A DNA stretch of 38,467 nucleotides, from positions 1 through 38,467 of IMG/VR virus record IMGVR_UViG_3300021076_000353. One strand, written 5' to 3'. Below the pieces are notes generated by a model. It did not search any database. It saw only the letters and a program-made list of their open reading frames with translations, and was not told the DNA's origin. Positions 1 to 38,467 of this stretch are shown here, one piece after another. Numbering within the stretch: position 1 is the first letter of the stretch; every line of letters begins with the position of its first letter. Made by a program: the position numbers and the translations under genes. The stretch is from a virus.

Positions 1-55
1 AAAGTCGATTATCATCGGATAGAGAAAATCCCATACACAGATTCAAACGAAATGA
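1..55. repeat. 55-bp terminal direct repeat, left copy
   Basis: Bases 1-55 are identical to the last 55 bases (38413-38467). A perfect overlap of exactly 55 bases is the usual trace of a circular contig from a k=55 de Bruijn assembly, so the genome is probably circular or circularly permuted with one copy redundant. A real short terminal repeat is possible but cannot be told apart without reads. Confidence 0.9.
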
Positions 56-222
56 TAAATGACTTAAATCCGCCTTGGATATACCCGCGACAAGGGGAAG
101 TGGTAACTGCTATGCAGCCATTGCGTACAAGCCTAATTCGTGTTACATATGACTTTTCTGCTAAGAAATGGATCACCCTAAAAGGACAACCAATCAATAT
201 TTATGGATGGGTTAAGAAATGA
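1..222 (+). CDS. Small early protein of the DYHRI type, C-terminal part (start lies across the junction)
   Basis: An open frame enters from the left edge and ends at TGA 220-222. It reads KVDYHRIEKIPYTDSNEM and then about 55 more residues rich in W, P and Y, ending GWVKK. If the contig is circular it begins at ATG 38329 or GTG 38401. Residues DYHRIE(K/E)IPYTDSNEM recur in the shorter gene at 38025-38159, and the third-position substitutions between the two copies (CGC/CGG, AAT/AAC) are silent, which supports this frame. The stop overlaps the start of the next gene (ATGA, 219-222). No family recognised. Confidence 0.6.
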   Translation, partial: KVDYHRIEKIPYTDSNEMINDLNPPWIYPRQGEVVTAMQPLRTSLIRVTYDFSAKKWITLKGQPINIYGWVKK

Positions 223-473
223 AAAGACTTATTTTTATTACCGTTTTTCTACCAATATTTACCAGTTCGGTCGGAGCATGCGATATATGCCTCAGAGAAT
301 ATCTTAAAGAAGAAATCCGCGAAGCTAAAGAGGTTCAAGCAATATGCGATGATCTTGAATATGAATATATATGGGCTGAATTCTACTATTATCTAGACGG
401 TACAATCGAAGCTAATGAAAATACACTTAAGCAGATGGATAGACCATGTAAATTAGAACCTCGAAGTCGTTAA
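219..473 (+). CDS. Exported small protein or lipoprotein candidate, last gene of the rightward block
   Basis: 84 residues. The N-terminus is a signal peptide: basic MKR, a hydrophobic stretch IFITVFLPIF, then SVGAC, where V-G-A-C loosely fits a lipobox and also contains a signal peptidase I site. The mature part is acidic with a CDIC pair and YEYIWAEFYYY. It overlaps the preceding gene by four bases and its end overlaps the opposing tail gene by 21 bp, so the rightward and leftward blocks meet here with no obvious terminator. Function unknown; an envelope or superinfection role is a guess. Confidence 0.65.
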   Translation: MKRLIFITVFLPIFTSSVGACDICLREYLKEEIREAKEVQAICDDLEYEYIWAEFYYYLDGTIEANENTLKQMDRPCKLEPRSR

Positions 474-1304
474 TTGTTGATAAAAGCTGATATAGTCAAT
501 ATTACCTACAACTGACGTAGTCCCTGCTGATTTTATTAAAGCAAATTGAATTCCAACAGATTGAGATGTTGGAATATTCGATGCACTTGTGCCAATTAAA
601 GTACCATTCACATAAAAACTTACTGATGTTCCTGCGGCATTAATGGTTATTCTAAGATGATTCCATCCCGTCGTAACAGCTACAGATGAACCTCCCGAGG
701 CTACTGTAGGTGTCCCACTTGCTATTGTTTCTGCCGACCAGTTTAATGACGAAGAACTTAAATATTTGAACCAACATGCATTGTTTCCAGGATATGAAGC
801 ATAAACTCCGCCGTTTTCAGATAATCCAACCCAAAATGTGTAAGTATCCGTGCCGTTGGATAGAACTGGAAGTTGTACAAGATAATTAAATTCAGAATAT
901 CCACCGCCTGGCAAGAAACAATTAAGATAATTATTAGCATTTCCTAAAGTTGCAATTCCTGTCGTGGTCGTCCCAGTAGTTAGCTGCCAAATTCCAGGAT
1001 GAGTTGCGATCGAATTTACGATTAAAGAACTTGCAGCAGTACCGTTATTACCTGGTTGTAACCCAAAGACACCGACCAAAGTACCTGCATTTTCATAACC
1101 GTATACTAAATCATCTTGATAAAAAATGATATCCGGCCCTCCTGATGTATTTGACCAGACAGGTACACCAGATGAATTTTGTATTAAAAATGATGGTAAA
1201 TTACCAGGCGCCACAGAAGCAAGGGCGTTTGCAGTTCCACCGATCAACACATCATTTTGTGTAATTGTTCCTGTTGCTCCACCGTCCTGTCTATAAGCAC
1301 ACAT
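453..1304 (-). CDS. Tail protein with concanavalin/LamG-like C-terminal domain
   Basis: 283 residues. The N-terminal third is G/T/N-rich (TGTITQNDVLIGGTANAL), typical of phage fibre attachment segments. The C-terminal half looks like a jelly-roll lectin/LamG fold: GWNHLRITINAAGTSVSFYV, then a short beta turn and IDYISFYQQL, the pattern seen in concanavalin-like phage adsorption proteins. It is the last leftward gene, next to a beta-helix protein, so a receptor- or glycan-binding tail component is likely. The start follows a GAGG site overlapping the stop of the small gene at 1311-1478. The fold is assigned from pattern only. Confidence 0.65.
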   Translation of the reverse strand: MCAYRQDGGATGTITQNDVLIGGTANALASVAPGNLPSFLIQNSSGVPVWSNTSGGPDIIFYQDDLVYGYENAGTLVGVFGLQPGNNGTAASSLIVNSIATHPGIWQLTTGTTTTGIATLGNANNYLNCFLPGGGYSEFNYLVQLPVLSNGTDTYTFWVGLSENGGVYASYPGNNACWFKYLSSSSLNWSAETIASGTPTVASGGSSVAVTTGWNHLRITINAAGTSVSFYVNGTLIGTSASNIPTSQSVGIQFALIKSAGTTSVVGNIDYISFYQQLTTSRF

Positions 1305-1310
1305 AAAGCC

Positions 1311-1478
1311 TCACTTAATCGGATGAAATTGTTTAACAATTACTGTTTTTGTTTTTTGATCTGTCTGCTGTCTATGTGAGTGCGTTTTCTTGCTCACGCA
1401 AAAACAACAATTCGAATCACAATCTACTTTTGTTTTAGGACTAGCTTCTATTTTTTCAGCTACCGGAACAGGCATCAT
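1311..1478 (-). CDS. Small cysteine/lysine-rich protein between tail genes
   Basis: 55 residues starting ATG ATG CCT behind a perfect AGGAGG six bases upstream. It has a cysteine cluster CDSNCCFC, then HSHR and a lysine-rich tail ending KQFHPIK. It fills the gap between the two tail genes, with its stop six bases from the next start. The cysteine cluster could bind metal. No family recognised. Confidence 0.6.
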   Translation of the reverse strand: MMPVPVAEKIEASPKTKVDCDSNCCFCVSKKTHSHRQQTDQKTKTVIVKQFHPIK

Positions 1479-1487
1479 ATAAACCTC

Positions 1488-2822
1488 CTAGCAGGCCAGC
1501 CATAAACTTTCGACACTACTCCATACATAAGTCACAGCAGCCCCATTTAAGCTAATCACTTGCGTTGCTGCACTTGTTGTACCTACAATGTTATTTCCAT
1601 TTCCACTGACAGTAATATTATGCACCGAGGCATTTGCTGAGGTATCTTTAACAATATGTTTTTCACCTGCTGATGGTGATGCAGGCAAATTGATTTGGTT
1701 TGCATTAGTCGAAGTATTTACAGAAATAAGAGCATCACTTCCAAGGACTGTATAAGGATAAGATGCAGGTACAGTAACTCTAATGCAATCATTTGAACTT
1801 ACTAAAAGCACTTGTTTGGCAATTGTCATTAAAGAACTTGAGTCAAAAACAACACCACCATACTGAATAGTTCCAGAACCAGAAACTGAAGTACCTTGAG
1901 CACTAAGTATGCTATTTTCTATCGTTAATAAAGCTCCAAGTCCTATTTGTATAGCTCCCGAAACTATACTATTCGAAACTGATGCGGGACCAGTAGAGTT
2001 ATGGGTGATAGAAGCTACTTCAGAAGAATCAGAGCCAAAAAGTGCACTATTATTTGTTGTTACGACAAAAAAATCGGCAAATGTATGGAATAATTCAATT
2101 GTAGCAGAATTATAAACTTGATTACTAGTTAAAGAAACAGCATTATTTTCTAATAAACAATAAAATAATTTACATTGACCGGCATTATTGTTTATATAAT
2201 TAATTCCTAAACTCTGTAAGTCAAAATGGCATCTATAAAACCATAATCTTTGTGAATTTCCTGTGCCTGTGCATGAATAAATAGAAAAATTAGTTCCGAT
2301 TAAATAACAATTTTCTAAATATAAATATGTTTGATTTGCGCCAGTAATGGAAACGGCATAATCGCCATTTGTCTTTATTTGAATACCGGAAAGAGTAGTT
2401 TTTCCTATATATGATGCTTGTACTTTTCCTATAATAATCGCCGATGCTTCCTCACCATTCGCATCATATGAAAATAATGTAATGCCTGCGATGAGGACTG
2501 GATTTTCAGTATATGTCCCAGGAGTTATAAAAATTGAATTACCAGCGACAGATGAATTGATTGCACTTTGAATAGTTTGATGTGTGCCAACTCCTGCAAT
2601 CGGATTAACTACCCATGTGGATGTTCCATAAGAATTAACATGGAAAACGCCTGCCCCGGCATTGTTTGTATAAGTAGCAAAACCATTGTTAGCGGTATTA
2701 TTGCCAAGAACATTGATATTATTTGCCACCGCGGTTGCAACGCTTGCATCATTGGCTGTGAGTGTTTCAACAACTGTAACAGGAATCGGGGCAGCACTTG
2801 AATTTACGAAAAATTGACTCAT
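1488..2822 (-). CDS. Tailspike-like beta-helix protein
   Basis: 444 residues. Residues about 75-300 are a right-handed parallel beta-helix of the pectate-lyase/tailspike type: it opens with GTHQTIQSAINSS and NSIFITPGTYTENPV, followed by short rungs ending in paired aromatic and asparagine positions. The last 90 residues (INLPASPSAGEKHIVKD, HNITVSGNGNNIVG) match the small C-terminal module of many phage fibres thought to help trimerise. No catalytic residues can be named. It lies between two other virion genes, so host surface glycan binding or cleavage is the likely role. Confidence 0.75.
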   Translation of the reverse strand: MSQFFVNSSAAPIPVTVVETLTANDASVATAVANNINVLGNNTANNGFATYTNNAGAGVFHVNSYGTSTWVVNPIAGVGTHQTIQSAINSSVAGNSIFITPGTYTENPVLIAGITLFSYDANGEEASAIIIGKVQASYIGKTTLSGIQIKTNGDYAVSITGANQTYLYLENCYLIGTNFSIYSCTGTGNSQRLWFYRCHFDLQSLGINYINNNAGQCKLFYCLLENNAVSLTSNQVYNSATIELFHTFADFFVVTTNNSALFGSDSSEVASITHNSTGPASVSNSIVSGAIQIGLGALLTIENSILSAQGTSVSGSGTIQYGGVVFDSSSLMTIAKQVLLVSSNDCIRVTVPASYPYTVLGSDALISVNTSTNANQINLPASPSAGEKHIVKDTSANASVHNITVSGNGNNIVGTTSAATQVISLNGAAVTYVWSSVESLWLAC

Positions 2823-2842
2823 AAATATCTAATCCTTAAGAG

Positions 2843-3187
2843 TTAACGATAGCCAATAATTTGCAAAAAAGTTGGTGCTTCTGCTGTTTTGCCATAAATG
2901 ATTTGGCCTTGTCTCATATTCTTAATACCATTATTAGCAGCTTGATTATCATGATTGGTTTGAAAATCAACAATCAAAGTTCCAAGGGGAGGAATAAAGT
3001 CATGATTATTCACACCATCTAGACTAATATCAATGGATACAGTCGTAGAACCATTGTACAATTTCCATATCTTAACAGTGTCTGAAAACCCTGTTCCATT
3101 CATTGCTTGATATGAACCTGTCAAACTTGCGGGATTGAAAACAGATTTCAAGACACATTGTACGCTAGATAATTCGACTGTAGCCAT
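2843..3187 (-). CDS. Small virion protein, beta-rich
   Basis: 114 residues, beta-sheet rich, with YNGSTTVSIDISLDGVNNH and a closing GQIIYGKTAEAPTFLQIIGYR. The start has a GGAG site. It sits within the tail-fibre block between a small coiled-coil protein and the beta-helix tailspike. A minor tail or fibre-accessory role is inferred from position; no specific family recognised. Confidence 0.6.
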   Translation of the reverse strand: MATVELSSVQCVLKSVFNPASLTGSYQAMNGTGFSDTVKIWKLYNGSTTVSIDISLDGVNNHDFIPPLGTLIVDFQTNHDNQAANNGIKNMRQGQIIYGKTAEAPTFLQIIGYR

Positions 3188-3190
3188 TTT

Positions 3191-3424
3191 TTACTCCGCT
3201 GGTTTTACATCACTTGGATTTTCTATTGGTGCCTGTGCTTTTTCAGCATCTAATTTGGCTTTATCTTCATCCATTTTTTTCTTTGCTTCCATACAGTCTT
3301 TGGCATCTTTTATAATTTCGACGCCTAATTTTTCATATTCATCTAGATTTAAAGATACATCACAAAGAATATGAAAGGCTTTTTCGCCGACTTTGATTGA
3401 CTTAAGTAATAGATTTGAAAACAT
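3191..3424 (-). CDS. Small charged alpha-helical protein
   Basis: 77 residues. An N-terminal amphipathic helix (MFSNLLLKSIKVGEKAFHIL) precedes a long lysine/glutamate coiled-coil-like segment (KDCMEAKKKMDEDKAKLDAE) and a proline-rich end. It is the first gene after the strong hairpin at 3440-3473, with a GGAGAG site before ATG. Likely a tail assembly or virion accessory protein; function unknown. Confidence 0.6.
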   Translation of the reverse strand: MFSNLLLKSIKVGEKAFHILCDVSLNLDEYEKLGVEIIKDAKDCMEAKKKMDEDKAKLDAEKAQAPIENPSDVKPAE

Positions 3425-3439
3425 GATCTCTCCGATAAA

Positions 3440-3473
3440 AGGGTTTAGGAGTTTTATATCACTCCTAAACCCT
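3440..3473 (-). terminator. Strong hairpin terminator after the 849-residue fibre gene
   Basis: A perfect 13-bp inverted repeat (3440-3452 with 3461-3473) encloses an 8-base loop. On the minus strand the stem is followed by four T's. It lies between the fibre gene stop (3485) and the next leftward gene (start 3424), so it probably ends or thins transcription of the main late operon before the last tail genes. Confidence 0.75.
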
Positions 3474-3484
3474 CAAGTCAATTT

Positions 3485-6034
3485 TTAAATTCCCATTGCA
3501 ACAACTGTTATATTAGTGATAGTGGGTGTGTTAGTTGACGAAACTTTGACGTAATAATTATTTGGTACATAAGCAAAAATCGTGAAAAATGTTGCTGCCA
3601 CAACTGTGAAACTTGGAACGGCTGTTACCAAAGTCGGGGCATTAGTAGTGCCAACGCCTAAGGTTAATGTTGCTGTTGTTGCTGCTGATACTTGCACGGT
3701 AATGTTCAACAAAACATCATATCCTGTTGTATTTTGAAGAGCCGTACCAGCTGTTAAAGAGTTTCCGAATGCAGTTGTAACCGTATTTGCTGGCGAAGGC
3801 GTGGTCACAATATTACCACCGATCGTGGTTGTCGTTGCGTTAGTCGTAGAGTTACCGATGTTAATGACATGAGAAGCACCTTGACCCGTACCTATATTTA
3901 TTGTAGCAGCATGGGAGGCACTATTGCTAGTGACAAGATTGAACGTCGGCGCAACAGTTGTATAAGCCCCAGAAAAGATATTTACACTGTTTGTACCTCC
4001 TGTAAACGCTCCTGAGAACACGTTGAAACTGTTAGTACCCTGTGTTAACACACCAACTAAATGATTGATTACTTGGTTACCAGCACTACCCACACCTCCA
4101 AGCAAGTTTAATGTAGTTGTCGCGCCTGGGGTTGTTCCCGAAAGGATATTGACAGTTTGAGCCGCTGTGGAAGATGTTCCAGAAGCTATATTTAACGTTT
4201 GGGCAGTCCCAGCAACACCGTTCATAATATCAACGGCTGCTAATCCTGCTGTGGAATCAGCAATGGATATTTTACCTGTTTGTGCAGCGGCTCCGATCGT
4301 GATTATCTGAGCTGCATTGCCACCCAAACCAATACCGATGGTATTACCAGATCCTGCGATGATAGTAACGTTACCACCAGCATTAGAACCAATGTTAGTT
4401 ATATGCGCCGCGCTTGTTCCCGTCCCAATATTGGCTGTTCCGGCATGTGTGGATGCTCCTGAAAATAGGTTAAATGTCCCTGCCACAGTCGTGAAAGCCC
4501 CGCTGAACAGGTTTATGACGTTAGTCCCACCAGTGAAAGCATTATTGAACACATTGAAACTATTAGTACCACCACTTGTAATGCCTCCGAAGAAGGTCGC
4601 GGTATTGGTACCTTGAGTGATTGCTCCGCCTTGTGATGCGAATACTTGATTTCCCGCTGATCCTACCCCTGACATGATATTGAGGCTCTGGCTCGATCCT
4701 GGAGTAGCTCCCGTCATGATATTTACAACGTTAGCTGTAGCAATAGAAGCCGCCGAGGCTAGATTAATTGTCATGCCCGCAGTGGTTACGTTACCAATTG
4801 ACACAATACCTGTTGCACCGGCTCCATTAGCGATAAGAACAGATTGGCTTGCTCCAGATGTTGAACCAAGAACAAGGTTGCCAGTCATCGCTGTGCCGCC
4901 AATTGTCAAAGTACCACTGGTTAAACTTGCGCCTATTGCTGCTACTGTTGTAGCTGCAAAGTCAAGTGTAAATCCACCTGTACCCGCAAGAATTGTTGTA
5001 GCACTTGTTGAACTAACCGACCCGATTGTGATCGTGTTAATGGATGCACCAGATCCCATTGTGATGGTATTTGTTCCAGCACCATCTGCCAAGTGAACCG
5101 TATTACCACCTGTACCAGTTGACAAATTGAGTGTGTTAGCACCGTTGCCGATACCTAAATTCAAGGTGTTCGTTGCCGAGCTATTACCAAGAGTAATTGC
5201 ACCTGTAGATTGAGCCGTCCCGCCGATAGTGATTGCGCCTGTTGTATTGGCCGCAAACATTGTAGCAGTCATACCCGCAACTGAGGTAAATACAAAATTG
5301 CCTGCACCAGCCTTGAGCGTTAAAGAAGCACCCGCAGTTGTGCTGCCGATCGTCACCAAGTTAGCTGCAGCATCATTAGCAATCCCGACGGTATTACCAC
5401 CACCAGTTAATGAAAAGTTTCCTGCTCCAACCGCGATTGTAATAGCACCGGATGAGCCTCCAATTGTTGTTGCAGCCGTACCAGAAGCATTTAAACTGAC
5501 AATACCCACAGAGGTCAGCGCTGTAGATGTTACAGCCGCTGGAGTAGTTGAACCTAAAGCAAAAGGAACAGCAAAGACAGAAGCTAAACTCGCAGGATTA
5601 ATTGCATAGTTTGTGGTAAGAAGACCCGCTTGTGCTTGAGCATTTGTTGCAAGATATACATAACCTTGTTGTAACGTAGTAGCAGGAACGCCAGCACCGA
5701 CAACAACGGCTGCCAAAGCTGTAGCGACATAATTAGCAGGTGCGACATAACTTGTACTCGGTGCGCCTCCAGATTCTACCTGGGCTAAAGAGGCAAGATA
5801 GACAGTGCCAAGAGAGGTCGTTGTTGCAGCAGGAACACCACCAGCCTCCCAAATGCCTCTTCCTACGGTCTGATAAATTACTGGAGGTGATACACTTACA
5901 TCAAGCCATTCGCTACCAGGTGTAGCTACATCGTTTGAAGTAGGAGGTCTTAAATTAGGTCCTAAAAATGGTGGGTGACTGAACGGATCAACCTGAATAC
6001 TGTCGAAAGGGAAACTGGAAAAGCCTTGTGCCAT
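3485..6034 (-). CDS. Long repetitive glycine/threonine-rich tail fibre or adhesin-like protein
   Basis: 849 residues. The N-terminal 150 (DVATPGSEWLDVSVSPPVIY, then VYLASLAQVESGGAPSTSYV) look like the base of a phage fibre. Residues about 170-760 are short beta-strand repeats of the kind TxTIGSxAxxxTLxxG. Longer units such as TFNLFSGA, GGTNSVNIFSGAYTT and TINIGTGQGASHVINIG occur at least twice, about 480 bp apart in DNA. The end is a non-repetitive beta domain (TLGVGTTNAPTLV). Low cysteine and regular repeats suggest a trimeric beta-fibre. AAGGAG precedes the start and a strong terminator follows. Confidence 0.7.
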   Translation of the reverse strand: MAQGFSSFPFDSIQVDPFSHPPFLGPNLRPPTSNDVATPGSEWLDVSVSPPVIYQTVGRGIWEAGGVPAATTTSLGTVYLASLAQVESGGAPSTSYVAPANYVATALAAVVVGAGVPATTLQQGYVYLATNAQAQAGLLTTNYAINPASLASVFAVPFALGSTTPAAVTSTALTSVGIVSLNASGTAATTIGGSSGAITIAVGAGNFSLTGGGNTVGIANDAAANLVTIGSTTAGASLTLKAGAGNFVFTSVAGMTATMFAANTTGAITIGGTAQSTGAITLGNSSATNTLNLGIGNGANTLNLSTGTGGNTVHLADGAGTNTITMGSGASINTITIGSVSSTSATTILAGTGGFTLDFAATTVAAIGASLTSGTLTIGGTAMTGNLVLGSTSGASQSVLIANGAGATGIVSIGNVTTAGMTINLASAASIATANVVNIMTGATPGSSQSLNIMSGVGSAGNQVFASQGGAITQGTNTATFFGGITSGGTNSFNVFNNAFTGGTNVINLFSGAFTTVAGTFNLFSGASTHAGTANIGTGTSAAHITNIGSNAGGNVTIIAGSGNTIGIGLGGNAAQIITIGAAAQTGKISIADSTAGLAAVDIMNGVAGTAQTLNIASGTSSTAAQTVNILSGTTPGATTTLNLLGGVGSAGNQVINHLVGVLTQGTNSFNVFSGAFTGGTNSVNIFSGAYTTVAPTFNLVTSNSASHAATINIGTGQGASHVINIGNSTTNATTTTIGGNIVTTPSPANTVTTAFGNSLTAGTALQNTTGYDVLLNITVQVSAATTATLTLGVGTTNAPTLVTAVPSFTVVAATFFTIFAYVPNNYYVKVSSTNTPTITNITVVAMGI

Positions 6035-6109
6035 ATAAAAACTCCTTGTTATTTTTAAATTTGAATCTATGTCGTATGCATTAAAAATGAAATAAAATAA
6101 TGATTGGAC

Positions 6110-6139
6110 TTGAAGTTTTATGCCACATTGTGATAAAGT
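6110..6139 (+). promoter_or_regulatory. Possible promoter for the rightward 6.2-6.9 kb island
   Basis: In the 128-bp divergent gap between the fibre gene start (6034) and the regulator start (6163), TTGAAG (6110-6115) is followed after 18 bp by TAAAGT (6134-6139). Direct and inverted CAC/GTG steps around 6123-6140 could be an operator for the ribbon-helix-helix protein encoded just downstream. Matches to consensus are modest. Confidence 0.35.
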
Positions 6140-6162
6140 GTCATATATAACAAAGGTTACAT

Positions 6163-6330
6163 ATGAACGATTCAGTAGTTAGAGCGAGATTAAAGACCGA
6201 AACCTTCAGAAAATATAAAGTTTTCTGTGCTATGGCTAACTTATCTGTCACTGAACAGACAGCTAGATTAATTGCAAAATTCATTGAAGAATCAGAGAAA
6301 AATGTTAAAATTATTAAAATTAAGGAGTGA
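6163..6330 (+). CDS. Ribbon-helix-helix DNA-binding protein
   Basis: 55 residues. The order is a short beta strand VRARLKTETF, a helix RKYKVFCAMANLS, a turn, and a second helix VTEQTARLIAKFIEES. This is the Arc/CopG/MetJ plan of a small dimeric repressor that contacts DNA through the paired strands. It opens a rightward four-gene island embedded in the leftward late region, so it probably regulates this island's own promoter and perhaps the facing fibre gene. The call rests on pattern and size. Confidence 0.65.
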   Translation: MNDSVVRARLKTETFRKYKVFCAMANLSVTEQTARLIAKFIEESEKNVKIIKIKE

Positions 6331-6332
6331 AT

Positions 6333-6503
6333 ATGGATTGGTTTAAAAAACATGTAGATACCCTGATAATATTGGGAGCATTTGCTAGTTCCATGCTTTG
6401 GATGAATGGTAAATTTAATGATTTAGAAAAAGATATAATTATGATTAAAACTGTCTTAATCATGAAAAATATTATGCCAAATGAATTGGCAAAAAAAGAA
6501 TAA
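6333..6503 (+). CDS. Small membrane protein with one TM and a short coiled coil (XhlA/holin-accessory-like)
   Basis: 56 residues, start two bases after the previous stop. A transmembrane helix at about residues 9-25 (TLIILGAFASSMLWMNG) is followed by NDLEKDIIMIKTVLIMK, a heptad-like segment. Single-TM plus short coiled-coil proteins of this size occur in phage lysis or membrane-attachment roles (XhlA-like). No endolysin lies beside it, so the lysis role is only a suggestion. Confidence 0.55.
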   Translation: MDWFKKHVDTLIILGAFASSMLWMNGKFNDLEKDIIMIKTVLIMKNIMPNELAKKE

Positions 6504-6523
6504 AACAAAAATAAGGAATTTTT

Positions 6524-6838
6524 ATGAAAAAGTTATTTATATTATTATCAATTCTACCCGCATTGTCTTTTTGTGATTATAAAATGTATGATACAAAAGA
6601 AGGTGTATTTGTTATAGATGAAAAAAATGGAAATATTTTTAAATATACTAATTATAATGATGATGTATATGGTGAAGATAGTGATTTTACCCGCATATAT
6701 TATGTAAAATATAAAGATGATGAAGGTATTAAAGGAAAATTTCAGCCGAACGGTGAATATATTTTAATTACTGAATCAAAAAGTAAAAAAATTGATATTA
6801 ATCCCAAACTCATAGGAAAAGTAGGAAAACAAAGATGA
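6524..6838 (+). CDS. Exported small protein with signal peptide
   Basis: 104 residues. MKKLFILLSILPALSFC is a clear signal peptide; the mature part is rich in D, Y and K (KYTNYNDDVYGEDSDF, RIYYVKYKDDE) with a beta-type pattern. Start follows AAGGA. It overlaps the next mini-gene by ATGA. No family recognised; a periplasmic or cell-surface role expressed during infection is plausible. Confidence 0.6.
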   Translation: MKKLFILLSILPALSFCDYKMYDTKEGVFVIDEKNGNIFKYTNYNDDVYGEDSDFTRIYYVKYKDDEGIKGKFQPNGEYILITESKSKKIDINPKLIGKVGKQR

Positions 6839-6912
6839 TTTCTTTTTTATTTGGATTAGTTGTTGTTATCGGATTATCTAAAATCTTTTGTTGGATGATT
6901 GGATTATCTTAG
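6835..6912 (+). CDS. 25-residue membrane peptide
   Basis: Translationally coupled (ATGA, 6835-6838) to the exported protein upstream. The whole peptide, starting MISFLFGLVVVIGLSKIF, is one hydrophobic helix. Its stop overlaps the end of the opposing KTSC gene by nine bases. A tiny membrane toxin or holin-like peptide is possible. The main support is the coupling and the hydrophobic composition. Confidence 0.4.
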   Translation: MISFLFGLVVVIGLSKIFCWMIGLS

Positions 6913-7602
6913 TCGCCTATAATCATAGCCAGCATTTCGGATGTAATTCCAAAATGCTGCACCTAAACTTGGATTTTTACCTTCCCACCAGCGACCATAT
7001 TGATTTTGACCGTTTGTTCGTGCTGATGCTGAACCGTTTTGAAATGCATTAACTACATTACCAGGCACTGAATCATATTCATAAACTGAACCACCTTGAA
7101 ATCTCACTTTTAGTTTTTGATTTTTAGGATTATATCTGAATCCATAAATATTACTACTATTCAAATCAGCATGAGGAATTCCATCTGCTTGCGCTGGATT
7201 TGGCCCTTCTGGCATCATTTGCTGAAGAAATTCAATATTTCTTTGCAATTCTGCTGGATTTCGTAAAAGAGCTTCAGTGATTTGACTAGGATATGTCGTT
7301 AGATATTGCAAGAATGCTTGTTCATTTTGTCCTGCTAAAATCCAAAGCAATTGAATTTCACCCACTGGTGGTGATCCCAATCCGGGTTCTTGAGGAGGCA
7401 ATTCTGGTGGTTGCTCAGGTTGTGGAGTAGGTGCTTGAACATTTCCTTCTTGTCTTAATTGAATAATTCTATTTGAAGCATGCTCCATTGCCCGGGCTAA
7501 TTGAAGACGCATTTCACTTGAAATAGGTTCTCCACGTTCAGCTAATAATCCAATTAATTCACGTATTTGATTCTTTATATCTTCAATTAGTTGATCATTC
7601 AT
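6904..7602 (-). CDS. Virion-region protein with C-terminal KTSC domain
   Basis: 232 residues. The N-terminal 50 residues are helical (IKNQIRELIGLLAERGEPIS), followed by a proline/glutamine linker (TPQPEQPPELPPQEPG) and a helical middle. Residues about 146-205 fit the KTSC fold: SSNIYGFRYNPKNQKLKVRF, then YEYDSVPGNVV and the closing WNYIRN. KTSC domains occur in small phage and bacterial proteins near lysyl-tRNA synthetase-like genes; their exact role is unknown. It is the last gene of the ejection-protein run, coupled to the upstream gene by ATGA. Confidence 0.7.
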   Translation of the reverse strand: MNDQLIEDIKNQIRELIGLLAERGEPISSEMRLQLARAMEHASNRIIQLRQEGNVQAPTPQPEQPPELPPQEPGLGSPPVGEIQLLWILAGQNEQAFLQYLTTYPSQITEALLRNPAELQRNIEFLQQMMPEGPNPAQADGIPHADLNSSNIYGFRYNPKNQKLKVRFQGGSVYEYDSVPGNVVNAFQNGSASARTNGQNQYGRWWEGKNPSLGAAFWNYIRNAGYDYRRLR

Positions 7603-8261
7603 AAATTAAGTAAATTCTCTAGAGCTTTGAGAATAGCATCATCAACGTTTTCTTTCTTTTTTTGTGGTTCTGGTTGCATTCTGGATTGTTGTGAGGTTTT
7701 CATCTGTAATAATTCCTTAATAGATCCTTGAGGGGCAACTTTTTCCTGTTTTCCTATAATGTCTTTTATGCCAGATCTGGCCAAATTAGTAGCATTTTGT
7801 AGTGAAGGTGAATTTCCTAATTGATTTAATTTTTGTTGCATCGCAGTTACTTGTTGTTTTCCATAATCTATATTACTTTGAATCTCTTGGGGTGAAACTG
7901 CTTGTTCTTGTTCGGGTTGCTCTTCGCCTTGTCCACCCATTAATCCAGCAATACCACCTAAACCTGCTGCCGCAATGGGCAGAGATGAACTACCATTTTT
8001 TTGTTCTAAATTTCTTTGATTTGATATTTCGTCAGGTCTTAAAGTTCCTTCTGATGCACCCTGTGCCAATTGTTGTCTTTTTTGAGTAATTCCTGCGGGT
8101 TCCATAGAATTACGCAAATAATCTATAATTGCATCTGCGCCATATCCTGCACCTGTTGCCGCCTGAATAGCAGTTGATAAACGTGGATTAACTTTTGAAA
8201 TACCTTTCAAGGCTAACGCAGCAGGCACATATTTACTAAGTAATGGTAATATTTGATTCAT
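7599..8261 (-). CDS. Probable internal virion/ejection protein
   Basis: 220 residues. A helical N-terminus (LSKYVPAALALKGISKV) leads into a glycine-rich hydrophobic segment (PIAAAGLGGIAGLMGGQG, about residues 95-112), then glutamine-rich helices with coiled-coil character and a lysine-rich tail. Membrane-active glycine segments plus Q-rich helices are typical of podovirus ejection proteins. Coupled by ATGA to genes on both sides. Function inferred from position and composition. Confidence 0.55.
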   Translation of the reverse strand: MNQILPLLSKYVPAALALKGISKVNPRLSTAIQAATGAGYGADAIIDYLRNSMEPAGITQKRQQLAQGASEGTLRPDEISNQRNLEQKNGSSSLPIAAAGLGGIAGLMGGQGEEQPEQEQAVSPQEIQSNIDYGKQQVTAMQQKLNQLGNSPSLQNATNLARSGIKDIIGKQEKVAPQGSIKELLQMKTSQQSRMQPEPQKKKENVDDAILKALENLLNL

Positions 8262-9622
8262 CTTTTACCCCAAAAATAAATTCTAGACTTTTCTTTTGCA
8301 GAAACTTTACCCTTTTTTCCGAACGGTTCTGAAAGATGAGAAAAGATAATATCTCCTAGGGTATAATCAAGACCATAATATTTTCCTAATTCGTTCTTTT
8401 GATTGTCTGTTAGAGTTGATCTTCTTGTTTCAAGATTTGAGATTACATCATCCATAATTGCTTGATCATCATATCCTTTATCATGTAAATCTAATCCAAT
8501 TGTGAAAAGACTATCTTCAGGTGTTAAATTATCAGCAATTTTTTTGGCTAGACTTTGCTGCCAATTATGATGTTTATAAATAGATGATTGTTCTGGGATT
8601 GCTTTATTTTCTGCAGAAGATAGAGGATATCCTATTGTGCTTGCTAGATGATCACCAAGATCATTAAGGTTTTTCATATCGGAAACAAATATAGGCAATG
8701 CATCATATTTAGCATAATCATCCCTCAATTGTTTTAAAGCTTTAACAGTTTCTTCTGAGGCCTGTCCAACATTAGAGCCATAAGTTGCCATCAGATCTCT
8801 TCTTTTGGCAAATTCTAAAGCTTCTGATGCCGTATCTGCCGCAGCCTGTTCCGGTGTTTGCCCATCCGCAATTTTATTTAATCCAATTCTCTTAAATGTA
8901 TTTTGAATTTCTCCAGGCAATGATTGATAGGTCTGATTTCCCTCTTTTTGCAAACCCCTATTGAAAATCGTTGAATATGAGTTATCGAAATCTGATTCTA
9001 ATTGTTTATCGACATTCCGGACATTTTTATTGGCATCCCATATTGCTTGTTCATTTAATAATTCATTTTCAACAATAGGAAGAGCATCCGTTAAACCATT
9101 TGGAAAACGTGCAGGATCAGATTGGGCTAAATCATAAGCTCTTTGTTCTTTTTGACTATATGACATTGTTGGACGTGGGCCTCTTTTAACATTCTCTGGT
9201 TGTGTTAATGTGGCTGTTTTTCCTGGTTTAACTTCGTTTGTAACTTTTTGTCCTTCAGGTTGATTTATTGTTATCTTTGTCTCAGCTTGTCCCTTTTTTT
9301 CTCCTGTTCCTGGGCGTGCATTTGGTGCAATGTTGGATTGAGAAACCGGTTGACCGCCAATTGGTTTACTTTCTCTTTTTTGTTGCTGTCTAAGATAAGC
9401 ATCTAAATTTTGTGCAACATCTGGAGTAACTCCTGGTATTGTCAAAGCTTGAGTGTAATTTTGAAAAGGCGTTTGATTACCAGCGCGTTTTTCCAATTGC
9501 GCCAATCCTTCTGCCATTCTTCCCCGTTCCATTTCTTTAGGCAAAGATTCAGCTAATCCCGTTCCAATACCTGAACCGATGCGACCGAAAATATTTCCTT
9601 GTTTGACTTCATATCCTGCCAT
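8258..9622 (-). CDS. Large helical internal virion/ejection protein candidate
   Basis: 454 residues from ATG at 9622, chosen because GAGGAG lies eight bases upstream; a longer in-frame extension exists but would overlap the neighbour and is of low quality. The N-terminus has a glycine-rich amphipathic stretch (GRIGSGIGTGLAESLPKEM), then a Q/K/P-rich disordered part (about 90-170), then a long helical region rich in D, N and L. This resembles DNA-ejection proteins lying between tail and fibre genes in podoviruses. No catalytic motif seen. Confidence 0.6.
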   Translation of the reverse strand: MAGYEVKQGNIFGRIGSGIGTGLAESLPKEMERGRMAEGLAQLEKRAGNQTPFQNYTQALTIPGVTPDVAQNLDAYLRQQQKRESKPIGGQPVSQSNIAPNARPGTGEKKGQAETKITINQPEGQKVTNEVKPGKTATLTQPENVKRGPRPTMSYSQKEQRAYDLAQSDPARFPNGLTDALPIVENELLNEQAIWDANKNVRNVDKQLESDFDNSYSTIFNRGLQKEGNQTYQSLPGEIQNTFKRIGLNKIADGQTPEQAAADTASEALEFAKRRDLMATYGSNVGQASEETVKALKQLRDDYAKYDALPIFVSDMKNLNDLGDHLASTIGYPLSSAENKAIPEQSSIYKHHNWQQSLAKKIADNLTPEDSLFTIGLDLHDKGYDDQAIMDDVISNLETRRSTLTDNQKNELGKYYGLDYTLGDIIFSHLSEPFGKKGKVSAKEKSRIYFWGKR

Positions 9623-9623
9623 T

Positions 9624-10322
9624 TTATCTCCTCGACAATCTACTTGTCTGTATTTGATTGCCACCTTGTGGATTAGAACCATATGGACTTGAATTTGCAC
9701 CCACTGCATTACCACCAAACATGCTTCCTAATCCGCCGCCAATTGCGCCCCCTATTGGACCTCCTATTGCGGTTCCTGCTGCCGTTCCTATGGCTGGAGC
9801 CAATTGACTAAAGAAGCCTGGGGATCCCGCTTGTGTCATTCTGTCCTGACTATAATTTCCTAGACCCATTTGACCTATATTAGCTAATCCCTGAGCACCT
9901 TGTTGTCTCAAATTAGCTCTAATTGCACCAAGTCTCTCACTTAGATCAGTTCCAGCATTCACAGCAGCATTGCGGAAACCACTACTTTGAAGGCTACCAC
10001 TACCACCGTATCCAGCAAATTGTTCAGCTAAATCAGGTATAATCTGTTCATTAAATTGTCTCATTTGTGGAGCTGCAAAATTTTGATAATCTTGCGAATC
10101 ATTTCCTAGAAGACCTCTATAATAATCTGCTGATTGTCCAAAAGCACCCCCGGCCCCTTCACCTTGGCCAGCATTTACCAATTGTTGATAAAGAGGTTCT
10201 TGTTCTTTTCTAAGTGTTGAAATCTGATCATGTTTTTCTGGAGTTCCAGTAAGAAAATTACTGGCTTTTTTATTCCATGATTTTGGTGCTAACCCTAACC
10301 ATCCTATATTCAATCCAGGCAT
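9624..10322 (-). CDS. Virion protein with glycine-zipper C-terminus (ejection protein candidate)
   Basis: 232 residues from ATG 10322 behind GGAGG; the start sits directly after the upstream stop (TAATATG). The helical middle contains APQMRQFNEQIIPDLAEQF, then GGSGSLQSSGFRNAAVNAG. Residues about 180-212 form a glycine zipper (AAGTAIGGPIGGAIGGGLG) as in membrane-inserting ejection proteins. Position in a run of coupled virion genes supports a role in genome delivery. No named family is claimed. Confidence 0.6.
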   Translation of the reverse strand: MPGLNIGWLGLAPKSWNKKASNFLTGTPEKHDQISTLRKEQEPLYQQLVNAGQGEGAGGAFGQSADYYRGLLGNDSQDYQNFAAPQMRQFNEQIIPDLAEQFAGYGGSGSLQSSGFRNAAVNAGTDLSERLGAIRANLRQQGAQGLANIGQMGLGNYSQDRMTQAGSPGFFSQLAPAIGTAAGTAIGGPIGGAIGGGLGSMFGGNAVGANSSPYGSNPQGGNQIQTSRLSRR

Positions 10323-10323
10323 A

Positions 10324-10797
10324 TTAAACCTCCAACATATATTCAATTACTACATTACAAACATTATAAACACCATTTGAAACAATAATTACATCAACTG
10401 CATTCATACTAATCGTATCTGAATTTCCAAATATAGTTGCATCAAATGTACTTTGATTAGTGGCAGCAGCCCATAGATCAACAAGGGTGAAGTTAACATC
10501 AAATGTAATACCATGCGCCACTGTGATCGTTGCAGCAGTTATAGGGCCAACTTCAATGACCATTCTAAAGACTTGTCGGAATTGTCCCGGATTATTCCCC
10601 GGTATAGCAGGAACAGGAATAAAAGCTTTTCCCGTTAATAATTCCTGATCAAGATAGAAACCTATTTCACGTGAATTGACAACATTTGATATTCTCTTAA
10701 GTTCTTCTACAAGGAACTGTCGCCCTTCTTCCCATTTTTCAGGGATGGTATCATAAACAGGAAGGTAACTTTCAAGTTCCTGACTTGAGAAACTCAT
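10324..10797 (-). CDS. Conserved tail-associated virion protein
   Basis: 157 residues from ATG 10797, chosen because it overlaps the upstream stop as ATGA; an in-frame TTG six codons earlier is less likely. The N-terminus is helical (LPVYDTIPEKWEEGRQFLVE), the remainder beta-rich (FRMVIEVGPITAATITVAHG). It follows a tail-tip-like protein and precedes ejection proteins, so a baseplate, needle-adapter or internal tail protein is likely. Exact role not recognised. Confidence 0.6.
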   Translation of the reverse strand: MSFSSQELESYLPVYDTIPEKWEEGRQFLVEELKRISNVVNSREIGFYLDQELLTGKAFIPVPAIPGNNPGQFRQVFRMVIEVGPITAATITVAHGITFDVNFTLVDLWAAATNQSTFDATIFGNSDTISMNAVDVIIVSNGVYNVCNVVIEYMLEV

Positions 10798-11450
10798 ATT
10801 CCCACCGCTTGCCAATAGAATTTAGTGAAAGTACTTGAATTATTATTGATCACAAAATTAGTCACGCCACCCGTTGCTGCCACAATCGCATTTACAATCA
10901 ATTGTTGAGTAGGATTGCCTGATGTGATGGGAGTGGCATTAAGGGAATAACATCCTCGTGTAAAAGGGATCGGAAATGTTACAGTTAATGTTGAATTTGC
11001 TGGAACTCCCGTCACAAGACCATATTGTAACAGCATTCCTCCATTAACGGCATTGCCAACATTGCCAGGAAGGAAAGTCCATCCTCCTATAAAGGTAGCA
11101 CCACCACTACTTCCATAGGATGTATTAGTCCCAAACAATGCATAACTGGCATCTATGCAACGGCTAAGTTGATATCCGTTATTTGAAGTATTATTCGTGT
11201 AAACCAGATTGCTATTGGCATTTAATGTTTGAGTATAAACTGTTCCTTCTCCAGCTGCTAATCCTGCTGGAATACCCGCAGAAACAGGCATTTCAACAAA
11301 TTTATGCTTGCCATTATTCGGAGTTACAGAAAATGGAACATGATTAACGCCAAAACTTGTATCTAGTTGCTGAAAGTTTCCTTGAATGTTCTTGTAATCC
11401 GTATCGAGGTTAACCAACCCTGTTGGGATAAGCGGCTGAAATGTAGAAAT
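10794..11450 (-). CDS. Tail tip/fibre-like protein, probably started at an ATT codon
   Basis: 218 residues if translation starts at ATT 11450-11448, five bases after a perfect AAGGAGG (11462-11456). The N-terminus would then be MSTFQPLIPTGLVNLDTDYK, which reads as one continuous domain start. The first standard alternative is TTG at 11417, which has no good ribosome-binding site and cuts off the first 11 residues. The rest is beta-rich (GGWTFLPGNVGNAVNGGMLL, FPIPFTRGCYSLNATP), as in small tail-tip or fibre proteins. The HNH gene lies immediately upstream and the next gene overlaps by ATGA. Confidence 0.6.
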   Translation of the reverse strand: MSTFQPLIPTGLVNLDTDYKNIQGNFQQLDTSFGVNHVPFSVTPNNGKHKFVEMPVSAGIPAGLAAGEGTVYTQTLNANSNLVYTNNTSNNGYQLSRCIDASYALFGTNTSYGSSGGATFIGGWTFLPGNVGNAVNGGMLLQYGLVTGVPANSTLTVTFPIPFTRGCYSLNATPITSGNPTQQLIVNAIVAATGGVTNFVINNNSSTFTKFYWQAVGI

Positions 11451-11460
11451 AAGTACCTCC

Positions 11461-12081
11461 TTAGGTCACGTGCCTCCAAAATCTATGATTTACGATTCCG
11501 GAAACCTGCGATTGACTTAATTTAAATTGTTCTTGAAGTTCCTTTTGGGAGCTTCCGTTTTTATATAATTCTCTAATTTCTCTAACTTGATCTTCTGTTA
11601 ACTTTCCTGCTGCTAGGGCTCTGTTTTTTTTTGGCGATCTTCTTTTCTTTTTTATACAATCCTGAACGTTGTCCTTTGGTGTTCCAATCCATAAATGATC
11701 GGGATTACAGCAAGATGGATTGTCACAAGTATGACAAACTTGCATTCCTTCAGGTATTTCACCATTAAAAATTTCATAACTTCTTCTGTGCGCTCGTATT
11801 TCTGTTTTATTTCCCTGACTTGTCTCTTGAAAACTTCCATATCCATCATTATTTAATTTTCCTTGCCATTCCCAGCAGCCATTAACTTTTTTATGTCTAT
11901 TCAAAATTTTGCATTTATCGCTACATTCAATCGTGTTTTTATTGTGTTCGTCATTGCATGAAGGACATATTTTTCTATTTCTTTCCTGTCTTTTTACTTT
12001 CAAATATTTAGTTCTGCATTCCTGACAATCCCGACCGTGATACATCTTTTTCAATTCAAAACATCTTAAACAAATATTCAT
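11461..12081 (-). CDS. Freestanding HNH homing-type endonuclease with zinc-finger N-terminus and HTH C-terminus
   Basis: 206 residues. The N-terminus has several Cys pairs (CLRC, CQEC, CPSC, CSDKC) likely to bind zinc. The HNH core is at about 92-140: RAHRRSYEIF, then VCHTCDNPSCCNPDHLWIGT and NVQD, matching the HNH_3 group. The C-terminus (LTEDQVREIRELY, then QKELQEQFKLSQSQVSGIV) is a helix-turn-helix that would bind DNA. It sits alone between tail genes, typical of mobile homing endonucleases. Its start codon and ribosome-binding site lie in a 9-bp hairpin (12080-12107). Confidence 0.9.
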   Translation of the reverse strand: MNICLRCFELKKMYHGRDCQECRTKYLKVKRQERNRKICPSCNDEHNKNTIECSDKCKILNRHKKVNGCWEWQGKLNNDGYGSFQETSQGNKTEIRAHRRSYEIFNGEIPEGMQVCHTCDNPSCCNPDHLWIGTPKDNVQDCIKKKRRSPKKNRALAAGKLTEDQVREIRELYKNGSSQKELQEQFKLSQSQVSGIVNHRFWRHVT

Positions 12082-12107
12082 GATAGCTCCTTTATTTTAG
12101 CTATCAT
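12080..12107 (-). promoter_or_regulatory. Hairpin over the HNH translation start
   Basis: A perfect 9-bp inverted repeat (12080-12088 with 12099-12107). On the minus-strand mRNA the AT of the HNH start codon is in the 3' arm and the AAAGG of the ribosome-binding site is in the loop. Such a stem would block initiation on long read-through transcripts. This resembles the known late-gene control of T4 homing endonucleases by hairpins; the regulatory effect here is inferred. Confidence 0.6.
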
Positions 12108-12113
12108 ATTCTA

Positions 12114-12136
12114 CCACAAATATTGTATATTTGTGG
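12114..12136 (-). terminator. 10-bp hairpin after the 858-residue tail gene
   Basis: A perfect 10-bp inverted repeat (12114-12123 with 12127-12136) with a 3-base loop lies just past the stop of the 12149-14725 gene. It lacks a clear T run, so it may be an attenuator, an RNA-processing site or the edge of the HNH insertion rather than a full terminator. Confidence 0.45.
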
Positions 12137-12148
12137 AGCATTATTTGT

Positions 12149-14725
12149 CTAAATACTGGTCATTCGTCCTGCTCTTCGCAGCCATAATATTTGTGCGTCG
12201 ATTTGAACATCTAGTTCTTGCTCGATTCCAGCCATTTGCGCGTTATTAAAAGTGTATTGAAGTGTAATAAAGTTTGCTCTCGTGGAACAATAAACACGTT
12301 GCCAAAACTTTGATCCACCAATGCCATTTAATGTTGATTGTGTCGTTGGAATTATCGAATTAAAAAAACCATCAGGAAGATCTAGCGTAGAATCATCCGC
12401 AATCACATTTTGAGGAACCGTATTACTAACTTGATTGTCATTATAATCAAGATAGACATTGAGACTAATAGCACCTGGATTTGTTAATTCTGTTGAATCC
12501 ATGAGAATATCAATAAAACCCATCTGAATGCTCTGTCCATCATCTGCAAAGTTAAATTTCTTACTAACGATGCTAAAGTTATCCCTAACAGAAATGTTAC
12601 CGACTCCAATGAAACCTGTGGTTGTATCAACTTGAGGAAGGCTAAATTGCCCATCTAATGGATTGTAAATAGTTAATTGAAAATTATTGACATCATTAAC
12701 AATTATTGAAAAAACTCCTCCATTCAGATTATCAAATGGCGTGCCGATTGGAATTCCACTAATTAATATCACTTGTCCCGTTTCTAAGTTGTGATTGGGA
12801 CTAGTTACGATTGTAGCATTGGGATTATTGGCCGTTATGGCGGTAATATATAAACTGGGATCATTAGTCGTTTGCTCATCCAATTGTTCTATAAATCCCT
12901 GTTGATTTCCGCCCACAATGACAGGATCACCAGATGGTTGATCAATCCAAGGAAAGTTGCATTGAATCCAAGGAATGTGAGTATTTACCCAAGTCCTGCT
13001 CTGTTGTTCTTGGAACGTCCCCAAAGCCGTCAAAGAATCTGTGAAAATGGCCCATGAGTCATTTTCATAATTGTAAACTAAACGGCGGTTGGGATATCTT
13101 ATAGTCAATGCCGGAACAGTGTCATCTGTCATTTCATCCGATTCGCCCACATAGGTCCAATATGCAAGACGATTAATAAAATCGCGTATACCTTGGATTC
13201 TGAATAATCCATGATTCTGATCCTGAAAATGAAAGACAAGATCTGGAATCTTGATATCTATTCTTTGGCTTTTGAAACTGTCGCATTCAACAATACCTTT
13301 ATCACCTATACCGACCAAACTTGTATCAAATTGAATAGCACTAAAGGTACTCGATGCACCAAGTTCACTATTAACTTTCTCAATTTGAAAGGGAGCAATT
13401 GTCCTTCCTGTATAACGAAGTTGCCATGTGCTACGTTCGCAATAAATAACGAGATTATCACGCACAAAACCAACTGAAACAATATCTTCAGAGGTGGGAA
13501 TATCAAGAAAACCTCCTTGTCCTCGAATATCATCTCGCCATGCTTTTGAATTAACTGTACTTACAATAGCACTTACAACGGTAAAGGGATTGCCAATAGC
13601 AGCCCATCTAATGCGGTTAGAATAAGGCCCAGTCGATTCTCTTGTGTTAAAAGCTACCAATCTACCTCTGAACGGTAAAAGCGCAAGACATTGATTTAAA
13701 GTATTACCAGCGGCATCAACAATTGGTGAAAAATTTATCCAATTCGTTCCTGATTGACCATTCGTATATCGTATCGGATCTCCCGAAACAGAAAAGTTAG
13801 TTGCCCAGAATATTTTGAGATTTCCATTACCTACCCAGTAATTCGTTGTCCAAAAGAATTCAAAATCTGTACCTGTCCATGTAGTTCCAGGAAGAAACTC
13901 TTGGAAACCAGAATTGTAGTTATAAGCATATTTTGTATCGAAGAAAATAGTTTCATCATTAACGGCATTTTGCAACTCACGATTGCGTATACCCATCACG
14001 GGTAAGCCCGGATAATAACTGAATGTAATTAGAACGGCGACACCGCTAGGTGCACCTATTATCACTACTGCGCCCGTCAAATAATTGATTGTTCCAGTGA
14101 TTCCAGATGCTGGAACCGTTGCTAATGTTCCATTTCCTTGATCAATGAGTTGTGTTGATCCTACATCTTCTGACCAAGTGCCACCCGATGAATAAACACC
14201 CCACAATTGGGAATCGCGATTGATTGTGAAACTCGTAGGACTTACAACCGATATAACATAAGGGCCGCCATTAATGGCATTGTCGCCACTACCTGGAACG
14301 ACAACAACACCGGATATAGTAATAACATTTCCTGTAGATAATCCATGGGGTGCCGATGTGAAAACTTCACAATTAGTAGTATTATTGTATCCTATTATTG
14401 TCCCTGTTGTAACTGTAGTGCTAAAATTAAGGATTACACTTCCAGGGACTATTTGAGCATTAGTTTCGGGAACTATTGGAGGTAATATTCCTGAATAAAT
14501 ATTAAATGACCAAGGTGATGCTCCACTTATTCCAAGAGATAAATTGGCGAAATTGCGTTGTAATCTACCAAGCAATTGATAAGCTTTTTTTCGTTTAAGT
14601 CTTTCCCGCCATACATAAGCATTTTCTAAGATCGGGTAAGCATCTTCAGGAAGAATGAATTCTTGGCGTGATTGTACTAACCCTGTCTCCATTGCCTTGA
14701 TATAGAGAGGAGAATAACCAGCCAT
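12149..14725 (-). CDS. Large tail/neck protein (tail-tubular-B or tail-stabilisation type) with two FCCH-like modules
   Basis: 858 residues from ATG 14725, preceded by GGAGG and sharing one base with the upstream stop (TAATG). The N-terminus has YVWRERLKRKKAYQLLGRLQ. Residues about 108-172 and about 625-690 are the same small beta module: SAPHGLSTGNVITISGV and SPNHNLETGQVILISGI, each followed by INGG or LNGG and a closing FTI or FQL. This resembles the FCCH-like module common in podovirus structural proteins. Size and position after the connector candidate suggest the tail tube or P22-gp10-like stabilisation protein. The module assignment is firmer than the role. Confidence 0.7.
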   Translation of the reverse strand: MAGYSPLYIKAMETGLVQSRQEFILPEDAYPILENAYVWRERLKRKKAYQLLGRLQRNFANLSLGISGASPWSFNIYSGILPPIVPETNAQIVPGSVILNFSTTVTTGTIIGYNNTTNCEVFTSAPHGLSTGNVITISGVVVVPGSGDNAINGGPYVISVVSPTSFTINRDSQLWGVYSSGGTWSEDVGSTQLIDQGNGTLATVPASGITGTINYLTGAVVIIGAPSGVAVLITFSYYPGLPVMGIRNRELQNAVNDETIFFDTKYAYNYNSGFQEFLPGTTWTGTDFEFFWTTNYWVGNGNLKIFWATNFSVSGDPIRYTNGQSGTNWINFSPIVDAAGNTLNQCLALLPFRGRLVAFNTRESTGPYSNRIRWAAIGNPFTVVSAIVSTVNSKAWRDDIRGQGGFLDIPTSEDIVSVGFVRDNLVIYCERSTWQLRYTGRTIAPFQIEKVNSELGASSTFSAIQFDTSLVGIGDKGIVECDSFKSQRIDIKIPDLVFHFQDQNHGLFRIQGIRDFINRLAYWTYVGESDEMTDDTVPALTIRYPNRRLVYNYENDSWAIFTDSLTALGTFQEQQSRTWVNTHIPWIQCNFPWIDQPSGDPVIVGGNQQGFIEQLDEQTTNDPSLYITAITANNPNATIVTSPNHNLETGQVILISGIPIGTPFDNLNGGVFSIIVNDVNNFQLTIYNPLDGQFSLPQVDTTTGFIGVGNISVRDNFSIVSKKFNFADDGQSIQMGFIDILMDSTELTNPGAISLNVYLDYNDNQVSNTVPQNVIADDSTLDLPDGFFNSIIPTTQSTLNGIGGSKFWQRVYCSTRANFITLQYTFNNAQMAGIEQELDVQIDAQILWLRRAGRMTSI

Positions 14726-15810
14726 TAAACATATCCTCCGCCGCCATTGCCCCAACCATAGAAATTTATTCCTTGTGTACTATTGAAAAGTTGAAAGTTT
14801 GGTTGTCCGATTTCTTCGATACCTTGGCGTTCAAGAACTAATCCTTCTTGTCGCATGAAACCCTCTTCAAGGTTCGCTACGCCTTCCGTATCTTGTCGTT
14901 GTCTTAGTATTTCTCTAGCAGTTCCGTATGCAATATAAAGAGCCCATTGATTAAGAATTGGACTATCAGTAGCACTTATAAATTGAACTGGAGTCAAGTA
15001 AGTTTCGATCTCGATTTTATGTATCAACTTAGGAACAGGACGAACAGTAAATTCATTATTCCAGAAAAGAACACAATAAGGTCTTCCTGTCTGGTATTGT
15101 GCTACCCATAAAGTCATTTGAGTTCCAGCAGCAGGCGCCACCGGAAATGTAATGTTAAATAAACCTGTCACATAGTTCACTGTTCCTATGGCATTCGTAT
15201 AACCTGGAGTCTCTGTTCCTTGATAATTCAATCCAGGATTACCAGTATTTTGATTGTGCATTCCTGGAATTGGAGCAATTCCATTTTGATTATAGATAGG
15301 AACAGTCGTAACAGAATTTGGCACTTGAAGTAATAGATTGCCATTTCCATCGTCATTTACACTTATCGGGTTTCCGTTTGTATCGATCCCACCTAAAACA
15401 ACTTCTTTGCTTAAAAAAGGTCCTGCAATAGTAAAAGTAAAAGTGACAGTAATTCCATCTCCGCTTATTGGCTTAAATAAAGTAGGCCACCTAGGCCACA
15501 AATTTAAAAACTGCGTGCGATCCTTGAAAAAAGTACCAAGAATGCCTTCAACGTATAAGGGTGCACGCACACCCTGATTAAAATTAACATCTAAAGGATA
15601 ACGATCCCGGTTAGGTTCAGTAAAAAACGTGTAAACTGAACGCATTTGATCTATCTTGATCGCATATGGGAAGTCATTAGAATAAAAATAGTTGATTCCT
15701 GCATCGATTTCATCAGTGCTCAAAGCATTTTCACTAGCGCAAGCGGTGAGTCTGCGCACAGTTTTACGAATGAAAACAACTGTATTGTCTGAAGGTGCTA
15801 CTGATGACAT
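14725..15810 (-). CDS. Head-tail connector / tail accessory protein candidate
   Basis: 361 residues. The N-terminus (FIRKTVRRLTACASENALST, then DEIDAGINYFYSNDFPY) is helical and resembles connector or tail-tubular-A proteins that dock under the portal. The middle is beta-rich with NYVTGLFNITFPVAPAAG. The C-terminus returns to helices (REILRQRQDTEGVANLEEGF) and ends GWGNGGGGYV. It lies between small head genes and the large tail protein, the place of P22 gp4 or T7 gp11. Homology to those is not shown here. Confidence 0.6.
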   Translation of the reverse strand: MSSVAPSDNTVVFIRKTVRRLTACASENALSTDEIDAGINYFYSNDFPYAIKIDQMRSVYTFFTEPNRDRYPLDVNFNQGVRAPLYVEGILGTFFKDRTQFLNLWPRWPTLFKPISGDGITVTFTFTIAGPFLSKEVVLGGIDTNGNPISVNDDGNGNLLLQVPNSVTTVPIYNQNGIAPIPGMHNQNTGNPGLNYQGTETPGYTNAIGTVNYVTGLFNITFPVAPAAGTQMTLWVAQYQTGRPYCVLFWNNEFTVRPVPKLIHKIEIETYLTPVQFISATDSPILNQWALYIAYGTAREILRQRQDTEGVANLEEGFMRQEGLVLERQGIEEIGQPNFQLFNSTQGINFYGWGNGGGGYV

Positions 15811-15819
15811 TTTTTATCC

Positions 15820-16242
15820 TTAATAATTTACTGGAATCAATTTATGCACCCAGTCCCCTTCTTGGTCTTGAGAAAGAGGCGAACCATCTTTATTAATTTT
15901 TTCTCCATCTACTTCAACGAGTCCACTTCTTTTCATATTTTTCATTTCATTTACTTCTTTTACAAAGCCATGCGGTAAGTCATAAGTTCTTCCAGGAATA
16001 AGATGATACATTTGAATTGGATCACCAGCATATCGACAATAAGGTTTTGTCAATCTTTCGTGTCTTCCTATTCTATTTATATATTCCATTTTTACAACGC
16101 GAGCATCTTCCTTTTTTTCTTTTTCAAGTTTTGTTTTGTGTTCGGGTTTCATATGTTTGAAATCATTAAATTCAACCGAATTTGTCAGTGTGTTGATGAG
16201 GCCATGAGCTTCACCCGATTGTGTATATTGGCATATTTGCAT
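15820..16242 (-). CDS. Small head-region protein
   Basis: 140 residues from ATG 16242, chosen because AGGA lies nine bases upstream; an in-frame TTG six bases earlier is too close to that site. Lysine-rich middle (HKTKLEKEKKEDARVVKMEY), then RYAGDPIQMYHLIPGRTYDL and PHGFVKEVNEMK. The second half looks like a small beta domain of the type found in capsid-associated or completion proteins. Function not recognised. Confidence 0.6.
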   Translation of the reverse strand: MQICQYTQSGEAHGLINTLTNSVEFNDFKHMKPEHKTKLEKEKKEDARVVKMEYINRIGRHERLTKPYCRYAGDPIQMYHLIPGRTYDLPHGFVKEVNEMKNMKRSGLVEVDGEKINKDGSPLSQDQEGDWVHKLIPVNY

Positions 16243-16244
16243 AG

Positions 16245-16640
16245 TCAATTTCCTATGTTGTTTAATGATTGAAAACCAATCTGATTTGTAAAATTATTGA
16301 ATTGTAAATTTTGTGAACCATTTGGGGCCAAACTTGCAGGCCCGGATCCATCATTTGGATTCACAAAAGGATCAAAATTGGTGCTATTAATATTAAGAGC
16401 TAAATTTGATCCATTAACGGAAATGATTTGTCCTTTTAATCCTTGGGCTTGCCACATTCCCCAACCTCCTGGAATTGTTAAAACAACCACTTGTCCAGCG
16501 ATGTAAGTATTAGCTTGATCGCTAGTCATTGTCGTTGAAATAACCATAGGATTTGCCTGCGTTATCGCTGTAATTTCAAGTGCTGAAGGTATAGCGACAA
16601 CAGGAGGTAAATATACATTAGCGTTATTGGGTATGGTCAT
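16245..16640 (-). CDS. Small virion protein paralogous to the capsid-adjacent protein
   Basis: 131 residues. Residues about 20-90 align with the C-terminal half of the 345-residue protein upstream: both share ITAI-QA, SQAN or DQAN, Y-x-G-Q and TIPG--GM-Q, then a V-S-x-x-x-INxxx-FxxF ending. The module is of the FCCH-like beta type also seen in the large tail protein. A duplicated decoration or head-completion module is the simplest reading. Confidence 0.65.
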   Translation of the reverse strand: MTIPNNANVYLPPVVAIPSALEITAITQANPMVISTTMTSDQANTYIAGQVVVLTIPGGWGMWQAQGLKGQIISVNGSNLALNINSTNFDPFVNPNDGSGPASLAPNGSQNLQFNNFTNQIGFQSLNNIGN

Positions 16641-16664
16641 GTACAGCCGCTTTACATAAAGGAA

Positions 16665-16682
16665 GGGGACAAAAATGTCCCC
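16665..16682 (-). terminator. Compact GC-rich hairpin between two virion genes
   Basis: A 7-bp perfect stem (16665-16671 with 16676-16682) with a 4-base A loop, extendable by an outer A-T pair and an AAGG/CCTT step. It lies between the stop of the 345-residue gene and the start of its small paralog. There is no T run on the minus strand, so attenuation or mRNA stabilisation is as likely as termination. Confidence 0.5.
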
Positions 16683-16690
16683 TACCTTAT

Positions 16691-17728
16691 TTAAGTTCCA
16701 TTACCACCAATCGTAGCCACTTCCATTTTGTATGCCTGCCATATAATGACATCAGCAGCAGAACCCCCTGGGGAATTTGCTCCTGCTGGTAAATACATAT
16801 AAGGAACAAAAACTCCACTATGGAAAGGTAATTGGTTAAAATTATAACCAGTTTGAACGCCAGTAATTGGATTATATTGAGTGCTTTGTCCAGCTGGGGC
16901 ACAAGTAGCAAACAATTGTGTCGTAGGCGATCCTGAACTTGCTGGGAAAGCAAATGCGGTATAACTAGATGTATCCACGTTGATCAAGAAATTATATGGA
17001 TCAATGATAGATGTAACAACAACAGGCTTACTTTGATTTTGGTAGAAATTATTAAGTTGAACCATTCCGAATGACCCAGGAATAGTGAACTCTAATTTCT
17101 GACCGAGATAAACCATATTAGCTTGCGAAACTGTTACTTGTGCGCTTACAGCTTGTGAAATTGCTGTGACATACAAGGATTGAGGTTCAACAGGTAAAAA
17201 TTGATTTACTCTTCTCACTGTGAATGCTGTTGCAGCAGCAGCAAAGCCAGCAGAATTAAGGCCGAGCAATGTAAAGCCAGAGCCTGACACTGACGAAATC
17301 GTGAATGTCATCCCAGAAATTTGCTCCATACCTACAGCATTGTAAATGACAACTTGATCGCCATTGCTATAAGTATTAGTTGCTGCGCAAACCGCTGCTG
17401 ATGCTTGAGAAATGGTTGTCCCTGTTACAGCAGCTTGAGGATAAGGGAAGCTTGAAACATAAGTAAAACCATTAGATGCACTAGATGTAGAAAATAAATC
17501 CATATTAATAACGCTAGATCCGGCTTTTCTCCATCTTATACCGTCATTAACGGCAGTGATACCACCACCAAACCATTCACCGCCAACGCAAACTGTTGGA
17601 GCCGAAGCCGCCATTTGCGTATAGTTAATAGTTTTAAAGTAGTCGACACCAGAAGGTAATGGGATAATTTGATTCACAGCTGTTGCAGGCTGTGTAAAAG
17701 TACCCTGAGTAACAATCGTAAAAGGCAT
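16691..17728 (-). CDS. Capsid-associated virion protein with FCCH-like repeats
   Basis: 345 residues directly after the major capsid gene, with AAGGAG before ATG. Two beta modules can be seen: about 112-165 (YSNGDQVVIYNAVGMEQISG, then FTISSVSG) and about 180-245 (YLGQKLEFTIPGSFGMVQLN, then FLINVDTSSYTAF). The second is repeated in the next gene. The N-terminus has WFGGGITAVNDGIRWRKAGS. A head decoration, capsid-stabilising or head-fibre protein is likely from its place; no name is assigned. Confidence 0.6.
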   Translation of the reverse strand: MPFTIVTQGTFTQPATAVNQIIPLPSGVDYFKTINYTQMAASAPTVCVGGEWFGGGITAVNDGIRWRKAGSSVINMDLFSTSSASNGFTYVSSFPYPQAAVTGTTISQASAAVCAATNTYSNGDQVVIYNAVGMEQISGMTFTISSVSGSGFTLLGLNSAGFAAAATAFTVRRVNQFLPVEPQSLYVTAISQAVSAQVTVSQANMVYLGQKLEFTIPGSFGMVQLNNFYQNQSKPVVVTSIIDPYNFLINVDTSSYTAFAFPASSGSPTTQLFATCAPAGQSTQYNPITGVQTGYNFNQLPFHSGVFVPYMYLPAGANSPGGSAADVIIWQAYKMEVATIGGNGT

Positions 17729-17737
17729 ATAGTCTCC

Positions 17738-18706
17738 TTATGATGGGCTAAAGGTTGTTACATTTAGACCCGAAATCCAGTTTTGATTTGTGATTGCACG
17801 AGCAATTGCAAATTTGGCGTAAAGTTGGCTATTTTGAGCCACAGACGAAACAACCCAAGGAGGACGATAACCGATAACGGCTGTGTAGTTGTTTTGTTCG
17901 ATTTTGGCAGCAGCTTCGAGTCCATACATAGGAATCGTGTAAACTGTATTGCCTTTGAGTGAAATACCTGGCGTCCTTGCAGCCTTAGACGATACAAAGA
18001 AACGGAATCGGCTAATGGAGCAATATTCTTCAGGTCTAATCCCTTCTTGCGACGGATAGTTAGCTTTTAGTAATACACCTTGAACTTTTTGTAAGTCGTT
18101 GGTGATATTAGTCGAAGCAAGCGCTATAAAGGCGTCTCTTGTGGGGCCTGTCGAAAATTTATTTTGAGCATCTATGCTGACAAGCATTGTACGGGCATCA
18201 TTACCTAGCAAGATCGTTTCAATGTTATTCACATCGTTCAAACTGATATTACTTGGCTGATCACCATTGGAACCGCCTGTTGCATTGATGTAGGACACCG
18301 AACTAGCAAACAAGTCACGCATTAACAAATCTTCCTTTTCCCTTAACCATTGGCCAAGTAAAGCAGTAAATTTTGTTAGCGTTTTGCTATTTTCGTACAA
18401 AATAACCTGCTCGTTAGTAACGATGGATTTCGCATAGATTTCCATTGTTGCATCGATGTCTGTACGGACAGGAACTTCAGAAGCTGGGTCAATGCCTGAA
18501 CCGTCAAGTTGTCCGCCTTCTGTAGATAAACGCTCAAAACGTGACATACGTGTTGTTTTGCCGATATAAGCTTCGGCATGATGTAGATCGACTCCAAATG
18601 AGTGAATCAAGTTAAACATAGGGGTACTCAACAAATCCTCCGCCGCCTGCACAGGTAATTCAGGTGCGAAGTTGTTGATATTCGTGATACCAGTAGGAAA
18701 TGACAT
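17738..18706 (-). CDS. Major capsid protein, N4-gp56-like
   Basis: 322 residues, length and pattern of the N4-gp56 family of HK97-fold capsid proteins. Visible features: YAKSIVTNEQVILYENSKTL, TALLGQWLREKEDLLMRDLF, INATGGSNGD and a late SAxxA-like region (VIGYRPPWVVSSVAQNSQLY). About 320 copies would form the shell around the scaffold. It sits between scaffold and tail-connector genes as expected. Its transcript has a 210-base leader after a terminator, which suggests a separate strong promoter for high expression. Family call from recalled pattern, not alignment. Confidence 0.85.
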   Translation of the reverse strand: MSFPTGITNINNFAPELPVQAAEDLLSTPMFNLIHSFGVDLHHAEAYIGKTTRMSRFERLSTEGGQLDGSGIDPASEVPVRTDIDATMEIYAKSIVTNEQVILYENSKTLTKFTALLGQWLREKEDLLMRDLFASSVSYINATGGSNGDQPSNISLNDVNNIETILLGNDARTMLVSIDAQNKFSTGPTRDAFIALASTNITNDLQKVQGVLLKANYPSQEGIRPEEYCSISRFRFFVSSKAARTPGISLKGNTVYTIPMYGLEAAAKIEQNNYTAVIGYRPPWVVSSVAQNSQLYAKFAIARAITNQNWISGLNVTTFSPS

Positions 18707-18916
18707 AATTTTACCTTGTCAAACGGTTAGTAAAATCAACGTGTGCGAGACGTTTAATTCTGCTACCGTGACGAACGGTAAAATCAGTCGTGACTAGCGA
18801 AGTCGAGGAATTCAGCTATAATCACTATGCAAATTAAAGGTTTATTTTTGCAAGAAATTTATTAAAAACTCACGGAGCCGGAACCCCGTGGGGCCTCATT
18901 CGCGAAATGAGAGAGG
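18707..18916 (-). other. Structured non-coding leader of the major capsid gene
   Basis: No gene is visible in these 210 bases. After the terminator at 18864-18890 there is an AT-rich stretch with TTGCAA and, 18 bp on, CATAGT (minus strand) as a weak promoter candidate, and then several short hairpins, e.g. TACCGT/ACGGTA near 18763-18779. A promoter plus a structured 5' leader for the capsid mRNA is the likely content. Confidence 0.4.
18864..18890 (-). terminator. Rho-independent terminator upstream of the capsid gene
   Basis: On the minus strand, a 7-bp stem CACGGGG/CTCCGTG (18890-18884 with 18877-18871, one G-U pair) with a 6-base loop is followed by AG and five T's. A second small stem CTCATT/AATGAG (18895-18911) lies just upstream. 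It would separate the minigene/scaffold transcript from capsid transcription. Confidence 0.6.
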
Positions 18917-19093
18917 TTATTCTTTAATCTCAAAGAAATATTCCCATGTTTTAAAAACAGCTATTATTTTTGAGTTGTCTTCATCGCAATAATGTCCATC
19001 ATAGAATACTAGATCGACGGTCCATTCAAACCAATCAGCTTTAAGTTTGACACCTTCGTTGCCTGCTTCAATGCAGATGTAATATGTTTTCAT
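18917..19093 (-). CDS. Small acidic protein between scaffold and capsid
   Basis: 58 residues, start overlapping the scaffold stop as ATGA (19090-19093). Sequence is acidic and aromatic (WFEWTVDLVFYDGHYCDED, then FKTWEYFFEIKE). It looks like one small beta-sheet domain. It may help head assembly because of its place, but no family is recognised. A terminator follows directly. Confidence 0.6.
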   Translation of the reverse strand: MKTYYICIEAGNEGVKLKADWFEWTVDLVFYDGHYCDEDNSKIIAVFKTWEYFFEIKE

Positions 19094-19827
19094 GATAACC
19101 CCTTTAGGAGCTTTTGCATCCTCGCCCAGTTTGCTTCTTTACGTGCCTCATCTAATTTGGCACCTGGCATTGCATTACCGCCGTGTGTGTTACCTGGAGA
19201 TGAAATAGAGCCAGGTTTGGCAAGATTCTTTTCTGCTTTGTTTGAATCTTTCTTTGATTCAGGATTAGGAACGAATTTCTTTACGGCTTTATACATAGCA
19301 TTCCATTTCTCATATCCTTCGGGCATATATTTGAAAGGTGCTGTAAGTTCTGGATAATGATAATCTAAATAGTCGCAATTCTCTGTGGTGACAACTTGAT
19401 TGAAATCAGGATAGGTTTGTATGATCCTGTTAGGAGCTTCTTGTTTTTCTCGTTCTTGACGCTGTTGTTCATATTGAGTTTCTCTTTGTTTGAGAAGAGC
19501 ATCGACTCTGCGATCGATTCTTTGTTCTTCAGTCTCTGCAATATCATTTTGATTATCATATTGACGATCATTTTGAACATTAGGTTTATTGGTAATGGCT
19601 TCCAGAGCTGCTTTCAAAGCATCTGCCCTAGCTCTTTCCTCACCCATAGCTTTCTCGGCAGCTTCCTTTGCCTTACGTTCTGCTTCACGTTGCTCTCTAA
19701 ATGCTTTCCAATTTGTTTTATTCTCTTCTGATTTTATATCTGGGGCCGCTTCTGTTTGAATTGGCGCATTTACTTGGACTTGTTCTTTTTGTGACTCTGG
19801 TATATTTTCAGGTGTATTAGGATTCAT
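19090..19827 (-). CDS. Scaffolding protein candidate
   Basis: 245 residues, highly charged and helical. The N-terminus is P/E/Q-rich and disordered, the middle is a long coiled coil (KAFREQREAERKAKEAAEKA, then EERARADALKAALEAI and RVDALLKQRETQYEQQRQ). The C-terminus is lysine-rich (ARKEANWARMQKLLKGL), as in scaffolds that bind capsid through a basic tail. It lies directly before the capsid genes. Its start is only nine bases from the divergent plus-strand gene at 19837, so the two start regions share sequence. Confidence 0.75.
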   Translation of the reverse strand: MNPNTPENIPESQKEQVQVNAPIQTEAAPDIKSEENKTNWKAFREQREAERKAKEAAEKAMGEERARADALKAALEAITNKPNVQNDRQYDNQNDIAETEEQRIDRRVDALLKQRETQYEQQRQEREKQEAPNRIIQTYPDFNQVVTTENCDYLDYHYPELTAPFKYMPEGYEKWNAMYKAVKKFVPNPESKKDSNKAEKNLAKPGSISSPGNTHGGNAMPGAKLDEARKEANWARMQKLLKGLS

Positions 19828-19836
19828 GAGGCTCCA

Positions 19837-20115
19837 ATGAATGAAATTAAATTAAAAAAATCTGATATTAAGAAAATTAACAAAAAATTAACCGAAAGTC
19901 TATCCAATTATAGAAAATTTATGTCTTATGCTGCTGGAGACGTTCCTTTAGGTGTTCTTTGCCTTCCAAAACCTACGGAAAAGATCTTATTGGATAATGG
20001 CTTCTTGCGTGTCTATGACCTTTTCGATGCTGATCTTGCTAAAGTCAAAGGGCTCGGGCAAATCCGTATCAGGGATCTTACATCCCGCCTGGATCAATTC
20101 CTTGCGATGCGCTAG
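19837..20115 (+). CDS. Helix-hairpin-helix protein resembling the RNA polymerase alpha C-terminal domain
   Basis: 92 residues: a lysine-rich start (LKKSDIKKINKKL), then residues about 40-90 with the alpha-CTD plan. LCLPKPTEKILLDNGFLRVY followed by DL aligns without gaps to the 22-residue LELTVRSANCL...IGDL segment of E. coli alpha, and LAKVKGLGQIRIRDL matches the NLGKKSLTEIK hairpin. The key DNA contacts R265 and N268 are replaced by P and K. It could bind DNA or polymerase as a phage transcription factor. It is on the plus strand inside the leftward late operon, and its 3' 129 bp overlap the opposing gene. Confidence 0.65.
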   Translation: MNEIKLKKSDIKKINKKLTESLSNYRKFMSYAAGDVPLGVLCLPKPTEKILLDNGFLRVYDLFDADLAKVKGLGQIRIRDLTSRLDQFLAMR

Positions 20116-20595
20116 AAAATATTCGTGCTCTGATGGCATGTTGATATTATGCTCATGACGTATATATTCCCAAAAGGTGCCTTTAAAGAATGCTACTGAC
20201 CATGCTTGCATTGTTTCATATCGTTTATTTACGAGGATTTGGGAACCCGCTAACTCTGCCATTACCATATCACTTGGAAGTACCCATAGGCGTTTTGTTA
20301 ATCTGTCTAATGGTTTATTATATAAAAACACTGCTTGATTCGGTCTAGGTTTTGGAAGATATGGCCAGCAATAGAATTTTCTACGCATTAGATTTGCTAT
20401 TAGAGGATCTTTAGCAATGACCATAACAACACAAAATTCTTCTTCGTCAATAATGTTAATATGCTTTGCAATAGATTCTCTAAGATGGGGCATAATATCA
20501 TCAGCTAAAGCATGCCCTACTTCGAGAGCATCATATTTTGTGGTATCATTAAAGGCTTTCTTGGATAATTCTCCTGCACTAATTCTTTGACTCAA
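19987..20595 (-). CDS. Conserved phage protein of unknown function, TTG start
   Basis: 202 residues from TTG 20595 with GGAAAG six bases upstream. Sequence has an acidic helical N-terminal half and a motif-rich middle (YCWPYLPKPRPNQAVFLYNK, RLWVLPSDMVMAELAG), then FFKGTFWEYIRHEHNINM and PFDFSKISIEKVIDTQ. The pattern is one I associate with proteins between portal and scaffold in other phages, but I cannot name it. The last 43 codons lie opposite the helix-hairpin-helix gene, so both strands appear to code there. Confidence 0.65.
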   Translation of the reverse strand: MSQRISAGELSKKAFNDTTKYDALEVGHALADDIMPHLRESIAKHINIIDEEEFCVVMVIAKDPLIANLMRRKFYCWPYLPKPRPNQAVFLYNKPLDRLTKRLWVLPSDMVMAELAGSQILVNKRYETMQAWSVAFFKGTFWEYIRHEHNINMPSEHEYFLAHRKELIQAGCKIPDTDLPEPFDFSKISIEKVIDTQEAIIQ

Positions 20596-20722
20596 TTTTT
20601 CTTTCCAAATCTTTTAAGTTAATTATGTGAGTGTTTTTACAAATTTCTTGAGCAAGTTTATATTTGGGATGTTTTTTTTGTTCTTCTGTGGGTTCTATGT
20701 ACACTAATTTTATATCACCCAT
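20579..20722 (-). CDS. Small helical protein in the minigene operon
   Basis: 47 residues, starting by TGATG overlap with the previous stop and overlapping the next gene by 17 bases. Lysine-rich with YIEPTEEQKKHPKYKLAQEI and NLKDLERKIESKN, probably helical. No family recognised. Supported by tight packing in the operon. Confidence 0.5.
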   Translation of the reverse strand: MGDIKLVYIEPTEEQKKHPKYKLAQEICKNTHIINLKDLERKIESKN

Positions 20723-20859
20723 CAATGCCCTTTCCAAGTGTTAATTTCGATTTTGCGAAGGATTTCAAGCATTTTATTTAAAAGATCAACTATTTCTTTA
20801 TTGTCTAAAGTAGTTACAAGTGGTTGTTGTTCTTTGGACAGTATTTCTTTTTTAGCCAT
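20722..20859 (-). CDS. Small helical protein in the minigene operon
   Basis: 45 residues with MAKKEILSKEQQPLVTTLDN and an amphipathic helix KEIVDLLNKMLEILRKIEI. Could dimerise as a coiled coil. Ten bases separate it from the DUF551-like gene upstream and it overlaps the downstream gene by one base. Function unknown. Confidence 0.5.
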   Translation of the reverse strand: MAKKEILSKEQQPLVTTLDNKEIVDLLNKMLEILRKIEINTWKGH

Positions 20860-20869
20860 AAATTTATTC

Positions 20870-21088
20870 TTATTTAATTTTCTCTAACCAGTGCGTCACA
20901 TTATATAAAGGTTTTTCGTCATTCCACCAATAGCCCGATTTTCCAGTATATAAACGTTGCCAAAACATTTGATCTTTGTGAAAATATGATTTAATTTCAT
21001 CGTCATTATTTAATTTGACTCGGAAGATTCCATTTTCAATAGAAGGTAAACGCTCTTCTATTGAAATCCATTTACCATTAGATGTCAT
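20870..21088 (-). CDS. DUF551-like protein (isolated fifth family member)
   Basis: 72 residues from ATG 21088 (a TTG one codon earlier is possible). It opens GKWISIEERLPS and closes YNVTHWLEKI, the DUF551 plan: W-I-x-V/I-x-E-R-L-P at the start and V-x-x-W-x-x-L-P at the end. DUF551 proteins are small, widespread in phages of Gram-negative bacteria, and of unknown function. Four related genes are in tandem at 35877-36821; this one lies far away in the late block. The final LP is changed to EK. Confidence 0.7.
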   Translation of the reverse strand: MTSNGKWISIEERLPSIENGIFRVKLNNDDEIKSYFHKDQMFWQRLYTGKSGYWWNDEKPLYNVTHWLEKIK

Positions 21089-21209
21089 CAATGATCACAT
21101 TAATTAAATTTTGTTCACAATACTCACACTTTCTTTCTTCGCAATAATCGCATTCTCCAATTTGAAAAGTAAGACATTTACATTCTTTCATGCATTCACA
21201 GGCATCCAT
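21078..21209 (-). CDS. Cysteine-rich metal-binding minigene
   Basis: 43 residues with eight cysteines in a regular pattern: CEC, three residues, CKC, seven residues, CDYC, four residues, CEYC. This would fit two zinc or iron sites. The start overlaps the upstream stop as TAATG and the end overlaps the next gene by 11 bases. It is under 60 codons but the cysteine spacing argues for a real protein. Confidence 0.55.
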   Translation of the reverse strand: MDACECMKECKCLTFQIGECDYCEERKCEYCEQNLINVIIDDI

Positions 21210-21352
21210 TAAAAATGTCCCATTTTTGAAGATTTTTTTATTTTTTGCTTTTCTTTATGAGCCTTAAGAAAGTCTGATTTTTCTTTTATGGACATGTTTG
21301 TAGTTTTTTTTATCAAAGATGCAGGAGCTTTTTTAGGTTTAGATATTTTCAT
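21209..21352 (-). CDS. Small lysine-rich basic protein
   Basis: 47 residues, strongly basic (MKISKPKKAPASLIKKTT, then KEKSDFLKAHKEKQKIKKSS). Coupled by ATGA to the gene upstream and TAATG to the gene downstream. Likely binds nucleic acid or acid virion partners; function unknown. Confidence 0.5.
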   Translation of the reverse strand: MKISKPKKAPASLIKKTTNMSIKEKSDFLKAHKEKQKIKKSSKMGHF

Positions 21353-21507
21353 TTTTTTACCTTATTTTTCTCTTGTTGCCATAAATTTCTAAATTCAATA
21401 GATAAATCTTTTTGCTCCGAATACATTGATTTCCATTCAATAATTTGTTGTTTAAGAAAATCTTGATAATTTCTTAATTCACAAATAATCTTATCTTTTT
21501 CATCCAT
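21349..21507 (-). CDS. Small coiled-coil minigene
   Basis: 52 residues, helical throughout (DEKDKIICELRNYQDFLKQQ, then EWKSMYSEQKDLSIEFRNLW). The start shares one base with the upstream stop (TGATG) and the stop overlaps the next start by ATGA. No family recognised. Confidence 0.5.
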   Translation of the reverse strand: MDEKDKIICELRNYQDFLKQQIIEWKSMYSEQKDLSIEFRNLWQQEKNKVKK

Positions 21508-21701
21508 CAATGATCACACTCATTAACTTTTTGATGTGGTGTTGGTCTCATTGATGGTCTTCTAGCTAAGAATGCTTTAGCAGGATCCTGATCGTTTCCG
21601 ACAGGAAATACAGACGATCCGACATCCATTTGCCAATGATCGGAACCTGGATTGCCTTTGCGCTCATTTACTTTTAATGGGCTGGAATCTTTTGCTTTCA
21701 T
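21507..21701 (-). CDS. Small protein, unknown function
   Basis: 64 residues from ATG 21701, chosen because GAGG lies five bases upstream; an in-frame ATG ten codons earlier has none. Contains KGNPGSDHWQMDVGSSVFPV and DPAKAFLARRPSMRPTPHQ, low in hydrophobic residues and probably extended. First gene of a seven-gene tightly coupled minus-strand run ending at 19987. Confidence 0.55.
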   Translation of the reverse strand: MKAKDSSPLKVNERKGNPGSDHWQMDVGSSVFPVGNDQDPAKAFLARRPSMRPTPHQKVNECDH

Positions 21702-21827
21702 ATTACCTCTTGTAAATTCGGCGTGCATCACTGCCGTTAACTATCTGTTCCTAAGGAACCATTTATTCGCCATAGTTATGCACATGGGTTCAGGCGTTCA
21801 CGGTCATGGCCTACGTACCATTTAACG

Positions 21828-21853
21828 ATAGATACGTTTTTAGGCGTATCTAT
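21828..21853 (-). terminator. 9-bp hairpin downstream of the tRNA-like element
   Basis: A perfect 9-bp inverted repeat (21828-21836 with 21845-21853) with loop TTTTTAGG as read on the plus strand. It starts two bases beyond the tRNA-like element on the minus strand. It could end that RNA, or the plus strand T5 in the loop may be chance. A second small stem GTTCC/GGAAC is near 21757-21769. Confidence 0.5.
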
Positions 21854-21854
21854 T

Positions 21855-21934
21855 TCATTTTGGAGGGATTTGCACCCTCAACCTGCATATACCTTTTCAG
21901 GTAACCGCCTCTCTTCTCGTTGAGATACAGAATG
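21855..21934 (-). ncRNA. tRNA-like element (non-canonical)
   Basis: On the minus strand, CATTCTG (21934-21928) pairs with CAAAATG (21862-21856), six of seven, as an acceptor stem followed by a discriminator A. U8 and A9 follow in the canonical place. A perfect 5-bp GAGGG/CCCTC stem with 7-base loop TGCAAAT (21879-21863) is a good T-arm. A 4-bp TCTC/GAGA D-stem is possible. The anticodon arm is abnormal: TACC/GGTA leaves a 6-base loop, or ACCTG/CAGGT a 12-base one, with no clear anticodon. No CCA is encoded. A decayed tRNA or tRNA-like structural RNA is suggested. Confidence 0.4.
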
Positions 21935-21937
21935 AAA

Positions 21938-22138
21938 TTAAGGATAATTCATCTTATGCTTTTTAGCATAGCCTGCAAGCCCTTCAACTGATTTCTTTAG
22001 ATGCATGGGATTTTCCATCTCACCTTCACAATATCTGCCATCAGCCGGTTTTGGGCATTCATGTTCTTTTTGCCAGTGACCTTCGTTAAACTGTTTCATC
22101 GCAGCTTTTTGGCCATGTGCTTTTTGACTGTGTGCCAT
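21938..22138 (-). CDS. Small basic/histidine-rich protein next to portal
   Basis: 66 residues with AAGGAG before ATG. H, K and Q rich (AHSQKAHGQKAAMKQFNEGH, then HECPKPADGRYCEGEMENPM). Two Cys and several His could bind metal. It ends with a small hairpin (21955-21970) in its last codons, just before the tRNA-like element. Function unknown; its place downstream of the portal suggests a late gene. Confidence 0.55.
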   Translation of the reverse strand: MAHSQKAHGQKAAMKQFNEGHWQKEHECPKPADGRYCEGEMENPMHLKKSVEGLAGYAKKHKMNYP

Positions 22139-22184
22139 ATAGACTCCTTGTCTTTTTTCTTAATTAATAACTTATTCCAATTTT

Positions 22185-24197
22185 TCAAGCAATATTTTGC
22201 TGAGTTTGTGGTTGATTTGCTTGCTTCATCATCTGAGCTAACTCAAAAGCTGATCTCAATTGATTAAATTGCACATCCTCAAGTTCCATTGCGAGCTTGA
22301 CTAAATTCAAATCGGATTCCATTTGCTGGTGCTCTGCAGATGCGCCTATTTCTTCTATCTTAGCATATGTCTCTTGTTCCTTCGCTAGATCTAACTTAGA
22401 CTTAGCAAATGCCTGCATAACTTTGGATTGATCTAATTGGGCTTTGGACTGTGCTTCTGCTTGCTGGGCTTGCTGTTGTTGCTGATTCTGTTCTTCCATA
22501 TCCTGTATAACTTCCCGTTTATTCGTAATAAACGCAGCGCGAAGGATTGATTTATCCGCGATTCCCATCCCCAACTCTTTGAAATGTAACAATTGCTGCA
22601 ATTCCATTTGTCGTTGACTTGTAGAATAGTTCCCCTCTTCCACCGCAATGGAGTATTTTTGGCTGTGACTTGTCCAGAATCTTGGATCAGCTTCATGACC
22701 AAGTATGTTGCGTATCTTACCCTTGCTGAAATTCTTACGTATGGCTTGCAATCGTATTTTGCCATAAAGTCTTTGAGTATAGTCAAGCTTATCAAAGATT
22801 GTCTGTAGCGTGGTAAGCCCAGCCCCTTGCCGTAGCATAGAGAGAATGCCAGATTTGTCGTCTGTCGCTGCTCCCAAAAGTTCTTCATTAACACCTGATA
22901 TTTTCGTTATATCTTCGCTCAATGACGCACTTAATTCAAGCAAAGATTGAGGTATCGCCGCTGGTTCTATACGTTGTACTTCATTAGGCAGGTGACCAGC
23001 TTTTAAAGGCACTAGGAAGCCCTGACCTGACTGCCTAAATGCTTTGACATCCGTCACTGCATCCACAGGGAATATCCATCCAGAATTGATTTGAGACTGT
23101 AAGATCTCGAGCTCAATAACTTTGCGCATATTATAGAGAAACTGCGGATCACGTAGATTGCGAATAACCCCCATACAACGCCAAGCGTAATTAGTAACAT
23201 CCGGTTCATAATAACATATGGAAGGTACACAGGGATAAGCGTCAATATTAAGTAGATTCGGGCCATCATATACTTCTTTGTCACCTAGAGAAATACATAG
23301 TTTTACAGTAGGAACTTGCACTTTCTTAACTTGAAGCCAAGGTTGTTGTGCAAGTGTTCTTTCCATCATATCATCTTCATCACTTTCCTCTTGATCCCAT
23401 TCAACTGCTTCGCCGCTTTTAGGATCTAAAACAATAGTGGCCTGACGTGTAGTTCTATAATGGAATTCATCATAGGTGAATAGATTATTCAATGCTAGAT
23501 TCTGAAGTTCAGCTTGGACAGGAAAACGACCATCTTTCATACCACCAGGTTTCATCTTGTCAATTTCCTTGCCAAGGCCAGGTAAGAGGGCCTTTGCACC
23601 TTCTTTGCTTGTCCAACGTCTTCGCCATATTCCATTACAATCTGTCAAGTCTTGCTTGCGAAAATATTGATCAATTAGGAAATTATTATATGATACACAA
23701 TCTGTAAAAAAGTCACCTGAAATAGGATCTAGGGTATAGTCTGGATAAAGATAAAGTAAAGTCATTCCTGTATCGCAAGAACCTTCAAAAGCTTGTGACA
23801 AATATTCTTGAAAGCCATCTCTTTCTTCACACCATCGCATTACAGCATTGTAATCATCAGCAAGTGGATCATCCGTACCATGAATAGGAAGTGTTATTGT
23901 TGATTTACGATTTTTACGCTGAAAACCGCATATCATATTGATATGACGACGAATTAGATTAAAGAAATAGCGATAAGCATTTTGATTGTAATTATTACCT
24001 GTAGACCAACCGTAAAGCCCTTGATCACCTACCTTGAAACGCTTATCAATGAATCCCTGTGACCATAAAGCTGAATTCCCGGGATAATTACTCTGATAGA
24101 ATTCATCTTTCATTTGCTTGAGATTTTTAGCTGAGACATCACCTGGGTCAATATAGCCTATTCCGAGGTTGTATCCGCCTTGCTGGTAACTGGGCAT
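22185..24197 (-). CDS. Portal protein (P22-like)
   Basis: 670 residues from the second ATG (24197), which gives AGGA five-base spacing; an ATG two codons earlier is too near the site. Pattern of P22-type portals: RHINMICGFQRKNRKSTITL, then VMRWCEERDGFQEYLSQAFE, GMTLLYLYPDYTLDPISGDF, YAWRCMGVIRNLRDPQFLYN. The C-terminus is Q/A-rich coiled coil (EEQNQQQQQAQQAEAQSKA), as in portal barrels. Forms the 12-fold ring through which DNA is packaged and ejected. It follows the terminase genes. Confidence 0.85.
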   Translation of the reverse strand: MPSYQQGGYNLGIGYIDPGDVSAKNLKQMKDEFYQSNYPGNSALWSQGFIDKRFKVGDQGLYGWSTGNNYNQNAYRYFFNLIRRHINMICGFQRKNRKSTITLPIHGTDDPLADDYNAVMRWCEERDGFQEYLSQAFEGSCDTGMTLLYLYPDYTLDPISGDFFTDCVSYNNFLIDQYFRKQDLTDCNGIWRRRWTSKEGAKALLPGLGKEIDKMKPGGMKDGRFPVQAELQNLALNNLFTYDEFHYRTTRQATIVLDPKSGEAVEWDQEESDEDDMMERTLAQQPWLQVKKVQVPTVKLCISLGDKEVYDGPNLLNIDAYPCVPSICYYEPDVTNYAWRCMGVIRNLRDPQFLYNMRKVIELEILQSQINSGWIFPVDAVTDVKAFRQSGQGFLVPLKAGHLPNEVQRIEPAAIPQSLLELSASLSEDITKISGVNEELLGAATDDKSGILSMLRQGAGLTTLQTIFDKLDYTQRLYGKIRLQAIRKNFSKGKIRNILGHEADPRFWTSHSQKYSIAVEEGNYSTSQRQMELQQLLHFKELGMGIADKSILRAAFITNKREVIQDMEEQNQQQQQAQQAEAQSKAQLDQSKVMQAFAKSKLDLAKEQETYAKIEEIGASAEHQQMESDLNLVKLAMELEDVQFNQLRSAFELAQMMKQANQPQTQQNIA

Positions 24198-24257
24198 GAG
24201 CATCCTATAGTTGAAAATAGGATGTATATCATAAAAGTTTTATTTAACCAAATTTTC

Positions 24258-24425
24258 TTAAATTTTATCTTTAGTAAGCCAGTTTCTACGTATGGCGCTA
24301 GAAATCGCTTTGGATAAAGATGCGTTGATTTCCAATGCATGCATAGCCATACTGATCTGATTTTGATCAAATCCAAGTGATTGAAAAAATTTAGCATATT
24401 CTAAATCTAGTTCTCTATTATCCAT
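24258..24425 (-). CDS. Small helical protein between terminase and portal
   Basis: 55 residues. The ATG shares one base with the terminase stop (TAATG). Acidic then basic helices: DNRELDLEYAKFFQSLGFD, then SLSKAISSAIRRNWLTKDKI. Looks like a compact helical bundle. Unknown role, perhaps in packaging. Confidence 0.6.
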   Translation of the reverse strand: MDNRELDLEYAKFFQSLGFDQNQISMAMHALEINASLSKAISSAIRRNWLTKDKI

Positions 24426-25708
24426 TAAAAATATCCCCCTGGTAATCCTGGATTCATGTAACCATAACCATTGTCTTCCTCATATACTTTACGTCTAAGC
24501 TGATCTATTGTCAAGTTTTCATCCGGAGAATTAAACTCACCTTGCGGGAAAGCCGTAAATATAGCGTAACGTAATGCATCGAGGATATGATCATTTTTCT
24601 TTATTGGCTTATCTTCGCCTCTATCGGCCGCTTTTGGATCCCATGCGTAAGATTGGATATGCTCCCTAAGCGTTGTACAGCCTTTATGGATAACAATATT
24701 TTTGCCGGCGATAAATTTACCGACGGTTTTGATGCCCGGTAAAACATCGTTGTTAGCGTCAACCACTGGAAGTTCAACTTGTCTGAGCGCAATCTTAAGG
24801 CTTGCTGCTGCAGGGTCCAAATAGATAACAGAGATATTTTTATGACCGATGAAGGCTTTGATATCCCTGACAAGTTCAGCGTCTGTTTTAGCTCGTCCAA
24901 CCTTAACGCTATCATAGTAATATTCTGCTTCAACATGTACTTGCGGCCATTTATTTGGAGTAACCCCACATAATACTGCGGCTGTCGCATTAGTCGTTCC
25001 ATAGTCAATTCCTACGATATAGTAATTAGGCGAAGGATAAGGCTGCTCATATTCATTTTGGTTGTCATAGGTATCATATATGGCTCCCGTCGCGAGGGCC
25101 CACTCCCCAAGGATGTAACGCTTATGCCACATACCGTGAAAAGAAGCTTTGATTGCATTCTTATATTTCTCATCAAGTACAGGATTATCATCAAGACAGA
25201 ATTGCCAGGAAATAAGGTCGTGGATATCTGGACGATCAAGATATTCTTTCTTAAGCCAATGCGCCGGGCCTTCAGGGTTACATGTAGCAAATAATTGAGC
25301 ACCAGGCACGCTTAAACGTGTTTCCAGCATCTTCCAAAACGGTTCAGGAATGCAGGTAGCTTCGTCTACGTATGCGTAGGCCAAGGTGCTACCTTGTATA
25401 GTAGTAACAGCACTAACGTCAGGAGCTCCCACAAAGTAAACATCACGGCCATAAAGGGTAGTTTTGTTTGACATCGGACTAGGACAAGGAAAACCCAAAG
25501 TTTTATACATATGAGTAAGGACATTACGATGTATTGTGCCACGGTTAACTCCAATGATCATGGCATCGCCAGGAACACCATGCTTTAGTCTATTAAGGAA
25601 TTTGCGTATGCTTGAGAATGTTTTACCAGATCGAACAGCACCAACCCATATGTTAAAGCGATGAGTCGCTTCTTCATAACTCTGATCTTGCTTTGGTGAG
25701 GTTATCAA
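24425..25708 (-). CDS. terL: Terminase large subunit (packaging ATPase-nuclease)
   Basis: 427 residues, start TTG 25708; an in-frame stop six codons upstream leaves no ATG or GTG option. Walker A is GAVRSGKT (23-30), Walker B is YAYVDEAT (111-118, D115 and E116). The C-terminal RNase H-like nuclease begins VGIDYGTTNATAAVL at about 235, with further acidic residues in IYLDPAAAS and the late HILDALRYAIF. It pumps DNA into the procapsid and cuts the concatemer, together with the small subunit whose gene overlaps it by 35 bp. Confidence 0.95.
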   Translation of the reverse strand: MITSPKQDQSYEEATHRFNIWVGAVRSGKTFSSIRKFLNRLKHGVPGDAMIIGVNRGTIHRNVLTHMYKTLGFPCPSPMSNKTTLYGRDVYFVGAPDVSAVTTIQGSTLAYAYVDEATCIPEPFWKMLETRLSVPGAQLFATCNPEGPAHWLKKEYLDRPDIHDLISWQFCLDDNPVLDEKYKNAIKASFHGMWHKRYILGEWALATGAIYDTYDNQNEYEQPYPSPNYYIVGIDYGTTNATAAVLCGVTPNKWPQVHVEAEYYYDSVKVGRAKTDAELVRDIKAFIGHKNISVIYLDPAAASLKIALRQVELPVVDANNDVLPGIKTVGKFIAGKNIVIHKGCTTLREHIQSYAWDPKAADRGEDKPIKKNDHILDALRYAIFTAFPQGEFNSPDENLTIDQLRRKVYEEDNGYGYMNPGLPGGYF

Positions 25709-26102
25709 TTGTGGCCTGTGCTTTAGCTAGTTCTTTTCTGAGACGAGCATTTTCACTCATTTGATTATTTTCTGCATCAATTTTGTCATCATGAGGTGGT
25801 TTTTTGTCACGCTCATCATCATGATCACGTTGGCCCAGGTATTGTTTTCCGAGCCAAATAGCCATTGAGCAATTCTTTTCTGCCATTCGAAATTGATGTC
25901 TTCTTAGTGATGATTTACCACCTTCTGAAAACCTTTTATATATACTAGAGATTTTTTCTCCATATTCTTTTTCTACTCTATCATACAGGGTATCTACAAC
26001 TACATGAAAAAAGGATGCTATTTCAGAGTGAGTGCATTGAATATGACAAAGTTGCTCAAATATTTTCCAATCAATTGGTTTTGGAGGACGTCCTGCAACC
26101 AT
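25674..26102 (-). CDS. terS: Terminase small subunit
   Basis: 142 residues. The N-terminus GRPPKPIDWKIFEQLCHIQC, then THSEIASFFHVVVDTLYDRV is a helix-turn-helix typical of terminase small subunits that recognise the packaging site. The middle has SLRRHQFRMAEKNCSMAIWL, and the C-terminus is a charged coiled coil (MSENARLRKELAKAQATI) for oligomerisation. Directly before the large subunit, with overlapping ends. Confidence 0.85.
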   Translation of the reverse strand: MVAGRPPKPIDWKIFEQLCHIQCTHSEIASFFHVVVDTLYDRVEKEYGEKISSIYKRFSEGGKSSLRRHQFRMAEKNCSMAIWLGKQYLGQRDHDDERDKKPPHDDKIDAENNQMSENARLRKELAKAQATIDNLTKARSEL

Positions 26103-26240
26103 TTATTTATTCTTCTTTTTCATCATTTTTTTGCCGTAATCGCATTCTTTATCACGTTTGTGATCTGCTTTGAGCAAGGATTTTGTATCTTTTACGACTT
26201 CTTTTTCTTTCTTCTCAATCTTTTTTATCTTCTTGTCCAT
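26103..26240 (-). CDS. Small lysine-rich protein before terminase
   Basis: 45 residues, almost entirely charged (KKIEKKEKEVVKDTKSLLK, then KRDKECDYGKKMMKKKNK). It overlaps the methyltransferase end by 26 bases and its stop is one base before the terminase small subunit start. Unknown function; a highly basic peptide may bind nucleic acid. Confidence 0.5.
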   Translation of the reverse strand: MDKKIKKIEKKEKEVVKDTKSLLKADHKRDKECDYGKKMMKKKNK

Positions 26241-27480
26241 TGAACGGTTCTCCATTGCGTAATATTTTATATTCTTTCCCGGACTTTATCATGAATTTTT
26301 TCCAACGGTCAACGATTATATCACAGTAAGCTGGGGAAAGTTCAATACCATAGCAGATACGTCCTAGTTGTTCTGCGGCTATCAATGTTGTCCCAGAGCC
26401 AAGGAAGGGGTCATAGACACCTTCTTCTTTGGCTGTGTTGTTGCGGATAGGTTTAGCCATACATTCTATGGGCTTTTGTGTGCTATGGGCTGTGCGCTCT
26501 TCTCCGTCTTCTTTAGATTTACCAAAGCAATTAAGATTAGCTATTTCCCAAGTAGTAGCTTGATCGCGGGCACCTTGCCAATTGTGTTGGTGTCCTTTTT
26601 TAACGGCATACCAACAGGGTTCATGCTGCCAATGATAATCGCCACGTGATAATGCAAAGTGCTGTTTAACCCAAATGATCTGGCTTATGATTTCATATTC
26701 GGAATCAGTTAAGCTTTTTTCAACTTCTCCGCAATATTTACCTGCATGCCATACATAAGCAACGGAACCTGGGAATAAATGCCAAGCTAACGCCCAATTA
26801 ACCTTGTCATCGTTTTGAACTTTACCTAATGCCCTGGCAGCAACACCATGTTTACCTTTAATATCTTTACGCCATGATGGATCATATTCAACACCATAAG
26901 GGGGATCTGTTACCATCAAAATAGGTGTTGCACCGTTTAAGCATTTATCAACATATTCGGGTAATGTGCTATCACCACAAACAATCCGATGGTTATTAAG
27001 CTCATAGACATCTCCTAGCTTAGTGATAGCATCTTTATCCTCGCCTGGACTTAATGTTTGCTCATCTTCTTCAGTTGATCCTAAGTCCTCAACTTCATTA
27101 ATGCTCCCCATTAGTTCTTCAGCAGTGAAGCCCCATTCCATTAATTCGTTAGGATCCCATTCATTAGCTAGACATTCCCAATCCCAATCGCCAGTATTCT
27201 TATTCAAACGAATATTGAGTTCTTCAATCTCTTTTTCATCGAGTGAACGATCAGGAACCATACATTCAACTTCTTTATGCCCCATTTTTTTAAGAGTACG
27301 CTTACGTTGATGACCGCCAATGATAGTGTTATCTAGATTGATTATAGGTTTATCAATGAGTCCGAATTTTTCTAAAGAGGCTCGGAGTTGAATTTCCTGA
27401 TCTTCGGTGAGTATGCGAGGGTTTTTCTTATAATCTTTAAGTTCAGAGATTTTTCTTTTTTCAATGTGCCAGTGAATCAT
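26215..27480 (-). CDS. ParB-like nuclease domain fused to DNA methyltransferase
   Basis: 421 residues from ATG 27480. Residues about 5-95 are ParB/Srx-like (ISELKDYKKNPRILTEDQE, then IIGGHQRKRTLKKMG). The C-terminal half is a beta-class amino-methyltransferase: catalytic motif IV DPPYGVEY at about 190 and the AdoMet motif I DPFLGSGTTLIAAEQL at about 365, in the order IV-I, and GIELSPAYCDIIVDRW. DPPY suggests N6-adenine (or N4-cytosine) methylation. Such fusions are common in phages, probably to protect DNA from host restriction or to mark sites for packaging. It lies beside terminase. Confidence 0.9.
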   Translation of the reverse strand: MIHWHIEKRKISELKDYKKNPRILTEDQEIQLRASLEKFGLIDKPIINLDNTIIGGHQRKRTLKKMGHKEVECMVPDRSLDEKEIEELNIRLNKNTGDWDWECLANEWDPNELMEWGFTAEELMGSINEVEDLGSTEEDEQTLSPGEDKDAITKLGDVYELNNHRIVCGDSTLPEYVDKCLNGATPILMVTDPPYGVEYDPSWRKDIKGKHGVAARALGKVQNDDKVNWALAWHLFPGSVAYVWHAGKYCGEVEKSLTDSEYEIISQIIWVKQHFALSRGDYHWQHEPCWYAVKKGHQHNWQGARDQATTWEIANLNCFGKSKEDGEERTAHSTQKPIECMAKPIRNNTAKEEGVYDPFLGSGTTLIAAEQLGRICYGIELSPAYCDIIVDRWKKFMIKSGKEYKILRNGEPFNGQEDKKD

Positions 27481-27622
27481 TAATCTCTTTATAAGACAAG
27501 GGTTGAGGTAGTCGCCGAATTCGTGATCCATGATCATGTAAAGCGGTTTTACATTTGGTTTTAGGTATATCAAATAGGCGGGAAATAGGCGAGAAATAAT
27601 TTTCATTTATTTTTGTAGACAT
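27461..27622 (-). CDS. 53-residue leader gene ahead of the methyltransferase
   Basis: From ATG 27622, MSTKINENYFSPISRLFDI, then PKTKCKTALHDHGSRIRRLP and SYKEINDSLAH. It overlaps the methyltransferase start by 20 bases, and the methyltransferase frame upstream of 27480 has weak composition, so this frame is the better use of the sequence. The ribosome-binding site is weak. Homology not recognised. Confidence 0.45.
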   Translation of the reverse strand: MSTKINENYFSPISRLFDIPKTKCKTALHDHGSRIRRLPQPLSYKEINDSLAH

Positions 27623-27661
27623 GGAAAGTCTATTTGTTGTATAGTGATGGTATAACAACAA
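27616..27661. promoter_or_regulatory. Divergent promoter/operator
   Basis: In the gap between 27622 (minus) and 27677 (plus), TAGACA (27616-27621) is 18 bp from TATAGT (27640-27645), a fair sigma70 promoter for the plus cassette. Overlapping the -10 is an inverted repeat TTGTTGT (27634-27640) with ACAACAA (27655-27661), 14 bp apart, that could be an operator controlling both directions. Confidence 0.5.
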
Positions 27662-27676
27662 CACAGGGAGATAAAG

Positions 27677-27943
27677 ATGAAAGGTTCTGAAAAACAAATC
27701 AACTGGGCTAACAAAATAATAGATATATACCGTAGACATTTGTTAGATTTTCCAATCATATTAGAGGCGTTTGAATGTTATGTGGAAACACATCAAAATG
27801 CAGGATGGTGGATTGACTATTGCAAGGTTAATGAAAATGATAAAGATTATGTAGTTTTTCAAAAATTGAATAACATACCAATGAATGTGACTTTTGAAGT
27901 TAGAAATAAAATTGAAGAAATCATCTCAGAAAAATCAAGATAA
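27677..27943 (+). CDS. Small phage protein, first gene of a rightward cassette
   Basis: 88 residues with GGGAGA before ATG. The start GSEKQINWANKIIDIYRR is a common opening of small phage proteins (a GTEKQIxWAxxI pattern). The middle is WWIDYCKVNENDKDYVVFQK and the end a charged helix. Function unknown. It heads the plus cassette 27677-28301 that lies against the flow of surrounding genes. Confidence 0.65.
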   Translation: MKGSEKQINWANKIIDIYRRHLLDFPIILEAFECYVETHQNAGWWIDYCKVNENDKDYVVFQKLNNIPMNVTFEVRNKIEEIISEKSR

Positions 27944-27970
27944 TAGGAATAAAAGGAGAAGGAAAATAAG

Positions 27971-28129
27971 ATGAGAAACATGGATTTAGAAGATTTGTTT
28001 GAGTATTTAATGGATAATCCTGAGGTGACAATGGAAGATATCGGAGACGATTTACCCGAAAATTACGAAGAGCCAATGTGCCCTGCGTGTAATGATTATG
28101 GATGTGGAATATGTAGATTGGGAGAATAA
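27971..28129 (+). CDS. Small acidic protein with CxxC pair
   Basis: 52 residues with a GGAG-type site in AAAAGGAGAAGG upstream. Strongly acidic (DLEDLFEYLMDNPEVTMED, then DIGDDLPENYEEP) and ends MCPACNDYGCGICRLGE, four cysteines for a metal site. Acidic phage peptides may mimic DNA to block host proteins; that is speculation. No family recognised. Confidence 0.55.
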   Translation: MRNMDLEDLFEYLMDNPEVTMEDIGDDLPENYEEPMCPACNDYGCGICRLGE

Positions 28130-28130
28130 G

Positions 28131-28301
28131 ATGATAGACAAAGAATGCATTCAGGATGAGATTGATCTTTTGAAAGGGAGACTTGAGAATTGTATCTGTG
28201 ATGTGTATGAAACCGGAGGGATATTACAAGGTTTAAAATTGAAATTAGAAATGATAAATGGAGATCTTGAAGAATTGGGACAGAAGTTAAAAACCGAGTA
28301 G
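28131..28301 (+). CDS. Small coiled-coil protein
   Basis: 56 residues from ATG 28131, one base after the previous stop; a longer frame starting at 28092 overlaps that gene and lacks a binding site. Helical with heptads (KECIQDEIDLLKGRLENCIC, then LQGLKLKLEMINGDLEELGQ). Its stop codon lies in the stem of the 28294-28315 hairpin. Unknown function. Confidence 0.55.
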   Translation: MIDKECIQDEIDLLKGRLENCICDVYETGGILQGLKLKLEMINGDLEELGQKLKTE

Positions 28302-28315
28302 AGGGAGCTACTCGG
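28294..28315 (+). promoter_or_regulatory. 8-bp perfect hairpin over a stop codon
   Basis: CCGAGTAG (28294-28301) pairs perfectly with CTACTCGG (28308-28315) around a 6-base loop; the TAG stop of the upstream gene is in the left arm. With the terminator at 28345-28386 it makes a double-hairpin ending. It may pause ribosomes or protect the mRNA 3' end. Confidence 0.5.
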
Positions 28316-28344
28316 CCAACAACTCTAAAAGGAGACTCTGATGA

Positions 28345-28386
28345 AAAAACTTCTTGGACTTTGTTTTAGTCTGAGGAGTTTTTTTT
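28345..28386. terminator. Bidirectional rho-independent terminator
   Basis: A 13-bp stem (28348-28360 with 28368-28380, with several G-U pairs) and 7-base loop, followed on the plus strand by eight T's (28379-28386). On the minus strand the stem is followed by six T's. It ends the plus cassette 27677-28301 and the facing minus-strand transcript that includes 28389-28538. A plus-strand frame through it (MKKLLGLCFSL...) is judged not to be a gene. Confidence 0.8.
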
Positions 28387-28388
28387 GT

Positions 28389-28538
28389 CTATTTCTTTTT
28401 TTTCTTTGGTATTTTAGCACCCGATTCACGAGCTTCGTTGAGAGCGGCAGCTATAGATTGTTTCTTTGGGTGCGTTTTTTCCATTTCTTTAATGTTCTTT
28501 CCGATCGTTTTCTTGCTGGTTCCTTTGGATAGCGGCAT
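28389..28538 (-). CDS. Small basic conserved phage protein
   Basis: 49 residues: PLSKGTSKKTIGKNIKEMEK, then HPKKQSIAAALNEARESGAK and a lysine tail. The pattern of S-K-K-T-I-x-K-N-I-K-E and K-Q-A/S-I/V-A-A-A-L-x-E-A-R recurs widely in phage genomes as a small basic protein, function unknown. It overlaps the upstream zinc-ribbon gene by 50 bases and ends three bases from the terminator. Confidence 0.7.
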   Translation of the reverse strand: MPLSKGTSKKTIGKNIKEMEKTHPKKQSIAAALNEARESGAKIPKKKKK

Positions 28539-28707
28539 ATTTAGACCTTTTCTTAAGTTTTTGATTTTCTATAATATATTTTTCTTCGACAATGAGTTGA
28601 TTGCATTTGCAATGCGAGTTTTGGTATTCAAGTGGCTCTCCGCATTTATAGCAGATATTTGGATAGACCGGGTTTAAGCATTTGCGATATTTGCGCTTAT
28701 CGAACAT
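28489..28707 (-). CDS. Small zinc-ribbon protein
   Basis: 72 residues from ATG 28707; earlier in-frame ATG would extend into the upstream gene. Contains CLNPVYPNICYKCGEPLEYQ and SHCKCNQLIV, a CxxC...CxC zinc ribbon, then a charged helical tail (ENQKLKKRSKYAAIQRNQQE). The tail shares 50 bases with the next gene in another frame. Function unknown; nucleic-acid binding likely. Confidence 0.55.
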   Translation of the reverse strand: MFDKRKYRKCLNPVYPNICYKCGEPLEYQNSHCKCNQLIVEEKYIIENQKLKKRSKYAAIQRNQQENDRKEH

Positions 28708-28936
28708 CTTTGTTGCAATGCTCGGGGAATTCTGGGGTATTAATTGCTCCGGATTGCACTGGAATTGCACTGGATTGCGCAGATTCAGGTAGATCTATTT
28801 CTACGGATTCCTTGAATTTAAGGCCCCCTAACTCACGAATAGTCTCGGGAAGATATTGGCATCCAGTACAGAAAGTGAAGGTTATTGGCGCCAACATGGC
28901 TAAAAGGTAAGGTATTTTCTGCTTGATTTTGGTCAT
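28697..28936 (-). CDS. Exported protein or lipoprotein, Rz1/spanin-like candidate
   Basis: 79 residues. The N-terminus (KIKQKIPYLLAMLAPITFTF, then CTGCQYLPE) is a signal peptide ending near CTGC, which approaches a lipobox. The mature part is polar and proline-bearing (VEIDLPESAQSSAIPVQSG). Small outer-membrane lipoproteins of this kind act as Rz1 spanins in lysis. It lies near two small membrane proteins. No inner-membrane spanin partner is identified, so this stays a candidate. Confidence 0.45.
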   Translation of the reverse strand: MTKIKQKIPYLLAMLAPITFTFCTGCQYLPETIRELGGLKFKESVEIDLPESAQSSAIPVQSGAINTPEFPEHCNKDVR

Positions 28937-28937
28937 T

Positions 28938-29114
28938 TTACATCCTAGTTGGAGATTGTTGGGACTTAAGGAATGCGATTATGTGATCAATTGCTTCATC
29001 TTTAGAATTTTGAGGGATTTCAGAAAGTACGTCTTCGATATGAAGCATGATAAGGCAATATTGCTTTAACGATCCCCCCCCACGGATGATACATTTAAAA
29101 AGATCTTGTAGCAT
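28938..29114 (-). CDS. Small protein with C8 homopolymer in gene
   Basis: 58 residues, helical, with MLQDLFKCIIRGGGSLKQYC and LIMLHIEDVLSEIPQNSKD. The glycine triplet is coded by eight G's in the minus strand (C8 at 29074-29081), a slippage-prone run. Stop and next start share TAAAATG. No family recognised. Confidence 0.5.
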   Translation of the reverse strand: MLQDLFKCIIRGGGSLKQYCLIMLHIEDVLSEIPQNSKDEAIDHIIAFLKSQQSPTRM

Positions 29115-29121
29115 AAGTCCT

Positions 29122-29232
29122 TTAGTTAAAGATTGTTCCGATGATCATGATTGCGATAGTGAAGCAAACTAAGCCAAATATGAGCTTGAAGAGAAAAGCA
29201 TCGTCTGGAGGTTGTTTGCATGTATGAGACAT
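29122..29232 (-). CDS. Small single-TM membrane protein
   Basis: 36 residues. Residues about 14-34 (FKLIFGLVCFTIAIMIIGTI) form one transmembrane helix behind a polar N-terminus with one Cys. It could be a small holin-like protein. It lies between a larger membrane protein and an exported protein. Confidence 0.5.
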   Translation of the reverse strand: MSHTCKQPPDDAFLFKLIFGLVCFTIAIMIIGTIFN

Positions 29233-29240
29233 AAAACCTT

Positions 29241-29516
29241 TTATTTAAGATGTATCTCATTTTTGCGTTGATCGTCAACTTTTTTATTCTTTCCCCACCT
29301 TCTAAAACCATAAATTGCAATGCAGATTGAGACAATGCAGGAGATGCCTTGGGAATATAGGCCCCTATTTATATCCATAAAAAACCAATAAGATAGACAA
29401 GTTATATCAATCAGGAAACATATACGATTACCTCTGGCATTGAGGATTTTGCCACCTTTTCCCATTATTAGAAAGCATGCATCGACAATATTTGCTGTTA
29501 GTCCGAAAAGATTCAT
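29241..29516 (-). CDS. Multi-TM small membrane protein (PnuC-like fragment)
   Basis: 91 residues with three hydrophobic stretches: [33 protein letters not shown] and [18 protein letters not shown]. The final GFRRWGK resembles the end of PnuC-like or other small phage membrane proteins; the assignment is weak. Positive residues at the C-terminus suggest the cytoplasmic side. May be part of a lysis or uptake function. ATGA overlap with the HNH gene. Confidence 0.55.
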
Positions 29517-29998
29517 ATTTCCTTTGAGTTGTACGGGATTTCGGGACAGTTGTACGATTTTTCAACTGTACGTTTTTTTCGTACAGTGTATCCATATTCT
29601 ATAAGAAAATCTTTAGCCCACTTGATTAGATCATCAACGTTTTGCCCATGGGGATGATTTCCAAAATAAAGTTCTAAGTTTTCAATGCGATTATCAGTTT
29701 TAATCCCGTTTTTGTGATGCACTGATTCACTTTTTTTTAATGGCCTTCCTAAGTGTTGTGACATAATATAAGTATGTTCTCCGATTCGACCATCTGCATA
29801 ACTATTTGGATGACCGTATGCTCTGAGAATTCTATATCCATTATGACTTTGAAGGAAATAAACTTCTTTTTTCCTTCGTGCATTAGGCGTAACTTTGTTT
29901 TCTTTTTGTCTTTTTTGTAAATCAATCGCATAGCATTTAGAACACATTTTCATTTTTTTTATTGGTTTTTCTTGGCAAGTAACACATAGACTTTTCAT
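29513..29998 (-). CDS. HNH endonuclease, second copy of the class in this genome
   Basis: 161 residues. The N-terminus has zinc pairs CVTC and CSKC. The core [15 protein letters not shown], then [19 protein letters not shown] and [11 protein letters not shown] is the HNH_3 signature seen in phage homing endonucleases. It lies between the RusA gene and a membrane gene. A 9-bp hairpin (30007-30035) abuts its ribosome-binding site, as the other HNH gene has one over its start. Likely a mobile homing endonuclease. Confidence 0.85.
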
Positions 29999-30006
29999 GA
30001 ATCTCC

Positions 30007-30035
30007 TTTTTGGTTGTACGAATCATAACCAAAAA
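30007..30035 (-). promoter_or_regulatory. Hairpin against the HNH ribosome-binding site
   Basis: A perfect 9-bp inverted repeat (30007-30015 with 30027-30035) and 11-base loop. On the minus-strand mRNA the 3' arm runs into the GGAG of the HNH ribosome-binding site (30003-30006), so part of the AAAGGAG is paired. Likely limits translation of HNH on read-through mRNA. Confidence 0.55.
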
Positions 30036-30046
30036 TGGATAACTAA

Positions 30047-30490
30047 TCAAGATTTTATCGTACAGTTGGGTTCAATTGTAATCCAGAAGCCTATGGGGTG
30101 TTTCTTGCCAAACGCATCCACGTTCGATTTCTGACCATATCGCCATTGAATGTGAGGACAGCTATCCCAAATACCTTTTGACGCAGCTGATGAAGAATTA
30201 AGGGCCTTGGCTGCGATTATTGGGTCTTTATCTAAAACAATAAGTTCGGCGACTTGATCTTTTGCGTGTTTGAAGGCATGGATGAGATTGTCTTCATCGA
30301 GCATCTTTTTTCCGACTCGCTCGAAGGTGACGATGCATGGAAAAGGATAATCGAATTTATTCTTCAAAGCTGCGACGATGCCGTATTGCTGATTAAGGGC
30401 ACGTTTACGTTTTACTGCCCAATGATCGCGGTTGTTAGCTTCGCTAATGATCTTATGCGGCACGAAAATGATTATCTTCTCTTGGATCAT
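30047..30490 (-). CDS. rusA: RusA-like Holliday-junction resolvase
   Basis: 147 residues. The family core DEDNLIHAFKHAKDQVAELI, preceded by a basic beta segment (FERVGKKML), with D/E residues as in RusA, and a second basic region (RKRALNQQYG). RusA cleaves four-way junctions in phage recombination and packaging. It matches the RecT and YqaJ genes on the other strand. ATGA couples it to the upstream gene. Confidence 0.8.
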   Translation of the reverse strand: MIQEKIIIFVPHKIISEANNRDHWAVKRKRALNQQYGIVAALKNKFDYPFPCIVTFERVGKKMLDEDNLIHAFKHAKDQVAELIVLDKDPIIAAKALNSSSAASKGIWDSCPHIQWRYGQKSNVDAFGKKHPIGFWITIEPNCTIKS

Positions 30491-30654
30491 TCGTAAAGTT
30501 CTGGGTACATGGGTTTTAATTCTTTATGTCTTTCGAGATAAGAAGTAGGATACATATTTGCAAAATCATTATACCATTCGCGCCAAAGATTTTCAAATTC
30601 TTCAGTTTTAGGCAAAAGATCCTTGTCTTTCATTTTGATATTTTCTTGGATCAT
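30487..30654 (-). CDS. Small acidic/aromatic protein
   Basis: 55 residues, ATGA overlaps on both sides. Contains KTEEFENLWREWYNDFANMY and PTSYLERHKELKPMYPELYE. It begins MIQENI, nearly the same codons as the RusA gene start (MIQEKI), suggesting a local duplication of the start region. Function unknown. Confidence 0.55.
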   Translation of the reverse strand: MIQENIKMKDKDLLPKTEEFENLWREWYNDFANMYPTSYLERHKELKPMYPELYE

Positions 30655-30830
30655 ACTCTCTCGACAGAAGTTATGTTCCTTTGTACTATCAGAACGTTTT
30701 TGAAGTTTAAAATTCTTTCTTCATGATTGCTTAATAACTCAAAAATATCATTCCAGAGAACCTCTTCGTATGCAAATTCCAGGCAATTTCCATTGACTAG
30801 CCATACAATAATTTTTTCATATTCAATCAC
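30651..30830 (-). CDS. Small protein, GTG start
   Basis: 59 residues from GTG 30830, overlapping the upstream stop (GTGA) and the downstream start (ATGA). Sequence IEYEKIIVWLVNGNCLEFA, then YEEVLWNDIFELLSNHEERI: a small alpha/beta domain. No family recognised; the two coupled ends support it. Confidence 0.5.
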   Translation of the reverse strand: MIEYEKIIVWLVNGNCLEFAYEEVLWNDIFELLSNHEERILNFKNVLIVQRNITSVERV

Positions 30831-31027
30831 TTCATCTTATCCTGGTATCGTTTTTTGTAGATTGCGCACTTGGCCGTATTGTCTTTAATCCAACGCCGCA
30901 CCGTAAAGATATGGCATTCTCGGCAGTGTTTTTTATAGACTTTTTGTCCCATCCGATTCGTCGTCTGATAGAAATCATCATTGTGTAAAACTCTCAGGCA
31001 TTTGGTGCATTTGCGGAGCTCTTCCAA
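30827..31027 (-). CDS. Small zinc-finger protein, TTG start
   Basis: 66 residues from TTG 31027 with AAGGAA upstream. CTKCLRVLHNDDFYQT, then KKHCRECHIFTVRRW: a CxxC...HCxxC zinc finger of the kind found in the N-termini of phage HNH and related proteins, with a basic tail (IYKKRYQDKMK). It may bind DNA or RNA. It starts right at the upstream stop (TAGTTG). Confidence 0.6.
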   Translation of the reverse strand: MEELRKCTKCLRVLHNDDFYQTTNRMGQKVYKKHCRECHIFTVRRWIKDNTAKCAIYKKRYQDKMK

Positions 31028-31288
31028 CTAAAATTCCTTAGTGAATGGATGATCTTCAAGGAGACCTTCTTTAAGCATTTCTTCCACTAATTTTTCAAAG
31101 TGTTCTTTCTTCCAATATGGAAAATATCTATACAATTCACCTCTTGGAGTATTCTTAGGAGCAGCTTGACCAATGCTAGATAAAATAATGGCTTTTTCAT
31201 ATCCATATTTTATAGCTTCTTGAACATCAAGAATGTGTGGTCTAGATTTTTCATAACATCGAACGATTGTCATATTTTCTTTTTTCAT
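31028..31288 (-). CDS. Small winged-helix-like protein
   Basis: 86 residues. IVRCYEKSRPHILDVQEAI, then IGQAAPKNTPRGELYRYFPY and WKKEHFEKLVEEMLKEGLL. The last part resembles a DNA-binding helix-turn-helix like that of the upstream replication-type protein, to which it is coupled by ATGA. It may be a partner in replication or regulation. Family uncertain. Confidence 0.55.
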   Translation of the reverse strand: MKKENMTIVRCYEKSRPHILDVQEAIKYGYEKAIILSSIGQAAPKNTPRGELYRYFPYWKKEHFEKLVEEMLKEGLLEDHPFTKEF

Positions 31289-32169
31289 TTTATTCCTAAA
31301 TTATCAATTTTGTAGCCAAATTTTCTTAAACCATTGTGAAGTTGATCTTTGAATCCATTTTCTGTGTAGTGCAAAACAAAAGGATCGCTTTGTCCAGTGA
31401 CATAAGCAATTTCGACGGTTAAATTCAAAGCTTCAAAAATAGCATGTGGAACTTTTGAGATTTTGGAAACAAGATTTTGAGCATATGCCTTATTTTCTAT
31501 TGAAATATCCGCGACAGTCTTAGGAATTTCAGGTTGTTCTTTGCATGCCCATTTTATTGCTTGGACAAGTCCTTTTGTGAGTTTAGTCGAAGGATGAGTT
31601 GCGTAAGCAACTGCATTTTTGACACGTGATTCCATGTTGCTGTTGCTGATTTCGATTTTATCTTTTTCAGGGATGTCCAAATCTTTTAAACAAGCAAAAA
31701 CAGCAACAACAACGCAGCTCTCTTGCTGTTGTTTGTTCTCTTCTTTGTTCTCTATATATGAGAGAGGTGCGGATTTAGTGGAGGGCAGAGGTGCGGATTT
31801 CGACACCTCAGGGGTGCTAAATAAAGGTTTGTCACTTTTAGGATCTAATGTTGTTTTTAAAACGCGAGTTCTGCCATCAAAAGATTCAACCCAAATATAA
31901 CCCAAAGATTTCAATTTAGAAATCCCCTCTTGGATTTTTCTTTCTCTTTCATTAAAAAAATTACATAGATATTCATTGGAAGCAAAACAGCCATTTGCAC
32001 CATCTAAAGAATTTAATTCAGCTAATAAACATTTCTCAAAATAGTTTATACGATTATCGACCCAAACATTGCGGGGTATAAAAATACCTTTAAAGTTTCT
32101 TGATAATTTTTGCTGTTGTGTTTTATTATCGGAATTGTTATCTTGAGTGCCTTCGTAAGAAGATGTCAT
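31285..32169 (-). CDS. Replication initiator-like protein with HTH_36 winged helix
   Basis: 294 residues. Residues about 28-110 are an HTH_36-type domain: GIFIPRNVWVDNRINYFEKC, then CFASNEYLCNFFNERERKIQ, then LKSLGYIWVES. This is common at the N-terminus of phage replication proteins. A K/S/Q-rich linker follows (SAPLPSTKSAPLSYIENKEE), then a helical C-terminus that could bind helicase or host DnaC-type partners. Probably starts phage replication; the structured gap just upstream (32170-32401) is a candidate origin. No helicase gene is visible, so the host's is likely used. Confidence 0.65.
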   Translation of the reverse strand: MTSSYEGTQDNNSDNKTQQQKLSRNFKGIFIPRNVWVDNRINYFEKCLLAELNSLDGANGCFASNEYLCNFFNERERKIQEGISKLKSLGYIWVESFDGRTRVLKTTLDPKSDKPLFSTPEVSKSAPLPSTKSAPLSYIENKEENKQQQESCVVVAVFACLKDLDIPEKDKIEISNSNMESRVKNAVAYATHPSTKLTKGLVQAIKWACKEQPEIPKTVADISIENKAYAQNLVSKISKVPHAIFEALNLTVEIAYVTGQSDPFVLHYTENGFKDQLHNGLRKFGYKIDNLGIK

Positions 32170-32401
32170 TTAATAATCATGCTTTCACCGGCAAAATTGT
32201 TAATGATCCTTGACTGAACGACCCGTTACTGATATATTGGGATCGTTCAGTCTAAATCTCTTGATGAAAGAGCCGGCAAAGTTCAATTCATCAAGAATTT
32301 CTTAAATATAGTCCTTTGGGTAAATAGAGTCAAGATAAGATGGCGGTCTTCGGGCCGCCGCTTCTCTTATCATATTTAAAACATTGAATCACAACAAGGC
32401 C
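32170..32401. other. Structured non-coding gap with three hairpins (origin or ncRNA candidate)
   Basis: 232 bases with no gene. Hairpin A: 10-bp arms (32212-32221 with 32243-32252) plus an inner CCC/GGG. Hairpin B: 10-bp arms (32259-32268 with 32287-32296). Hairpin C: 7-bp outer arms (32334-32340 with 32365-32371) and a GGCGGUC stem closed by a UUCG tetraloop as read on the plus strand. The motif CCGGCAAA occurs twice (32189-32196 and 32273-32280). It lies beside the replication-type gene. An origin, a small RNA or an attenuator would all fit. Confidence 0.5.
32334..32371 (+). ncRNA. cUUCGg tetraloop hairpin
   Basis: GGCGGUC (32342-32348) pairs with GGCCGCC (32353-32359, one U-G) around the tetraloop UUCG (32349-32352), inside outer arms GATAAGA/TCTTATC. 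The UUCG loop closed by C-G is the especially stable form only if the plus strand is transcribed, so a plus-strand RNA may start here. No clear T run follows. Confidence 0.45.
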
Positions 32402-32770
32402 CTAAATGCCTATCATTGGTTTCCAAGCGTAAGGTTGACTTTCATCATCACCTGACCAATGAACCTGAAATTCTTTTCCAGTATATCCACAATTTATCAT
32501 TCTAGGTTTTAATGAAAAATATTGGATTTCTTCATATCTATCTCCACTCCCGTTTTGGCATCGAACAAAATATTCCCCTTCTTTTTTTGGATCTGCAAAA
32601 AGTTTATCTTTATTTTTTCTTTCTTCAGGCCAATCAAATCTAGATACCCAATTATTCCAATCACATGTGCAACCATTTGGATCGGGTTCATAATACGTTG
32701 ATGTTTTATTAGGTATATCAATATGCATGGAGCCAGTCATCTTCCAACCACAACAACAATACATTCCCAT
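32402..32770 (-). CDS. Small protein with cysteine motif
   Basis: 122 residues. The N-terminus YCCCGWKMTGSMHIDIPN has a Cys triple; later NGCTCDWNNWVSRFDWPEER. The end is beta-rich (PRMINCGYTGKEFQVHWSG). Five cysteines suggest metal binding. First gene right of the structured gap; function not recognised. Confidence 0.6.
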   Translation of the reverse strand: MGMYCCCGWKMTGSMHIDIPNKTSTYYEPDPNGCTCDWNNWVSRFDWPEERKNKDKLFADPKKEGEYFVRCQNGSGDRYEEIQYFSLKPRMINCGYTGKEFQVHWSGDDESQPYAWKPMIGI

Positions 32771-32827
32771 TTATTTCTTCTCCGTAATCTCTTCCATTTT
32801 AGTTCTTCTTTCATCTTATTCCTCAAG

Positions 32828-32938
32828 TTATACCCACTTATAGCCGGAATCAGTTATAACCTGACGCCAAGGAATGCAGATCTCAAGACGCTCATCATAG
32901 ATTATTTCTTGCAATATTCTCTTTAGTTGTTCGTTCAT
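32828..32938 (-). CDS. 36-residue mini-protein
   Basis: MNEQLKRILQEIIYDERLEI, then CIPWRQVITDSGYKWV. Coupled by ATGA to the upstream gene's stop (32935-32938). Compact alpha/beta composition. Between it and 32770 are only tiny frames of up to 14 codons. Confidence 0.45.
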   Translation of the reverse strand: MNEQLKRILQEIIYDERLEICIPWRQVITDSGYKWV

Positions 32939-33231
32939 TTACAGCACCTTCCATTGGAGCCTTGTTCAATATACGCTTTTTCTAAGAATGCGATGCGTTT
33001 TTCATGATCACGGACGATAGCGAAGTAGTCCACTTCTTCATCTGGAATTTGGTTCATCTTTTTTGTTTCTAAACCATTTAAATGATCAGCAATTGCACAG
33101 CGAATCGCTTCCCATTCACATTTGATAGTTTTATCATGATCATCATAGGCTTTTTTCAAAGATTCTAAGCCAATAGATTGTTTCAAAATAACAATGAGTC
33201 CAGAATCATCTTGTTTTTGGATTTCATCCAT
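32935..33231 (-). CDS. Small helical early protein
   Basis: 98 residues with GGGAGAG before ATG. Helical: LKQSIGLESLKKAYDDHDKT, EWEAIRCAIADHLNGLETKK and RDHEKRIAFLEKAYIEQGSN, ending in CC. Overlaps neighbours by 4 and 8 bases. Function unknown; belongs to the early leftward operon behind the Cro-like regulator. Confidence 0.6.
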   Translation of the reverse strand: MDEIQKQDDSGLIVILKQSIGLESLKKAYDDHDKTIKCEWEAIRCAIADHLNGLETKKMNQIPDEEVDYFAIVRDHEKRIAFLEKAYIEQGSNGRCCK

Positions 33232-33433
33232 TTTCTCTCTCCCTACATCCGTTTAACATATGATCGAAAGCCTCTTGCCAAGCTTTTTTGCAATCTTCAA
33301 TTTCTTCATATTCTGGTGCGTCTTTAGCTAAAACTAATTTCGCTGCATCTTTTAAAAGCGAATGTATTTTTTGTTCATCAGGTTCTTTGAACCCTTTTGA
33401 AGGTCTAGCCGCTCCGCAACATCTACAAGGCAT
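33224..33433 (-). CDS. Small protein with N-terminal cysteine motif
   Basis: 69 residues. Starts MPCRCCGAARPSKGFKEPDE, with a CxCC motif, then helices (EEIEDCKKAWQEAFDHMLNG). CxCCG starts occur in short early phage proteins, often metal-binding. Overlaps the regulator gene by 11 bases, so co-transcribed with it. Role unknown. Confidence 0.55.
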   Translation of the reverse strand: MPCRCCGAARPSKGFKEPDEQKIHSLLKDAAKLVLAKDAPEYEEIEDCKKAWQEAFDHMLNGCRERENG

Positions 33434-33650
33434 TTTCTTTCTCCTGTTCTATATTTAAAAATTCCCAGGCATTGACTTGTCCGGAAGTCAATATTTCAAT
33501 TTTCTTAGCAAGTTTCACTGACACCTTTGATCTTCCTGTCTTAATACGACTAAGATGATCCCTTGTGATACCTAGTTCTTTAGCAAAATGCGTATCTCGA
33601 AAATGCCGATTATCTATCCTACATCTACATAAATATTCATACAAATCCAT
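33423..33650 (-). CDS. Cro/CI-type helix-turn-helix regulator
   Basis: 75 residues with CAAGGAG before ATG. Helix-turn-helix at about 22-45: FAKELGITRDHLSRIKTGRS, followed by VSVKLAKKIEILTSGQVNAW, the HTH_3 fold of Cro, CI and YdaS-like proteins. It is short, with no CI-type oligomerisation domain, so Cro-like control is more likely. It starts divergently from RecT and probably binds the 33651-33777 gap. Confidence 0.8.
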   Translation of the reverse strand: MDLYEYLCRCRIDNRHFRDTHFAKELGITRDHLSRIKTGRSKVSVKLAKKIEILTSGQVNAWEFLNIEQEKENAL

Positions 33651-33777
33651 GTTATTTCTCCTTGAAGATAAAGCCTAGCACAATGAATATTTTTGTACAA
33701 TGCAAGATTTTTACAATCTAAAGCTTGACTTAAAATACCGATATTTGTTAGAGTGGTTCTTTAACAAGGAGAACCGT
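33651..33777. promoter_or_regulatory. Divergent early control region
   Basis: 127 bp between the Cro-like gene and recT. Rightward: TTGACT (33725-33730), then 17 bp and TTAGAG (33748-33753), a good -35 with weak -10. Possible operators: palindrome TTGTACAA (33693-33700) and a direct repeat ACAATG (33680-33685 and 33698-33703). Likely the early switch of the phage. Confidence 0.45.
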
Positions 33778-34599
33778 ATGTCAAATGAATTAGCAATAAA
33801 AAGTGATTTTACAAAACAATTAGAAGAATTTGATAAAATTCAAGACACATGTAAGAAATTATTACAAACTAAGCACTATCAGAATCTTGGCGAAAGTGGC
33901 GTTCACGCCATAATGGCAAGAGCAAAAGCATTGGGTATACATCCCTTCGAGGCTTTGAATGGATCTTTTTACGTTGTCCAGGGACGCGTCGGGATGAGCA
34001 CTGAAATGATGGCAGCCTTGGTAAGGCAACGAGGTCATTCAATACAAAAAGACCCTAAATCTAACGCAGAATGTATTATACTTAAAGGAAAGCGTGCTGA
34101 CAATGGTGACGAGTGGGTTTGTTCGTTTAGTCGAGCTGATGCAGAAGCGGCGGGACTTTGGAATACTGCAACATGGAAAAAATATCCTGCGGTGATGCTT
34201 TATAATCGTTGCATGAGCATGCTTTTCCGTCAATTATTCCCTGATCTATCTTTGGGTGCCGGATATGTTGAAGATGAACTTCACGAAATCAAAAAAGTTG
34301 GCGATTATGCAAAAAATCTTCCTGAAGCGGAAACAGAAGAAGTAAAGCCGCTTTACATAGAATCAAAAAAAGAACTCGACATGACTCCAATTACTGAAGA
34401 ACAATTAAAGGCCCTTAAATTTTTTATCGACAACGATACGGACTATCTTAAATCAGTCATGGACCGCTTAGCTAAATTAAATATTTTATCTTTAGATACA
34501 GTACCAGCCATAATGTTTTCGAAAGTTCTCGCCGATGCCAAAAATAATTTCGGTAGAAGAGAAGAAGAAAGAATGCAAAAACAGTTGGTCGAAGAATGA
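33778..34599 (+). CDS. recT: RecT-family single-strand annealing protein
   Basis: 273 residues from ATG 33778 behind AAGGAGA; an in-frame extension upstream would cover the promoter. The RecT core is visible: GVHAIMARAKALGIHPFEAL, YVVQGRVGMSTEMMAALVR, and WKKYPAVMLYNRCMSMLFRQ, LFPDLSLGAGYVEDEL. It anneals single-stranded DNA made by the partner exonuclease (YqaJ, 35005-35874). The C-terminus is helical and acidic. First gene of the rightward block. Confidence 0.9.
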   Translation: MSNELAIKSDFTKQLEEFDKIQDTCKKLLQTKHYQNLGESGVHAIMARAKALGIHPFEALNGSFYVVQGRVGMSTEMMAALVRQRGHSIQKDPKSNAECIILKGKRADNGDEWVCSFSRADAEAAGLWNTATWKKYPAVMLYNRCMSMLFRQLFPDLSLGAGYVEDELHEIKKVGDYAKNLPEAETEEVKPLYIESKKELDMTPITEEQLKALKFFIDNDTDYLKSVMDRLAKLNILSLDTVPAIMFSKVLADAKNNFGRREEERMQKQLVEE

Positions 34600-34775
34600 A
34601 TAGAGAAAAAATTTGTGGATTAATTGCTATCATCCATAGTTCTACAAGTATGGAAAAAAATAGAATGTTAAATGATATCATGCGTTCTGATGAGAAGATT
34701 AAAGAACATTTGTGGCTTTATATTCCTGTTATGCAGGGATTTTTAGAGGACTTGAAAGAGGAGATTGAGAAATGA
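34596..34775 (+). CDS. Small helical protein between recT and the zinc protein
   Basis: 59 residues, ATGA overlaps with recT and with the following gene. Helical: NREKICGLIAIIHSSTSME, then NDIMRSDEKIKEHLWLYIP and LEDLKEEIEK. Function unknown. Confidence 0.6.
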   Translation: MNREKICGLIAIIHSSTSMEKNRMLNDIMRSDEKIKEHLWLYIPVMQGFLEDLKEEIEK

Positions 34776-35017
34776 AAGCCGTAGAACACAAATGTTTGTA
34801 TTGTAAAACTGTTTTTTATTTTAACGATGGACAATTACATTCAAGGTGTCCTTGTTGCAATCAAAATCCGGCTTTAATAATTCCTATCCCCGAGAAAATT
34901 AATGAGTACATATGTCCTAAATGCCATCAAAGATTTTTTTTAAATAACGGATTAAATCATAAAGAATGTCTTGATTGTAAAACGGATTTATTTGAGGTTC
35001 ATTTATGCCAAAAGTAA
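34772..35017 (+). CDS. Double zinc-ribbon protein
   Basis: 81 residues with two similar zinc ribbons: CLYCKTVFYFNDGQLHSRCP, then CC, and CPKCHQRFFLNNGLNHKECL, then DC. Each ribbon has CxxC, a FxxNxGxxH turn and CxxC, so the gene looks like an internal duplication. It overlaps the exonuclease gene by 13 bases. May bind DNA or the exonuclease. Confidence 0.65.
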   Translation: MKAVEHKCLYCKTVFYFNDGQLHSRCPCCNQNPALIIPIPEKINEYICPKCHQRFFLNNGLNHKECLDCKTDLFEVHLCQK

Positions 35018-35874
35018 TACAACTTAAACAAGGAAGCGACCAATGGCACGAACTGCGCTCAAACCACATCGGAGCGAGTTGTGCTGGGATCATAATGGAT
35101 TGCGATCCCTACAGGACAAGAAACCAACTTTGGTTAGAAATGATCGGAATAGGAGAAAAACAGATAGAAAACGGTGCGATGCGGAGGGGCAAAGAACTCG
35201 AGTCTGTTGCGTTGGATTTATACAATCAAGAAAGAGGATTATCTTTAAGACCTATGGTCATTCAATCTGATATTGAACCATTTATGATTGCGAGTCTGGA
35301 CGGTATTACTGAAAACTTAAATAGTGCATGCGAAATCAAGTGTCTTAGTTTAGAAAATCATAATAAAGAAAAGATTTTACCCCATCATTTTGCACAAATG
35401 CAGCATCAACTTTTTGTCCTTGGACTGAATGAACTGGATTATGTCAGCTATCATCCCGATGCCACAGAAGTAAAACCGCTTTACATTCTAAAAGTAAAAC
35501 GTGATGAAGAATTCCTAATGGATTACATCCCTAAAGCGAAAGCGTTTTGGAACTGTGTCCAAACGTTTACTGCTCCAGATCTTTGTGCTAAGGATTACCG
35601 TGATTTCAGTTCAAATCCTGACTATAGGGCTGCTGAAGCGGCATATGTCGATATCTGCGATAAACTCGATAAACTCGAAGAACAGAAAGAGCAAGTTCGT
35701 ATAAAGCTTTTAGATATGTCTGAAGGCAATAACATCCAAGGGGCATACACAAAGATGACGCAATATGTTAAGAAAGCTAACATCCCCTATGCAAAACTTG
35801 AAGAAGTTAAGCAATTAGATCTTGAAAAATATCGGCCTGCGCCTGTATCCTCGACAAGAATTACGAAGGTTTAA
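35005..35874 (+). CDS. YqaJ-type viral exonuclease (PD-(D/E)XK)
   Basis: 289 residues. The family pattern is complete: GSDQWHELRSNHIGASCAG, then MRRGKELESVALDLY, ASLDGI (metal Asp), CEIKCL (ExK), and HFAQMQHQLFVLGL (Q). It degrades the 5' end to load RecT, forming a two-component recombinase system. The C-terminus is a charged coiled coil (DKLDKLEEQKEQVRIKLLDM). Its stop is followed by the repeated GGTTTAAYCATG junction. Confidence 0.9.
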   Translation: MPKVIQLKQGSDQWHELRSNHIGASCAGIIMDCDPYRTRNQLWLEMIGIGEKQIENGAMRRGKELESVALDLYNQERGLSLRPMVIQSDIEPFMIASLDGITENLNSACEIKCLSLENHNKEKILPHHFAQMQHQLFVLGLNELDYVSYHPDATEVKPLYILKVKRDEEFLMDYIPKAKAFWNCVQTFTAPDLCAKDYRDFSSNPDYRAAEAAYVDICDKLDKLEEQKEQVRIKLLDMSEGNNIQGAYTKMTQYVKKANIPYAKLEEVKQLDLEKYRPAPVSSTRITKV

Positions 35875-35876
35875 CC

Positions 35877-36086
35877 ATGAAATGGATTGATGTAAAAAAA
35901 GAACTTCCAAAAGAGAGTAAAGCTGTATTGGGATTCTGTCATTCTGAAAATGATAGTATGGAATGGCAAGGATTGATTCAAGTTCACTTTTGTCCACATA
36001 CAGGATGGAATAGAACTGAATTATATGACCCCAAACCTGTTCATGTGCTTTTTTGGTGTGAAATGCCAGAAAAGCCAGAGGTTTAA
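35877..36086 (+). CDS. DUF551-like protein 1
   Basis: 69 residues: KWIDVKKELPKESKAVLGF at the start and HVLFWCEMPEKPEV at the end, with beta strands between. First of four tandem genes with the W-I-x-V-x-x-x-L-P start and the W-x-x-x-P end of DUF551. Function of this family is unknown. Start at ATG after AAGGTTTAACC. Confidence 0.7.
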   Translation: MKWIDVKKELPKESKAVLGFCHSENDSMEWQGLIQVHFCPHTGWNRTELYDPKPVHVLFWCEMPEKPEV

Positions 36087-36168
36087 TCATGCAATGCTTG
36101 AAAGAAGGATGCAATGGACATTATGAACCCATTTGCACGACTTGTGAAGTACCGAAATGGATAAAAGT
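36086..36168 (+). repeat. Tandem duplication, unit 1
   Basis: This 83-base segment recurs at 36343-36425 with two mismatches after the start codon, an offset of 257 bp. It encodes a shared 27-residue start (MQCLK(E/K)GC(N/D)GHYEP, then ICTTCEVPKWIKV). The rest of the two genes is unlike, so one gene start was duplicated or exchanged recently. Confidence 0.85.
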
Positions 36169-36343
36169 GTCTGAAAGATTGCCCGATGAAGAAGAACGTG
36201 TATTGGTATACTGGGAAGATGCCCCATATCACGGAATAGTAATAGATTATATTTCATATCCAAAGGATGGAAATTTATGGTCACTTACTAATAAAGAAAT
36301 CGTTAATGCATGGATGCCTCTCCCATCAATTCCGGAGGTTTGA
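36089..36343 (+). CDS. DUF551-like protein 2 with zinc-type N-terminus
   Basis: 84 residues. The N-terminal 24 residues carry CLKEGCNGHYEPICTTCEV, a four-Cys element likely to bind zinc, fused to the DUF551 domain (WIKVSERLPDEEERVLVYW, then NAWMPLPSIPEV). The first 80 bases nearly repeat in the following gene. Confidence 0.75.
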   Translation: MQCLKEGCNGHYEPICTTCEVPKWIKVSERLPDEEERVLVYWEDAPYHGIVIDYISYPKDGNLWSLTNKEIVNAWMPLPSIPEV

Positions 36344-36425
36344 TCATGCAATGCTTGAAAAAAGGATGCGATGGACATTATGAACCCATTTGCACGACTT
36401 GTGAAGTACCGAAATGGATAAAAGT
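36343..36425 (+). repeat. Tandem duplication, unit 2
   Basis: Second copy of the 83-base element at 36086-36168, two mismatches. It covers the ATG and the zinc-type start of the next DUF551-like gene. Confidence 0.85.
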
Positions 36426-36615
36426 AACTGAAAAGTTACCGAAAAAATATGTTCATGTTTTAACGTATGCGAGAAAAAATGAGCTTTTGCCTTACTTAGA
36501 TGCTAATTTTTTCGAGGCAACATATGAAGATGATGATCGCTGGTATGAATGCGTTGATAGTTGTCGAATTGACGTCATAGCTTGGATGCCTTTACCAAAT
36601 GAACCCAAGGTTTGA
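36346..36615 (+). CDS. DUF551-like protein 3 with zinc-type N-terminus
   Basis: 89 residues from ATG 36346; an earlier in-frame ATG at 36310 is inside the previous gene and lacks a binding site. Same four-Cys start as gene 2, then WIKVTEKLPKKYVHVLTYAR and a longer middle (LDANFFEATYEDDDRWYECV), closing VIAWMPLPNEPKV. Middle sequence differs strongly from gene 2. Confidence 0.75.
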   Translation: MQCLKKGCDGHYEPICTTCEVPKWIKVTEKLPKKYVHVLTYARKNELLPYLDANFFEATYEDDDRWYECVDSCRIDVIAWMPLPNEPKV

Positions 36616-36617
36616 TT

Positions 36618-36821
36618 ATGGAATGGATTAAAGTAGAAGATGAAAAAAAACCTAATGTAGGTCAATATGTTATAGCCACAGACGGTTTAAATGTTCATGA
36701 GACATTGTGGACAGGCAAAGAATGGTTTTGTTTTAATCCAACGAGACAATCCATGGGATACGATGTTATTTGGAATAAAGTTATTGCTTGGTGCTACTTA
36801 CCTCCCCTACCAGAAGTTTGA
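36618..36821 (+). CDS. DUF551-like protein 4
   Basis: 67 residues from ATG 36618 (AAGG eight bases before). Starts EWIKVEDEKKPNVGQYVIA and ends KVIAWCYLPPLPEV. No zinc-type extension. Fourth of the tandem. Confidence 0.7.
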   Translation: MEWIKVEDEKKPNVGQYVIATDGLNVHETLWTGKEWFCFNPTRQSMGYDVIWNKVIAWCYLPPLPEV

Positions 36822-36823
36822 TT

Positions 36824-37030
36824 ATGACTACTATTTTGCAATATGATTTATTTGAAGAAGTTAACAACACAACTTTGCAGCAGAAAGAAATTGATACAAT
36901 TTCTCAGCAATTGAACAATCTTAGACGAGGCCTTTTTCAACGCCATTCGGAAATGGGCAAACTTATAATGAAACAGCAGCAAGAGATTGATCAGCTTCGG
37001 TCTATGATCATGGAGATTAGAAATAAATGA
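36824..37030 (+). CDS. Small glutamine-rich coiled-coil protein
   Basis: 68 residues. Starts MTTILQYDLFEEVNNTTLQQ, then helices QQLNNLRRGLFQRHSEMGKL and KQQQEIDQLRSMIMEIRNK. The start uses the same stop/start junction as the DUF551 genes although the protein is unrelated. Overlaps the next gene by ATGA. Confidence 0.65.
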   Translation: MTTILQYDLFEEVNNTTLQQKEIDTISQQLNNLRRGLFQRHSEMGKLIMKQQQEIDQLRSMIMEIRNK

Positions 37031-37311
37031 AAAAATTATTAAACTTTTTTTACGTAGAAGATTATCGCCGAGATATGACAACGAGCGAGAAAAGACATCG
37101 TGACAATAAAGTAGCAGGCTTGCTCCTTATTGCTCTCATGCTAACTGTGATTTCAATGGCTCCTCTTTATGCTGAAACATGCTTCAAAGTGAAACGATTT
37201 CAGGTAGAAAACGAGTGGATTTGCCCAAACAAGGCTTGTAAGTACGACAATTACGACGAAATCAGATATTGCGGTTTATGCGGTACTGAGAAACCAGCTA
37301 GGAGAAGATAA
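37027..37311 (+). CDS. Membrane protein with C-terminal zinc ribbon, copy A
   Basis: 94 residues. The start KKLLNFFYVEDYRRDM and a charged helix precede one TM segment (GLLLIALMLTVISMAPLYAE); the end is a zinc ribbon (WICPNKACKYDNYDEIRY, then CGLCGTEKP). Signal-anchor topology would put the ribbon outside, or it may be cleaved at YAE. Paralog of 37753-38028. Confidence 0.7.
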   Translation: MKKLLNFFYVEDYRRDMTTSEKRHRDNKVAGLLLIALMLTVISMAPLYAETCFKVKRFQVENEWICPNKACKYDNYDEIRYCGLCGTEKPARRR

Positions 37312-37578
37312 ATGGATGAAAAAACCCCTTGGAAAAAAATAACAAGAAAGGAACTTTATGAGCAATTTCCATATTTAGAGAATCTAAGTATAAGCGACAT
37401 GATACAATTAATCAAAATGTGTTTTGATAAAAATACTGATGGTGATTTAATTTATGCAGTCAAATGTTATATGCACTCATATCATGAACTATATAAACCA
37501 GAAAATTTTAATAAAATTTACAAATTATCACAAGATTCAGATATTGCGGTTTCTATGGATGGGGAATGTGATGAATAA
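37312..37578 (+). CDS. Small helical protein
   Basis: 88 residues, WKKITRKELYEQFPYLENLS, ISDMIQLIKMCFDKNTDGD, then LIYAVKCYMHSYHELYKPEN. Probably all-alpha and soluble. Starts right after the preceding stop (TAAATG) and overlaps the next gene by eight bases. Function unknown. Confidence 0.6.
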   Translation: MDEKTPWKKITRKELYEQFPYLENLSISDMIQLIKMCFDKNTDGDLIYAVKCYMHSYHELYKPENFNKIYKLSQDSDIAVSMDGECDE

Positions 37579-37756
37579 TAAACAACGAAAACTAGCATTT
37601 ATTCGATATAAAAATATTTCAAAGAAATATTTCCCTTATCCGAAATGGAAATTAAAAAGATGTCATTCATGGTTGTGCAAATGGGAAAATACACAACCAT
37701 CTTTTTTAGAAGAAAAATGGATTCTGGTTTCTTATGAAAGAGGATTAGATAAATGA
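37571..37756 (+). CDS. Small basic protein
   Basis: 61 residues from ATG 37571; an earlier in-frame ATG lies inside the previous gene. Basic and aromatic (QRKLAFIRYKNISKKYFPYP, then KWKLKRCHSWLCKWENTQPS). Overlaps by ATGA with the following zinc-ribbon gene. Likely binds nucleic acid; unknown. Confidence 0.6.
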   Translation: MNNKQRKLAFIRYKNISKKYFPYPKWKLKRCHSWLCKWENTQPSFLEEKWILVSYERGLDK

Positions 37757-38028
37757 AAAAAATACTTAACTTTTTTTACGTTGAAGACTATCGAAGGGAT
37801 ATGACGAAGATAGAAAAATTCCATAGGGATAATAAGATAGCGTTCATCTTGTTATTAGCACTAGCTTTTTTCGTGATATCATATGTTCCTATCTATGCGA
37901 AAGTTGTTCCTATCCAACCTGTGCATTACGAGTGGATATGCCCTAATAAGTCCTGCAAATATGATAACATGAATGGAATACGCTATTGTGGCGTTTGTGG
38001 GACAGAAAAAGGGACTAAGCCTAGATGA
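37753..38028 (+). CDS. Membrane protein with C-terminal zinc ribbon, copy B
   Basis: 91 residues. KKILNFFYVEDYRRDM, TM segment (FILLLALAFFVISYVPIYAK), zinc ribbon WICPNKSCKYDNMNGIRY, then CGVCGTEKG. Same architecture as copy A 440 bp upstream with clear residue identity at both ends and divergence in the middle. The duplication encloses two unrelated genes. Ends ATGA with the next gene. Confidence 0.7.
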   Translation: MKKILNFFYVEDYRRDMTKIEKFHRDNKIAFILLLALAFFVISYVPIYAKVVPIQPVHYEWICPNKSCKYDNMNGIRYCGVCGTEKGTKPR

Positions 38029-38159
38029 TCAAATGGTTTTTACGATTATTTACGAGACGAGATACAATCGTCGATTATCATCGCATAGAGGAAATCCCAT
38101 ACACAGATTCAAATGAAATGAGAAATGAAATGAAAAAGAACCAAGGAAGATTTTTATGA
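38025..38159 (+). CDS. DYHRI-type small protein, truncated paralog
   Basis: 44 residues. Starts MIKWFLRLFTRRDTIV, then DYHRIEEIPYTDSNEM as in the gene at 1-222, and then diverges to a short lysine tail (RNEMKKNQGRFL). The full-length copy continues for 60 residues; this one ends within 12, so it looks like a deletion product. ATGA overlaps on both ends. Confidence 0.6.
   Translation: MIKWFLRLFTRRDTIVDYHRIEEIPYTDSNEMRNEMKKNQGRFL
38070..38121 (+). repeat. Imperfect internal copy of the terminal repeat
   Basis: 52 bases match bases 4-55 and 38416-38467 with three mismatches, all in codon-wise sensible places. The contig ends therefore lie inside one of two near-identical gene segments 346 bp apart, a possible recombination or assembly break point. 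Confidence 0.8.
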
Positions 38160-38275
38160 AATACTTATTACTAGCAGTTGTTTTAGTATCATCACAATCC
38201 TATGCTTGCGTAGATGTAAAGCAAGGTTCTGGCGGCACAACCTATACAGTGGATAAAGGTGGCAATCTTGACTAA
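38156..38275 (+). CDS. Small exported protein
   Basis: 39 residues. MKYLLLAVVLVSSQSYAC is a signal peptide with a cleavage site near YAC; the mature peptide is only about 22 residues (VDVKQGSGGTTYTVDKGG). It resembles in plan the exported protein at 219-473. May be a secreted peptide or truncated. Overlaps both neighbours. Confidence 0.5.
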   Translation: MKYLLLAVVLVSSQSYACVDVKQGSGGTTYTVDKGGNLD

Positions 38276-38467
38276 TAAACTCACAGAACAGGAGCGCTTG
38301 CAATATGCAGGCACTCTTAATGCACAACATGCACAAGAAGAATCATGGCTTTGTACGGCATTTAAAGGTCTTTCAGTCGAAGAAAAACGCGCCATTATAC
38401 GTGAATGCATGGAAAGTCGATTATCATCGGATAGAGAAAATCCCATACACAGATTCAAACGAAATGA
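38268..38467 (+). CDS. Small acidic/helical protein, TTG start, runs across the junction
   Basis: Starts TTG 38268, overlapping the previous stop by eight bases. TNKLTEQERLQYAGTLNAQH, then AQEESWLCTAFKGLSVEEKR and AIIRECMESR. If circular it ends at TGA 60-62, 68 residues. Its last 18 codons read the terminal repeat in another frame than DYHRI, so the end of this gene may have been altered by the duplication. Confidence 0.5.
   Translation, partial: MTNKLTEQERLQYAGTLNAQHAQEESWLCTAFKGLSVEEKRAIIRECMESRLSSDRENPIHRFKRN
38413..38467. repeat. 55-bp terminal direct repeat, right copy
   Basis: Identical to bases 1-55. See the left copy; joining them gives a circle of about 38,412 bp with two genes continuing across the join in different frames. 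Confidence 0.9.

Follow-up and report, generated by a model that had tools for sequence, protein, structure and literature searches.

Predicted control of translation starts by hairpins and host-type promoters in free-standing phage HNH endonuclease genes

Is a free-standing endonuclease gene that sits behind a phage gene translated from its neighbour's mRNA, or only from RNA of its own? The question is raised by the 38,467-nt virus record IMGVR_UViG_3300021076_000353 (the window), which carries two such genes, HNH1 and HNH2. A preliminary description, made from the letters of the window, had noticed a perfect 9-bp hairpin at the translation start of each gene and had proposed that, as in T4, endonuclease is not made from read-through mRNA. 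We compared the two leaders, their insertion sites and their predicted promoters with those of relatives. Both hairpins are exact (Table 1), and the comparisons suggest that translation of these genes is tied to promoters that travel with them.

The two HNH genes, their leaders and their insertion sites

Profile searches assign both proteins to PF13392 (HNH_3), HNH1 at 49.0 bits and HNH2 at 36.1 bits against a curated cut-off of 24.8. In the HNH1 leader, two of the three bases of the ATG (12079-12081) lie inside the hairpin arm. The isolated stem has a computed energy of -9.1 kcal/mol, and the fold of the 89-nt leader stands out from shuffled sequences (z = -4.7). The predicted pairing of the AUG is 0.84-0.89 in read-through RNA versus 0.56-0.59 in RNA from the predicted start; the SD, mostly in the loop, has a predicted pairing of 0.33 in either RNA, leaving the AUG as the main change. 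The palindrome CCACAAATATTGTATATTTGTGG just upstream could be an operator or an RNA structure, and pairing of its ACAAATAT arm with the HNH1 start (AATATTTGT) is conceivable as well.

The HNH2 hairpin is stronger than had been claimed. Past a bulged A at 30036, bases 30037-30039 pair with 30004-30006 (UCC:GGA), and this continuation of the stem takes most of the SD into the paired region of the predicted long RNA: the predicted pairing of the SD is 0.86-0.93 with 60-150 nt of upstream RNA and 0.35 in RNA that begins at the predicted start. The isolated stem has a computed energy of -5.7 kcal/mol, and the energy of the whole 81-nt leader is not unusual (z = -0.62).

Table 1. Positions of features at the two HNH loci of the window
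Feature	Position	Strand	Remarks
HNH1, free-standing HNH endonuclease ORF	11461..12081	-	206 aa; PF13392, phrog_59/1872
Tail-fibre gene	10794-11417		neighbour of HNH1
Virion protein gene	12149-14755		neighbour of HNH1; HNH1 inserted between the two
HNH1 leader hairpin	12080..12107	-	9 bp, loop 10; exact inverted repeat, coding strand
HNH1 SD (AAAGGAG)	12087..12093	-	loop and first two bases of 3' arm
HNH1 extended -10 (TGG-TAGAAT), predicted	12108..12113	-	weak -35; start expected at ~12101, inside 5' arm
Second perfect hairpin/palindrome	12114..12136		10 bp, loop 3; just upstream of HNH1 hairpin, over predicted -35/spacer
HNH2, free-standing HNH endonuclease ORF	29513..29998	-	161 aa; PF13392
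9-mer TCGTACAAC	29549..29557	-	HNH2 downstream junction
HNH2 SD	30003-30008	-	in 3' arm of hairpin
HNH2 leader hairpin	30004..30039	-	exact 9-bp core 30007-30035, loop 11, plus UCC:GGA
HNH2 promoter (TTGATT-17-TATGAT), predicted sigma70-like	30022..30050	-	start expected at ~30015
RusA-like gene	30047..30490	-	3' end truncated by HNH2 insertion, ends EPNCTIKS; from comparison with L298

A dedicated promoter whose RNA would lack the 5' arm, as the preliminary description had suggested looking for, is predicted in both leaders. At HNH2, the predicted -35 shares bases with the stop codon of the RusA-like gene, the 5' arm lies in the spacer and the -10 in the hairpin loop. Promoter-like sites number 5 and 2 in the two leaders versus 3.1 and 3.4 expected in shuffles and are not significant alone; we therefore turned to relatives. 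Both promoter matrices (-10 and -35) were built manually on what is generally known of E. coli promoters and may not be those of the host; no phage-encoded RNA polymerase was recognised among the proteins scanned.

Comparison with relatives places both leaders within inserted units. Six relatives (L258, L260, L261, L268, L271 and L294) have an empty HNH1 site, at which the virion protein gene and the tail-fibre gene stand a few to ~20 nt apart with neither HNH gene nor hairpin. At the HNH2 site, which is empty in L298 (94% identical), the RusA-like gene of that relative is intact: it ends EPSCPEISDNSKEI and runs on to ...SCPEISDNSKEI. The last 12 residues of HNH2 correspond to the former tail of this gene. 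Since the empty-site relatives lack leader and gene alike, the leaders belong to the inserts. With occupied and empty sites both seen, HNH1 and HNH2 appear mobile, their homing activity being putative. The name RusA-like reflects our reading of the sequence; the gene has no match in Pfam, PHROGs or NCBIfam.

The HNH1 site is also occupied by other genes. The virion protein of L257 is 98% identical to that of the window, and L257 carries at this site a homologous but different HNH gene, the leader of which has a wholly different 8-bp hairpin on the same plan: TATAAT, then CGACAAAC...GTTTGTCG, and a GTG start. Further HNH versions occupy the site in L259 and L272. Among cultured phages, the HNH1 region found a single weak DNA match.

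Several further features of the two sites were recorded. In L278 (6380-6660) and L281, the C-terminal part of a decayed HNH1 stands alone, flanked by the genes for the virion protein and the tail fibre. The HNH2 insertion (29513-30075) is bounded by what resemble imperfect inverted repeats (CAACTGTACGAT ... ATCGTACAACTG). In L298, the vacant HNH2 site is itself a hairpin (GTTGTCCGGAAATTTCGGACAAC). A 91-aa ORF (29241-29516) with a weak match to an NMN transporter (PF04973) overlaps the HNH2 stop, and in L298 a much shorter stretch than in the window separates the RusA-like gene from the DNA that matches next.

Promoters, hairpin arms and start masking among relatives

Seven perfect stems in the window reach 9 bp or more with loops of no more than 15 nt, versus 2.75 ± 1.85 in second-order Markov sequence, and two of the seven sit on the only two HNH starts of the window. 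The HNH label was not blind for these stems, so the independent test lies in the relatives. Among flanking genes of other contigs, an SD-masking stem reaches 7 bp or more in 3.0% and 8 bp or more in 1.2%. As this control rate predicts one such stem in roughly 40 to 80 genes, an 8-bp stem over the likely SD at the portal gene start (24195-24224) was set aside as near chance level. Long perfect stems elsewhere in the window, at 3440-3473 (13 bp) and 21034-21066 (12 bp), are perhaps terminators or 3'-end structures. A single ORF at 26215-27606 encodes a DNA methyltransferase preceded by a ParB-like domain.

We collected 223 HNH leaders and 1505 control leaders of flanking genes from viral contigs and 7 genome contigs, made non-redundant by shared 9-mers, with related leaders still not fully independent. 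A simple rule assigned the start codons, and thresholds and class boundaries were chosen after a first look at the data. Boxes of the -10 type at -45..-20 are present in 65 HNH leaders (29%) and in 145 control leaders (10%, p = 1e-13); when genes with non-coding upstream DNA are taken alone, the counts are 46/119 and 72/544 (p = 1e-9). Sigma70 spacing is the only one at which the -35 score of HNH leaders has a peak (1.27 bits versus -0.3 or lower). Where a promoter-class HNH gene has an upstream ORF, the two are co-directional in 87% of cases, with a median gap of 54 nt, which makes read-through the normal situation for this class.

Of the 61 promoter-bearing HNH leaders with an SD, 12 have an SD-masking stem of 8 bp or longer, versus 1/113 promoter-bearing controls (p = 1.5e-5). 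The arms fit each other within each gene: although arm sequences vary from gene to gene, native arms compared with arms re-paired between genes give z = 7.2, with 9 stems of at least 8 bp versus 0.6 after re-pairing and 11 versus 1.7 at 7 bp or more; for promoter-bearing controls z is about 2. Promoter-bearing relatives of the HNH1 type gave no arm match (z 0.2-0.4, n = 13). What speaks for HNH1 is therefore its own hairpin, together with L257 and the wider pattern. A small further set, 37 new HNH genes of the same family picked regardless of leaders, agrees with the main set in direction and size: promoters are present in 11/37 versus 17/189 controls (p = 0.0015), and the swap gives z 2.5-3.4.

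The geometry of promoter and hairpin points the same way. The 5' arm and the -10/start region are often the same DNA. Half or more of the 5' arm precedes the predicted start in 19/22 masking hairpins, versus 14.6 ± 2.1 in permuted data. Predicted pairing from SD to AUG is higher for HNH genes than for controls in read-through RNA (0.66 versus 0.54, p = 2e-5) and equal in RNA from the predicted start (0.46 versus 0.47). Coarser measures gave no difference: leader energy and mean pairing were the same in HNH and other genes in the first 93 loci, and a count of perfect stems over -18..+3 by itself gave no significant enrichment in HNH leaders of the enlarged set. The signal emerges once arms, SD and promoter are taken together.

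Cultured HNH relatives displayed no clear hairpin plan; most of those examined overlap or abut the upstream gene, and the HNH leader of ctXG6705 has only a 5-bp stem. In Mycobacterium phage Soul22 (L398, ~420-460), a 14-bp perfect hairpin ends directly before the HNH ATG. This hairpin was rejected as support from covariation because one identical sequence is common to Soul22, Jabbawokkie, Zapner and Renaud18.

A second class of HNH leaders has its -10 at exactly -12 (18/223 versus 5/1505 controls, p = 1e-12), a signal that persists with both groups limited to genes with non-coding upstream DNA. The SD is absent in 21 of the 23 HNH genes of this class versus 32/200 other HNH genes, and the class is predicted to make leaderless mRNA; gp100, the HNH gene of Streptomyces phage BRock, is a cultured example of the type. 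An internal AUG without SD would be poorly used on read-through RNA, so that loss of the SD would serve the same end as a hairpin. About 60% of HNH leaders have neither the hairpin nor the leaderless design.

Proposed mechanism and competing readings

From these comparisons we infer the following course of events in vivo. In read-through mRNA from the upstream phage gene, the leader would fold so that the SD, the start codon or both are hidden, and little or no endonuclease would be made. From a host-type (sigma70-like) promoter that belongs to the cassette, RNA would start within the hairpin; this RNA, with a leader of ~15-20 nt and without all or most of the 5' arm, would be translated. Such control probably prevents over-production of a toxic or costly nuclease in strongly transcribed operons. 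We consider it likely, if well short of certain, that each of the two HNH genes is a self-contained mobile expression cassette with translation tied to its own promoter. The T4-like block of read-through translation put forward in the preliminary description has thus gained comparative support from arm complementarity, G.U preference, promoter/start geometry and leaders that travel with the insert, all of it at the level of sequence.

The character of the mismatches bears on whether these structures act in RNA or in DNA. Single mismatches in the HNH stems are 18 G.U and 1 A.C (re-paired null share 0.60, p = 9e-4) versus 20:21 in controls. This strand asymmetry argues that the structure acts in RNA, since a DNA palindrome would give similar numbers of both. 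It speaks against the reading that the inverted repeats are DNA operators, bound at the promoter by a dimeric repressor or by the endonuclease, with RNA folding incidental, as do the findings that the palindrome differs for each gene and that the stems lie specifically over the SD. Operators would account for the overlap of the palindromes with -10/start regions and for the second perfect palindrome over the -35 of HNH1. They would also explain why the 9-mer at the HNH2 insert junction recurs in the HNH2 hairpin loop: its sole other exact copy in the window, at 30013-30021, lies there between the -10 and the start, and CCGTACAAC is likewise found near the downstream junction (29528-29557). The two copies suggest an operator resembling the homing site, as in I-TevI, which represses its own promoter through such an operator (PMC2988022). 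On balance, we regard operators with incidental folding as an unlikely explanation.

We give an equally low probability to the idea that the hairpins are terminators or 3'-end stabilisers of the upstream transcript and lie near the HNH start by accident. HNH genes do follow closely behind another gene, perfect stems are also enriched in -38..-18, and the extra hairpin upstream of that of HNH1 could be of this kind; against this, neither stem is followed on the coding strand by a T run or terminator-like site, the empty-site relatives lack the stems despite having the same upstream gene, and the stems lie over SD and AUG and follow the promoter. Least probable of all is chance, by which AT-rich leaders would yield occasional 9-bp stems and the two cases would be a coincidence picked by eye: the expected number of such stems in the window, the ordinary energy of the HNH2 leader and the portal stem would suit it, but the enrichment, swap and G.U tests in relatives and the different hairpin on the same plan in L257 run counter to it.

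We propose, tentatively and at slightly less than even odds, that free-standing phage HNH genes outside T4 are in general translated only from RNA of their own promoter, which would be achieved in two interchangeable ways, by an SD-hiding hairpin or by loss of the SD with a -10 at -12 (leaderless). The dissimilarity of the two window genes had been read as convergent control. Their proteins are indeed barely alike (18% identity, E = 0.09), yet convergence is not established: because both belong to PF13392 and the plan recurs across relatives, an inherited plan whose hairpin sequence turns over is equally likely. Nor is the plan special to one podovirus-like genome.

Relation to known systems and significance

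Hairpin control combined with middle or late promoters is described for T4 I-TevI, I-TevII, I-TevIII and segB and for Aeh1 mobE (PMC2988022, PMC3014915). The T4 segB leader (NC_000866), our positive control, has a promoter box followed directly by a CTC...GGAG hairpin over the SD, and the L100 leader is nearly identical to it in sequence. Like the window genes, segB is a free-standing insert with the same layout; unlike them, it encodes a GIY-YIG enzyme, its promoter is of the T4 late type rather than -10/-35, and T4 is a myovirus. A published parallel is the free-standing HNH gene mobE of Aeh1, whose RBS is sequestered by a hairpin on upstream transcripts and escapes on late-promoter RNA (PMC2988022, PMC3014915); by this description its plan is that of the window, in a T4-like phage and with a late promoter. 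In I-TevI, I-TevII and I-TevIII, the hairpin forms only on early/middle read-through RNA and late-promoter RNA lacks the 5' arm (PMC2988022), but these genes (two GIY-YIG, one HNH) are intron-encoded, have late promoters, and splicing partly explains their control. The stable hairpin of seg43 in Aeromonas phage 25 lies directly upstream of the endonuclease RBS (PMC2988022) and, unlike those of the window, does not cover it. For hidden HNH genes of the ShiLan type in mycobacteriophage methylase genes, leaderless translation has been proposed (PMC11855218); they resemble our leaderless class but lie out of frame inside the methylase gene, with no promoter or hairpin described.

The window plan thus appears to match that of T4 segB and, as published, of I-TevI and mobE, yet with predicted host-type promoters and outside T4. 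HNH1 and HNH2 share with the T4 type a mobile insert that is absent from close relatives and a predicted RNA structure covering RBS or start. They do not share the phage late promoter (TATAAATA, no -35): this box occurs in 0/223 HNH leaders, the -10 boxes of which come with a -35 signal. Our literature search, which covered open-licence papers, found no report of the plan outside T4-like phages.

Hairpin control of the start, so far known from T4-type phages, appears to be a widespread form of control. If the general rule holds, host-type promoters would place the production of HNH endonucleases early in infection or all through it, opposite to the late timing in T4. The data point to cultured test cases, such as the leaderless-type HNH gene of BRock, and a promoter-hairpin fusion of ~35 bp would be a useful genetic part, with expression insulated from read-through. 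Selfish endonuclease genes insert into strongly transcribed phage operons, and a portable start region that is deaf to transcription of its neighbours would help to explain how they persist nearly everywhere without harm to the phage. The cases from T4 might have been taken for a speciality of that phage; the present data suggest a wider rule that operates with host-type promoters.
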